NCBI GenBank assembly: GCA_009869945.1
Contig: WIXG01000376.1
Location: 1 to 64,000, forward strand
Direction: 5' to 3'
Origin: Mesaphorura yosii
Lineage: Eukaryota; Arthropoda; Collembola; Poduromorpha; Tullbergiidae
DNA length: 64,000 bases
Part shown: one piece after another, positions 1-64,000 of the stretch
Layout: every line of letters starts with the position of its first letter
How positions within the stretch are numbered: position 1 is the stretch's first letter
The notes under the pieces: model-generated
Told to the model about the DNA's origin: nothing
Seen by the model: the letters and a program-made list of their open reading frames with translations, nothing else
Databases searched by the model: none
Made by a program: the position numbers and the translations under genes

Positions 1-3000
1 GGAGAGGAGCTTCTCCGACACCTAAGCAAACAAACAAATCAGTTAAGGTCGACCGGAAGAGAAGCCGGGTTCGGTTATTTGCTTGTGCACGTACGAGGTT
101 CTTTGCGATTTCTTGGGGGACCATGTCCTCGCAGTCAAACTTGAAGGTAACAGTCTTTTGCTTGCCAGTCTCCAACTGACACTCGGCGGTGGTTCCGCTC
201 ACACTCAGCAGAGTAAGTTTGGGGCCCCGGTCAGTCGTTCGTCGTCTTTTGCTAAGCTTCTTTCGCTCAGGCCGGACTTCCGCTTGGCTCCCATCCACTC
301 CGGTGTCAGATGCAACGCTGTAAAAAGTGAATTATGGACAATCAAGCACGGTACGAGAAATTGTGTTGGCAGTCTCACCTGTCCGGATGCAGAGCTCCGT
401 CTTCACCGAGCACGTGCTCTCCGATCGTGCACGGAGCCGAGTGCGGGAAATCAAGACCAACTGGTCTGTTTTGGTCGAGATGTTGGCGCAACTTCTGAGC
501 ACTTCCGATGTCAATCTAAAACCAAAATTCGAAATGTAAGCATGTGGAACTTGCTGATGAGATGCCTGCTTGAAATTGTAACGTACTTGTAGCTTTGGCG
601 ATTTTTGTCTGACATGACGCGACGTAGCATTATTTTTCGTGCTAGCCTCCGCCGTGCTGCTCTGCGTTGTCGTCGAACTGGCTCTCTCGTTGGTGTCGGC
701 GGTATGCGACAGACCATCAATGCTTGAACGACTTTGCGGTTGATTCGGATCCTCCGCCGAGGGATTCTTACTCTCTGGGCCAGGCTCGGGTTGGGTGGTC
801 TGGGCAGTGCGGGAGTACGCCTATAAAGTATTCACGCATTCATTAAACTCAGACAGAGCTGAAAGACGGCGAGGGAAGACGTGCCTGTTGTGGCATCACA
901 ACGACCGGAGAGGCATGAATCAACTGCGGCGGCGTCGCTTGCACGAAGAATTGAGGACTCGCTGGAAACGTTGCGTAGGGTGCGCTCAGATTTCCGTAAT
1001 AATTGTTTGAGGCCGTGCTGAAGACTGCAGAGCTGGTGGGAGGAACCGTCGAAGCAAGAAACGTTCCTGGGTTGACAGGATACGCCGGAGTCAAGTAGCC
1101 CTGGGAGAAGAACTGCTGCTGGTGCTGCAATAAACAGTCATCTCTCAGTTTGTCTGACTTCGCGTACTGCCTACTCTCCGGCAACACGCTGACCTACCTG
1201 AGGCTGGAGAAATATTTGGCCCTGAATGACGTTTTGGTGTTCGCCGGTGTACGTCACATAGCCCGAATCAAGCCCATGCAACTCTGCGAAAGAGCAAACG
1301 GAAAAACTCAATTTTCTCACAAATTCTGGGGGTCTGCGCACCGTCGCTTATTCGTCATCGTCAGAACTTTTAGAAACTTGCAGGAAGCAAATTCGACTTG
1401 TCACCTAAGCTAATCACCTGAAATGTGGCTGTGCAGCTTGGAGTCATCGGCGCCGATGAGCAAAACATGCCCCTGCTCGTTAAGCATTGACGGCTGTTGG
1501 AACTGACTCTCTTTGTACTTGGCTTCTCTGTCCCGCATTATCGTGGTCATCTGCGACTTTAGCAATTTTGAAACCGCCTTGCTGTCCTCCTCCGTGAGGA
1601 GACCGGATTTCGTCTGGATTAAATTTGAAAGTGTGAATCATTGGCAAGTCAAGAGACAGAAATTCCGCGTTCTTCGTCCTTACCATTTCGTGAGACACGT
1701 CTTCAGCATTGTCGTATTCAATATCAAACTCAAATTGGATGGCTTCGTTCTCCTTGTATTTGGTGCTCCTCTTCTTCGAGTCCAAAATCCGCAGGCGAAA
1801 CTCAATCTGGAACACACAGACCGTGCCAGTAGAGGGGCAGTTGAAATTAAGCAACGGAATTTACTTTTCTGTTGTAGAGGAGAGCGTCGTCCTTGGAAAT
1901 GACCTCCAGCTTGAGGCCAGGGTCCTCAGCAAAGAATTCGTGGTTCAGGAGCGTCTTGACGCTTGGTCGTTCTTCCCTAACCAGACGAATGCACTGGTCA
2001 ATTATTTCCTTTATCTCGGGCTGCTCGATTTTCTCGAAACTGTTTGGCTTAACCCCCTGAAGCAAACAGGAAAAAAAACTTTGGGAATGAAAAGACCAAA
2101 ATAAGAAGCTTCATGAAAGCACTCACGCTGATGACTTTTTTGTAGATTTGGGCTGGACCGCTGCACTCCGAATAGGGATACTCTGAAGTTGCCATTTCTG
2201 CATCACAAAGACATAATCTCAGACAGGGTACTCAGGGATATTATTCTACCAACTGGATACTTATGCTTACCCAACATGCACATCCCGAACGCGTAGACGT
2301 CCACACTCTCGTCGTAGTGCTCTTCGTACCTGCGGGAGGAAAACACGATCTAACGCTTTCCTTCACGAATCAGAGAAATTGAGTACAGTTTGGCCCTTAC
2401 AAGTCTGCTGCCATGAACTCTGGAGTGCCGATGATAGACTTGACGTGTGAGCCTCTTTTAGCAGTGGCCAGACCGAGGTCACCAATTTTCACTGAGCCCG
2501 TCGTGCCGGATATGAAAATGTTGTCGCACTTTAAGTCTCGATGTATGATTGGAGGCACGCGAGAATGCAGAAAGTTCAACCCCTTCAGTATCTGCAGTAG
2601 GAAGTGCCAAATGAAGTTACAAACTCTTAGCACTTTCCAATCTCGGTCGTTGTGTGTACGATTAATTACCTGACGACACCATGACTTTAACACTTTCAAG
2701 TTGACCTTCTTGAAGCGCCGCAAGTACCTACGCACAACCAGAATCAAGGCTTTTAGTTTCACGGTCGTATCACATCTTACGTTCGAAGCACTTGCATTTT
2801 TAAGGTGCCCGAAGTCATTAATTCGGTGACGAGCACGATGCACTTCCTCTTCGGAGTGGCGACTTCCCAGTAGTCATAGAACCGAACGATGTTGGGATGT
2901 TGAAGCCCCTTCAGCATCTCCGCTTCCTCACGAAATCTCTGTCGCTCAGATCGACTCAGCTTCTTGTCCTGAAACAATAAATTATAAAAAAAATTGACTT

Positions 3001-4130
3001 CCTGTCGCGATGGCATTTCCTTCATTAACATGTGAAGAACTCCGTCTAGGCCATAAATGAGTTTACCTGCAGCTCACACCAGGCGACGCTGACTCCAGTT
3101 TGTGTGTCCAAGCCTCGATACACCGTCTTGAAACTGCCCCGACCAATTTCTTCTTCGAATTTAAGGTACCGCCCGTCTGGACTCACGTCAACCGCTTCTT
3201 CCTCGCCTTCCTCTCGCTTGGTCGCTTCGTCAGCGGCAGTGGCCTCCTCCTCCAAATTCGTGCTGGCCGTTGAGACTGCTTCAGGAGCTTTGTTTCCCTC
3301 CTCCATACCAAGACGATGATCAGACGGAGATTCCCCGTCCAAGGCCTTAGCTTGGAGCACTGCTGGGTTGCCGGAAACACTTGGGGCGAGCTGAACGTTG
3401 CCGCTCTCACTGACAGGAGCTTCCAAAGTCACGCCTTCAGAGTGTTCAGAGATGGGTTGAGCAAGTGTTGCGGGGTTCTCAAAATCCGAAAACCTCCGCC
3501 GTAAAGCCAAATCTCTAAGGAGCAATAGAGCAATTTCGTAATTTTTGAAACACCTTGCTGTTTCTTAACTTGTTACATGGTCTTAAATGTAAGTGTCATC
3601 GTATGGGTGGACACGAAAGACGCAACATTTTGCGATTCTCACCTACTGCTCGTGTCAATGCACACTGATGGTCCCACACTTGTTGCATCCGCGTACAGGT
3701 TCGACAAAGGGCCTTCTGACTGCTCCGGCTCCTCTTTCCCACCCGCTTTCAGTCTGTTGGTTGGGGCAGACCTCCTCCTGTTTCTGGAGGTGGTGCCAGG
3801 CTTCAATTGAGATCGGGCTTTTGCCACGGCGGCGGTTGGTTGTATTGGGTCTACCGCCAAACTGCTTGTCGTTGCACTCCCCAACGCACTTGAGGAAGAA
3901 CTCAACTTCATCTCATGCTGAGCCTTTGACGTATCCAAGCTTTGAGCTGACGCTGAGGTGGCCAACTGCTGACCACCCTGAGCCGGTTTGCTGAAATTTT
4001 GCCCGTCGCTCTGGTTCCTCTCCGGTGCGCTCATTTTGTCAGGAGTGTCAGCTGAGGTGCTGGTCTCCACTGCTTCCTTTTGCAAATCAGGTCCCTCAAG
4101 ATGAGGCTCATTCCCAGTGTTTCCGTCCAT
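1..4130 (-). CDS. Wnk: WNK (with-no-lysine) serine/threonine kinase, 3' end beyond window
   Basis: WNK kinases sense chloride and osmotic state and phosphorylate SPAK/OSR1-type kinases that control cation-chloride cotransporters. Exons in transcript order: 4130-3643, 3514-3067, 2968-2781, 2727-2670, 2591-2401, 2329-2271, 2197-2127, 2056-1865, 1806-1684, 1613-1418, about 1153-855, 799-587 (or from 820), 515-379, 317-95, 21-<1. Residues 1-278 are a low-complexity acidic leader. The kinase starts near residue 279 with [11 protein letters not shown], which carries the WNK lysine in the glycine loop. VAWCELQ has Cys where other kinases have the beta-3 Lys. HRDLKCDN and DLGLAT (chloride-site Leu) follow. 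After the kinase come an OSR1-type domain ([13 protein letters not shown]), a Q/P/S-rich tail and a second such domain ([16 protein letters not shown]). ATG 4130 is chosen over an upstream non-ATG extension. The 1418/1153 junction and the 855/799 intron (GTCTGAG donor) are the weakest parts. Confidence 0.9.
2127..3152 (-). other. WNK kinase domain exons
   Basis: This part codes the catalytic core. Two departures from the family are visible. The APE motif at the end of the activation segment reads AAD (2411-2403), giving [13 protein letters not shown]. The hinge/alpha-D stretch reads [15 protein letters not shown], five residues more than the GTLKTYL pattern usual in WNKs, because the strongest donor (GTAAGA at 2780) lies 15 nt beyond the expected boundary. 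All other catalytic landmarks are intact: the glycine-loop Lys, HRD, DLG, and the [13 protein letters not shown] stretch after the activation segment. Confidence 0.85.
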
Positions 4131-5206
4131 CTTACCGGAATTAAGCACGTGACATAACAAGTTGGAATTTTATGTCAGACTGACGGCGCACTTCCAAAGT
4201 TATGTTACAGCGGGTGATTCATCCTAGTAAAAGTAAAGACCCATGCCGTTTTCGAGTTTGAACGCAAAATGTGAATTGAACATGTTGTAATGTTCACTTC
4301 TGTATTACTTTAAAATTCATTAAAGTTACGTGGTCACGTGCAACTTGCAGTTCAGTGTTGCGTTTCACTCACCAATAGCCTAAATTGCAACCTCTCCGCC
4401 CGTAACTTATCCTTTATTAATTACGAATTTAAAAAGACTAGACTTTGTTGCATGTTTTAAGTGTCACTCTTTAACCTCAATTCAAGTTATATTCTAAGTA
4501 TATTCCGATGTACTACTGAATGGTAACACTCGAAGTATTGAAATTACTGTGCATTAATAATTCTCCTCGGTTTGTTATGGTTCTGTTATGACGGAGAAGT
4601 TTATCTTTTACCTCAGCTTGAACTTTGGAGGCGAACTCAAGGTAAATTCATCTCTCCCGAAATTGAAACTCGTTTGACGAGACGGGTAGGTCTGTTCGTC
4701 TGCTCTTCAGTCTTTGTGCAAGGGTAAGAAGTGGAGGAGTTCTGTGAGTGTGGAGTTGATGGTTGTCCACTCCCCCACATCTGGAAGGAGAGAAGAAATT
4801 GCGGTCGTGAAAAAAATACAACCTTCTTATCCCGTTCGTCCCGGTCAAGCACCACGAGGAGCCGACTCGGATTGCTTTGATTTAACCAGGCAGCATAATC
4901 GTATGGTGACGTTTCGGGGGTCGCCCCAATGTCGGCCTCAGGCTTTGTAGGCCGTCTCGAAAGGGAATCATTTGTTCACTTGACAATGCCTGAGATGTGC
5001 CGAAGCTAAGTCCAATTATTCACTTTTGCCCTGTCCTCGAATGAAGTCATTCGCTTGTGCTTGGTCTCACGAATTCACTATGATGCTATTCGACCTGAGT
5101 GGATTCTTCCTTAGCTGCTGAGCTGGAACTGCTTGCATTCAGGTTCATTTAAAGTGGAGACAAACTTCAAATTCTAACTTGTAGTGCAAGCAAGACTTGA
5201 ACGAGC
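4131..5206. other. Intergenic, shared 5' flank of Wnk and orphan gene
   Basis: The two flanking genes start on opposite strands about 1.1 kb apart, so this stretch should hold both promoters and 5' leaders. It is AT-rich from about 4,200 to 4,620. Short open frames near 4,640-4,950 lack coding character. No specific element was recognised. Confidence 0.6.
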
Positions 5207-6998
5207 ATGGAGCCAGAGGAAGCTTCAGAGCGTGTCAGTGATCTTCTTTCCTCGCCTTCGTGTTCGAAGGAGCCGCCGGAGTTGGATGATCCAATCGGTG
5301 CTACATCTCTGGATCTGACGTCGATCGACGACGCTGGACCGTTGTCAAAGGACAAGTCGCAGATCTTCGTTCATGGGTCCGAGACTTCAAGTGGAAGTGA
5401 AAGCACCGTAGCCAAACGTCGGAAGAGAAACAGAAGATGTCACAAGAAGAAGAAGGCTGCTGCTCGATCCCGCAGCGAGTTCGCGCAGGTCGAGGGCCTG
5501 TCTGGCGAAGGCCCAGAGTCTCCCGATGATGACAAACGTCAGAGACCCGATTCCGACCCGAGTCAGGAGGTAATCCACCACGTGCTAACCTGCCACGTGT
5601 TACGCGCAGTTCACAACAGGATGGACATTGGCAGGATGAGGCCTCAATTGAGGAGACTAAAGAGAAAAGTCTCGAAGAAGGGAACCCAGAGTGCCAGGAG
5701 GAGGTGGCTTCGGAAGGGGACGCCCGTCATCAAGCCGAGAAGGAGGAGGCACAGGAGAAGAGCGACGTTGATCCCCTTGCAGGTGATGTTCGAGAGGAGT
5801 CACTCTACCCGAGAGACATAAACAACAACTACATTCAAGAAGGCACCACGGGAAATGCGGACGAGGACGCACCAGACACGTCTGAGCCAGATCCCTCCTC
5901 GGCCGTGAGAGCCCCAAATGGTAACTCCCGGGCCCACGATTCACTGGATGACTGGAAAGAGCAGAACTCGGATGTCGTGCATGAAGCTCGCTCTATTGTA
6001 GACCAAATCATCGCAGTAGTAACGACGAAAGTCCAGGACCTGGAAGCGGAAAGTGGACCAGCGAACTATGAGAACGAGACCCCAGAAGTTGAGCCGTCGC
6101 GTGAAAACATGGCCGCTGATTTCGACTTCACCCACTCGCCAACCACTCTGCCTTCCGACACTGCGCTCCAGCCACAATCAGCAGAGTTCAGCCATGACAG
6201 GGACTCCATTGCTCTGGCGCCGAAGTACAGCCAGGCAAGCGACGTTTCGGCGGCTGAAGCTTTGCATGAGTCGCCAGCTCTTGATTTTCAAGGCCAGAAA
6301 CCAGCTACACCGAACGATTCACCCGACATTGCGCCAGGAGGCGAGTCAATTTGTTTCTCGCAAGGTACATCACAACCCCAAGCTCTCCTTACCGGGAATG
6401 AGACCCGTATTTCAGCTGGCTTCTCACGCCCAACAGGTGAGTCGGAGGGCGAGCTTTCGTCTTGGACCAAGCCACTCAACGAACACATGCTGGACGAAGT
6501 GGCTTCAAAGGAGCTGACAGAGTGCTTGATCTCCCTGGACGAGAAGTTGGGGAACGAGCTGCATTTGTCCGGCACGCCTCCTCAAAGCTGTGCATCGGGA
6601 TCCGAAGAAGCTGTAGCTGACGAAGTTCCGGATCGTGAAGATTCTGCTGGGAAGACGCGGAATGATGCTGAGACTGCTACTTCGAAAGAAGAAGTGGTCG
6701 GGGTGCTGGCTGGGGCGCCAATGTTGGCCTTTTTTCAGAATCAGCAAGTCGGGGCGGCCACCTCCATGGCGTCGACACTCTACTGCACAAAGACCGGTCA
6801 ACTCGCTTCGGAGGATGCTAAAGGTGAGATGAAGTGCCACGCAGACGTCAACCGGAGTCTGACTGACTAGTATTTTCAGAAGGGGCGCCGAGAGGCTTCT
6901 TCGGAAGGCTCTGTCCGAAGAGTATGCGCCGATCACGAGCGTCTTCCAGAGTCAGTACGGCTAAAAATACCGACTCACGAAGAAGTCTAGCAAAGTAA
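5207..6998 (+). CDS. Orphan acidic protein with basic ends and candidate PKA RII-binding helix (561 aa)
   Basis: The product does not match any family I recognise. Exons are 5207-5569, 5620-6823 and 6880-6998. Introns are 50 and 56 nt with GT-AG ends, and phases agree. Residues 1-60 are acidic and Ser-rich. Residues about 69-90 form a strong polybasic block (KRRKRNRRCHKKKK), a possible nuclear signal or acidic-membrane contact. The large middle is disordered and rich in E, D, S, T and P. Residues 244-255 (ARSIVDQIIAVV) fit the amphipathic A-kinase-anchoring pattern. The last exon gives a basic C-terminus (GFFGRLCPKSMRRSRASSR) with several R-x-S type sites. If the last intron is not removed, the frame stops at 6870 and this basic tail is lost. 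Anchoring of protein kinase A is an inference from the helix only. The gene lies tail-to-tail with GRP94. Confidence 0.75.
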
Positions 6999-7153
6999 AA
7001 TTCACTTCAAGATTCAGAGCAAAACTATCCTACAAATCACTTTTTCAAATTCTGCCTTAGAAGCTTATGACTATTTTGACTAAACAGACTTTTTAAAAAA
7101 TTTAAAATTGCAACCCCGTCCCAATCCTGGAATAATTACACTTATTCCATCTC

Positions 7154-7159
7154 TTTATT
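7154..7159 (-). terminator. Poly(A) signal of GRP94 gene
   Basis: The minus strand reads AATAAA 120 bp past the RDEL stop codon. The orphan plus-strand gene ends only 155 bp away on the other side, so the two 3' untranslated regions are tail-to-tail. Confidence 0.6.
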
Positions 7160-7278
7160 TCGCTTTTTCTATTTTCACAATACAAAACATTAAGTAAATT
7201 ACATTAATTTCAAACTTGGATATCTTAATTTGATTAAAGGAGGTTGGAAATGTTTGATCTGATTAATGCTCACGCTGA

Positions 7279-10200
7279 CTACAGCTCATCTCTTTCCGTG
7301 TCCACGCTGTCTCCGGGCTCCTCTGCCTCCGCCTCCTCCTCGGGCGTCGCTTGTGACTCGTCGTCCTCCGCTGCGTCGGGCTCATCTTCATCGATCTACA
7401 ATGAGACGGAAGGAGGGCGTTAGACCTTCTTCCGACCTGCCTGGCGGAGGTTCACAAACATTGCTTTGCTTACTTCTTCGTCGAGCGGAATTCCTAGCGT
7501 CTGTCTCATCATCTTCTCGACGGTGTCGGCGAATTCGGGCGTGTCCTTCAGCATGTAGCCAGAGCGAAGCGTTGCTGTTCTGAACATCATGAGAGCGGTT
7601 TCCTTCGCGACGGGGTCCGCCGCGTCGTCCTTCACCCTCCGGAGCAGCTCCTTCACGAGCGGGTGCCTCGGGTTAACCTCCAGCGTCTTCTTCTGGTTGA
7701 GGTAGTACCTGCCAATAACAAACACGGCTCGTCAGAACACGACCACGACCACTCGGCTTCATTATCTGAATGCCCTCCGCGTCAGCCGAGCGAGTTGCGT
7801 ACTCTCGGTTGATGTCATTAGCCTTTGTATGGGTTTGTGACGTGATGATACGCTCCATGTTTCCTGTCCAGCCGAATCGCGACGTGACGAGCGCACAAGG
7901 ACTCTTGTCAAGCCGCTCACTCAACTCCGCTTTCAGAATCTAAGGACATTTAAAATCGGAATTCACTTACGATTTCCCAATATCGTCTGCTTTTTGATGA
8001 GGGTTGGAAATGGCCATTCTCTCCATGTTGCCCGTCCAAGCATACATTCCAGCAACCAAAGCGCAGGGAGAGTTCGACAGTCGCTCAGAAACCTCAGCCT
8101 TCAGAATCTACAAGCATCCGTCACCACAGAGTTAGGAGAGTCGGAAGTTAATACCGAAAGTTAATAGTCCACAAGAAGCGAGTAGAATATTCCACTTACT
8201 TCTTAGAAATGCTAATTCAAACACTACTGAATTACACAAAAGTTGTGTGTGTCATTACTCATTAGTTAATGTCTTAATCGAAAGGTCCCAACTAAAGAAG
8301 CGGAAAGAGCAGCGTGAAAGAGAGGGGGAAATGGTCACCTGGTCCTTGAGAGCATTTTCAGTCAGCCATTTCGTTAACGGTTCGAAGATGGTTTTGGTCT
8401 CCTCCAACTTCTCCTTGGCCTTTCCTTCCGCGATTGAAAGCCCCTCTTTGGCAACGTTCTGGAACTTCTTGCTCTCGAACTCGGGCAGCGCACCAATGCA
8501 GTACTCGTCCACGGCCTCGGTCAAGTACAGCACCTCGAAGCCTTTCTTCAGCAGCCGCTCCACGAACGGCGACTTCTCCACTTCCTCTCGCGATGAGCCA
8601 GCAATGTAGTAAATCGCCTCCTGCTTGTCCTTCATCCGCGAGACGTAGTCGGTCAACGAAGTCGTTCCTGGGGCCAAGGCGGAGATTCGGATTATCCAGT
8701 CAGGATGGGATGAGTCAACTAGTTCAACTTACCTGTTCCGTGAGAACTGTGGAATCTCAGGAGCTTGGCCAACCGACTCTTGTTGGAGGTGTCTTCGATT
8801 ATTCCTAGCTTGATGTTTGTCGAGTACTCCTTCCAAAACTTTTCATAGTCTTCACCTTCCAGCTTCTTGAGCATGTCAAGCGTCTTCCGAATCAGTTTCT
8901 TCCTGATAACCTGAAGTTCACCAAAATATCTTAGATTTTTTTAATAGACGGCGCTGACTTCACTTTACGAATTTATCATACCTTGATAAGCTTATTTTGT
9001 TGCAGGGTCTCACGCGATACGTTCAACGGCAGGTCGTCAGAGTCCACGACGCCTCGGATGAAGGCCAAGTAGTTTGGCATCATTTCGTGGAAGTCGTCGG
9101 TGATGAAGACTCTTCTCACGTACAGTTTGATGTTGTCAGTTCGCGTTCCGTAGCGATTGAAGCTTTCGGAGGGCTGGACAGCAGGCACAAAAAGAAGAGC
9201 TTTGAAGGTCACTTCGCCCTCCGCGACGAAGTGAGTTTTGGCCAACGGCTTTGTTGTGTCCTTGACGAGGCTTTTGTAGAACTCGTCGTACTCAGAGTCC
9301 TCAACCTCATTCGGCTTCCGTGTCCAAATGGGCTTCGAGTCATTCACGAGCTCCCAATCATAAACCGTCTTCGAAACTTTCTTTGTTTTCGGTTTGTCCT
9401 CGTCTTTGCTTTCTTCAACTTTGGCATCATCATCCTCAATCTCGTCTTCCTTCTTTTCCTCTTCAGCTTCCTCCTCAATTGGAACCTCCTCCTCCACCGT
9501 CTAAGCCAAGTAAGTAAGACCTCGTAACATATCAAATTTACTTATTCAGCAAGCAGGGTGTCAGCTCACCTTTTCGGTCCAGAGATAAATGGGGAAATTG
9601 ATAAACTGTGAATACTTCTTAATGAGATCTCGCACTGTCCTTTCTTCCAAATAATTCTTCGCCTCTGCCTTCATTTGCAAACTAAAAGAAATAGAATTTT
9701 AAACCAAGTAAGTTCCTTTCTTGATTCAGATACCAAAACCAATAAACCAAATTCCCGAGTTTCGTGAGTACACGCAATAAGCAACGACAGAACTCACCTG
9801 ATTTGAGTGCCCCTTTTTAAAGTGTCGCCCCTCGGATCCTCGACCACGGAAAATTGAGCTGCGTCGGATTCCCATATGTACTGACTATCGGAGTTGGACT
9901 TGCTCGTGACAATAACCCGATCAGCCACTGAACACCAGCAACATTAGTGGAGCTTTAATGCAGATAAGAATATGTGGAGGGTAATTACCGAGAAAGGAAG
10001 AGTAGAACCCGACTCCGAACTGTCCAATGAGATCGGTCAACTGCTGGCTGTCGGACGCATCTTGCATCTTCTGAAGGAAGTCCGATGTGCCCGACTTCGC
10101 GATTGTGCCAAGGTTTTTGACAAGTTCTTCCTTGGTCATTCCGATTCCAGTATCCGTCACGCTGAGCAAGTGATTCTCCTTGTCTACTTTAATCCGGATG

Positions 10201-10853
10201 CTGAGTTCGTCAGTCGCATCCAGAACAGACCTCTCCGTCAAAGCCAAAAGCCTCAGCTTGTCAAGAGCGTCGGAGGCGTTAGAAATCAATTCTCTCAAGA
10301 AGATTTCCTTGTTCTTGTAAAGCGAGTTAATGATCAACTTCATCATTCGGTTGACCTCCGCCTAATAAAAGCAGAAGAAAAGGCGTGAATACAGCACGGA
10401 TCAGCGTTCAGTTTGTAGGGTGACAAAATTAAGACTAAGACCTAAATGTTTAAATTGGGACAATTCGAGCTGAAATACCTGAAACTGGAATTTTTCTGCC
10501 TTGTCTCTTAATTCTTTAATTTGTGCAACATTCAACCCATCGATTTTGATGGCTTCTTCCTCCCGTTTAACGACGTCATCGTCAGTCCTCGACCCTTCTC
10601 GGCTGGCTCCTAAATCAGGTTCCACTTTGGGTGTTTCTTCAGTGCCTCCCTCGTCCAAGTCTACGTCCAAGTCGGCAGTAACTCCAGTTGCTAATAAAAG
10701 AAAGACTTTTAGTTCACCAAATACTGTAACACACACTCCACGCTGTCTATCACTGATCATAGTATGATGCTCTCCTAAGATAAGCTGAGTAGTGTTACCT
10801 AGTACCACAAGCAGGATAAATGCACCGACAATCTTAATGCCCATTTTCGACAT
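7279..10853 (-). CDS. Gp93 (Hsp90b1): Endoplasmin / GRP94, ER-resident Hsp90 chaperone
   Basis: ATP-driven chaperone of the ER lumen that folds receptors and secreted proteins. Exons in transcript order: 10853-10799, 10690-10479, 10361-9989, 9927-9798, 9681-9570, 9500-8982, 8910-8733, 8667-8339, then either 8107-7971 or 7939-7803, then 7708-7474 and 7395-7279. All phases agree and the product is 798 aa. A signal peptide ([15 protein letters not shown], cleaved near VTA-DLD) is followed by an acidic stretch. The ATPase domain carries [19 protein letters not shown] and GQFGVGFYS. Next come an acidic charged linker, the middle domain ([21 protein letters not shown]) and the C-terminal dimer domain with NPRHPLV. 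The protein ends in RDEL, an ER-retention signal. Two in-frame ATGs (10853, 10844) both fit. A 67-nt 5' UTR intron (10987-10921) is likely. Confidence 0.97.
7803..7939 (-). other. GRP94 alternative exon B (137 nt)
   Basis: Encodes [35 protein letters not shown] and ANDINRE. It starts in phase 0 after TTAG and ends with two bases of a codon before GTACGC. It is the distal member of a tandem pair with exon A. Both splice in frame to 7708. Length is identical to exon A and about 28 of 46 residues match. Confidence 0.9.
7971..8107 (-). other. GRP94 alternative exon A (137 nt)
   Basis: Encodes [35 protein letters not shown] and ADDIGKS, with acceptor TTGTAG and donor GTAAGT. Only 31 nt (7940-7970) separate it from exon B, too short for a normal intron. 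Joining A to B would also shift frame, because each exon is 45 codons plus 2 nt. A and B should therefore be mutually exclusive. Confidence 0.9.
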
Positions 10854-12238
10854 TTGAAATCTCCTTGAGCGGCTGCAAATCGATTACAGACGGACTTTTC
10901 TTGAAGGGCCACTGCCCGCACTCTGGAATAAGAAACCGAACCAATTTGATGCTGAACTTTCGCTCATTGGCAGATTAACTTACTTACGATAAAATTTCCG
11001 CGTGTAGTTGTCAGTTTGATTTCACAAAGGGAATTTCAATTCAAATTCCTTTTAAACAGTTCAAAAATCAGTTCACCTGTTGGAAGAGATAAGTAGACCG
11101 GGTTTCAGGGAGAGTCAAATCGTAACTGCAACTTTTTTGCGAAATTCGACCACCTTCCAGTGCCAGGCAGAGACTACACTTCATTGACAGGCAATGTGTG
11201 CAGTCCAAGACACATACTTGCGACTCTGTCGCTCGAATACAGTGAGCTGACCAATCAGAGCGCACCACGAATATCGCTGTGCTCGTCTCGTGAACTTGTA
11301 AGCAAGCGATTGCTTCGATTCAGCTGGCGCTTCGTTTGTAAATCCCAAGCACAGCACACACGCTGAGCCTCTGCACTCCACTTTGTTGCAGCGAGAGGAA
11401 GACAGTTTACTACCAACTTGCGCAGTAGAAAAGTGGAATTAGTGTCAGTTGTGTCAGTAATTTGGCTTCATTCGGTTTATTGTTTCGGTAATCTACAATT
11501 TTGTGGTAAGTGCATGGCGAAGAGAAATGCCATGCTAAAGTTCAATAAGAGTAGACATGATCATTTGAGTTAGGCTAGGAGATATCACAAAAATCATGGT
11601 TGACAAATTGAGGCTCGTTTCAAGTCCGTCGGTGTCCGCCCGCTAGTTATAAGTCGGCGATATTACAAAGATCCTGCCCTCGCTCTCAGGCAGTCTTATC
11701 AATAAACAAATACGTACAGAAATATTTGTCAAGATAAAGTTACTCCTACAATTCCTAGTTCAGCTACTTCCGGATGCGCAACAACGGAGGTTGGAGCCAC
11801 AAATAGGCTCCCATCTTCACTCATCACTTCGGCCAACGTACCAACTAATTACTGGTTTAGCTCGGCTTCATCACCAACTCCCTTTGAGAAGAGCAAGCAC
11901 AGAAGAGCAGGTGAGGTTTCATTCTCGTTTTAGTCGTTTGGCAAAAATTGTGAGAGGTTGTCTCTCGGCACCATCAGGATTAAATGTCAATCACATTACA
12001 TGGAGAAGGTACTCTACGGAATTCTTAACATTAGATTGAGCTTCACGCATCTTCAAAACGCGACACAACAATATAATGCATGTTGTATTGCTATGCGGTG
12101 TGCCTAAAACAATGGTGTGTAGATGTATTGAATAAGGAGTTGATAGAATGCGATAGTGAGCCTCAAACGTTCGTCAGCGTAAAAAAAATATCGCTCCAAA
12201 ATTGGCTAAAGTCGAACGGAATCGAACTCCACGAGTAG
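10854..12238. other. GRP94 5' region and 3' flank of the glutamate receptor gene
   Basis: Contains the probable GRP94 5' UTR exon and intron, the ERSE, and perhaps a divergent plus-strand transcript: a strong donor GTAAGTGC at about 11,510, and an open stretch 11,760-11,911 before GTGAGG. That stretch has no start codon in frame and no recognisable domain. The 300 bp left of 12,239 should be the receptor 3' UTR. Confidence 0.4.
11251..11269 (+). promoter_or_regulatory. ER stress response element (ERSE), CCAAT-N9-CCACG
   Basis: The sequence is CCAAT, nine bases (cagagcgca), then CCACG. This is an exact match to the ERSE consensus bound by NF-Y and ATF6/XBP1 in animal GRP78 and GRP94 promoters. 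It lies about 400 bp upstream of the GRP94 start codon, inverted relative to the gene; ERSEs are known to work in either direction. With the probable 5' UTR intron, it should lie close to the transcription start. Confidence 0.75.
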
Positions 12239-15200
12239 TCAAGGAGGCCTTTGGCGCTGCAGCCGTTGCACTTCGGCCAGAAGCGCCTCGTTCTCCTTCC
12301 TCGCCCCGCTCAGACGTCCTCGCAGGTCCATCTCGGCGTTTCTCCACAGCGTGATGATTTCGTTCTTTGACAAATAGCGCAAGTTGGTTTCGTTGAGCGA
12401 AGGCGAGAGCTGGAAGGCGGCTCTACTCGCGTCGTCACTTCCGAACTCGCTCGTCCAGCTATCGTTCGTATCTTCCAGATTCTCAACGTCGAAGCCCACT
12501 GACTTCCTGCTTCTGGAGGAGGTGACGGCGGACGTGGAAGGCGCGATTCGTAGCATCTCGTCGTCGCCCTCGCCCGCGAACTCCGTTTCCATGATGCCGT
12601 TGTTGGAGCTTCCTTCGGAGGTCGCTTCCTCCCCGAGGACGAGGACGGGCCCTTGGAAGGGTTCTCTGGACGCGGGGCTGGGCTCGAAAATCCGGTTGCA
12701 CACGTCTGATTCTACTCCCAACACTCGGATCAGCTTGGGCATGTTTTTGTTGGCTTGCAGACGGGCCTGCAGGGTAGCTTCCGACTCGCGCTCACTGAAC
12801 GTCTTGGGCTGGAGATGCTTCTGCTTTTCCTGCTTCTGAACCCTGCCCAAGACAGTCCAGAGCAATCGTTAGTCGTTCACAACAAACCTGAATTCCCCCT
12901 TCGAACACCCTTCGAATTGTGTCTTACCTGCGTACTTCCTGGATCATTTCGAAGAATTGAGCTTTACTTTTCCTCCTCCGGCGCTGTTCGTGTTCCTTCT
13001 GGGTGAAAGGCACAGCATTACACACGCAGTTGCAAAACCAATAATTAAAGAAAACTCGCCGTTGCTTCTCAGTTTAATCTAATCAATTTAACCGAATCTT
13101 ACTCTTTTGACGCTCTTCTGGAACAGACTCGTGATTTGTCCATGTCGCAGGGTGTCGACGAGTTCCTTTGCGGCGTGGTGCGGAGACACCAACTCAACGC
13201 AGTTGATGAACCGGTACAGCTTCTGCGAACCACAAACATTTCATTACTCTACTCGCTGCTTGTTCCTCAGTTCGGGCGTAGGGCACCTGTGAGAAGAACA
13301 TGATGTTGGTGGATCTCCAAAGCGTTCCTTTTGGCTGCTTCCTCAGGTAAGGCAAGAAGTACTTGTACACAAAATGCTCCAGGCTCACAATCAGCATTCC
13401 GATGGCCATTCCCAGTGCCAGCATGACAATCATCCCGGCCACCGCGTCCACGCCAAGCGCCTACCCAACATTCAAACGAGTAAAATTAACACGCAGAACA
13501 AAGAGGATAAGGATTGTATGCGCACGCACCCTGGCCCCGTAAATTTCCGAGCGTCTGCGTCGAAAGCAGCCAAGCTGGTCGTACCACTTGCCTTGCAGAT
13601 GGTCCAAGTAACCGTTTGCAAGGTACTTCGCGATCAGCCCGGAAATGCTGTCCTGCAAGCCATCAAAACAAACAAGGCCTGAACCCCGCCTCCGAATTGA
13701 ATGACCTGCCCATGTCTTACCTTCAGTGGAAATCCCTTGCCCATTCCTGCAGCCAGGACACAGAAGAGAACTCAATCAGGGGTCATTAGCGGTTGTTGAA
13801 TCGTGTGTTACCTATTGCGTACGTGTCGTCTCCGATCTTGTCGTGGTTGCTGACGTCCACCAAGGTGCAAGAGGGGTCTGAGCCCCGGTAGTAGTCCAAG
13901 AGAGGCCCGTCGCCCGTCAGAAGGTCCAGACTCCCGTTTCTAAAAGAGACGCTCTTAATGAACTACCTGCTTTTATTATTAATCCGGGGGCAGAGCGTGC
14001 AACTGTTGCATCCACACCGAGAAAGAGTGGCGGAGACACGAGTTAGACTCACTTTAGCATGTCGACTCCCTGCTGGAAGGACGAGACGGGGAACTTTTGG
14101 ATGTGTTCCCACAATAGCTGGCTCTCCTTCTTGATGTAGAACTGGGTCGCCGTGTGCTTTACCGCCGCCACTCGCTGCGACAACAAACTCCGGTCGTGCA
14201 CGTCAAAGTTGCGTCCGAAGTACATTCCGGCGAAGAGAGCCGCAATGTTGGCAGTGTACGAAGCCACGAATATCACCGAGAAGCCACCCCACACATTGAT
14301 CAGGAACTTGTTGGGCCACGACTTTGGAGCCTACAAATGCCAACTCTTACTCTTAACCTTCTTACTTTTGATAACCTCCTTAATCTTTGTTAATTGGGTC
14401 TACCTTGAATGCGACGAGGTGCGAGAAGAGCCTGCCCCAAACCACCCACAGCGCAGAGGCCATCGTGAAGTTCTTCGTTCGCTGTCTTCCCCTGCCAAAC
14501 AGAAAAACACTCAATGCCTGGATTACGTGACAATATTCACTGGGGTGGATGGCCGAATGCGGCGGTTTAACTCAATCTGGTTAGAGAGTGGAAGAATGGC
14601 ACCCAAGCCCCAATTAGACAAACTCGTGCTTGTTATTTGGCGTACCATGGATTGAGTCCGAAGGGAGACAGCCACTCGAACAACGCAACTGCGATTGCCG
14701 TGATATTTAACCTAAAAACAAAATTCATGTAGTTTGCTCCAGAATAGGTTTGAATTACGCGAATGCGAGGTCAAATGCGCATGTGCGAAATTAGAGGAGT
14801 TAAAGAAATTAGAAACAAACAGTTAATTGAATTATTTATCATTGTGCTCCAGCGGCAGTCGGGCATGTGCTCGAGGGAGATAATTAATGGCGTTCTCGGG
14901 GCTGTAGTGCGATGATCATGTTTGCTAATGTGATACTTAGGGAAAGGAGTCATAAATAATGCTGAGCGAGTGTGAGAATGACAGTTAGAATGCCACTTGT
15001 GCGTTGCGAGAAGTGGCGGTGAAAGTTTTGTGAGTGTTTCGCATTGTTTCACTTTCTCCTGCTGCGCCAACACGTGTTGTGCCCGCTTACGTGACGAAGA
15101 TTGCGGCCCACAACTCGAAGGAGAAGGGAGCGAGGAAGGCGAGGAGAGGCACGTCCTGCGTCTTGGCCAGACCCAGAAACCCAACTCCCGAGAAGAAGAA

Positions 15201-18200
15201 CGGCGTGGAGAAATCGATGGCTGTGCTCCGGATGGAAGTCACCGAGAACGGCGCGAAACACATGTGGGCACTGCCAGACTGAATCGCACGCATCAGCCCG
15301 TTCCACTCCCCAGAATTCTGCTCAGCCAAAGTGCAGAGGTAATTAAGGCCATTAAGCATTAAGGATGCACTGCTCGGAACTTACGGAGAAAGAGCCGAAG
15401 AACGCGTCGGGAACCAAGTACAGAAGCGGCTTGAAGTTCAGCTCGTGACTGACGCTGTGTAGCAGGTCGACGACGAAGCCGTCGCAGCAGAACACTTCGT
15501 AGTCAGACCGCGACCGAACGTCCCCCTCGAAATCGGCAAAGATCAGTGCGAACTCTTCCTGAAATGCAGAAAGTGCAAAAATGAATATCCTCCTCCTATT
15601 TTTGTTATTCATTCTTACGGGGTTGTTGGCCGACACTTTGAGACAAGGACACCCGTTTTCACAAGTTTTATTGTCGAGAGATTCGGTCAGCATGACGAAG
15701 GGAGGCGAGACGATCGTCGCGATTCTGTACGCCTTTAGCTGTCTGCTGGCTTCCACGAAGACGCCTCCGCCAGGATATTGAATCGTGTCCAGACGCACCT
15801 CGGAGGAATCGAGGAGCACGCTCCCAACTGGCTTCCATCGTCGTCGCTCGCCCGACTCGATCAAATTGACAACTTCGAAGGCTTCCGCACCTTGACCTCC
15901 TTTTGCCGAGTCCCGCAACGGAGCAGCGTCGAGTTGAGACCGAATTTCCCTGCAACGCATCGCATCTAAATGAGTTCGTGGTAGAGGACGCGTGAGACTC
16001 GACTCCTAAGCCTTTGACTAGTAATTGGAAAAGTTGTGTGAGTGCCGAGTCAGGAGTTGGCCGCGATTATGGCTTTCAGAACATAATTTTCCTTTTAGCA
16101 TCCAACCGGAAAAGAGAGTCTGACTGAGTTCAGAAAGCCTCTCTGAGCACATGTTCCTTCGCACTAATGGTTCCACACAAAGCAGCCACGCTCGTCTTTC
16201 TCCTCGTCAATTCAGCTCTCCTGCCCAGCAACTCAAGACTCAAACTCATTGCTTCTTCCTTCAAATCAACCATGTCTTTTCATTAACACGGCGCCTCATA
16301 AAGTGCAGTCAGCACAGGTGCCTTGTAAGAATGCTGATTGCTGCTCACCTTACGAGGGCCTCAGAGAACAGTTTTCTGGTGTAGGAAGACTTCCAGCAGG
16401 AGGCGTTTGGAAGGTCGTTCGTTGCCTGCAGCAGGTGGTCGCCGCTCCAGCCCGGACTGAAGCGGCTGCTCTGTTTTCCGTGAATCGACGGTGTGTACGC
16501 ATTGCTCAGTTCGTTGTAATTGCGCTTGTAGTGTGGCGAGGTGAGGAAGGTCGAGTTTCTGTGGTCTGGACTCTCGCGAGTTGCTGGTGGCGAGAGGGCC
16601 GAGGCGAGGAGATGCCCGACTCTCTTCAGATTTTCCTTTCCCACTTGAGTCCGCAGAGTGCTTCTCAGAGCCAGGAGTCCACTCGGGACCCAGTCGGGAA
16701 TCACTGCCGACTGGAACACAGCCAAAGAACCAATTTCAATATTGAATTTGCTTTCATGGGATCTCACACTCATTAAATCGCCTTCTGCTTCGTGCGCTCA
16801 AAACTTTCCATTCTCATGCAAATTCACTTTCATATCAATTTTCATTTCGGTTTCGCAGGCCGTCTTTCGTTGATCGCAATGCAAGACCAGAGCTCAGCGT
16901 AACAACATCATACAACACTTTTATCAGCGGGAGCATTGGATGATCTAAGTTGGCATGCACACTCTGCTTTGCTCTCTTTAGTTTAGACTTGCCTTTGCCA
17001 GCTGATCAGTGAGGATGAAGATGAAGTCGCCATTGAGCATTCTGAGTTGCTTTGCAATCAGGAAGACTTGAGCGAGTGTGGGCTCGGAGCAGAGGAGCAC
17101 GACGACCCCTCGCGTGGATTGCGCGATTTCGTTCAACGCCTTGAACACCGATTGGCTGTGTTTTCTCGAGCTGACGGAATGGAAGGTCGGTTGGAGCGAC
17201 GGTGCTAAGTCGGGACTCCCCTCAGACGGGACGGGCGGGTGCGTGTCGTAGTCGTACTCCTCCCCAGACTCGTAGTCGTCACCCTCCGACGCCCTGTACT
17301 CCGTGCTGGCAGAGGCCGGAGGCTGTAGGAGGACTTTTGTGCTGCTCAGCTGCGTCTTCCAGTCGACTGGCGAAGAGGACGTCTCGTCAAACAGCACGGC
17401 GAAGGTGTGCCAGTGACAAAAAAGCAACAGCTTCCCGAGAGCAGCGGCGTAATTGTGAGGAGAAGGTGCCAAGTTGACAAAAAGACTGTTCTCGTCCTGT
17501 AACAAACCACAAGTCAGTTTTCGTTTTCCTGGAGTCTTTTAAAGAGTGGGTTCACTCTGAGCCACGTGTTGGGAGCGTAAACTGAGAATCGGTTGGGCTG
17601 AATGACGTTCGAATGTTCGTGAGACATGACAGGGAACATGAAAAGAATCTGCGACATGAAGCATATTTGATTTGACGGAGATGAAATTTCTGAGAGTTTA
17701 AGAAGTTTCTCTGCAAACGAGATTTGGTTGATTGATGTGAAAGGTCTCTCAACCCCAAATTCAAATTCTCAGCCTGAGTCATTCAGCACATCGCAGCGCC
17801 TTCGCCGGCCGAAACTTTTCCCAAACTTATTAAGCACTTTGCGCAGCACAGCGCGAGTTCTCTCCATCCCGCACTCTTTGTGCTTAATTCTTGCCTTTTG
17901 CAGAAGCCTGAAGAGAAAAACTTTGTAATTCAATCATGAATGCTCCTCGGCTCGCTTCTTCGCCAGAGAAAGAAAGGGGCACGACTGCGGGAGAGCCGTA
18001 ATTTTTTCACAGCCATAATTATCATGTCCGTTGGTTAATGGCGATGATTCAGGGAAAGAGCTTGTTTATTCGCGACCGTTAAATCCACAGTCCCTTAGCT
18101 CGTCGTGTAATCTGTGTGATTCGTCATCCCGTAAACTGTTTGCACGCATCTTCATTTAATCTCCACTTTTAATCTGCGAGAGAGTTTTATGCCCCGAGTT

Positions 18201-19029
18201 TTTCATGTCGTTTGCCGAGATTTTATCGTCTCCAATTTTACTCCCGTTTGCATTATCCAGTCACTTTCTTGCGATGTTCATTGGAGACGCTAAGAATGAT
18301 GTCTTATGGCGTGTTACAAGCAGAGACGAGGCTGAGCGAAATGACATTGTCAGGATGATTACTAAGCAGCGGAAAGACAAGAGAAGAAGAAGCTACCTTT
18401 TGCAGGTCTTGAAAGTGTTTTGTGGAGTGGAACGAGGGAATGAGCGGAATGGCTGCTGAGTTTGCGATGAGTGAAAGCAATCTCTCCGATCCAGCGTCTT
18501 CAATTAAGCTCACCATCGCCACCGCTTTTGTTCTCTCCAGAAAATTACACAGTTGCGGAATTAGATTTGGGAAGAATACGGCGTTTCTCTGCGGTTGCAA
18601 ATCAGCACTCTCCTCCTCATCAGCAACGCGAACGCCGTCCTCGTCGTCGCTCTCGTCAAACTCCTCAGCCACCTGCCGGCGACGCTCCTCCGCGCTCCGG
18701 TTCGTCAGCACAAAACTCCGCACGCGCCAGCCGATATTCGGCCCGTCTCGCGCCCCCGCCTTGAGCGCCCGACTGAGCGTCTTCGAGTAGGCGACGGACA
18801 CGTTGGAGGCGTCGAAGAGGATGAGCGCCACCTCCACACGCGTCGACAGGACGCCCGTCTTGGCGCGGACGAAGAGCACTTTGGGGTCGTCGCTGTCGTC
18901 CGTGTCATTGCTGAGAGGCGGGTGAGCCAGCGAGGGCGGGCAGACCACCGCGAGGAGAGCAACCATCGTGATCCACAAGTGCACAGAGGGTCGCGGGGAC
19001 TCCCTCATGTCCTTGCAGCGGACCCGCAC
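12239..19029 (-). CDS. Nmdar2: NMDA-type ionotropic glutamate receptor subunit, Nmdar2-like (1,302 aa)
   Basis: Ligand-gated cation-channel subunit of the plasma membrane. Exons in transcript order: 19029-18397, 17496-16993, 16710-16349, 15949-15619, 15558-15385, 15317-15091, 14711-14646, 14491-14404, 14330-14053, 13939-13812, 13746-13721 (26 nt), 13652-13530, 13460-13287, 13222-13103, 12998-12928, 12842-12239; all phases agree. The order is a signal peptide, an amino-terminal domain with two acidic inserts, S1 (PPFVMLTES, with Arg in TSIRST as the likely carboxylate contact), M1, pore loop (ASALWVVWGRLFSHL), M3 with SYTANIAAL, S2, M4, then a basic and acidic cytoplasmic tail ending in a Leu-rich coiled coil. 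SYTAN and the pore context place it with NMDA receptors. KSWPNKFLINVWGGF resembles insect Nmdar2 and vertebrate GluN3 more than GluN2. The second intron has a GC donor. Confidence 0.93.
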
Positions 19030-22000
19030 CCAGCCTCCTCACTGCGCACGAGGAGCTGCTCGCCTCACACCTTCAACTCCGTTGTGCCCCGCGTGGCCTC
19101 CTCGTGCTGGACCACTCCCCTGAACGCGGCTCCATCCCGAGGCCGATGTGCCTTTCGACGGTGACCTGCGACAAGAACGTTCCTGTAAAACATTGACAAG
19201 TAAATCCGTTTTTTGAACGTCGAGCTCTGTGACGGTGTGCAAAAGAAAAGAGGAATGGGTTGACTGTCACTTTGCTGCTGCATCGACTTGTGTTGCGATG
19301 ATTGTGTGTCAGCGAGCTTCCTATGTCATTATTTATGACAAATCCCGAACAAAGAGTGAAGACAAAGTTGTCCTTTGTCGCGCAAATGGCTAATAACAAA
19401 TAAACAAAACTTCCTGACATGTTAAATTCCCCTTTCATCTCTTTCCTCTCCGAACCGACTTGCAGCGACGAAGCCCGTTTCGCTAACGAGACTTTCTCCG
19501 CTCGCGTCACGCTCCAGACTCTTTTTGAGACCGTGAAGTATAGAAATTGCGTTTTATTTTGAATGCGTCCTCTGAGACCCTCGTTTTTTGTTTGCAACAC
19601 GCCAGAATTTTAAACTCGACTCCATCCTGCCAAGCTGAGAATCGCAAAGTGCCGAAAATATAAAAATTCAATACCCGACACACATCAGAAATCATCTTGC
19701 AGGCCTTCTAATTCACGGAACGAAACCATCTCGCATCGCTTGTGCTCCACGCACACTTTCCTCAAGCGCTTTGTCACAGCGGAGTGCTGTGCAATATTTT
19801 AGCGCGTATTCTTAGCGTGTCACTTTTGCCCCACATCGTCTGGTATTGTGAGAAGAGCAGCTCCCTCATTATTGAGGCTCGTTCTCTTTGAAACCCACAA
19901 ACTCTCGTGCTCATGCAAGAGTAATTAATCATTGTGGGTATTTGGAACTCGGCGCTGCTCCATCAAATCCAATATTTGCAAATCAATGTCACGCGTTTGT
20001 TGGAATTGTCCACCAAGTCGGATTAATCACAAAGTTGCCAGTAGGAAGCTCAAATTTCAGGCGGCGATTGTGTCGCCTTGTAACTCGAGCACTTGCTAAA
20101 ATAAACATTTGGCATTAATGCGAAGAGAAAGTGGAGTCAGTCAGCTGTCAGAATAGCGCATCTAATGAATTGGAAACAAATATTCGGAACATATTTCTCT
20201 CATGCCAGACTCCCTTCAGACGTCAGACGAGAAACTTGATTTCCACTCTCAGTCGTCTGACACTCCGAAAGAACCGTCAGACTAAAGTAACTTAAGTAAC
20301 TGGCTAATTCTGACTCCTCGAGGCTTCCAACTAATTCGTTCGAGAAAAGTGGCCGACTTGCAGCACTGTTCTCTGTTGCAGTTCCACCAATTAGGCGAGG
20401 ATGCAGACTGGAAGGTCTTCATATTTTTAAGATCGAGTGACCAAGCAGGTCTTGATTGATAGCCTCCGGCCGTCAGCCCGGGCATTTATTCCAGTCTCCA
20501 CTCGTGTGAGTCCACGCCTGGAAAGTCTTGACTGACTGGCCTACATTTATTCAATCCTCCAGCCAAAAGTTGGATTGCCTCGTTCCAACATTCCACAACA
20601 AACTTGAAGTGCCATTTCCATACTTCGTGCCTCGGCCTTCTTTCGTTGAAATAAGAATTCAAAGCACGTAGAAAAGACAGCCAGGATAAGATTAATTACA
20701 CTGCTTGTCTTCCCCACTCTGGCTTGACCAAATCCAGCTTGCCGAATTGTCTGAATTCACAGTGAAATCACAATCACAGGGAGCCTCGGACAATGGGACT
20801 GCGAATCAGAATGACGACGACCTGTCGAACATGCCTCCAACACGCCTTTAATTTTTCAGTATGCATGAATTAATTACGATTAGTGGTGACTGCTTCCGAA
20901 TTCTGCGTCGCTGAAGTGGAATGAAATCTGAATGGAGGATCAGGTGTCAGCCCGTCAGCACGGAGTTGACCCGTTCAATTACATTACGGCATGCCGGGCG
21001 GAGTTGTCAAAACGTTTCCTTGAAGCAGAGGAGACTGGTATCCGTGTGGATTTGGGAGAAGTAATTTAGTATGAAATAGAATCACGTACACTGCGAGTTG
21101 AGCGACTGAGGCTGAGGGGCACGAGTGGTGTGTTGCGGAAAGGGAGGCACGCGAAGGAAGAGATAAATTTATCGGAAGGTCAGACTTTTTATATGGCATT
21201 ATAAATTTCCAGTTTGTTTGTTCGTGAATCGCTTTCTCCGACTGTCTGCTCTCTTTTCTGCGCGTAGGTTTCGACGTGGAGTGTGCCGTCGCTCGGAGGC
21301 TGGTCGAATGGCTCTTTCATTTCGCCAGGCTGAAAGGAGCGGCTGTTCCTCTCGTTGCGGGTCTCATTACTGCAGCCAACATGGAAATATTGATATTGCA
21401 ATAAATATTCAGGCGCAGACGGTCCAAATATGCGACGGAGAGACGAATGATAAATCCGTCTGTGCAAATGCAAATCGGCCGAGTGGAATGGGCCGACATG
21501 TGCTGCGCTGAAATTGAGAGGAGCGCCATTACTCGCGAAACAATTCGACACGGCACTTTGTGAGGGCACGCGGAGAGAAATAGAAAACAGATTTCACTGC
21601 GAAAAAATGATTATTGCTCCACTTAACAAAATATACGACCGCCTGTGCTTCCACAACGCCCAAATGGCGAGGCAACTCGTCTTGCGAGACTCTGAGCAAA
21701 TATGCGGAGAGAATTCTTTCTTTTCTTTTATTCATTGTTTACGCTTACGCGAACAGCACAAAAGAGTCTCTTTTGTGGGAGCAGTCGGCAGAGGAGCGAT
21801 CCATGCAGGCCTGAAGCTGCGAGTCTAATCCGATCCTCCTGCTCGCATCGGCCAGATATCAACTTGTGAAATCATTACGTCGTTAGGAGAAAGCCACTCA
21901 CAGGGCTAATCGAAAGCGGAAATTAATTACTGCGTCGGCAATTGCATTCGCACAAACTGAGTTTGGCAGGCAGAGTGACGGAGCGCGCGTGTGGCAGAAT

Positions 22001-25000
22001 GCTGCGAGCGGGTGTGACACGGCTGAATGGAAGATGCACTCTGCTAACAAAGTGACTGATCCCTTTGGGAGAGATATCTGCCATGCCAAAGTGCAGAAGA
22101 AGAAATGAATTTTTATCTCGAGCAAGACAGAGCCTGCGTTCAGCAAAATTGCCCCTTGAGGGAATCTCTCGTCTCTTCCAAATGAATACGAGTCATCTCT
22201 CTGCATTATGCAGGAGCAGTCGACGCGCCTCGATGAAGGAACGAAATTGGATTTCTCATTGGCATGATTCTGTTTGTTCTCAAGACACAGCAATGAAGCG
22301 CCCATAATAATAAAGCGACTGCAGGCAGGCGTTATCGCTGCGCAGCCGTCGCTCCCCGATCAACGACCGCGCGTGCTCGTGCCTCGAAACGTCGCGATTT
22401 ATTCTCGTCGACCAGCAGGATCAAAAGCAATAAAACAATAATCGTAAATGTTGCTGTGTCCCAATTCATTATTGAAGGACGACAGACACAAAACGGCCTT
22501 GCGAGCCAGCAAGCAGCACTCCAAATGGACAAAAAAAATTTGCTGCATGCTCCACAATGCAACGGTGTCTAATTAATATTGCAGCCAATGCCACACAACC
22601 GGCATCGGTTTTACAGCGAGAGTCTCGCCTGTGAAACCGATTCCCGTGACTTTTGTTTGTTTATTTAACCGCAAAGTAAAATCTGCCCGCACTCTTAACT
22701 TATTCGCGGTCGGGTGAAATTGTTTTCTCTTGGAATTAAGAAGTTGAGCTTGAATTATGACCAGCCTGAAATTGAAACAAGTCATCAAAGTCAGCTGCCT
22801 GTTTCTCCAGTCCGGAATGAAAACAGGGCGAATGATAATTTAGTGCTACATTACACACGAAACACAAGGCAGGAGCAGTGAGCTCGACCGAGCACGATGG
22901 TGCCGTGCTTTTGAGCTCGGTGGTGGTGAACTTTTGTGGCTCGCGCAATAATAAATGAGGCAGGCACTGAGCGAAGGAGGCGAGATGGAAGGAAGAAAGA
23001 AAGACGAAGCGCATGCAAGGCAAGTGACTGGAGAGGAGTTTAGTGGGTTGAGGGAAACATGATAACGCGGATAATGAAGTAAGCTCGCTGTTCTTTCTTC
23101 TGCGCGAGACTGACACCTAAGCCAGGGATTTATTGCAGCGCTGCTTTATTATTCACTGCCCGCCTCGCTCTTCTCCTCACCCGTTCGACCTCACCAAACT
23201 TCAATTTGGTCAGCCGCGTGCAGCTGCCTTGCGCACGCGGCTGCACGAGTCTACCAGGCAGCGAGATTGCAGGCGAGGCAGTCGTGTCATGAATTCAAAG
23301 TGGCCCGAATCACGTAACGCTCTTCACGTTGTCCCAGTTTTTAGGGCGACTGAGAAATCTGACGCTGGAGTGATAATCGTGAGGCGATCTCGACCCGACG
23401 ATAATAGCTTTCAAACGGTTGTTTAACGTAATATTTGATGATTGCGTAATATCGCGAAAATTGCACGCGCAAAAGTGGAAGTCTTTATTCCGAGACAAGG
23501 TTAGGGAAGGAGAAGAGGGGAAAGAGTGGAAAGTGAATGTGGGGCAGCAAATAAAAGTTTGTGTTGGAAGATGAAGTCTGCTTTCTCCGACGACGCCAGT
23601 GCGCTTTTGGTTGAAAAATAGATTGAAATGGAGAAAAGACGGAGTCCGGAGACGAGTGCTGGCCGTCGGAGGGATTTGGTGCGGGACCTTCCAATTCTTT
23701 TACATAAAAAGTAATATTCTGCAGCTCGAGTCTTTAGTTACATCGACGGCCCGCTCGCGTGTAAGACACACGCCATGTATATTTATGTGCATGTGGATCA
23801 CTGCAGTGACAAACCGTCTTTTGGAACAGCGCCAAACGCACAAGGCGAAGCTCCATTTTCTCCATATCCTGAACCCAACTCGCACTCTCAACTGTCAAAG
23901 GAGCCTCTCCGCCGTCCTCGCACTGCTCACAAGCGAGTGTCGTCTCCAGAAAGCAAAAGTGGGCTACAAAGCCAACGAGCTTAAAACCGTCCGCGTATGC
24001 CCAAACGGGACGACTTCCCTCCGCAGTTCGGGACGATCGGACGCCCGCTTCATGCATGCGCCTAGCAGAAACACGCGGACCGTGGCGCATCGCGTTTCCA
24101 GCGAGTGTGGCAAATAAAATTAATAGGGCAAATAAGTCAGTTAGGAATAAATGAAGAGAAAAGAGATGCAAAAAGTTTTCCGGTTATAAACTCTCGCTCT
24201 TTTAACTCACAGCATATGAACTTTTGAATGCAATTCACGGCTGGAGGCCATTTCCACCTCAACGTCTGCCGTGACACGTGAATGGCTGTCCTCGTGACGG
24301 GTACCTCGCAAAACTCCCGTTTCAAAGTTGGCTCTTTCTGCACGAAGCCATGTCAGAAGTTCTGAATCGACTTGTAGACGTGAAAACCAAAAGGCTTGGA
24401 GCGTGACAGCCTAAACAGTTGCGGAGGGAAGAAAAGCAGGAATATTTGCACAGGGAATTTTCTAAATGGGTCTTTTATAAAATTATGTGCACACATGAAG
24501 CCTGCAGTTTCCACTTTACGCTGGGGCTCAGAAATGATTACTTAGCCAGAGTTGAGTCAACCCGAAAAAAGGCTTCGTGGCGCGCAGTTCGCCTTGTTCT
24601 GCGAAATTAGTCCAAATATGAAAAATAGCGCACAGTTTGTGTGGTCCGTGAGGGCTTGTAAAAGAGTGAAGCGCGGACGGAGACACAAACAGCCATAAAC
24701 CAATTTAATTCCTAAACGAGAAGAGTCCCCCTTCCGACCCGACCTACGGAATTTGCAAAGGATGCCTGCCTTCGCATTCAAGCAGCGTTCTTTTCGCAGC
24801 TGCTTCTTCGTTGTGCGCACAAATGCGACACCGCATTTGCATACGAAAGTGCAACCAAGAACTCTCCTAGCATGATGACAACTTTCCTTTGCTCCTTCCT
24901 GCATTCGGAAATGTTGAAGACAGAGCTTTTTCACTTACTTCAAATCTGCCAGTTCCAAGAGTTCATGAAGGAGTGCTTGGCTGCGAGTCTGCTATCAGAG

Positions 25001-25904
25001 CCGATGGACAGTTCCAATTGCTGAGATTCTACTTGTTACAAGCCCACGAACTGAACAAGGCAACTGATTGATGAGAGAGTGGCGATGATAACGAAATTCA
25101 CAGTCATGGCTTTCTTGTAAGACGAGGTAACAGGAGACAAAGTTCACATTTCACCGGAATGCTTGTTTCGCAACAAATCCACACTTTAATGTTCAAATAG
25201 CTGTTAGTAGGGACTCATGTAACCACCCGTACTCGAGCCCTGTGGAAGGGCGACTGTATCTCGAAGTTGCGACGACTAAAATTTGTCCAGTATGAATTAT
25301 ATGTCAGCGATAGGGATCTGGAGCAGATTCGAGTTGAGCCCCAAGACACTTCGTTCACGGAAGCCGAGCACACGACTGCCAACTCACCGTGCTGAACCTC
25401 GAATGAGAGAAAGCGCGGATTCACTTCTCAACTTTCCTCCTTCCACGCTCCCGTGTTCCACGAATCGGCTCTTCTACGGCATCTCCCAAGCTCTGGACTG
25501 GAGTGTCTGGAGTCTGCTCGGGACAACTGCGGGCATGCAAACCAGCTCGCAGAGCGACGAGAACAGAAACGAAGAGTTTATGCAGAAATGTTTCGTTCGC
25601 TGAGCTTTGTTTGTACGCTAAAGAGAGCGTTTTGCTGAGATAGTGAAAGGTTAACAAGTAGTGAGTGTCTGGGTTTACCGTTGCACTCATTCTCTGTTTG
25701 CTACCGGATCACTGCCAAAGAATGAAACAATTCTCCCTCTTTGTGCCTGCCCACAAGTCGCAAAATCAACATACGAGTAAATAAAAGTCTTGTTAGGTGA
25801 CAAGCTCGAGTTCACTTACGGCAGTTCAGGCCCGTCTTCAACACCTCCGCTCCTCCACTCGCGCCGATCGGTCTCGGGAACTCTCCTCAACAAGTCAGTC
25901 GACC
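19030..25904. other. Long non-coding stretch between divergent genes
   Basis: About 6.9 kb with no open frame that looks coding on either strand. It lies 5' of the glutamate receptor and 5' of the next plus-strand gene, so it probably holds their promoters, 5' UTR exons and enhancers. A plausible 5' UTR acceptor for the receptor (TTTTACAG, minus strand) lies near 19,178. No repeat family, RNA gene or transposon end was recognised. Confidence 0.5.
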
Positions 25905-27562
25905 ATGCGCTGGGTGCTGCGTCAAGCGAGGGTAAGTCGCCAACCTGCCACTCGGCCGGCATGCTGCCAGCTCAGGGCCACGAGGTCAGCTCGCAGCCTT
26001 CGTGACCTCTCTCTCGGAAGCGCCGATCCGACATCTTTACTCGCGCTTTTCCAAACGCATTCCGATAGCCGCATTCTCAAGTCGGTCGAGTGGCATTCCG
26101 ACTTTGGATTCGTGCAGCTGAAGCTGTGAATTGTATCTGGAGAAATCTGGACCATCCGGCAGACTGCCAAGGACCTCACAGTCTGCAGCCAATTTAATTA
26201 AATCCAACCCGAAGCGTGCAGACTGCTGCATCCGACAATCCCGACTCTCTTTTCATTGCATACGAAATCGTGATCTGCATCTGGTTGATGCACACAAACT
26301 ACGTGCAGTTAAAAATGTTTATGGTCATTATGCAACTTACACTAATTACTGCAGTTTTCGTATTGCAGAGAGCTGTGCTCTGTGTGATCGTGTTTCTGTG
26401 GACGGGCACTTCCGCCCAGCACTCCCGCTGGAGCTACCCAGTCAAGTTCAGGAGAGACGCCGCGGTGTCGAGCTACGCCGCCCCGCTTGCGCCCAGTTAC
26501 GGAGCTCCCTCTTACGGACCACCAACTTACGGGTCCCCGTCGGACACGTACGGACCACCCTCTGGCGCGTATGGGCCGCCGTACTCGGTCGGCGGAGGGT
26601 ACGGGTGAGTGCCAACGGCAGAAGGAGTCTTGATTCGTGTCCCTTCATTTTATGCAACTGACCACAGGAAGGGTGGGTCGAAGGGCGGGAAAGGCGGCGA
26701 AGGGCTGCTCGGGAGCAAGGCTCGAGTCAAGGGGTCGATCATCGGGGCACTCAAGGCCATAAAGGGAGGCATCATCGCAATCAAGGGTAAAATCATCAAG
26801 ACGAAGGGAAACCTCCTGGCTGCTAAGGGCGGAATCATTGAGGGCTTCGGGAAGGGCATAGTGGAGAAGGCCAAGGGCCTCACCTCCAAGGGAAAAGGCA
26901 AAGGCGGATACGGTAAGACGAAGCTCATAGCAAGCATAGAGCACAAGTTTCGAATTTTGTCAAAATATCAAAGGCGTGAAGACGAAGATGCACGTATGCG
27001 TAAAGCGCACGTTAATTACTTTCCATTTCAGTTGACGTAAACCGCGAACGATAACATGTGAAAATGTTATGTAAATATGCAGTTTACATTTTTGCATTTT
27101 AAGAGGGAAATCATGACCCATCGTGCACAAAAGTTAACGCCTGCAGATGGGCCATTAGCATGCAGATTTTACGATGGCCCGTGCAGTCGAGAATGAGAAA
27201 CGACGAAAGAGGATGTTTACTATCTTCAGAGTCTGATGTTATCACTGCGCACGGATAGCTTTCTTTTTAAGACGCCATGAATAGCACCATAACTCATAAA
27301 TAATGGGGATACTAATTATAGAGTAAATCATAGGACAGAAACTGTAAATTACACACCAACTACAAGGAAGAGTTCAGAGTACCTGAGACGAACAAACTGA
27401 GGGATTGCCTTGCAAAACACGTGGAGTGCCGTTGACATGTAACGCAGGTTAAATTGTGTAGGAACCAGTGCAGTTTTCGTCTGCACGTGAGACCCTCTCA
27501 CTGTTTGGTCGGGAATGTCCTCATCACTGATTTACTCATGTGTCATTTCAGGGTACCCGTGA
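25905..27562 (+). CDS. Secreted YGPP- and lysine-repeat protein (172 aa), cuticle-like
   Basis: Probable extracellular structural protein; the family is not identified. Exons: 25905-25931, 26369-26604, 26668-26912, 27552-27562, all in phase. The first exon gives only MRWVLRQAR. The second completes a signal peptide (AVLCVIVFLWTGTSA-Q). Residues about 45-85 are Tyr/Pro/Gly-rich with APSYGAPSYGPP-type units, as in many insect cuticle and resilin-like proteins. The C-terminal half is Gly/Lys-rich with a run of seven-residue units KGxIIxx (KGKIIKT, KGNLLAA, KGGIIEG) and no Cys. The last exon adds GYP and the stop. An unspliced start near 26,312 is less likely, because it would lengthen the hydrophobic leader and ignore a good acceptor. 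Confidence 0.75.
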
Positions 27563-27814
27563 GGAAGGCTGGGAGAGACTCCATGCAGTGAGCCGAGCAG
27601 GAGAGCGCCCGCTCTTTGCAGCTGACCCGTCACCGAATTGTTCCGAATATCAGCATAATACTATACTAACTCCATGCTCCAAGCAGTTCACTTTCAGTGG
27701 CAATCTGTCAGTATTTTCGCATTGATATTCTTCGATGTTCGGCTTTGTTTGCCGCCGGGCAGCCGGCTTTGTATGTCTCTTGTATGCAAGTTGGACAACT
27801 GTGTCGGTGCCGCA

Positions 27815-27820
27815 AATAAA
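27815..27820 (+). terminator. Poly(A) signal of the YGPP/lysine-repeat gene
   Basis: AATAAA 253 bp past the stop codon, the first clear signal downstream. Confidence 0.55.
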
Positions 27821-28367
27821 TTCCCACAAACTGAATAGGTGATCGTTTGGGACGGCGTTGTTGCACGAGCGAGTGTGATTCGTATTGAGGCAACTGACTG
27901 CATTTCCCTTGATGCAAAGGTCATCGTCTTATTCAGCAGAAGATGCGTTTATGGGTCAAGTGAAATTACATTGTTTTTTGCACATAAGCTGCACTGCAGT
28001 CGATTGCACGAGTTGATGCAACTTGGTTGGTGTGTGCACAGGGAAAGTTGTATAGCAAGACGACGTGTTGGGGATTCGATCAGCGTTCGATCATGCAGAA
28101 ATTAAAAGCACAGACCTGCATGGCTGCATGCCGCATCCTTCCTTCCTCTTGTCATCTGACTTTCCCCTTCGCCCTTCGTGATCACGGGTCAGTTCGAATT
28201 CGAATATGTATAAGAATCGTCCGTGCTTCCCAATTGAGCCAGTGTGTGCATGAGCCTGTGCGAGTGTTGTCAAACTCGATTGCGAGCTGCAAAGACGGGG
28301 AAGTGAGTTAAAAGCTAGCTAATCGAAGTGTGTGCCAGACCGGGTCAAGCTGAGGGAGGTTGTTGTC
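27821..28367. other. Intergenic spacer and 5' leader
   Basis: No coding signal. It should hold the promoter and 5' UTR of the next plus-strand gene. Confidence 0.5.
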
Positions 28368-29952
28368 ATGCAGGTGAGCTAGCCAAAGTCCGGCCAGTCC
28401 GGTGCTTGCTTATGTACACGTACAGGCTAAAATCTTGCCGGTCTTGCAGGGCCCAATTCTCGCCGTCTTCCTCCTGACTCTGTGTTTCCTGGTGGATGCC
28501 AGTGAGTCAGAAAATGAGCCCGAGCCCACCGCACAAGCCGTGTTCCTTGAAAGTGGCACTGGACTTTACCCGCGTCAGGACACGTTTCCGCCCGGACGAA
28601 GACCTGGCGGGCTATTTGGGTGGATGGGCTCGCAGTTGTCGAGGCTCCCGCAAATGTTTCGGCCAAGACCCTCGCGCACTCGGCAACCCGGCAGAGGACA
28701 GCAGCCGGGACGCTTCCAGCCCGAGGTAGTCCTTCCGGACCCTCCAGGGGCTGCTCAGACGCAGGACTTCGAGCAGGATGACGATGACGAGGCCACTTTT
28801 GACGACGACAGTCAAGAACCAAACGAGATTGACATCGGAGCACCCACCCACAATTTCAACCGACCGCAGGAACAGTTTCCAGGCCCCCAGTTCTTCCCGC
28901 AGCAACAGGCGCAAGGTGGCTACTCAGCACCTGGCAACCAGCAATTTCAGCATCCACCACCGCACTTCATGCCTCCTCCTCAGCTGGAGGTGGTAAAGTC
29001 CCAGATGATTTCGTACAACCACCACCAACAGCCCTTCAACCTTCCCCTTACGAATAATGCCCCTCCACCCACACTGCCACCTACACACACCGCAGTCTTC
29101 CAGAATGAAATCCCCCACTCGCAGCCTGTGAAGTCTTATTTGAAGAACAACGTGGTTCCTGTCGTGCCGCAGTCTACGGGGCCAGACTACTTTGACACCG
29201 CGTACCGGCTGCAGCCGAGTTCCTCCAGCCAGGGAGCTCAACAGAGTGGCCTACACGTGTCGGCGCTGAAGAATAGTCCAGAGAACAATTACGGCGCAAC
29301 CTTCCACGATGTTCGACAAGGAGCAGTCAACCCGCAAGGTCCGAATGCCCAGTCGTACCCCGCAGGGACTCCGCCCGCCAGCCAGGAGGGGGCAGGGTCT
29401 CTTTTTGGCTCTATCGTCGAAAATACGCACGACCTGCTTCTGAATTCAGCCAGTTCTCCGCTCCCAGGAGCGAGTGCTCCAGACCTCAGAATTCAACAAC
29501 ACCGTCAACCATATGCGCAGCACCAGCAGCAGTTTCTGTACCAGCAGCTATCAAACCAGCACGTGCAGCAGCCAGCGAAGACGGAGCCGTCTGTGCAGAT
29601 TCTTTCGCAGGGTGTGAAGGACGGGAATCCCGTCTTTGAAGTGTTGGCCGACGCTGATGCGCCCCTCTTCGATGGGCAGCACCCTTTCGACATCAACAAA
29701 TTAATAGCCATGATCGAACCGGGAGCAGTGGTTGATCAGCCACCGCAACTCTCACAGGCCTCCAGCGAAACACAGAACGTCTATCAAACGCCATCATCTT
29801 TCTCATTTGGTAAGCATTTTAAGAACGAATAGGTGAAAACTATATTTCGGGAACAATTCCCCGAAACAATTGACAGTTGGCTTTGTTTCTGGGCAGAAAG
29901 AACCCACTCTAATCCATAAATCAATTGTTATGTTTTAGTGGGGCGGAGATGA
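28368..29952 (+). CDS. Secreted Q/P/H-rich low-complexity protein (459 aa)
   Basis: No known domain. Exons: 28368-28373 (ATG CAG only), 28450-29809, 29939-29952. The tiny first exon joins in phase 0 to give a clean signal peptide (MQGPILAVFLLTLCFLVDA-S), much better than the long unspliced leader. The mature chain is Gln-, Pro-, Asn- and Ser-rich with Arg/Pro-rich (RPRPSRTRQPGRGQQPGRF), acidic (DDDDEATFDDD) and Q/H-rich blocks and no Cys. The most ordered-looking stretch is near the C-terminus (PSVQILSQGVKDGNPVFEVL, then DINKLIAMIEPG). The last exon adds VGRR. The composition fits an extracellular matrix or cuticle-associated protein, but this is inference. Confidence 0.8.
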
Positions 29953-30117
29953 ATGACCTGATCGCGATAAGTGAAAGACTGTGCATCGAAGAGAAGTGCC
30001 AAATACGTGGGAAGTGCCCGAGTGGACTTGGTGGCATAATTCCCCTGTTTCTCCTGTATTCTCCGGGCTTCTCCGATTATTATTCTTCAAAGAGTCATCA
30101 TGATGACAACTCAAATG

Positions 30118-30123
30118 AATAAA
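30118..30123 (+). terminator. Poly(A) signal of the Q/P/H-rich gene
   Basis: AATAAA 166 bp past the stop codon. The signal of the convergent Spaetzle-like gene lies 10 bp further on the opposite strand. Confidence 0.65.
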
Positions 30124-30132
30124 CCGAGTCAA

Positions 30133-30138
30133 TTTATT
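30133..30138 (-). terminator. Poly(A) signal of the Spaetzle-like gene
   Basis: The minus strand reads AATAAA 49 bp past the TGA at 30,187-30,189. Cleavage would fall inside the 3' UTR of the convergent neighbour. Confidence 0.65.
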
Positions 30139-30186
30139 TTTTGGCGACCCCTACTCCCATTACATTGTCTACATTACCGACACCAG

Positions 30187-32249
30187 TCAAGGGTTCTCGT
30201 TCACTGTGAATTTTTCCGTGACTATCATGAAGGACGTATCATTGCTGTCGGGTCGCATGACGTTCGAAATGTGACTGATTTCGCTGCTGCTCGTCTCCAG
30301 CTGCTCCGCCGATCCACTCCCAGCACCGCTGATGCAGATGCAGGACGAGGGAAGGAAAACGGATTTGATGACGGGACAGCGGTCCTGGTTCTCCGGGTCG
30401 AGCACAGCCAGCCGCTGCGCTGCGAACCGCTGCACGCACCGCGTCTTCAATAGCTCGGCGGTGGACCTTTTTGGGCAAGAGGGCCCCACACACTCGGCCT
30501 TGCTCGACGTGCAGATCGACACTTGAGCTTCCTGCCTCCACTCCTGAGTCTGCAACCCACAAAGAATATCAAAGAACGTAATTAGCTGTGTCTTGGCAGA
30601 GAGGGCAGGAACCTCACCTGCAGAATGACCACCCAGTCACCCAGCTCGTCCTTCGCCCAGCCTGGAACAAGACGACCATCAGATTTACTTCCACTCACAC
30701 ACACGCTTGGCAAACTCTTAAGGTTTTCCTTACCCGGAGTGACTGTGAGTTCCAAGTAGTTGCAAATTGGACTCCTGTGCGAACAAACCAACATTAACGC
30801 CATTGCCATTGTCGTTTCGTGTGTCCACTCACCCCTGATACGTCTTCCAGCTCCACCCTCGCTGGTTGTGTCTCTTCCCAGGCGAGTACCGCTCTCGGAT
30901 TGTCCCGTTCACCGAAGTCGCCAAGTTGTGCTTGATTTGAGGCGCGATGATGTGAGTGAGAAGCGTATAGCACCTCGCAGCTATTTTGTCCACGTCGCTC
31001 CTGCGCACCAATGGAAGTTGCACATTACAAACCGCATTCACACGTTAAATTGCGCTACAGACTCTCATGTTTCTTACTTTGGGTAGTGCGCATCGACTCC
31101 ACAAAATCCATACCGGTGAAACTCGCACTTGACGGGGCGAGTGAAGTGGCGGCTGCTCTTGGGACCAGCCACCTTGCTCTGCTTCAGCTGTTCATCGACC
31201 GAGTTGCTCAATTTGACCCAGTCTTCGACGCGGTCGGAGGAGGAGGTGACCGAGCTATTGTGGTGGCTGTGCTTGGCCTTCCTGTAGACGGGTCTCCTTG
31301 CGGGTCCCTCCGTCGAGGAGGCCGCCTCCACACTCATCTCCGCAGTCACCACCGACTTAGACACCTCTGCCGTGACAATCTGCCTGTCCTGCCTCAACGA
31401 AGGGCTGCTCTTCGCCCTCGGTTTCTTAATGGCAGAGGAAGCGTGGGACAAATTTGTCCACGGATGGTGAAACTCGCTGTGAGCGTTTGCTCCCGCAAAG
31501 ACCAGCTTCTGCTGGCCACGGCTTGGCTGAAATCCCGTTTCGTACCTCAGGACGGGGCGAAATCCTCGCTCTTCCGACCCCTTGGGACTCACTTCGTGGG
31601 AGGCTTTGTAGCTGCTGTAGTGCACCGTGTTGTCACTTTCAAAGTCGAAGGGTTCCGGAGCCAGAATTTGAGGCGAGGGTCGAAAATCCAGCGGGACCGA
31701 GATGGGGTTGGTGTTGAGCGTGTGGTCGTTGACGTGGTGGTGGGCTGACGTCGCGTGGCTGTGCCCGAAGTGCTCGGCCTCGTTGTCCGCCACCGAGTTG
31801 TCGTCCACGGGGTGGTGGAACTCGACGTGCTGAGGTTCGTCTCCGTACGCCATGGGGTCAATCTCGGGAGGCGGCTGGACCGTGGCCACTTGCTTGTAGA
31901 ATCCGAAGGGGCTGCTCGTCAGCTGCTGCTGTGGGTGGTGCTGCTGCGTGGGAGGCGGCAGGCGAAGGCGCACGGGCACGTTCTTCGTGAGGATGGGGTG
32001 GGCTATCAGAATGCCCTGGTGACTGGAGCCGCTCGACACGAGTGGAGCCACCTGGCGGAGGGAGCTCGGGAAGAACTGAATCGCCGAGGCTGTAGGTTGC
32101 TTGGAATAGGCGCTGGACCACGAAGACGACGGCCGCTCTCTGAATAAGACCGGAATTAATGAATTGAGCAAAGGCTGGGACGCAGCTGGGCACGAAATCA
32201 CCAACACGACGGCTGTGGTCCAACAACTCCATACTCGCAAACGACTCAT
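30187..32249 (-). CDS. Spaetzle-family cystine-knot secreted protein (595 aa)
   Basis: Spaetzle proteins are neurotrophin-like dimeric ligands of Toll receptors, made as secreted pro-proteins. Exons in transcript order: 32249-31078, 31000-30833, 30774-30734, 30661-30618, 30549-30187; phases agree. A signal peptide (VVLVISCPAAS-Q) precedes a 350-residue H/P/S-rich pro-region. The C-terminal part begins CEFHRYGFCGVDAHYP, like the C-x-G-x-C...YP segment ahead of Spaetzle knots. It continues with a WVVIL strand, an ICTSS...CVGPSC pair and RCVQRFAAQRLAVLDP. CPVIKSVFLPSSCICI closes the knot. A 45-residue Ser/Asp tail follows, unusual for the family. No classical furin site was seen. The ATG at 32,249 is the first with a good signal peptide. 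Assignment to a particular Spaetzle paralogue (3, 4 or 6) is not possible from sequence alone. Confidence 0.75.
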
Positions 32250-33139
32250 TTTGAGAAACCTTAAAATCCAAACTTCCAAACCGACTTCCAACTAATTAAT
32301 ACACCTTGACGAGTGTCCGACTGCATGAAGAACCGTGACCGATGTTTATTGCTTCTCGACAGGACGGCGACTGAGAGGCCGACAGATTCCATTTCTATAT
32401 GAGAAAGTAATTCTGACACTGCGTCTTGATTCCGAGGCTAATTGAGGCTGAGACTTCCGTTGGATTCCAGGGCGAAGCGTTTAACTCGATTTTCTATGTC
32501 ATTTCCGCTCTTTTCATTTTTAAATGCAACAAAACCAGTTTGGCGTTTCAATTGTTGACTTTTCTCATCAGCCAATTTCATCAAGCGCAGACGTCTTCGT
32601 GCAGGTTAACAATGCTGAGTCTCTTCTCTTTGATCATTGTGCACGCACTAGCATGAAGCGTGTACGTTTGCTGACAACAATGCCCTTGAGCAGTGCAAGT
32701 CAGAGTGTTGCGTCGTTTTGTGTTTAATTTACACGTTCCTCGCAATTCCCATGCATTTCCCTTTCCCTCACCTTGCCCCTTGACTTGCGATGTTAAAGCG
32801 TCATGACTTCGTCAAAGATGGAAGCGAAGGCCAAATTTTGCAGGAAAACCAAACTCCCGAATCCATGCATTACGCCTCGGCATGAAATCCTGAATGAGCT
32901 GCAGCTGCACGATGCGAGTCTCCAGCTTGGCGCAAGCTTGAAAGAGTTTTCTCCTTGATTCGATTCTTTTGTTTTTATTCAGTTCGATTGTTCCATTAAA
33001 TACACACCTTGGCTAAACCTAAACCTCAGTAACAAAGAGCAGAGTCAAGAATCGCTCACAAAACGCAAGAATAAATATTTCAGTGAGCCAACTAAATACG
33101 GGACGGTGTGACGAGAATAAATAGCGAAAAGAAGGGCGA
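32250..33139. other. Intergenic; Spaetzle-like gene promoter and upstream gene 3' UTR
   Basis: No coding signal. The minus-strand neighbour to the right ends at 33,140. The minus strand reads AATAAA near 32,973. Confidence 0.45.
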
Positions 33140-35415
33140 TCAGATGTGATGTTGAGCGCCGGCGGACTGGACGATAATTGACGAAATGGACATGGGGACT
33201 AATGGATTATTTTGATTGTTAAGACCGGAGGCTAGAAAAGCAGTCGGAATCGAGTCAAGACGAGCCTCGCCGACGGCCTGCGCCTGGGCTCCGTGGTCAG
33301 CCGAAGAAAGAGTCGTTACCTGAGCAGTCGTCTGGCTCCCGTCGGCGTTCTGAATCTGGATCGTGTGCGTTTGCGGAACAGAACCGCCACCGCCCTGCGT
33401 GGACTGCACCGTGTAGAACTGCGGGGCAGCCGTGCCTTGCGACGTAAGGTCGGACACGTACATCGCGGGCGCCGACATCTCCAGCGCAGGCAGGAAGTAC
33501 GTCGGGGCGCCATGAGACCCCACTCCGAAGTCCGCCTCAGCCCGAGGCTCCATCGAAACGCCCTCTGCGGAATCGATTGGTAAGCACGCGAGAAACATAG
33601 GTGGGGAACACACGCTCCCGAGGAAGGCACTTACCGCTGGTGGACATTCGGTTGGCCATCTGAGTCGACAGCTGACTCACGACGGGCTCTTGCTGGGTGG
33701 GCGCCGAGGGTTGGCCCATGCGGTAGTCCACAGAGGGAGCGTTCTCGTACACGTGGTGCGGCGGGTACAGCCCTGCAGGAGTCAATCAGTGCAATTCCTA
33801 TACGAAAAATGGCGTGGGTACGAATGTACCTTGGTAAATGATGATTGGCGGTTTCTTGAGTGCGCTTGGGGCGGGCGAGTACTGCTTGGCCCGAGCCTTT
33901 CCGTAGTACTCCTCCTGTCGAGCCTTGCTCGGCTTCCGCTTTGGCGCCATGGCGCTGGATCGGACGTAATTCTTGGGGTACGTCGCTGAGGAAGAGTAGG
34001 ACGAGTGTTTCCCCCGGCCGTGAGATCCCTCCGAGTACGGTCCCTTCGTCGACACGACAGGTCTCGGCTTGTACGGCTTCTGCTGCGAGCTGTTGTATCC
34101 GTGGTCGGTGCTGGCCTTGGTAGGTCTCGAGGTCCCTCCGAAGCTGCTTGTCTTGTACTTGGGCTGCTCCTTTCCAGAGTAGAACCCGGGCTTGTACTTG
34201 CTGAACGCACTGCTGCTCTCCTTGTAGCCCCGCTGTCTCTGCGGCTCCTTCGTGGGTGTTTTGGGCGCGTATCGTGGCCGTGGTGCACTCTCCGCCTCGA
34301 CGTAGTCTTGAGCTGTTTTGGGCGAGGCGTGCTGCGTCTGCGTCTTGGGCACGTAGACGGGCGACTGGTTGAAGATGTGAATGGGCGCGTGTCCGGTGTA
34401 GATGATGTGCGGAAGTGGACTGCTCGCTTGCTTCGCCGCTGGCCGGGGCTTCGCGACCACTTCGTTCTTCGTGCTGTACTCTCCTACGAGATTGTCTGAG
34501 CCCTGCTTGCGCTTCGACTTCTGTGGGCGGGGTGGGGCCGACGGCGAAGTCAGCGACTTGAACGACTGCTGCGACTGCCCGATGAACTGCCTGATCGACT
34601 GCGTCCACTGCTGCTGCGACTGCTGCAGTCTGTCGTAGAGACTCTGGCCTCCGCGCCCACTCGGCCTCATCTTGGACGGGGACTTATCCGCGTACGCCTC
34701 CACCGTCCGGTACTTCTCCGAACTCGACGCTTTCGTGTGGCTCTTGGTCTTTGAAGGCTTGGACTTGATTGAGTAGCTGGGCGCGGAGTTGCTGAAGTCG
34801 CCGTGCATACGCTCGCCACCTGCAATGCAAGTAGTCGACGGGTGCGTGTAGTGAGAGCTCATACCGGACCACTTTCCGAATTCTACCTTTGAGCGGGGCA
34901 GAGTGTCCTGGCGGAGAGACGACGTGAAGCGGCGGAGAGACGTCGGAGGTGTAAATGAGGATAGGCAAGTCGTGCGTGGGCATCGGCACGTACTTGACGG
35001 ACTTCCCTCGCGTCACGCCATGGAAATCCTGTGCCAAAAACAACAACCCTCCTTGAAATCTCTCTTGGTTGGCCTGTTCTTTACGACTCACCTTCGTGCT
35101 TGAGACAGGCGGCGGAGGAGGAAAGTGAATCACCGGAGGTCGCTCCTGCAAAAGAACTTCATGTCAAGCACCTTGCCTCGCAGATCTGCGGCCTTCGCCT
35201 GTTTGACTTACGTTTGTGTAGACGATGGGGCCTGCGTACCGGATCCCCTTGAGACTGGGCCCTGCCTCATTGCCCGCGTAGCCGCCGGAGGACGGAGACT
35301 CCGCCACGACTGCCAGCCCGAAGAGGACAGTCGTGCAGAATATCCGCACCTGCAATCACGAAAGTTTTAAAGAGAATTAAGAGAACAAGTACAATACCGG
35401 ACCAATCAGACGCAT
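33140..35415 (-). CDS. Secreted P/K/S/Y-rich protein with repeated P-x-I-I-Y segments (634 aa)
   Basis: Family not recognised; probably extracellular or cuticular. Exons in transcript order: 35415-35398, 35349-35212, 35145-35092, 35028-34887, 34819-33830, 33772-33635, 33564-33140; phases agree. The six-codon first exon completes a signal peptide (MRLIGPVRIFCTTVLFGLAV). A hydrophobic motif recurs through the protein: AGPIVYTN, LPILIYTSD, LPHIIYTGHAP and PPIIIYQG, with related PPVIHFPP and PVYVP. Between motifs the chain is very basic and Ser/Tyr-rich (330-residue exon 5: YKPRPV, SKYKPGF, KPPIIIYQ). The C-terminal exon is Gln/Thr/Ala-rich. No Cys pattern or transmembrane segment was seen. Confidence 0.8.
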
Positions 35416-38085
35416 TAGTTCACTCAATCAATCCAACTCATTCAATTCAAGATCGACTTTTCACTTTCACTCTGCTAATTGATAACATTGACTATTTGGC
35501 AAGTGCACCCAGCAGCAGTAGAGTCGTGATTCATGCACGATTTTCTCTTTCGAAACAACTCGGATCGCATCCATCACGTCGAGAGGAAGAAGCGACAAGT
35601 GGTTTGGGAGCATCGCCAAAGCAGAGCCTCTCATTCCTCATGCTTAACGTCACCTCGCGACTTAACTTGTTTTTCAACAATCGCAGATTTGAAATGACCC
35701 GAATTCGTGAGCACAGAATTAAGCACGGGTGCAGTGCGAAGCGTGTGGTTTCCAAATAAAGCTGCCTCGTGAGAGGAAAGTGCGAAGCAGGTTTTCAGGC
35801 TGATTAAAATCTTCTCGAAACACACCAAAACAGAATTTGGCTTCTCATTCGCATGCTGCCGGCGGTATTTCTGGTGTCATCTCTCCCTGCCGCTAGGTTG
35901 ACTGACCTGACCTCTCGCTTCATGTCGGCCTTGAGTCTGACCCACAAGAGAAGATAACAGACTTTCTGTTACGCAGCATGGCAAGTTCCAAATGACTCTA
36001 ACTGACCAACCAGGTGGCAATGAAGAATCAGACCCACAGTCCCCCCTGCGAAAACGGGAGTGGAGTGTTTATGGATTGCTGGCCTTCAAGCTCGGTGGTT
36101 TGTCTTTATCGGGGTCCACACCAGAATCAGCTTCTTGCAGAATTAAAACCTGTGCGCTCTTGCCTGTTCGCAGAGGTCTTTGCTAACCAAACGTCGCCTG
36201 TACTCAATACAGGAGGTGCCAGGGCTCAAGATGAGTTGTGGACCAAGCGCGAAATGGTTGGTAAGGCAGGGATGGCGGCGGGACCGAGTACCCGACGGAC
36301 TCTGCCTCACAGAAGACTCCGAAATTCGGCAAGTGCACACAAACACTCGAGATGGGTTCTCAAACCATGGAATTAAGCACTGACGCGAATAACTGGCCGT
36401 GTGGTGGGCCGAAGCTGAGGAGCTGCCAACGAAATCATGGGCCGTAAACTATTTCTTAAGAACAGGATCACTTACACTGAGCATCATTTGGATGCACCGA
36501 AGTTAAACTTCGAAGTTGGTGACACGAGTTCGGCTTGTCGGCTCCAAGGCGAGTTCCATCCACATGCGAAGGTGCGGAGCGACTTGACGTTGTGAACACT
36601 TTCGTCCAAATGATGCACCGGCCACAGTCGAGATGGATTTATAATGAAAGAACGAGTAAGTGCTCCGTGTCACCTCACCATGAGCTGCATTTTTTAGTTT
36701 TGAATGCCACAAGCAGTAAAACAACGTGAAGAGTGCAAGTGGAATGGCTCTTTAATGGTGCAGGTGGGCCGCAGCGCACGCGAAGTGCGAGGAAGTAAAC
36801 ACAAAGTGAAATGGAAAGGAAATCTGCTTGTAAATCTGGTTTCTCGTCACTTCAGTTTGCAGTTCAACGCTGCTCTCGTCGTTAATGCTGCAGCGTAGCT
36901 TGACCTACAAAACTTCCGGTTTTCAGTGCAGACCTGACGATTGAGGGAAAGTTAACTACGTGCGTCGAGTGAGTGAGTTACCTCTGTCCTACTCCCCTGC
37001 ATTATTTACTCGTAATTTAATCCTGATCCAACTCTGCCTTGCAGAGCGCCTTGCGTACACGAATCTTCCTGTCTCCAGCCTCACCAACTAAAACTCCTTG
37101 TCTCGACTCGCCGTCCCATTAATTAAGACGATGTGATAGTCAAGAAGTCATGAGCAAGCAACTCCGCTTCGTTTGCCTGCAAGGAAAGTGCAAGTGGTCA
37201 AAGATTGCCAATTTCAACTGCTCTCGCCTGCCAACGAAACTGCCTGCCTCGCTCTTGATTCACTTGACCTTGTGACAAATGCAAAGCAGCAAAGACTAGC
37301 CGAGTTTGTTACGCAATTGAATGAAGAAATGAGGTCATGAATTTTGAGCATGCCGGGTTGGTACCATCCTGCTGCAGGAGTGAGTGACCGATGCACTCTG
37401 GTCCCTTCCATTAAGCCCCACTGGCACTGCATCAACTCACTCAAGAGCAACTACCCTGATGCCCACGACACAGACGCAGCAGAGCCCGTGTGAGTAGTGG
37501 CCTGGTGCGTAGCACATGCCACCTGCATCTGATCAATGTGGGCTCCCCTCCACATGCTTGCGAAAGAGTGAATGTGCCTGCCTGAAGGAACACTGCTCGC
37601 AAACACACGTCAGATCACGGAAGTGGCGACCAAATGACAGAACAGACAAAAACAATTTTACTACAAATCATCCAGCAAATTAATCCTTATAAATAAAGTT
37701 GAAATAGTTCGCTCTATTTTAATTTGGGACTGCAATTTCAATTTGATTACCATCACATTCATTCACATAGCTCTGAGTTGGCAAAATAATTACGAAGTGG
37801 TCCTGCGAAACCTGTGATTGTGAACGTCGAATGTATGTGGTTAACCTGCGCTTACATGAAGCTGAAATTCTTGGAACCTAACACCAGAGACCTTAACTTG
37901 GATTAAGTTCGAAATGCCTGTTATCGTCTACAAGCGCTCTTGGGCAAGTTCATAGAGGTTAGTGCCAAGCAATTTATGCAAAGCAATGCAGAAATCTGAG
38001 GTTGTCAACCTCAGGGCTCGGAAGGCGTAATTCACCTGCAATTTAATTGATTTCAGATTGAGTGGTTCGATCAACCTTGGTTATC
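35416..38085. other. Intergenic, divergent promoter region
   Basis: 2.7 kb between a minus-strand and a plus-strand gene. Only short open frames without coding character. A 5' UTR acceptor (TTTCAG at about 38,056) lies just before the CCP5 start, so an untranslated first exon of that gene should be somewhere here. Confidence 0.5.
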
Positions 38086-41000
38086 ATGCAGATCCATTCG
38101 GGTCCGTTTGTAATATTCTCAGACTTTGATTCTGGAAATATTCTCACTGCGGAAAATGTACAACTTGATCACTCATCAGGTTTGTGCTAACAGTTTCTTA
38201 GGCATTTGTGCAATAAGTGCAAGGATTGTGATTTTGGCTCGACAGAATCCGTGCCCACCTCTAGTCGGAATCAGCCCGACTACGAAATGGACGTTTGCAC
38301 GAAGCCCGACTGCTTTGGTACCGTCTATCAGAATGGAAATCGGACTTGGTTTCATTTTGGAATTCAAGGTGCGTTCGACTCAGTTGCCTAATTTGAATAA
38401 ATCGAGGAATCTTTATTGTGGTATTTCAGGTGGGAAACCCGGTACAATCTTGAAACTCAACATTTTAAATTTGAACAAACAAGTGAAGCTGTTCACGCAA
38501 GGGATGCAGCCAGTCTTTCGTTATCTTCCCTACAAACCAACCTGGGAGAGAGTCTCCGATAAGTTGATAATTAACGTAAGTTGAGAGCATTTTTATGTTT
38601 ATTCGGCAAACAGTCGTTTATCCCAAGTGTATTAAGTAAGTTAGGTTTTAAACAAGAAAGGCTAAGATACAGAAGTCAAAAAATCGGTTAGGTCCTCAAC
38701 TGAACTAGTTTGGTTTCTACAGGAAAAGGAGGCACACATTTGCAGCATCAGCTTCCGCCAGCGATTGCCCGAAGATGTCAATTCAACTCTCTACGTTGCC
38801 TTCACGTACCCATACTCACACGCCGAGCTCACGGAGTGGCTGGACAGGCTGGACAGTGTCTACTCGCAAACAAAACTGGAAGGACTACCGTTTCATGTCA
38901 ACTGCAGGCTGGGTCCCGTGCCAACGAGAGCAGAGTTGCTGATGCTGAAGTCAGCAAGGTCCGCCAAGAACCAAATCTACTACCATCGAGAGTGTCTCTG
39001 CTACTCGGTGGAGGGACGCAGAATTGACCTCGTCACAATCACCTCCTGCGAGGGAATGACAGACGCTCGGGAGGATCGCCTGGCCGACCTGTTTCCGCTG
39101 CTGGCAGAGGAAAGGCCGCACCGGTTCCCAAACAAGAAAGTGATATTTCTAAGTGCACGAGTTCATCCGGGTAAGAATTCGCTCAGATTAGGAAGGAAGT
39201 TTCAGCATTGCATCGTCTACTTTTCTTTGTGCAGGCGAAACCCCGTCGAGCTTCGTTCTGAACGGCCTGTACAAGTTTCTGCTGGACCCCACGGACCCAA
39301 GAGCCCTCCTCTTGCGAAAACTCTTCGTCTTCAAACTGATTCCGATGCTGAATCCCGATGGAGGTACGTCAGTTTAAATTGTTTAAATTCACTGTGTACT
39401 CCCACTCTTGGGCAGGTGTTTCTAAGCTTAACCTTTTATTTGCAGTGGCTCTTGGGCATTACAGGTATGTTCTCCATGTTACTATTTCGCATTTGCAAAG
39501 CCACAAACCTCTGAATCTTTTTCAGGTCTGACTCAAGGGGCGTGAATTTGAATAGAGGTACTTAACAGAGTTAATATATTTAGCTCCGAATTTGTTGAAA
39601 AGTGCTCCAACTAAAGGGATTTCGTTGGATTCAGTTTACCTGCAGCCATCTCGGACCCTTCATCCTTCAATTTTCGCGTGTCGGAAGCTGCTTCTGTATT
39701 ACCACTTCGGAGCTGACCTCCAAACTGCTGATAACGATGTCGCCAGAACTGACTGTGATCTCGCATCGTCGCCGCGAAAGACATCTGGTGCAGCGGAATG
39801 TCAAAGTCAGCCAGTCTCGAGGCAATCCCGCCACTCGTCGGTCCGAACGCCGAGACATGCGCACAGAAAACAGCGCCCTCGCAGTGCGGAGGGATTTGAG
39901 AAAGGATTCACACTGAGGTCGAGTTCGAGGGAGGCGGCCAAACCGAGCTCTGAGTGCGTCCGGGGCCAGACCCGAATTTCGCACCAGGAGTTCCATGCAA
40001 CGAGAGTCTCCAGAAGCAGGGACGTGTGGTCCAGGGACGACAACTCCGAAACCACTTTCGAAGCCTGCGACGAGGACTCGCTTGTGTACGTGTCGCCCAG
40101 CAAGATGCAGACGACGGTCAACAGGTTAGACTGATTACAACATTGATTACTTGCGCACGCGGTTGTGCTTACGTAATTTCCAACGACTATTGCAGTGATC
40201 TCAGTCATCTCAGTGATGACGGCCCGATGACATCGCGCCCACGAGCCTCCTTTTCGCCCAGCAAGAGGAAGGAAAAGACGATCTCGGCCAACCAGTCCAA
40301 AAGGTCTCGAAGCCAACTGCTGACGATGTCTTCGGTTTCGTCGAATGCTTCAAGGTTATTTTGCTACATTGACATGCACGGCCACGCCACGAAAAGAGGT
40401 GCGTCTCAACTACGATTATTATAGATCAGCGTTTGCATGTGAAGTGTTTGCTACTTGGCAGGAATCTTCATGTATGGAAACCACTTTGAGGACACCGCAG
40501 TGCAGGCGGAGTGCATGCTGCTGCCAAAGCTGATGTCCCTCAACTGCCCCAACTTCGACTTCTCGGCCTGCAACTTCACCGAGCGTCTCATGAGCATGAG
40601 GTACTTACTTAAACTCGTGGGAACAAGAGTCCGCACTCAACTGGCCACAGCCATAGATTTTAACTTCCTCGATGTACGATTTGTTCTGTTTGTCAGGGAC
40701 CGGAAGGATGGAGCGAGTCGTGAAGGGTCGGGTCGAGTTGCCATCTTCCGGCTGACCGGACTCATTCGGAGCTACACACTGGAGTGCAACTACAACACTG
40801 GTCGCATGGTGAACAACGTCCTCAACAGGGGCTCCTTGCTGGGTCTTCCAGACGGGCCTAAGTTCTCGCCCCACCCACCCAAATTCACCCCCGAAATCTT
40901 CGAGGAGGTGAGCGAGCATTTTGTCTGCGCCTTGACTTGTTTTCATCCTGGTGCTTTGGCAGGCGGGTCGAGCGCTTGCGGAGAGTCTGCTGGACTTGAC

Positions 41001-41487
41001 AGGTCGGAATCCGTGGACCAGAATTCCCTTCACGGAGTTCAAGAGCATTGACGGGATGAGGAAGTGGCTGCTGAAGCGGGTTCAGGCGTCCAGGGAGCTG
41101 GACTCTTCCAACTTTGTCAAAAGGGTAAAATTGACCGAAAGCATTAGCATTTCATTTCATTAAGTTGCAAGGCTTAAATTTCCACAGAGTTCTTCCAGCA
41201 TCGGAGGCCTGTGCAAGGCAGACTCCCACTCACACAATTCCATCCTGCAAGCGATGAAGCAGTCCAGTTCGAAGGCAGTTCAAAAGCAGTCGTCCCTTGC
41301 ATACGACAAAACCGCGGCTGGCTCAAAGGCGCGCAAGAGAGAAAAGGTCAAGACTCAGTCGGCTCCTTCCCTGCCGTCGCTTCAGACGAGAAGCAACTCA
41401 AGCAACCTTCTCAGGTCCTTCAAGATTAAGAGAAAGTCAAAAGCGAAAGACAGTAGAAGTAAAAAAGTAGAGAAAACAACCGCGTGA
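38086..41487 (+). CDS. AGBL5: Cytosolic carboxypeptidase 5 (tubulin deglutamylase), 831 aa
   Basis: M14-family zinc carboxypeptidase. CCP5 removes the branch-point glutamate of polyglutamate side chains on tubulin. Exons: 38086-38179, 38246-38368, 38430-38575, 38723-39170, 39235-39363, 39446-39464 (19 nt), 39526-39557 (32 nt), 39635-40124, 40196-40398, 40462-40600, 40697-40907, 40963-41124, 41188-41487; all in phase. The N-terminal domain begins FDSGN and includes GGKPG and [11 protein letters not shown]. The catalytic domain shows RVHPGETPSS (zinc His and Glu), [34 protein letters not shown] (zinc His) and [11 protein letters not shown] (catalytic Glu). A disordered 130-residue insert sits between the LNR and DMHGH parts, as in CCP5 but not CCP6. 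The tail is Lys/Ser-rich. Confidence 0.95.
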
Positions 41488-41519
41488 TCAAATTCTCTGT
41501 AACAACCGCACCGAATCAA

Positions 41520-41525
41520 AATAAA
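41520..41525 (+). terminator. Poly(A) signal of CCP5
   Basis: AATAAA 33 bp past the stop codon. Confidence 0.7.
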
Positions 41526-42623
41526 TCGCATTTCGCATTCAAAGAGTAGAATCCCTGACAAGTGCACAAGCCACAGCGAGGCAGCTTCTCGCACGAAAGG
41601 ACGAGTCGGCAACCCTCTGCTGACTCTGACAACTTTGACAACCGCACAACTTGTCTCATCAGCATTTGCAATGATTGCGGGTTGTGCGCGCCTTCTGATT
41701 TATTCAGCACTCCGCAGATGCGTCACCTTCAAACTGCGAGTCTTCGGCCTGTGCCCAAATTGTGGAGTTGGCACATGCATAATACATGCCTTCAATCGAG
41801 TTGTGATTCCGCTCTCTTGTGAAGTGGTGTGGAAAGGCGAGGCTGAGAAGAGAATGTTTATTGTTGCACGAGTCGGGAGTGCCGCATTGTTACTCCTTCA
41901 TAACTTTTGCCTGCTTGCAACTTCTGCGAATTTTAAAACTGAATTGTTTTGCTTTATTTAACATACCAAGTTTTTAGTTGCATGAACGCAAATTTCTCGC
42001 ATTTCATTTCAAGCTGCGAGAACCACATTCCAGCTCTGCTACGTTCCTCCACCAGCATTCCTGTACACTTTCGCCGTGTTTCGTCGTCCAGAAGTCGCAC
42101 ACTTGGGCCTCCGTGAGTCGGGCCAAGAATTCTCCATGTCTCAGGTAAAAATTCGACTTATTTCGTCGCACGCGGCTTGAAAGGGTATTGACAAGGGCGA
42201 AAAATGTACGGGCTCGACCTCAGCCAGACCCCGTCGCGCCTTAGACCATGTGCAGTCGGCTGGCCGCTTCGGGAGGGCATGGGCATGTTGATTTTGCATT
42301 CTTGAATATTTGAAGAAGTTCGGGTTATTGAGTTTGGCTCTGCTCAGCAATACGTTAATAGCACTCTCGATCTTCCAGGTCTCAGAGCGCGGAGTCGGTT
42401 GCTGAGCGCGCAGGTTCCTGTTCAGTTGTGCTCTTTCGTTCCCCGTGGAGACATCCCGCTGAAAGAGAAGAGAGAGAGCTGCTACGTCTTATCTTGAGAC
42501 TTGTGTCGGGCACTGTGGACCAGGAGACCCAGTCCCATCGCGCCGTTGCCAGTGTTCAGTGAAACTTGCTCCTCGGAGTTGCTGAGTGTCGGCTGAGCGT
42601 CCCTCAGACGAAGGGAAGGCACA
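41526..42623. other. Intergenic spacer
   Basis: No coding signal. Holds the promoter and 5' UTR of the Ly6-type gene that follows on the same strand. Confidence 0.5.
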
Positions 42624-43500
42624 ATGCGTCCAGGCTCGCTCCTGCTGTCGCTGCTGAGCCTCCTTCTCTTCTTCACTACAGGTAAGTAACTCGAATCTGG
42701 GGGATTTAACGAATCCACGAAACTTTGGTGCAACGGTCTACCAGGCAGAGACCCGACTTTAATTTACTTCGTGAGCATTGACGCTCTTGCCCTCTGTCAT
42801 TTCCGTGCCCAGAGACGTTCGATTGAACAGGCGAATTAACAAGCGTCGTCTCAAGACAGTGAAGACACAAGAGTGTCCCACACGCCTAGCGCCTTGTGGT
42901 ATGCCTTAATTAAATGAGGCGACGAGGATATGAGAGTGATTTGAGTGAAGTGAAATGAGGCTAATAAAATTCCACTGACGAAAGGCAAGACAGCCATCTC
43001 ATCAGTCTGTGCCCGTTAATCGAATCAGGAAAGCAATAACCGAGAAAGAAATTCACATAATTGAATTGTGCTGTTGGAGATGAATTTGAGAGACGATTCT
43101 CCTCTCAATCATTGGCTTTTCACTGTCTTGCTTTGCATTTGCAGGTGGGAAGTGCATTTCGTGCTTCAACTGCTCGAGCGTGAACGACAACTACTGCCCT
43201 GCTGAAATGAGTCACCACGACGAGGGCATCGTGCCGTACGTCTCGTGCGCAAGCATCTACGAAGCGCAGTACTGCGTCAAGACGACCGGCGTCAACGGAG
43301 GCAGCCTCGGAACCACGCGCTTCTGCTCGTCCAGGGACGTAGGAAATTACTGCGAGTACATTCAGCGACCGGGCGACTACCTCGAGTACCGCTCCTGCGT
43401 CTATACCTGCTCCACAGACGGCTGCAACACGGCCCACCTCCTCACCACAGCCCCAGCCCTCGTCGGCCTTCTTCCTTCGCTCCTCCACCTCCTCTTCTAA
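42624..43500 (+). CDS. GPI-anchored Ly6/uPAR-type protein (137 aa)
   Basis: Small three-finger cell-surface protein. Exons 42624-42681 and 43145-43500 are joined in phase 1 across a 463-nt intron. Residues 1-19 are a Leu-rich signal peptide. The mature part opens with GKCISCFNCSS and closes with SCVYTCSTDGCNTA, the Ly6 C-terminal CN signature. About ten Cys lie between, enough for the usual five disulfides. A hydrophobic end (LVGLLPSLLHLLF) after a small-residue stretch is a typical GPI-attachment signal. Insect relatives (quiver/sleepless, boudin, crooked and others) act in channel regulation and septate-junction assembly; which one this matches is not clear. Confidence 0.88.
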
Positions 43501-43645
43501 GCGAGTGACCGAGCCAATCAAAGGCAGCATAGGAGGAAATCCGATCGAAGTGGCCAAATCCCGGTACAAATCAGCTCTCTTATTTTTACAAATAACTCAA
43601 GTTTATTGCTCATTAAGTGTAACAGTCTGAAAATGTTTCTTCTTG

Positions 43646-43651
43646 AATAAA
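43646..43651 (+). terminator. Poly(A) signal of the Ly6-type gene
   Basis: AATAAA (overlapping a second copy) 146 bp past the stop codon. Confidence 0.6.
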
Positions 43652-44384
43652 TAAATGTCTCTTATTGTATTCGTTTGATTCATGAACTATTCTAAAATAA
43701 AATGAGGGACTGGACACTTGGGTCCATAACAAAATGCAAACGAGTGGGCAACATGGGCCACCCTCTTGGAATTTGAATGTCTAGAAAAATAGACTCGTGG
43801 CCACCATCTCGTAGCTCAAACCACAGAATGCGATTATTAAAAGAGTATCTGAATTGTGAATTTAACAGCATTCGCCGTGTTACCATTTCATTGAGCAACT
43901 TCTTCCTTAGCTAACATTGACGCCTCAGTACGCTCGACTCGTCTCGCGACAATGACTCTCGTCGCAATTACAAAGGCATAAAAAAGACGGGTCAAGATTT
44001 CTCCTAACAATTAATTTACGCATCAACATTGTCAAGTGCAGAAACAATAAACCCCGAGTCAAGAGCCGCCTGTGTAAAGTCTTTCAGTAAACTAATCTAA
44101 ATTATAAACCCATAATTAGAATAATTACAAGTATTCTACTCAACTAGTGCCTTACCCTAAGGAATTTAGAGTATTTTCTGTCAGACGTCACCCCAGAGTC
44201 TAATTTGCTTAATTAGTCACCTTAGCCTAGAAAGTGAAACCCAAGCCTTGAGGAGTGAAAGTCGTGTCGTAAGGAGTCTGTACATGGAGCGGAAGTGGGC
44301 AGAGTTGGACACTCGCTCAAGTGCCGGGACTCGTCCTCTCGTGTGAAGTGAATTGCATTGCTTGGAACACTAATTTTCACTCAT
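43652..44384. other. Spacer and 3' UTR of the Uninflatable-like gene
   Basis: AT-rich, with no coding signal. The Uninflatable-like gene transcribed leftward should end in this stretch; its own poly(A) signal is not certain. Confidence 0.5.
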
Positions 44385-46902
44385 TCACTGCGCGTCGCTG
44401 TCGCTCGTCGTGTCATTCCCGTTTCGCTCTGCAAATTCAAGTCAAGCAGTTAAGTGCTAAGCAGTTTGTAAATAGTTTGTGCAAGAGAGAATTCGAAGCT
44501 CACCCTTTTTGCCCTGGTAGGCATGGCGTCTCAGTCTGTCGTACAGGTCCTCTTTATTCCCGTAAATGCTGGCGTTGGACCTCGCTAAACTGTTCAGCTG
44601 AGCATTTCCAAAGCCATCTACCAATCGAGTTTATGGGTATTAGCCGAGTCATTCGCTGAATGGACGTGTGCACAGCAGCACGGCCTCTTGCCTATTTATT
44701 ACCTTTCATGTAGGATTCGTTGTAGAAGTTTGGCATGTCCCAGCCCTCCTCCTCGTCGTCGTAGTAGTGCGCGTACGTCGAGTGGTGCGAGGGTGCGATG
44801 CTCTCCGCATAGGGCACGTGGCTCGGAGCCCCGTAGTAAAAGTTCACCTGAGAACCTCCCGTCGGGTCCGGAATCGAACCTGCCAACAACTTCTTCGGCT
44901 CCCTGCGCTTTGTACTCCTGAGAATCAACGCCAATAGATTAAAACCACTCCGGAAGCATGCCGTGAGTGAGTTTGTGAGTTGTCTACCTGACACAAATCA
45001 TCCAGACGAGAAGGACGAGGAGAATGATGAAGATGACGCCGCCAGCAATGCCGATGGCTATGTAGGCAAAGTCGGACTTTTCACCGCAGCGTTTGCCGAC
45101 GAAGCTGCCGACGCACTCACAGAAGGGCATGCCTTTCTTGTCCTTGTGGCACGTCCCCTCGTTCTGGCAGAAGCCCTCGCACTGATCCGTGCAGAACTCA
45201 CCCGTCCCGTTGAACCCCGTTTTGCAGATACACGAAAATTCATTCGTCGTCACGTTGTGCAGGCAGCGAGCGTTCGGGTCGCAAAGGCCTCCATTCTTAT
45301 CACACGGATTCGAGCAGTCTTCAAGTTTAGTCTGCAAAGACAGAAAAGAGCACGGTGGAGTGCAGCTGGGACACGGGGAGAAGCAAAGCCGTGACAAGAC
45401 GGACAAAAGCTTACCGCGCCAAACTTGTTGGTGGAAGTGTCCGCGGGGCAGGGCAAGCAAGAAGTCTGCTGGTCCTCTGGTTGATAGGTGCCTTTGTCAC
45501 AAACCTCGCAAGTGCGTGTGGAAGAGTTGAGGTATTTGCCTGCGAGTTATTCAAATTTGAGTAACGACTTCCTGTCTCCAGACTGTGAAAATTCTGGTGA
45601 TTAAACTTAATGAGTTGAACTTGGCTCACCGGCTTTGCAGATTGGCAGCGTGCAGTCGTCGACCGAAGTGGCCCCTGCGACTTCGGTAGTTCGTTCGATG
45701 GGACAGTTGACGCAGGCGGGGTGGAGACCCTGCGTGCGGAACGTTCCGCGTGGACACGGCGTGCACATGCCCTCGGGGCTCAGCTGTTCACCGTTGGGAC
45801 ACTCGTCCCGGCACTCCAGCTCAGAGACCGCGTCCGTCGTGCGCGTCGTCTTGCCGAGTCCACAGAGCTTGCACACAAACTGACCCTCGTCCGGCTGGAA
45901 GGAGCCGTAGCCGCAACTCTTGCACAGCTCCGCGTTCTCGTCAAAGTACTTCCCGGGCGCGCACCGCTGCTTGCACTCCTTCGGCGACTTGGCCCCCAGG
46001 ATCTTGGTCACTCCCGGCTTATCGACGATTGTGGGACAAGCCGTGCACGCAGACTGCCCGATCTGGCTCTGGTAGCTCCCCGCGGGGCATACCTCGCAGG
46101 TCCCGTTCGACGTCTCGAAGTAGGAGCCGGCGGCGCAAGGGACGCACTCGGACCCGCGCACCACCTGGCCAGGCGCACAGGCGTAGTCGGAGACAAGGTC
46201 CAGCGTGGAGGGGTCCGCCGACGTGTTGGGCAGAACGTCGCGCACGTCGAAGGCGTCTTTCTCGAGAATGAGTGCCTGGAGCAGGCGCTGAATGTTGGAC
46301 CGTTCGTTGGTGTTGATGTTGACGACTGGATCGCTCTGGGCCGGGAAGCTGATTGCCACGTCGTACACGTCCTCCGCCTCCGCAGTCTCTCGCTTGGTCT
46401 TCCCGTCCACCGAACGCAAACTCCTCGACTTTTTGTTGCAGTTGATTCCGATGTTGAGGTCCTGACACTCCGAACTGTCCTTCGTCTTGGACGCACAGAA
46501 GCGCCAGTCCTGGTTCAGCTTCGCAATAGCCATCTTGATTCTCTCGCGGAGTACGCCCTGCCCGGCCTCGTTGCAGAGCCCAGACGAGGGGAACTGCAGC
46601 TTGACTTTGAACACCCTCTGTGCAGGCCGAGACGCTGAAACGAAAAGAGCGTTAAATGCTGCTGTGATCAACCTTTGTTGGTGACTTACAAGTGCAGGAG
46701 GGATAGCCGAGAGGCCGGTTGATGTCCTGGCTGGGATGCCAGAATCCCTCCGCTCCACAGGCGTAGAATTTCGCCACCTGCTGCGAGAACTTGAGTCCGG
46801 GTGAACAAGAAATCTCACAGGCCTTGAAATGGCCGCCAGGGCCCCACCCCGTGCACTGTTGTGACCCACCGTCCGGGTCCAGAATCGGTTGGCAGAACTC
46901 GG
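44385..46902 (-). other. Uif juxtamembrane region, membrane span and cytoplasmic tail
   Basis: A sushi module and a second GCC2/GCC3-like block are followed by two EGF modules and a membrane span ([20 protein letters not shown]). The basic stop ([10 protein letters not shown]) leads into a tail of about 120 residues rich in Tyr ([23 protein letters not shown]). The last two exons give the conserved [11 protein letters not shown] and [13 protein letters not shown] motifs and the acidic end. Confidence 0.9.
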
Positions 46903-49900
46903 CTGAAATTAAAATAATCAAGCTTAGTTGCCACTTCCCAGTCACTCCACGCCAATGGAATTCTCTGCTTACCCAGGACGTAGACTTTGAACTGGCAGAC
47001 GGCGTTGTTGCCTGCCTGGTCGTAAGCCACGTAGGCAATGTCGTAGTTACCCCACAGCAGCGTCTGTCCCGGGCGGAAGCCCTGCTTCTCTTCGATCCGT
47101 ACGATGCCGATATTGTCTGAGAAGACGGGCTCGTCCCACGTGACCGTCGCCGAGCCGTTCTTCGTGGTGACCCACATCGGCCCTGGACAGTGCGTGATCT
47201 GTGGCGGCGTCTTGTCCATGAGCATCACGTCGCACCTACTCCCGGACAGCCCCGGGGCGCACACGCGCTCGCCGCACACCGACGGCACGACGCGTTCGAC
47301 TCCGCCGGAGAAGCGGTCGTAGCCGTTCCAGGGTAGCAGGAGACCGTGGTAAATGACCGACTCCGTCTTGCAGCCGCGCACCTGCTTCTGAATCTCTTTC
47401 GTGTGCTCCAGCGCCCGCCCCCACACCTGCACGCGACTCAGACTCCCGATGAAGCCAGAGTCCTGCGGCGCTCGTCCAAACTCCGACGCGGGCGCACCCA
47501 ACGAAATCCAACCGCTGCAGATGAACACAAATACGTCAGAAGACAAAATGACTCGGCAAACCAAACGAAAGTCCTGTCGAACTTACAATCTGGGGACCTC
47601 CTTTCCGAGACCGTACTCGTCTATTTTGCCGGCGATGAGTCCGTCAGTAACGAGAATGAGGGATCCGTTTGCCTTGTCATAGATGAGGGCGACGTGGTGC
47701 CATTGTCCATCGTTGACGGGGGCGTACTCGCGGAAGGAGAGGTAGACTTCCGGGAGGTCGGGGAAGAGCGACACCTGCATGCCTGCGTTGTGGGCTTGGA
47801 TGGCCAGTCGGCGCTCTCGCGTCGATATGGCCGACTTGACAACGTAGTAGTTGAAGAAAGTGCCCGTGTCGTCAAAGTGCGTGAAGCGCACCCAAGCACT
47901 GATCGAGAACCCACTCGTCCTCTCGCTGCTCAGTTCGAAGGGGATTTGCTGCTGGGCGCTCGCAGTGCCCTCTTCGTCCGTGAACACGAGGTCGTAGTCC
48001 ACTTGGATATCTGAAATCAATCATGCATGTTACTAACAATTCAATTCGCGTTCAACAACAGAGTGTCGGTGTCAACTTACTTTTCCTGCAGTCTTCGCCG
48101 GTGAGGTTGAAGGGGCATTTGCAGTAGAAGCCGTCGCTCAGGTCGACGCAGGTGGCCGTGGGCGGGCAGCTGTTGGACTTGCAGTGCGGAATGCTTCGCT
48201 CGCAGTTCTTCCCAGTGAAGCCTGTCAGACACAAATGTTACTGATAATGGAGTTCTTTCATCGTTCCTGCAAATGCTTGGTTTGCTTACCTTCGGCACAG
48301 TGGCACTTGTAGCTCGGTCCATTGTCGACACAGGTGGCGCCGTTCTGGCAGACGCCCTCGAGGCACGCGTCAAACTCATACTGGCAGCCGACGCCAACGT
48401 AATCGACGGGACAGGAGCAGTTGAGGCCCGAGCCGTAGTCGGAGCAAACACCTCTGTTCTGGCACGGCTCCCCGATGCACCTGTTCGGAGCCGTCTCGCA
48501 CTGCTTCCCGTCAGTCCCTGTGAGCACAGATAAAATATAACAATCTCGAATCTCTGGCTACTCGTGCTCTCCTCGTGCGTTTGGAACTCACCCGAGGGGC
48601 AGACGCAAAAGTAGTCCTGGAAGAGGTTGATGCAGGAGGCGTCGTTCTTGCAGGGATTCGAATCGCAGTAGCCCATGTCTAGTTCACAGCGCTTTCCGCT
48701 CCAACCCATCGCACACCGACACACAAAGTCGTTGATTCCGTCAATGCACGTGCCCCCTGAAACCCACAGACATTGTTAATTAACCTGATTACTTGCTGAG
48801 CCATGCACAGAGACTTGTTGGGAGCTCACCGTTCATGCAAGGCGCTGCTTCGCATTCGTCGATGTTCGTCTGCATGGAGCAAGAGAAATTAGTACTGCCT
48901 GGACTGGACTGTCAAATACAAAACAACTCTTACATCGCATGTGAGGCCGCTGAATCCCGGGCGGCATTTGCACTCAAATTTGTTGTCCTTGTCGATGCAC
49001 GCCTCCGTTCCTTCGGGCTACAATGGCGAAGGCAGAATTAGCCAAACAGTCAGACAGGAATGCCAAACACAAACTTACGTTGCATGGATTGCTCAAGCAT
49101 TCGTCGATCTCAGCCTCACATTGCAATCCTACGGCATGACCCATACATTTAACAAAAGTGCCAATGTTATTAATTTTGTCGTACGCCATTAAGCACTTAC
49201 CCACGAAACCTGGTCGACAAGTGCAGGCGAATCCGTTGAACAGATCCGTGCAGCTTCCACCTACGAAAAGACGGCAAGGAGCAGGTGAGATATGAGACTT
49301 AACTTCTTTGACTGTGTTTGAGAGGGTGCTAACCGTTCATGCAGGGTTCGCTCTGGCAGTCGTCGACGCGGTGCTGACAGCGCTTGCCTGTGAACTCGGG
49401 CTCGCAGACACAGCGGAAGTCGCCGACCATGTCGACGCACTCGCCCGAGTTCTCGCAGGGGTTTCTGGCACACTCGTTGATGTTGACGTCACAGTTCTGT
49501 CCGGTCCAGCCCTCCTCACACACACACTCAAAGTCGAAGAGACGGTCGACGCAGATGCCGTGGAAGCAGGGCTCCGACGCGCACAAGTCCACTTTCGTCT
49601 CGCACCGCTTGCCGGTGAAGCCGCGCGGACATGCACAGGAGAAGTCGTTGACGAGGTCGGTGCAGTTGGAGCCAAGCAGACATGGCAGCTCCGCGCAGTC
49701 GTCGATGTTCGACTCGCATAGCGGCCCCTCCCAACCAGGCTGACACTCGCACCTACGAAAGAGTGGACATTTAGATTCTGATCCCGGCTGATGTGACGAG
49801 GCGTGGGTTGCTCACCTGAAGCGTCCTTGGAGGAGCGGGACGCAGGTGGCGCTGTTCTCGCAGGGGTTTCCGCTGGCCGTGCACGGGTTGACGGCCACTG

Positions 49901-52900
49901 AGCAGTCGGAGCCCGTATAGCCCGTCTTGCAGAGGCACGTGTAGTTGCCGATTCCGTTCTCCGTCTTGCACATCGCCTGCTCAGGGCACGTGTCATTCCG
50001 GCAGTTGCCCTGTTGGTCTTGGCAGTTGATGCCCGAGTACCCTGGCGGACAAATGCACCCTGCAAACACAAGAGAGCGTTACGCCAGCCATTTCGCCAGA
50101 TCCACACGAAGCAAAAGGCCAAGTCCACTCACGGTAGCCTTGGGGTTCGTCAAGGCAGGTGGCTTCGTTGTAGCAAGGCTGGCTGTCGCACTCGTTCATG
50201 TCCACCTCGCTTCACACACAAAGAGAACAACAATTACAGCTCTGTTTCGTTTGGTTTTGTTTTTGCTGCTTACCAAACGCGTCCCGTGAATCCCGCAGGA
50301 CAGAAGCACATGGCCTGGTGTCCCTGCACGACGCAGAGACCTCCATTCTGGCAGTAGTCGTCTGAGCACTGGATTTCTCTGCACTCATCCTTCGTGGCCG
50401 TGCCAGGCTTGAGCGTCGTTGCCTCTCCTGGGCACTCCAGACACTTGGTCATTCCTTCCTTAGGCTGGTAGAAGCCCGACGGGCACGGGGCGCAGGGCGC
50501 GAGGCCGGTGGGCGAGTAGGTGCCCGGATTGCACTTGACGCGGCAGTGCTCAGAGCCCGAGGCCGAGGGCTGGTACGTGTACGTGGCTGGTGGGCAGGAA
50601 TGGCACTCCTTGAAGCCGTCTGGTGGGGGTGCGCCGGTGTAGCTGTTGCGCGGGCACTCGAGGCAGGGGACGAGGCCCGTCGGGGAGTAAGTGCCGAAAC
50701 CACAGACGGGGATGCACTCATCCACGCCCTTCGAGCCCCGCTCGCGCGTGTACGTGCCCGGGGGACAGCGAGAGCAGGCGCCCTGTCTGGCTCTGCTCTG
50801 ATAGAAGCCCCTCTGGCAATAGGTGCACTGTTCTTCGCCCTCGATCGCGTACGACCCCGCTGGGCAGTGCAGGCACCGCGGGACGGCCGAGGCCTCCGTG
50901 TTGAGAACTTCTCCGGTGCCGCAGGTGAAGCCCCGGCCGATCTTGGAGGTGAGGGCGCGGAGGGGCGGGCACGAGTTGCCAACCGCAGACACGTTGAGGA
51001 GTGGGCCCAGGACCTGGTGGGCGTGGGGCACCGACAAGTCAAAGATTAGGTTGAGGGTCGAACCGCACAGGTCGTACAGCTGCGTCTGGCGAACCGTGGG
51101 CATCACGTCAAGCACGTAATTAATCTACAAATTGTAGCAGCAAATTAAAGTACAGAACTGGACAGTAAGTGAATGAGTGTATGGTTTGTTGTTTACCTGA
51201 ACGACGTTCTCCTCAATGAGTTGCGGTCTCGTCTCGACGAAGGTGACGTTCATGTTGACGTTGACGGCGGAGCAGCGCTGGCTGAGGACGTGGTTGAGGT
51301 TGGGCTGCGAGCTCCTCAGGAAGTCGGTGTACTGCGAGAGACAGTTGTTGGGCACGGCGCCGTTGGCTCTGTAGCGGACGATGGCGTTCACTTGATACCT
51401 CGCGATTTCGGTGTCCTCCGAGACGCAGTCGGGAATGACGCGGGAGGGCGTCCAGCTCCTGGCCTTGGTCCGGCACTGGAAGGTCTTCATGGGATCGTTG
51501 TCCGTGAAACGGAAGCCATGGTTGCAGGTCGCCATGCAGCGCATCCCCTCCGCGTTGGGTGAGCAGGCCAGCTTCCCATTGGCGGGCGGGTTGAGTTCCC
51601 ACTCGACGCAGGGAGTTGCCTGCACCGACACCTGGAAGTGGCACGACGCTTGGTTCCCGTGCTTGTCCTGACCCACCACCGTCACGTTCTCGAAACCTCC
51701 CACTGGAATGATGGCGCTCTCCGGAATGAAGGCAAGAGTCACCGGGCCCGAGGCGTCGCTCGCGTTGATTCTCCGTCTCGTCTCATTGAAGAAGACTTGG
51801 TAGCTCGACTGCTTGTCAATCAGCTCCACGACGTAGCTCTGCGGGCAGCTTAGCTGCGGCGGAGTGTCGTCCGGCACAGTCACGTTGATGTGACAGATCG
51901 CCACGTTCCCATCAAAGTCGTACGCCAGGTACTCCACAAGAATGTCGTCGAAGATGTGGAAAGGCATTTTGAACCCGGCGGGACGAATTTCCATGCGAGC
52001 CACCATGCCCGAGTTGTCGTGGGCCACGGGCTCGGGGAAGTTGACGGGTTCCAGGCCGTGGGGTCCCTTCTGCACGACGATCGCCTGCTCGGGGCAGTTT
52101 TCGAAGACGGGAGGCTCGTTGTCTACAACAGGAAGAAAATTCAATAGAAATCGACCAGGCATTAATAGCGAACAATGACGGAGAATTGTCACACACCAAC
52201 ACAAATCGGGTATCCCAAATCCCAGCCGAGCTGCGCTTGCTCTTCCGGCTCATCCTCGCAGCCGAGCAACTCGAACTTGAGGCAGGGATTCTCGAGGTAG
52301 TTGACAATTCCTAGAATGACAAAGCGTGCTTGCACAGACTGGGGAAGGGTGATCATCGCCAGTTCTCCGTAGTTTCCTGGGTCCCGAGTGGTCAAGTTGA
52401 AGTTCGGGAAGTAGACGACAAAGTTCTCGTTCTCGTGCTGCTTGTAGAAGAAACGGATCTCAGTAGGTCGTCCCACCACGTCGTTTGTGATGACGCCCTT
52501 GACCAGGATGGCCTTCACCCGGTGGATCTTGCCCAAGTCGACGGTGACATACGTGAAGGCTTCCTGCAGCCCGCACCAGCCAGTCGCTGAGTTCAGCCGG
52601 ATGTTGCGGCCCTCGTAGTTGGAGCGCTCCGATGTCACGTTCACAGCCGAGTCTGGAATCACTCCGGAAGTGAGGCCTAGCGGTTTAATCACTTTGCATT
52701 CCGCGTCACGGACACACGTGATTGGGTACGGGTTGATGGGGATGTAGCCCTTCCGGTTGCACTCAAACATCACTTCGCCTCCCTGAATCCAATGTCAAAG
52801 TTCAAGTTCAAGATGATCGGCACATTTAACCTGTCCTGCACCCAACTCGATTACCTTACCTGCTCGTAAGTCTGGGAAATCTGAACACCGTCTGGTGGTC

Positions 52901-55900
52901 GACTGGGATCCTCGCACACAGGACCTTCTCAGAGAAAAAATTGAAATTAGCACGAGCTACAGAACGCGTCAGAGACGGTTGCAAATACGAACCTTCGCAG
53001 TGAAGATTTCCAAAGTCCCACACGCCGTCTTCTTTGCACCTGCGTCACACAAATACCCACTCAACACTGCTCATCGCACAAGCCTACAAGTCGTGCGACT
53101 CTTTTTTGTCGTCGCGGGACGTACCTGACGATGTTATCGTGTTTGGAGGACTGACCAGCCAGTCTGAACGTATCCTGGCATCCAAAGAAGAATGACGATT
53201 GGTAGAACGTATCCGTGAAGCGTCCGTACTCGGCGCCGGTGGTTTCGACGGGGAAGCCGCAGTCTACCTTGGGACACTCGGGCGCTGCTCCCGAAAGCCA
53301 GTAGTCAGGGAACTCGGGCTTGGGGTCATGCACGCATTGGCGGAAGGGCGCGGTGAGCGACGACCGCAGCGGCCGACCGGCCTGAGAGCACGAGAAGGTT
53401 ACGTTTTGCAGAAAGTCAAGCAGAATCTCGTCGGGGTTCGGTCGATGGACAGTCAGGCCCTCCGCAGGCTCGTCTTGCAGAGGCACGCACTTGGCAGCTG
53501 ATGAAAAACGACATGTATTGAACAGGTGCAGCTCAACTAACTTGCTTGTTTAGGCGCGTGAACTTACGTTGGCATTCTGGAACGGACCCGTTCCATGCTC
53601 CGTTTGAAGTGCACTGCAGAGAGTTGCTGCCAGCGATGATGTAGCCAAAGTTGCACTGGAAGGAGACTCTGTCGCCGAAGTGGTGCTTCTCCTTCGTGGA
53701 GAGGAGCTGCCCGTTCAGGGGCTCGACCAGTTTTGGGCACAGCTTGGGCACGCAGGTCTTGTTGAGACGGTACGAGTCGCCGTCCCGTGTCCCGGTCTCG
53801 CTCTTGTCGATGAAGAATCCCGCCGTGCCGTTCTGCGTGTAAAGGTCGAAGCCCACGTTGCAGGCGCATACGGAGCCGCCCGGGCTGTTAATGCACTTTT
53901 GGTGGCAGCCGCCGTTCTTCACCGCGCACTCGTTGACGTCTACGCACTCGTTGCGGGTGCAGCCCATCAGCTCGAGCTGGAGGCAGGGTGAGTCGACATA
54001 GTCCTGCAGAATGAGGCGCAGGTACCTCGCCTCGATCGGAATCGGCAAGTTGAGTACCGACAAACTCGGCTCCAGAATTCGGAACTCGACGGAGGTGCCG
54101 TCCGGGTTGGCATAGTCCTTGAACACGTCCGTCAGGTCATCCGTGTACTAAGCACCAATAACAGGGTTGAGGCAAGAGAGAACCCCTCAAGTTCAAAATG
54201 TTCACGTTCAAGTTCAAACCTGAATGCGGATTCCTGAGGCGTAGGCCACTCCGTTCAATTTCTGGACGCCCTGGGTTCGGAAGCCGCGGATGACGGTTGG
54301 CGCCTTGAGGTCGATAAGCACCCAGTTCATGCCTTTCCCGTAGAGGGCGCCGCACCAGCCACCGATGCTCCCGAGACGAATGTACTGAAAGAAACAACAC
54401 ATCTTATTCCGTTCCGTCCTACCACGCAAAGAACTGGACCTGGCCTACCTCTTTGGAGAAGTCTTCCTGGGCGGAGGAGACAGTGATGGCCTCGTCGGGA
54501 ATGCCGCCCGCGCTGAGTCCGAGGTCTGAGACAGGCCTACACTCCAGAGATGCCGAGAAGCCCGTCTTGCACTTGCAGTAGAAGGAGCCGGGCAGGTTCA
54601 CGCATGTCGTCGAGGCCAGGTCACACTGTGACGAACCGCACTCGTCAATGTCCTCGCAACTGCAAAGCAAGAAATTAGCTCTCGAGCACTAGAAAAAGGA
54701 AGGTGGGACGTACATCGGAAGCTCCATGAATTCCTGGGCAGCTCCGCACTTGACGATGTTTTGGCCAACAAGGCGGTAGCCTCTGTTGCACTGCACTCGA
54801 GCCTCGTCATCGTAAAAGTAGTCCCTCTCCGTGTCAACAATGAAGCCATTCGGGATGGTAGGCAGCACGTGGCACTGTTTCCCTGCAAGTGAACACCCAT
54901 TTCGAGTTGCTCAGGCTGGCGAAGGGTTCAACATACGTTTGGGATGACTGTCTTACGTGAGCAGGTGGGAGTTTCGCCGGACCAGGTTCCGTTGCTCTGA
55001 CAGAGGAGCACAGGAGGTCCAGTGCGGACGTGCCCCGGGTCGCAGTCGAAGCGCACGATTGTTCCGTAGCTCCTTCCGCCGCCACTCAGCACGACCTGCT
55101 TCACGTTCGGTGTCTCGGGAAGTGCAGGACACTGAGAAGCTGCAGCAGACAACACATCAGCATAGGCGAACGCAGGACTCTTTAACCCACGGAAGCAAAA
55201 CTCTTACCCATGCACGCGGGCAGTTTCTCCCACTTGCCACTGGCCGAGCAGGCGATGACTTCCGTCGCCTTGCCAGAAGGGAATCCGAAGCCTGCGTAGC
55301 ACTGGTACGTCGCCGTTCCGAGGTACGTCACGTTCTCCGCGTCAATCGCGAAACCGTTAGCGATTTGAGGCACGGGTCCGCAGAATACCTCTGCAACAAG
55401 AACCTCGGTATGTCTGTGCTTCTCTGTTGCTCTGTTCTGTTTCGTTGTCACTCACCTTGGCAGTCTGGGATGTAGTCCACCGACCACTGGCCTCCAGGCC
55501 TGCACTCCGTCACTATATGTTGCTGGCCAGTCGCGAACTCGTGGCCCACCGGGCAGGAGAAAGTCACCACCGTCTCGAAGGCAATGTCTCTGCTGCTTGC
55601 GAGAGCACCCTTCCCGGAGGTCAACGGTGGACAGTCTGCAAGTCAATAGACGTCAATCAGAGCGTTTAGATTTTGCCTTCGCACGCAGAGCGTTTAGAGT
55701 TCGTCTTGAGTTTGTGACGCACCGGCGGAGAAGACCGCCTTCCATCCGGTTCGTGCGCGAAGAGAGTCGGTCGTGAACTTGAGCGTCATTTCGCCAGACT
55801 CGGCGGTGAGAGTCAGTTTAGGGACGCTGCGTCCGCTGAAGCCCGCTCCCGGGTGAAGACGCAGGCTGTCGGTGTTGGGGCCGTCGTAAACCTGCATAAC

Positions 55901-58900
55901 AACATTAAAACAATCCTGAGGTGTGCTGGAAGGTTCCCAACTAGTGTGCCTCTCAATGAATGACCAGCTCCTGTGTGGAATGAGTTCAAAAATTTGGCTC
56001 GGTCTCTTGCGCACATGCAGCCATTCGGCTGCCTGTCTTACTTCACGCGCTGCATTTCACGAAGTTTTCGAGCTTAGCGTCCTAGAGCATTTCCTTTCTT
56101 TCTTCATTCATTGATGGACTCGGGCTCTTTGCAGCTCATGCTAACGTGTTCAAATGGCCATCTTTATTCTTAAATGAGGGAGCTGTGAATATTTGAGCCT
56201 AGACTTACTATACTTGATAAACAAGAAAACACGTAAAACTCTCGCCTGAACCTGGTTTCCTTGCTATCCATCAGGACACATATTTAACAACCGTTTTCAT
56301 ACCAAGGAAATGACCCCATTATCAATATCCTTGGTCGGAGTTGCGGTTGGATTGGAGTTAAGGGTGGCAAGAAATTCAAAGTCCCAGAACACGACACTGC
56401 ATTGGATAGGTTAGACTAACAAGCTGGATTTACCTGCACAAAGTCTGCGTCGTCCAGGTCAAAGTCGGTGAATCGGAGTGACATGGCGCCGCCACGCGGT
56501 CGCTTGATAAGGTAGGTGCAGTCTTGGTTGGAGGGGTACAGGCCGAGTTCGAAGGCGGGCGAGGAGACGGTGCCGTTTGTGGCCAAGAGCGTCTGTTCGC
56601 AGCCCTGGTAGTATTTCAGCTGGAAGCCGGGGTTCGCCTCTCCGCTCCCGCCGTTGCCCGATGTGGTGAGGTACAGGTACATCTGGCTCCCCGTGCTTGT
56701 CACGTACCTTGGGTTCTCGCTCCTCGGGCCCGTCAGGGAGGCCAGGATCTTGGCGGAGGGCGAGCTCCCGTCACGAACCACAAGGCTGTCTCGCAACGAC
56801 GTCATTCCAATGTCCTCGACCTGATAGACCCATTATTGAGTTAATGCAGTGCAGCTGACCAGCCAACTCCTGATCAGTGTTTCCAATTCTTACCTTCAGT
56901 GTGACGAGCTTGCCCGCGGGTGCGTCGATGACGTAGACGCACTCGAGTCCGCCCGGGTAGCCGTGGGGGTAACCTGGCGAGGTCAGCGTCTGGCTGTGGG
57001 TAGTCGCTCGCAGGTTCCCTCCGCAAGTTTGGGGCTCAGTCTTCCATGTAGCGCTAGAAATCAACCCTCCTGTAAGTCGCCGGATTAATGAGAATGAATT
57101 CATGAGTGAGTGACTCACCGGAAGCCCTTTTTCTCGACTGACGCGTCCGATCTGAACTTGACAATCATGAAGTTGGAGGCCGAGGTGTAGAGCGCCGTGG
57201 AGTTGAGTCTGCCCGAGAGCGTAGCAATGCTGAAGGCTGCCGTCTCGGTCCGCGCTCCGCCAAGCACCTGCACCGTGTCGAAGCCCTTCTCCGTCTCAAA
57301 CTCCGAAAACTGTGGACGAGTTCAATCAGAGGAAGTTCAAGTTGCGCAGGCCGCTGAAAGTGCTACGCGTGCTTACCTGCAACACGATACTGTGGCCTTC
57401 GGGCGCCTCGAGCGTCCACTTGCAGTCGGTGAGGGACGAGTAGCGTTGTGGAAAGCCGGTGCTCTCGATGAAGGCGCCGACGGACGTTTTGTGGTAGCGA
57501 CAAAGCTCGGGACAGTCCAGCTCGTCCGAGAAGTCGCCGCAGTCGTCCTGTTTGTCGCATCGGAAGGCCGCATTGATGCAGCGTCCGTTCGAGCAGAGGT
57601 ACGAGCCTGCAAGCAGAGAGTCAGTAAGGCGTGGTGCACTGGGAAAGAAGTGAAGAAGGATTGGTCACCTTGTGGACAGGCCGGAGAGCGGCAGATGAAG
57701 GGCATCAGCGACTCGCAGGTCGACAGCTCCCACGACTGCAGCTTGGCCAGGCCCGTCGAGGCCTGCACGCACTTGCCTAGCTTCGTGTTGGGGTGCCCCT
57801 CCGCCCAAAAACCTGAAAACGCAGCAGAAAAGTAAGGACCAGCATCGACCATCGTTTCATGTTGAGGAGTGTGAGACTTCGTGCCGAAAAGACAGAGTGG
57901 CAGAGTGGTCGGATGGAGTGCCAAATGTCGTGGTTATTGACTCGAGGTGGTTGCTTGCAAAAACTGGTTTGCAACACTTCAAAATCACGGCAAGTGGCAT
58001 TCACGATTGGCAAACGTAATAGTTCTCGTAAGAAAGGGTTTTCGAGTGAATGGAATTGAGCTCAGCCTCGCGAAAAGTGCATTGGCTTATGTTGCGGGCG
58101 CACGAATTGCCAGAATGGGATTACGTGGCTTCTTGCATCCTGTTCACAAGCGGCTTGACACAATTTGTCGGAGCGCAACTGACCTGCATACTGCGAGAGG
58201 AGTCTTCCCGAGGCAGAGTCGAGCGTGTTGGTTCGGAGGTCATCAAACGTGTTGAAACCCAGCCAGAAGTTGGGGTCTCCGTGCGAGTAGCGACGCGCCA
58301 ACGCAGTCGTCCAGTTGTACGCCTCCCACGAGTCAACCTCCACCAGCTCTGCTCCGTACCTGAAACAGCCAAATTGTAACACCACCACACAAACTCACAC
58401 TCCCAACCGGCCCAACCCCAAAAAGTCGGCATGCGTGAGCCTCGCATTCATAAATCTGGCCCGTTGGAGGCCAAATGAGCACAAGTTTGTGACAGACGAA
58501 TGCATGTTGATATAATAATTACTCCAAATATAAACCGCGCGTTCAGCGTCTGAGCAGTCGCGAGAGTGTTTCAAGGACCGTCTCAACAATTGAAAGGGGA
58601 CAGCCTTTCAAATAAGTCAATTTGTGGCAGCAACTAAATCGAGCCCAGCACTTCACTTCAAACCCGTGAAGCCAAATTAATTCACAAAAAGTCTATCGCT
58701 CAATTACTTGCGAATGAAAAGCATTGGCCATTCTCAAAGGTCAGCCTGGAGAACATCAATCAATTAAAGTCGACCTTCAGTTCGAAATAGGAACTGTGAA
58801 TGTTGTATATAGTATGTTAGCTGGGCATTAGCGTGTTCCATGAGACTGCATGAGATTGCAAACTAATTTACAATTCATTTTACCATTGACGGCAAGTATT

Positions 58901-61141
58901 GCATTGTGCTCAAACTGCACTGCAGCCTGCAGCAGAGGTTTTGTACACTCTTTTCCTGTTGGAGTGGTGACAGAGTGTGTCGTAATGCCGTCATTCATCG
59001 TTCAATTGACGGCCATGTTAACTCAGACACGTCTGCGTGCTCTCGTCACTCCACTCCGCAGAAGGCAGCGAGCCAGAGCATCTGGCCATTCAACGCGAAG
59101 AGCGCACCCGTTAAAACGAAACAGAAGTTGAACGACCGGCTACAAATCTCCTCTGGGCATTGCTCAGCTCGCCAAAAGGACTCGAGATGTGAACAGGGCG
59201 AGTTGCAAAAAGTGAAGATGCGGTGACACGTCGGCTTCGCTGCAGCCTGCGCTGCGAGACGAGAATCAACTGCACACATAACCCTCACGTTGCCCCAACG
59301 TAATATTTTTTGCACAACCTCCTTCGCAGTGCACGAATGCAGGGAATTCTTCTTCGTGGCCATTCATTCACCCACCAATTTGTCAAAGTAGTCCTCAACT
59401 CCGTGCTCCAATTTCGCACGTGATTTAAGACAGCGTCATCGCTGCATTTGCTCAATTTGCAGGCATGTGTGACTGTTGCACGGACGCGGGGGATGTACGT
59501 CGGGTGAATGGGTTCTGTTATCCGTACTAATTGGATTGAAATTAATTAATCGTCAAGCATGAGCAGTCTCCGTTTGAGCCAATATGACTTTATCCAATTA
59601 TAAACTCCGCTCCGTTGGCCTGATTTGTAGAGTCCGTCATTCACCTGCGCGTCCCTCTTCAAGAAAGTAGGGCCTATCGAAAAGGGTTCCTGTGGCATAA
59701 AGGCATTATTGTTGAACATGACGACGATGCCTCGCTTTGTGTCTCTGCCTCTTTGGCTGTCTAATAATATCTTTTGTTGGAATATGCACATAAAAATCAC
59801 TGAACCTGACACGCACAGGCGTCGTGCGTATTCTTTGCACAGGAATTTCTACTCGAATAATTTGCCTTGGCGCAGCTGAGCGCACAAACGATCGAGTCAG
59901 GCAGGAGGAAATAATGCAAAGAGCCGGAAGGCATGTTTTGTACCAGAAAACCACTTTCAGACTGACGACTTCACAGCTTAAAGTCGAATTGAGTCTCGGT
60001 CGTCCATCGCGTACTCAAAAACCTCAAATGCCCTCACTCGTGGCGTCCGAAATGCGATCCGATCTAACGTTGCACGGGCTTTGTGTTTTTGTGCTGTGGC
60101 TCGTCGCAGGCGTGAATTGAAAGCTTCAAAATGGGGCTTACCTTTGACAAAGTTGCGCTGCCCGCTCCCACGAGTGCCTTATGCTGAAGTACTTGTAGCA
60201 GTGCAGTCCGTGGTAATCCCAACCTGACACACAACAAAGCTATCAGCACAGTTTCTCCAAGAATTAAGAACACGCTCGAATTAAAACAAGAGGCAAAGCA
60301 AAGCCTGTCAAGCCAAATTTAAAGCACTTTTCAAGGAAGCTGCGATCAGGAGCATCAGCGAATGGTGCCCGTTTAAATTATAATTTAAATTCTTCTCATT
60401 GGCTGTCATCTTTGGCCTGATTTCCATTTTTCAACTCTTTGCGAATCCTCCCTCAAAGTGTGTCTCACTAGCGTCGTCACACAAGCGGGAGTGCGGGTCA
60501 GAGGCCAGCCAATATGGGCCAGTCGACGAGTGGGCATGGTTGGACGTTACTCGCAAAGGCTCTCTGCAAAGAAATCTCTGCGCCACAGACATTTTGAGCT
60601 GAGATCGACTTCGCCAGCCACACCTTGCCCGAATGAATGGCCTGAACAATTGCGACTGTGGAGTCGTGTCATGATTGCATAAAAAGTCAGCACTTTACTC
60701 CTCGACAATGGCGCACGAGAATGGTGCTAACAACAGCGCAAATAATTGAAATGAGAGCACAGTGAGCATTGTTCCAACTGATTATATGCAAATTAGCAAC
60801 GCCTGCGCCTTTCCCCAAAAGCCAAGCTTTCGTTTCGATCCCATCGCCAGCCTGACTAAACTCCACGTTAGTTCAGGGATAGAATACAGAAACTGGGCTT
60901 AATTTGGCAAATAGCGGTCAAAGTTTGTGCTGCATAAATACTCACCATTGGGACACTGAAATAAACTCGGCTCCTGTAAAAGCAAGCAAACAACAACAAG
61001 TGAAAAAGGTTGGTCAGTCATTACGGTCTTAGTCCGTCCTCTCGAGATTTGTTTTCAATAAATTACCTGTGACCGGACAGAAATCGCAATGATCCAGACC
61101 GCCAGCAGGAGGGATGCGGTCGTCCTCCATGGCGAGAGCAT
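44385..61141 (-). CDS. uif: Uninflatable-like giant apical receptor (3,564 aa, 42 exons)
   Basis: Single-pass apical membrane protein; Drosophila Uif is needed for tracheal growth and moulting and tunes Notch signalling. Exons in transcript order: 61141-61067, 60973-60946, 60223-60142, 58359-58184, 57812-57669, 57606-57377, 57309-57119, 57053-56894, 56820-56434, 55891-55723, 55635-55456, 55390-55208, 55139-54957, 54882-54714, 54659-54449, 54384-54220, 54147-53568, 53497-53125, 53039-52993, 52924-52860, 52782-52197, 52122-51197, 51124-50274, 50209-50133, 50059-49816, 49752-49334, 49260-49201, 49128-49079, 49017-48934, 48869-48830, 48756-48592, 48517-48290, 48221-48081, 48010-47587, 47514-46973, 46902-46690, 46634-45630, 45539-45415, 45331-44988, 44917-44703, 44617-44504, 44428-44385. 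Phases close throughout. The length agrees well with fly Uif (about 3,560 aa). Domain order and the tail ([30 protein letters not shown]) support orthology. Confidence 0.95.
46973..51124 (-). other. Uif Cys-rich block, EGF array and laminin-G domain
   Basis: A GCC2/GCC3-like block with repeated CxxCPxGxYxP units (50,274-51,124) is followed by about fourteen EGF modules, many calcium-binding type ([31 protein letters not shown]). A laminin-G/pentraxin-like domain and a hyaline repeat follow. Confidence 0.85.
51197..57053 (-). other. Uif CUB, sushi, FA58C and HYR modules
   Basis: Two further CUB domains are followed by four single-exon or two-exon sushi modules (DCPPL, FCGPVP, QCPALP, QCHVLP). 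An EGF ([11 protein letters not shown]) leads into a discoidin/FA58C domain ([10 protein letters not shown] to CLQLELMGC). A second EGF ([12 protein letters not shown]), more sushi modules and a second FA58C (GWCGLQEAF to CLKFELLGC) follow. Two hyaline-repeat domains ([20 protein letters not shown]) and a sushi module close the block. Confidence 0.85.
57119..60973 (-). other. Uif N-terminus: C-type lectin, LDLa and first CUB
   Basis: After the signal peptide come a C-type lectin domain (residues about 32-165: [33 protein letters not shown]) and an LDL-receptor class A module ([23 protein letters not shown]). The first CUB domain follows ([17 protein letters not shown]). The lectin lacks an obvious EPN or QPD calcium-sugar motif in the part seen. 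Introns here are the largest in the gene (58,360-60,141 and 60,224-60,945). Confidence 0.85.
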
Positions 61142-64000
61142 CTGCAAACAATTCGGCATTGCATTACATGCAAATGGAGAAGGAGCTGGGCAGATGAAGC
61201 AGAGTGAGAAGCTGATTTCATGTTCCACAAGAGGAATGCGGGAGTCACCATGCACCTTGCCCAACAATGAGGTCAGTTCCGAGTGTTGACCTCAGCCTTA
61301 CACCCAAACCATCTCCCAAACAAACTCGAAGCCGACTTGTTCCTACAACTTTTTGTCAGAGGACTGCGGAGATCAACTGCGAGCGATTCGAGTCGATTTA
61401 CCGTAACGATCGGCATGCATTCGTGTTGAGTAACTAATTCGAACGAACCTCGTCACTGACTCTTTGCGTAATTGAAACTCAGCCGCGATGCACGGCGGAG
61501 AGAGGAACCAGTTTGGCAAGCTTTGACGCAGCATAGCTTTCAAGTAGACAGTTGCTGATCAGCGGCCTATCAGCCATCGTTTTAGCCATCCTGGCAATTA
61601 AATGCACATATTTTTACTTTACAGTTTGCAAGCCGCATTCGGTTAGCGGAAGGAGTCTTTCCGAAGGAATGCCAGGATTTCAGTGAATCACTTGGCTGAG
61701 TGAGTGTTTGTGCGAGCGACTACAATGCTTTCGGCAAACCGTTTGTTAATATATTATGCGGGACATGGCACATTTGTTGTTTATAAGAATGCTCACCCGC
61801 CCTCATCGCCGCTCAACTCATCAAACAACATTTCACAACTCGCGAGGGTTGGAATCTCCTCAGACTCTATTTTTATGCACACCGATGTCGTTGTTGAGCA
61901 CCTGTCGCAGCGCGCAGAGCGGCGGAGTTGACTGCATCAAATTGTGTGTGAGTGGCCGGTGCTCACAGGTTACTGTCGTATGCTAATCAGCGACTCAAGG
62001 AAGTCGAGTCGAAGCATAAATTCCTCTGTTCAGGACGGACTGACACGGCGAAGGTGGACAGACCTGTTTAATGTGTTTAGCCCGGCCAGCAAGGTAGAGT
62101 CCCATTTCATACGGTCGTGAGAAGAATGACTTGTTTCAATCTGAAAACAGGACCAGCAGCCAGGTTTTGTCACGGACTCGGGATCACACGCCACTTCTGA
62201 ATTTTCCATAATCGATTTCCAACTCGAGCCTGACCTCCTCAACTTTGGTGCATATTTCATCTTGTGCCTTCCATTCCAGAGGATTGCTCTTCTCAATGCA
62301 CGCACTGAAATGACATGCGCTAATTTGGCATTTCGCGTACTCTAATTATGCCACCAACAAATATTTTTCCCGATAAACTTCGATTTTGGTGTATCAGGCC
62401 TGTGAGGCGTCTCGTCTCACAAGGCTCGTTCCCGGTGTCTGAACTAACCTAAAACTTTCAGCTTTAGAGGATGAAAATGAAACAAGGGACAGGAGAGCCT
62501 TTTGTCCAATGACAATTGGCGCCTGGCAATGCGAGTGGAATTCTCGCCCGAGTCACAAATCACAACACGCACACTATTGAGTGTGCTTGATTTGAAACGA
62601 GGTTAAGGCAGCAGATCAGGCAGGCGATATCGCACACGAAACAATCGCCTTGGATATTTACGAGGTCAGCTCCCACGAGCCACGCAGCAGCGCGTGCGAA
62701 CTGCGAGACAAGCAAGTGCACTCCGGTCGGCCTCCTCGCTCGAATTCTCTTTCCGTGGTTTAATTGCACTATTCATTTCATTATCCTGTCGACTTTGCCG
62801 TACACTAAGCGCAAGTACCAACACGGTATGAGCATAAGTATGCCTTACGAGAAAGTGGATTCTGGATCTGCCCACAGCATTACATCTCAAATCAGGTGGA
62901 GACCTGGAGACGTTCTCAAGTGCTTGATTCCGACTTTGCTAAATTAGAATATTCTATCTGGTGCAAATCGTGCGATGAGGCTGATGTGATCTTTCAAAAG
63001 CTGCTGTTGCCTCATGGAAACTTTTTGTCTGGCATTTGGTCTCATTATTGACGGGGCTGCCCCGTAAGGGGCGACTGCAAGCTCCAGTTGTGGTCCTTAT
63101 GGCGCTCTTAACATTTATTGTGATGGAATTTAGATGTTGCCTTACCGTTTTATAGTTGGCTGGTTGAAACTGAGGTCCTAACAGGACAGATGAAGCATGT
63201 CGAATTGACGAAGGATGGGAGGGTTTGCGTCGCTGAAACTCCCGACCGAAGTACCATCCAGGAGTGAGTTGCTCCGTCCGCCGGGCCGCTTCACACGTTT
63301 CACTTTTCACCAGCGCAGCAAAAGTCCTTCACTGCGCTTTTCACAGAGAGGGACCAGAAATTGACCAATTTTCAAAATTCGAAAGCACAAATTGTTGACA
63401 CACGGAGCAATTTCGTGTCGAAGAATTCCGATTCACTGCGCTAACTGTGGTAAATTGGTGTTCTGGAGTTGTGGGCTGAGGTGTGTGGTTGTTCAAGCCG
63501 ACGTTGGACGAGCGAGTGAACAACCTCCGCAATGCATTTGTTGTCTGACGTGCGTACGCGAGACGACGCTCCAACTCAGGTGGAGGAACTCTGCATCAAG
63601 ATTCAGAGACTCAAGAATGAAAGGCGAGTAGTTTTACCTGGGAGTGAGTTAGAATGACTCTTGTGGGTTCTACGCCCCAGGCACGGCTTGAAATATTTAC
63701 CTGACCTGCACGCAGCCACACATTCTTCGTCTTTGTAACAATTCCTTTCTCAGCAACAATCAGCAACACAATAATGGCTTGATACAGGTTTCAGACATCG
63801 GAATGCCTTCACCGTACCAAAGCGACTCATTACGCCAGGCACCAATTCGTAGTCCGTCATAATCCTTCAACCATCACTTCAGCAGCGAGAAGGAATGCAC
63901 CTCTTGACTTCTCGTGTACAGGTGAACATTAGAAATGAATTGCTGTAGAGGCTGTATCTATCAGTGCATTTCCTTTCCTTATACGAACACGGATCTGTAT
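61142..64000. other. 5' flank of the Uninflatable-like gene
   Basis: A good acceptor (TTTGCAG) lies directly before the start ATG, so at least one untranslated exon lies in this stretch or beyond the window. No coding signal or repeat family was recognised. Confidence 0.5.

Follow-up and report, generated by a model that had tools for sequence, protein, structure and literature searches.

Two tandem exons of the GRP94 gene of Mesaphorura yosii as a probable mutually exclusive pair over the client-binding segment

Does the gene for the endoplasmic reticulum (ER) chaperone GRP94 of Mesaphorura yosii carry one of its exons in two versions, of which each transcript would take a single one, and which part of the protein would then be exchanged? 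The question arises from a stretch of 64,000 nucleotides (hereafter the window), in which a sequence-only reading had proposed that two tandem exons on the minus strand exclude each other and swap a client-contact segment. We name these copies exon 9A (7971..8107), the upstream and variant one, and exon 9B (7803..7939), the downstream one which carries the canonical GWTGNMERI. From their anatomy, reading frames, homology and pattern of selection, which are read directly in the DNA, we consider it quite likely that 9A and 9B constitute a genuine and functional mutually exclusive pair giving two GRP94 isoforms.

The coding span of the gene (7279..10853, minus strand) comprises 11 exon positions with GT-AG introns and ends in the C-terminus ERDEL. 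Besides the doubling, the gene is intact: the gene model contains exons 1-8, 9A, 9B, 10 and 11, and the A-only and the B-only transcripts encode 798 aa each, both terminating in ERDEL. The N-terminal part has endoplasmin as its top PDB match (E 4e-101), while the C-terminal part matches Pfam HSP90 and, with either exon 9, aligns to endoplasmin chains with E 1e-45 to 8e-48, while no other PDB chain did better than 2.6e-29. The N-terminus is hydrophobic by eye and ERDEL stands as the ER retention signal, RDEL being within the known variation of this signal according to an excerpt of PMC1525184. Judged by its sequence, the gene is a GRP94 of the HSP90 family, nearest to endoplasmin. In the neighborhood, a 445-aa open frame on the plus strand (5533-6870) faces GRP94; it is acidic and Ser-rich by eye and has no Pfam match. 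Part of a protein kinase gene, presumably WNK kinase-like, occupies 2397-3564 of the minus strand, with Pfam Pkinase in 2397-2873 and no Pfam match in 3046-3564.

Among the best candidates listed, the assembly (93.0 Mb, 1127 contigs) encodes a single GRP94 gene, and further Hsp90-family matches are a cytosolic type (contig C58), a match on C32 that we take to be TRAP1-like, and a fragment on C42. With the GRP94 query at E <=1e-3, the exon 9 segment is found in one copy in C58, not in C32, and in diverged form in C42; a second copy of a GRP94-like exon 9 segment was not seen in these three at that threshold. The C42 fragment (C42:97491-97685, in L022) is a diverged Hsp90 C-terminal piece in a 127-aa open frame without GW..NMER, and may be a relic or else a derived gene. 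The assembly also contains arrays of TTAGG, the arthropod telomere repeat (40 exact 25-mer matches, many of them overlapping, against 0 for the reversed control pattern); a search of it for COX1 gave no match.

The two copies have the same anatomy. Each measures 137 nt, starts in phase 0, ends two bases into a codon, has GT-AG borders and joins in frame to position 7708 of exon 10 (7474..7708, minus strand), the common downstream partner; the common upstream partner is exon 8 (8339..8667, minus strand; donor CAG/gtgacc, slash at the exon border). Between the copies lies a spacer of 31 nt (7940..7970, minus strand) that holds the 9A donor and the 9B acceptor. The coordinates, lengths and phases of the copies, the spacer and the joining to 7708 agree with what the sequence-only reading had given, both in the DNA and in the gene model. 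It had also claimed that joining both copies shifts the frame; in the gene model this is confirmed, and skipping both does likewise, with stops following in either case. With the spacer retained (305 nt) the frame is kept, yet two stops come in, TAA where the 9A donor lies and TAG where the 9B acceptor lies. Codon usage scores the coding frame of 9A and 9B about neutral (0.5 and 0.6 bits), and the remaining five frames come out clearly negative; it thus favors the right frame but makes no coding call by itself. The intron before 9A (8108..8338, minus strand; 231 nt) is the longest in the model, copy-skipping joins aside, and is a possible place for regulation.

What would prevent a transcript from including both copies? 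The spacer had been claimed too short to splice, and the reference introns bear this out: among 30 well-supported ones, of which GRP94 provides 8 (61-117 nt) and myosin genes, by inference, 22 (63-371 nt), the shortest has 61 nt, twice the 31-nt spacer. For the myosin set, 71 of 93 myosin matches were entered, with the L064 matches left out, and 35 introns were fitted. We retained the 22 that scored >8 and set aside 12 weaker ones (67-1116 nt); the last fit, of 34 nt, scored -18, was 35 residues off in length and was rejected as a model failure. In arthropods, muscle myosin is a classic example of a gene with exclusive exons, as stated in an excerpt of PMC2257972. Here the myosin genes were used solely as an intron source, because the best myosin match is one uninterrupted frame. 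This match (C369:3292-5373) covers the whole myosin head profile within a single frame of 1862 aa, and the C369 myosin heavy chain is apparently intron-free, unlike insect Mhc with its exclusive exons.

By consensus prediction, the best branch-like adenine for 9B lies 10-17 nt ahead of the exon and thus about 14-21 nt from the 9A donor. As the 9A donor and the predicted 9B branch point are crowded into one 31-nt spacer, the two copies would not be joinable to each other. The proposal of a mutually exclusive pair gains support from a spacer half the size of the smallest reference intron, and additionally from the frame, the homology, the equal length, the phase, the splice borders and the pattern of selection on both copies described below. 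Adjacency, equal length, phase, borders, homology, frame logic and a predicted mechanism against joint inclusion, all of them sequence marks of such a pair, are found at this locus. Three inverted repeats occur in 7600-8360, and an inverted repeat of 9/10 bases (7969-7978 / 8326-8335) sets the 9A donor against the beginning of the intron that follows exon 8. Docking-type RNA pairing was not in excess in the 9A/9B region (8.5 pairs of 10 nt with at least 9 matches vs 9.2 +/- 4.7 in 60 shuffles), and no Rfam match reached the gathering thresholds in the 64-kb window.

The splice sites of the pair are weak. The donors of 9A (ATC/gtaagt, 2.8 bits) and 9B (AGA/gtacgc, 3.3 bits) are weaker in score than every one of the 30 reference donors; their acceptors reach 3.2 (7th percentile) and 6.7 (20th percentile) respectively. 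These percentiles are rough, because the weight matrices were made from the very sites that they rank and the 22 myosin sites were chosen by score, which biases against new sites. Weak sites alone are no mark of an alternative exon, since the acceptor of exon 8 is equally low (3rd percentile) and the reference sites were picked by score. The weak donors of 9A and 9B fit regulated exons, and they fit poorly used ones as well.

The latter possibility leads to the first alternative, namely that 9A is a decaying duplicate, an exon-like relic, and that splicing uses 9B alone. Its weak donor and low acceptor would agree with such a fate, and so would the residues G653, I661 and Q665, which are the same in 5/5 comparison sequences and in 9B and are altered in 9A. 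However, the donor of 9B is about equally weak, and 9A retains its length and phase as well as GT-AG borders and branch sequences near the consensus: a branch-like TCCTAAC lies 25 nt upstream of it with a match of 7/7, and two more such sites are found at 41 and 54 nt. We found 28/45 full codons with identical residues (the sequence-only reading had counted about 28 of 46) and 76/137 identical nucleotides (56% DNA identity). The local BLOSUM62 score is 149, whereas 2000 shuffles gave 18.3 +/- 3.7 and never more than 43. The window has 1387 stop-free frames of at least 30 aa, and of the 23 same-strand pairs that they form within 2500 bases 9A/9B is the strongest (E 1e-17); one of the remaining 22 is its opposite-strand shadow and 21 fall in a domain-repeat stretch at 45-55 kb. 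In that stretch, frames with Sushi, HYR, ephrin-receptor-like and EGF-type domains (45607-54147, minus strand), whose neighbors are alike as domain repeats, perhaps belong to one large extracellular protein.

Identities between 9A and 9B by codon position are 29, 33 and 14 of 45 (Fisher p = 4e-5), hence third positions are near random while the protein is kept, and pN is 0.31 against a saturated pS of 0.87. When 9B was mutated without selection down to the observed DNA identity (5000 runs), a mean of 12.4 residues remained shared (maximum 21), 28 or more in 0/5000 runs, and the frame stayed free of stops in just 19% of runs. Moreover, mammalian GRP94 (2o1t; we take 2o1t_A to be canine) matches 9A as often as 9B (24/46 each), with 4 sites retained in 9A only and 4 in 9B only. 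Both copies look to be under purifying selection as protein, and we consider it unlikely that 9A is a relic.

At 8 sites 9A and 9B agree with each other and differ from 2o1t, and this suggests that the duplication is younger than the split from vertebrates, with the reservation that there is one GRP94 outgroup and that gene conversion is possible. In comparison with four other Hsp90 segments 9B is the nearer copy, the 9A:9B copy-specific matches being 2:6, 1:5, 2:5 and 1:7 (p = 0.29, 0.22, 0.45 and 0.07); 3hjc_A (Hsp83-1) is presumably the Leishmania protein. A scan for relatives gave one locus in viral contigs and one in prokaryote genome contigs (L020, L021). Both are other Hsp90s, each with one uninterrupted match through the segment and an ordinary GW motif, and no animal GRP94 was found in these two collections in one scan each.

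A second alternative takes the pair as an off switch, where the wrong combination yields a stop-containing mRNA that is degraded, so that the exons set the dose of GRP94 instead of giving two proteins. The early stops from double inclusion, double skipping and spacer retention would serve this end. Nevertheless, a second intact and selected coding copy is superfluous for a switch, and the amino-acid constraint on 9A would be left unexplained. We hold this reading, taken alone, to be somewhat less probable than a decaying 9A, and it could coexist with the production of two isoforms. Less credible still is a third alternative, in which 9A is the generally used exon and 9B a minor or dead copy. 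The intact GTAAGT donor of 9A and its better branch-like sequence (7/7, against at most 6/7 for 9B) point that way; on the other side, 9B retains G653, I661 and Q665 like all five comparison sequences and has the higher acceptor score. Finally, an assembly artefact is hardly conceivable: 9A and 9B are not one exon assembled twice, because their DNA is only 56% identical, and each copy runs into its own GT-AG borders.

Returning to the mutually exclusive pair as the preferred reading, which part of the chaperone would be exchanged? Aligned to an endoplasmin chain of 846 aa, exon 9 corresponds to residues 631-676; we take this chain to bear the numbering of the gp96 study, as GWSGNMER stands at 653-660 in both. 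In the excerpt of that study, the client-binding domain of gp96 comprises residues 652-678 and the motif GWxGNMER is described as essential for the interaction with TLR (PMC4868323). Exon 9 spans 25/27 residues of this domain and the whole predicted helix N657-Q668. An Ala mutant of the conserved residues in the first half of the domain and a deletion of 653-660 gave no pull-down of TLR2/4; the same motif mutants kept peptide cross-presentation, and the Ala mutant still bound peptide (PMC4868323, excerpt). Part of another report places the amphipathic helix N657-Q668 in a predicted substrate-binding region, by analogy with cytosolic Hsp90, and this region also has residues outside exon 9 (PMC12527940). 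Client contact is not limited to the exon 9 segment, since the N and M domains of Grp94 are discussed as contacting the client myocilin OLF in an excerpt of PMC6726633.

Within the motif, 9B keeps GWxGNMER (as GWTGNMERI) and 9A reads AWTGNMER, then MAISNP. The helix reads NMERIMKAQAYQ in 2o1t, and each copy carries its own version of these 12 residues. It had been claimed that in Hsp90s this region bears exposed amphipathic and Met-rich residues linked to client binding; the position of exon 9 over the client-binding domain supports the client contact, and as a correction, M662, the canonical second Met of NMERIM, is replaced in both copies, by Ile in 9B and by Ala in 9A. The claim that the copies differ just there was too strong: they differ at 6/12 helix residues against 11/33 elsewhere in the exon, and with a Fisher p = 0.32 the difference is found in the helix yet not confined to it. 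The hydrophobic moment of the helix is 0.35 in 2o1t, 0.33 in 9A and 0.40 in 9B; these being similar, 9A is not plainly a ruined helix, though it has a Pro at position 666.

We propose the following course of events. A tandem exon duplication would have given the homologous 9A and 9B. Splicing would join exon 8 to 9A or to 9B and then to exon 10, and the crowding of signals in the spacer would block the joining of 9A to 9B. An mRNA with both copies, with neither, or with the spacer would meet an early stop and be removed, or its product would be cut short and lack the ER signal. Outside a stretch of 46 residues over the client-binding domain the two isoforms would be identical; 9B would give the canonical and 9A the variant form. 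In the most speculative step, the 9A variant may bind other clients, or the same clients differently; that the swap alters client choice we infer from the position of exon 9. More broadly, one ER Hsp90 gene might exchange its client-binding segment by regulated exon choice, for instance according to tissue, stage or stress, and so yield two chaperones that serve different ranges of clients. Exon choice would then replace gene duplication, from which cytosolic Hsp90 has its paralogs in some animals; we offer this view tentatively and rate it below even chances. If our reading is true, splicing in place of gene duplication can diversify a highly conserved chaperone. Additionally, client recognition by Hsp90-type chaperones is a long-standing question, and an isoform pair identical outside these 46 residues would be a ready-made experiment on what each binds.

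Mutually exclusive exons are already known as a kind. Among the matches listed from the open-licence literature there is no report of them in GRP94, gp93, gp96, endoplasmin or Hsp90; papers that combine the phrase with Hsp90 concern other matters in the parts consulted, and in the excerpt of a GRP94 paper "mutually exclusive" refers to domain contacts (PMC6726633). The homologous exclusive pairs of the Kassiopeia predictions have similar length, frame, borders and homology (PMC3923563, excerpt), and 9A/9B is alike in all of these. In human pairs, according to part of PMC5740500, a donor-to-branch point distance <50 bp counts as potential steric interference; of 629 clusters, 57 (9%) show it, and in 377 (60%) the exon length is not a multiple of three. 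Both traits are present in 9A/9B, the branch point being predicted. The human pairs of the same excerpt were validated by RNA-seq; 9A/9B is a pair predicted from DNA and has an ER Hsp90 as its host. Two further likenesses can be drawn. Exons 2 and 3 of alpha-tropomyosin exclude each other as the donor lies too near the next branch point. They are a steric pair as 9A/9B would be; here the whole spacer has 31 nt and the frame acts as a second safeguard. Honeybee Hsp90 is reportedly regulated through alternative splicing (Aamodt, 2008, going by the title), and the likeness is that of an insect Hsp90-family gene with alternative splicing. GRP94/gp96/endoplasmin itself is akin by the best PDB matches, the HSP90 domain and the xDEL C-terminus; the difference is that residues 631-676 are here an exon in two versions, and that in 9A the first Gly of GWxGNMER is replaced by Ala. 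The gp96 mutant changed all conserved first-half residues together and not this Gly singly (PMC4868323, excerpt).
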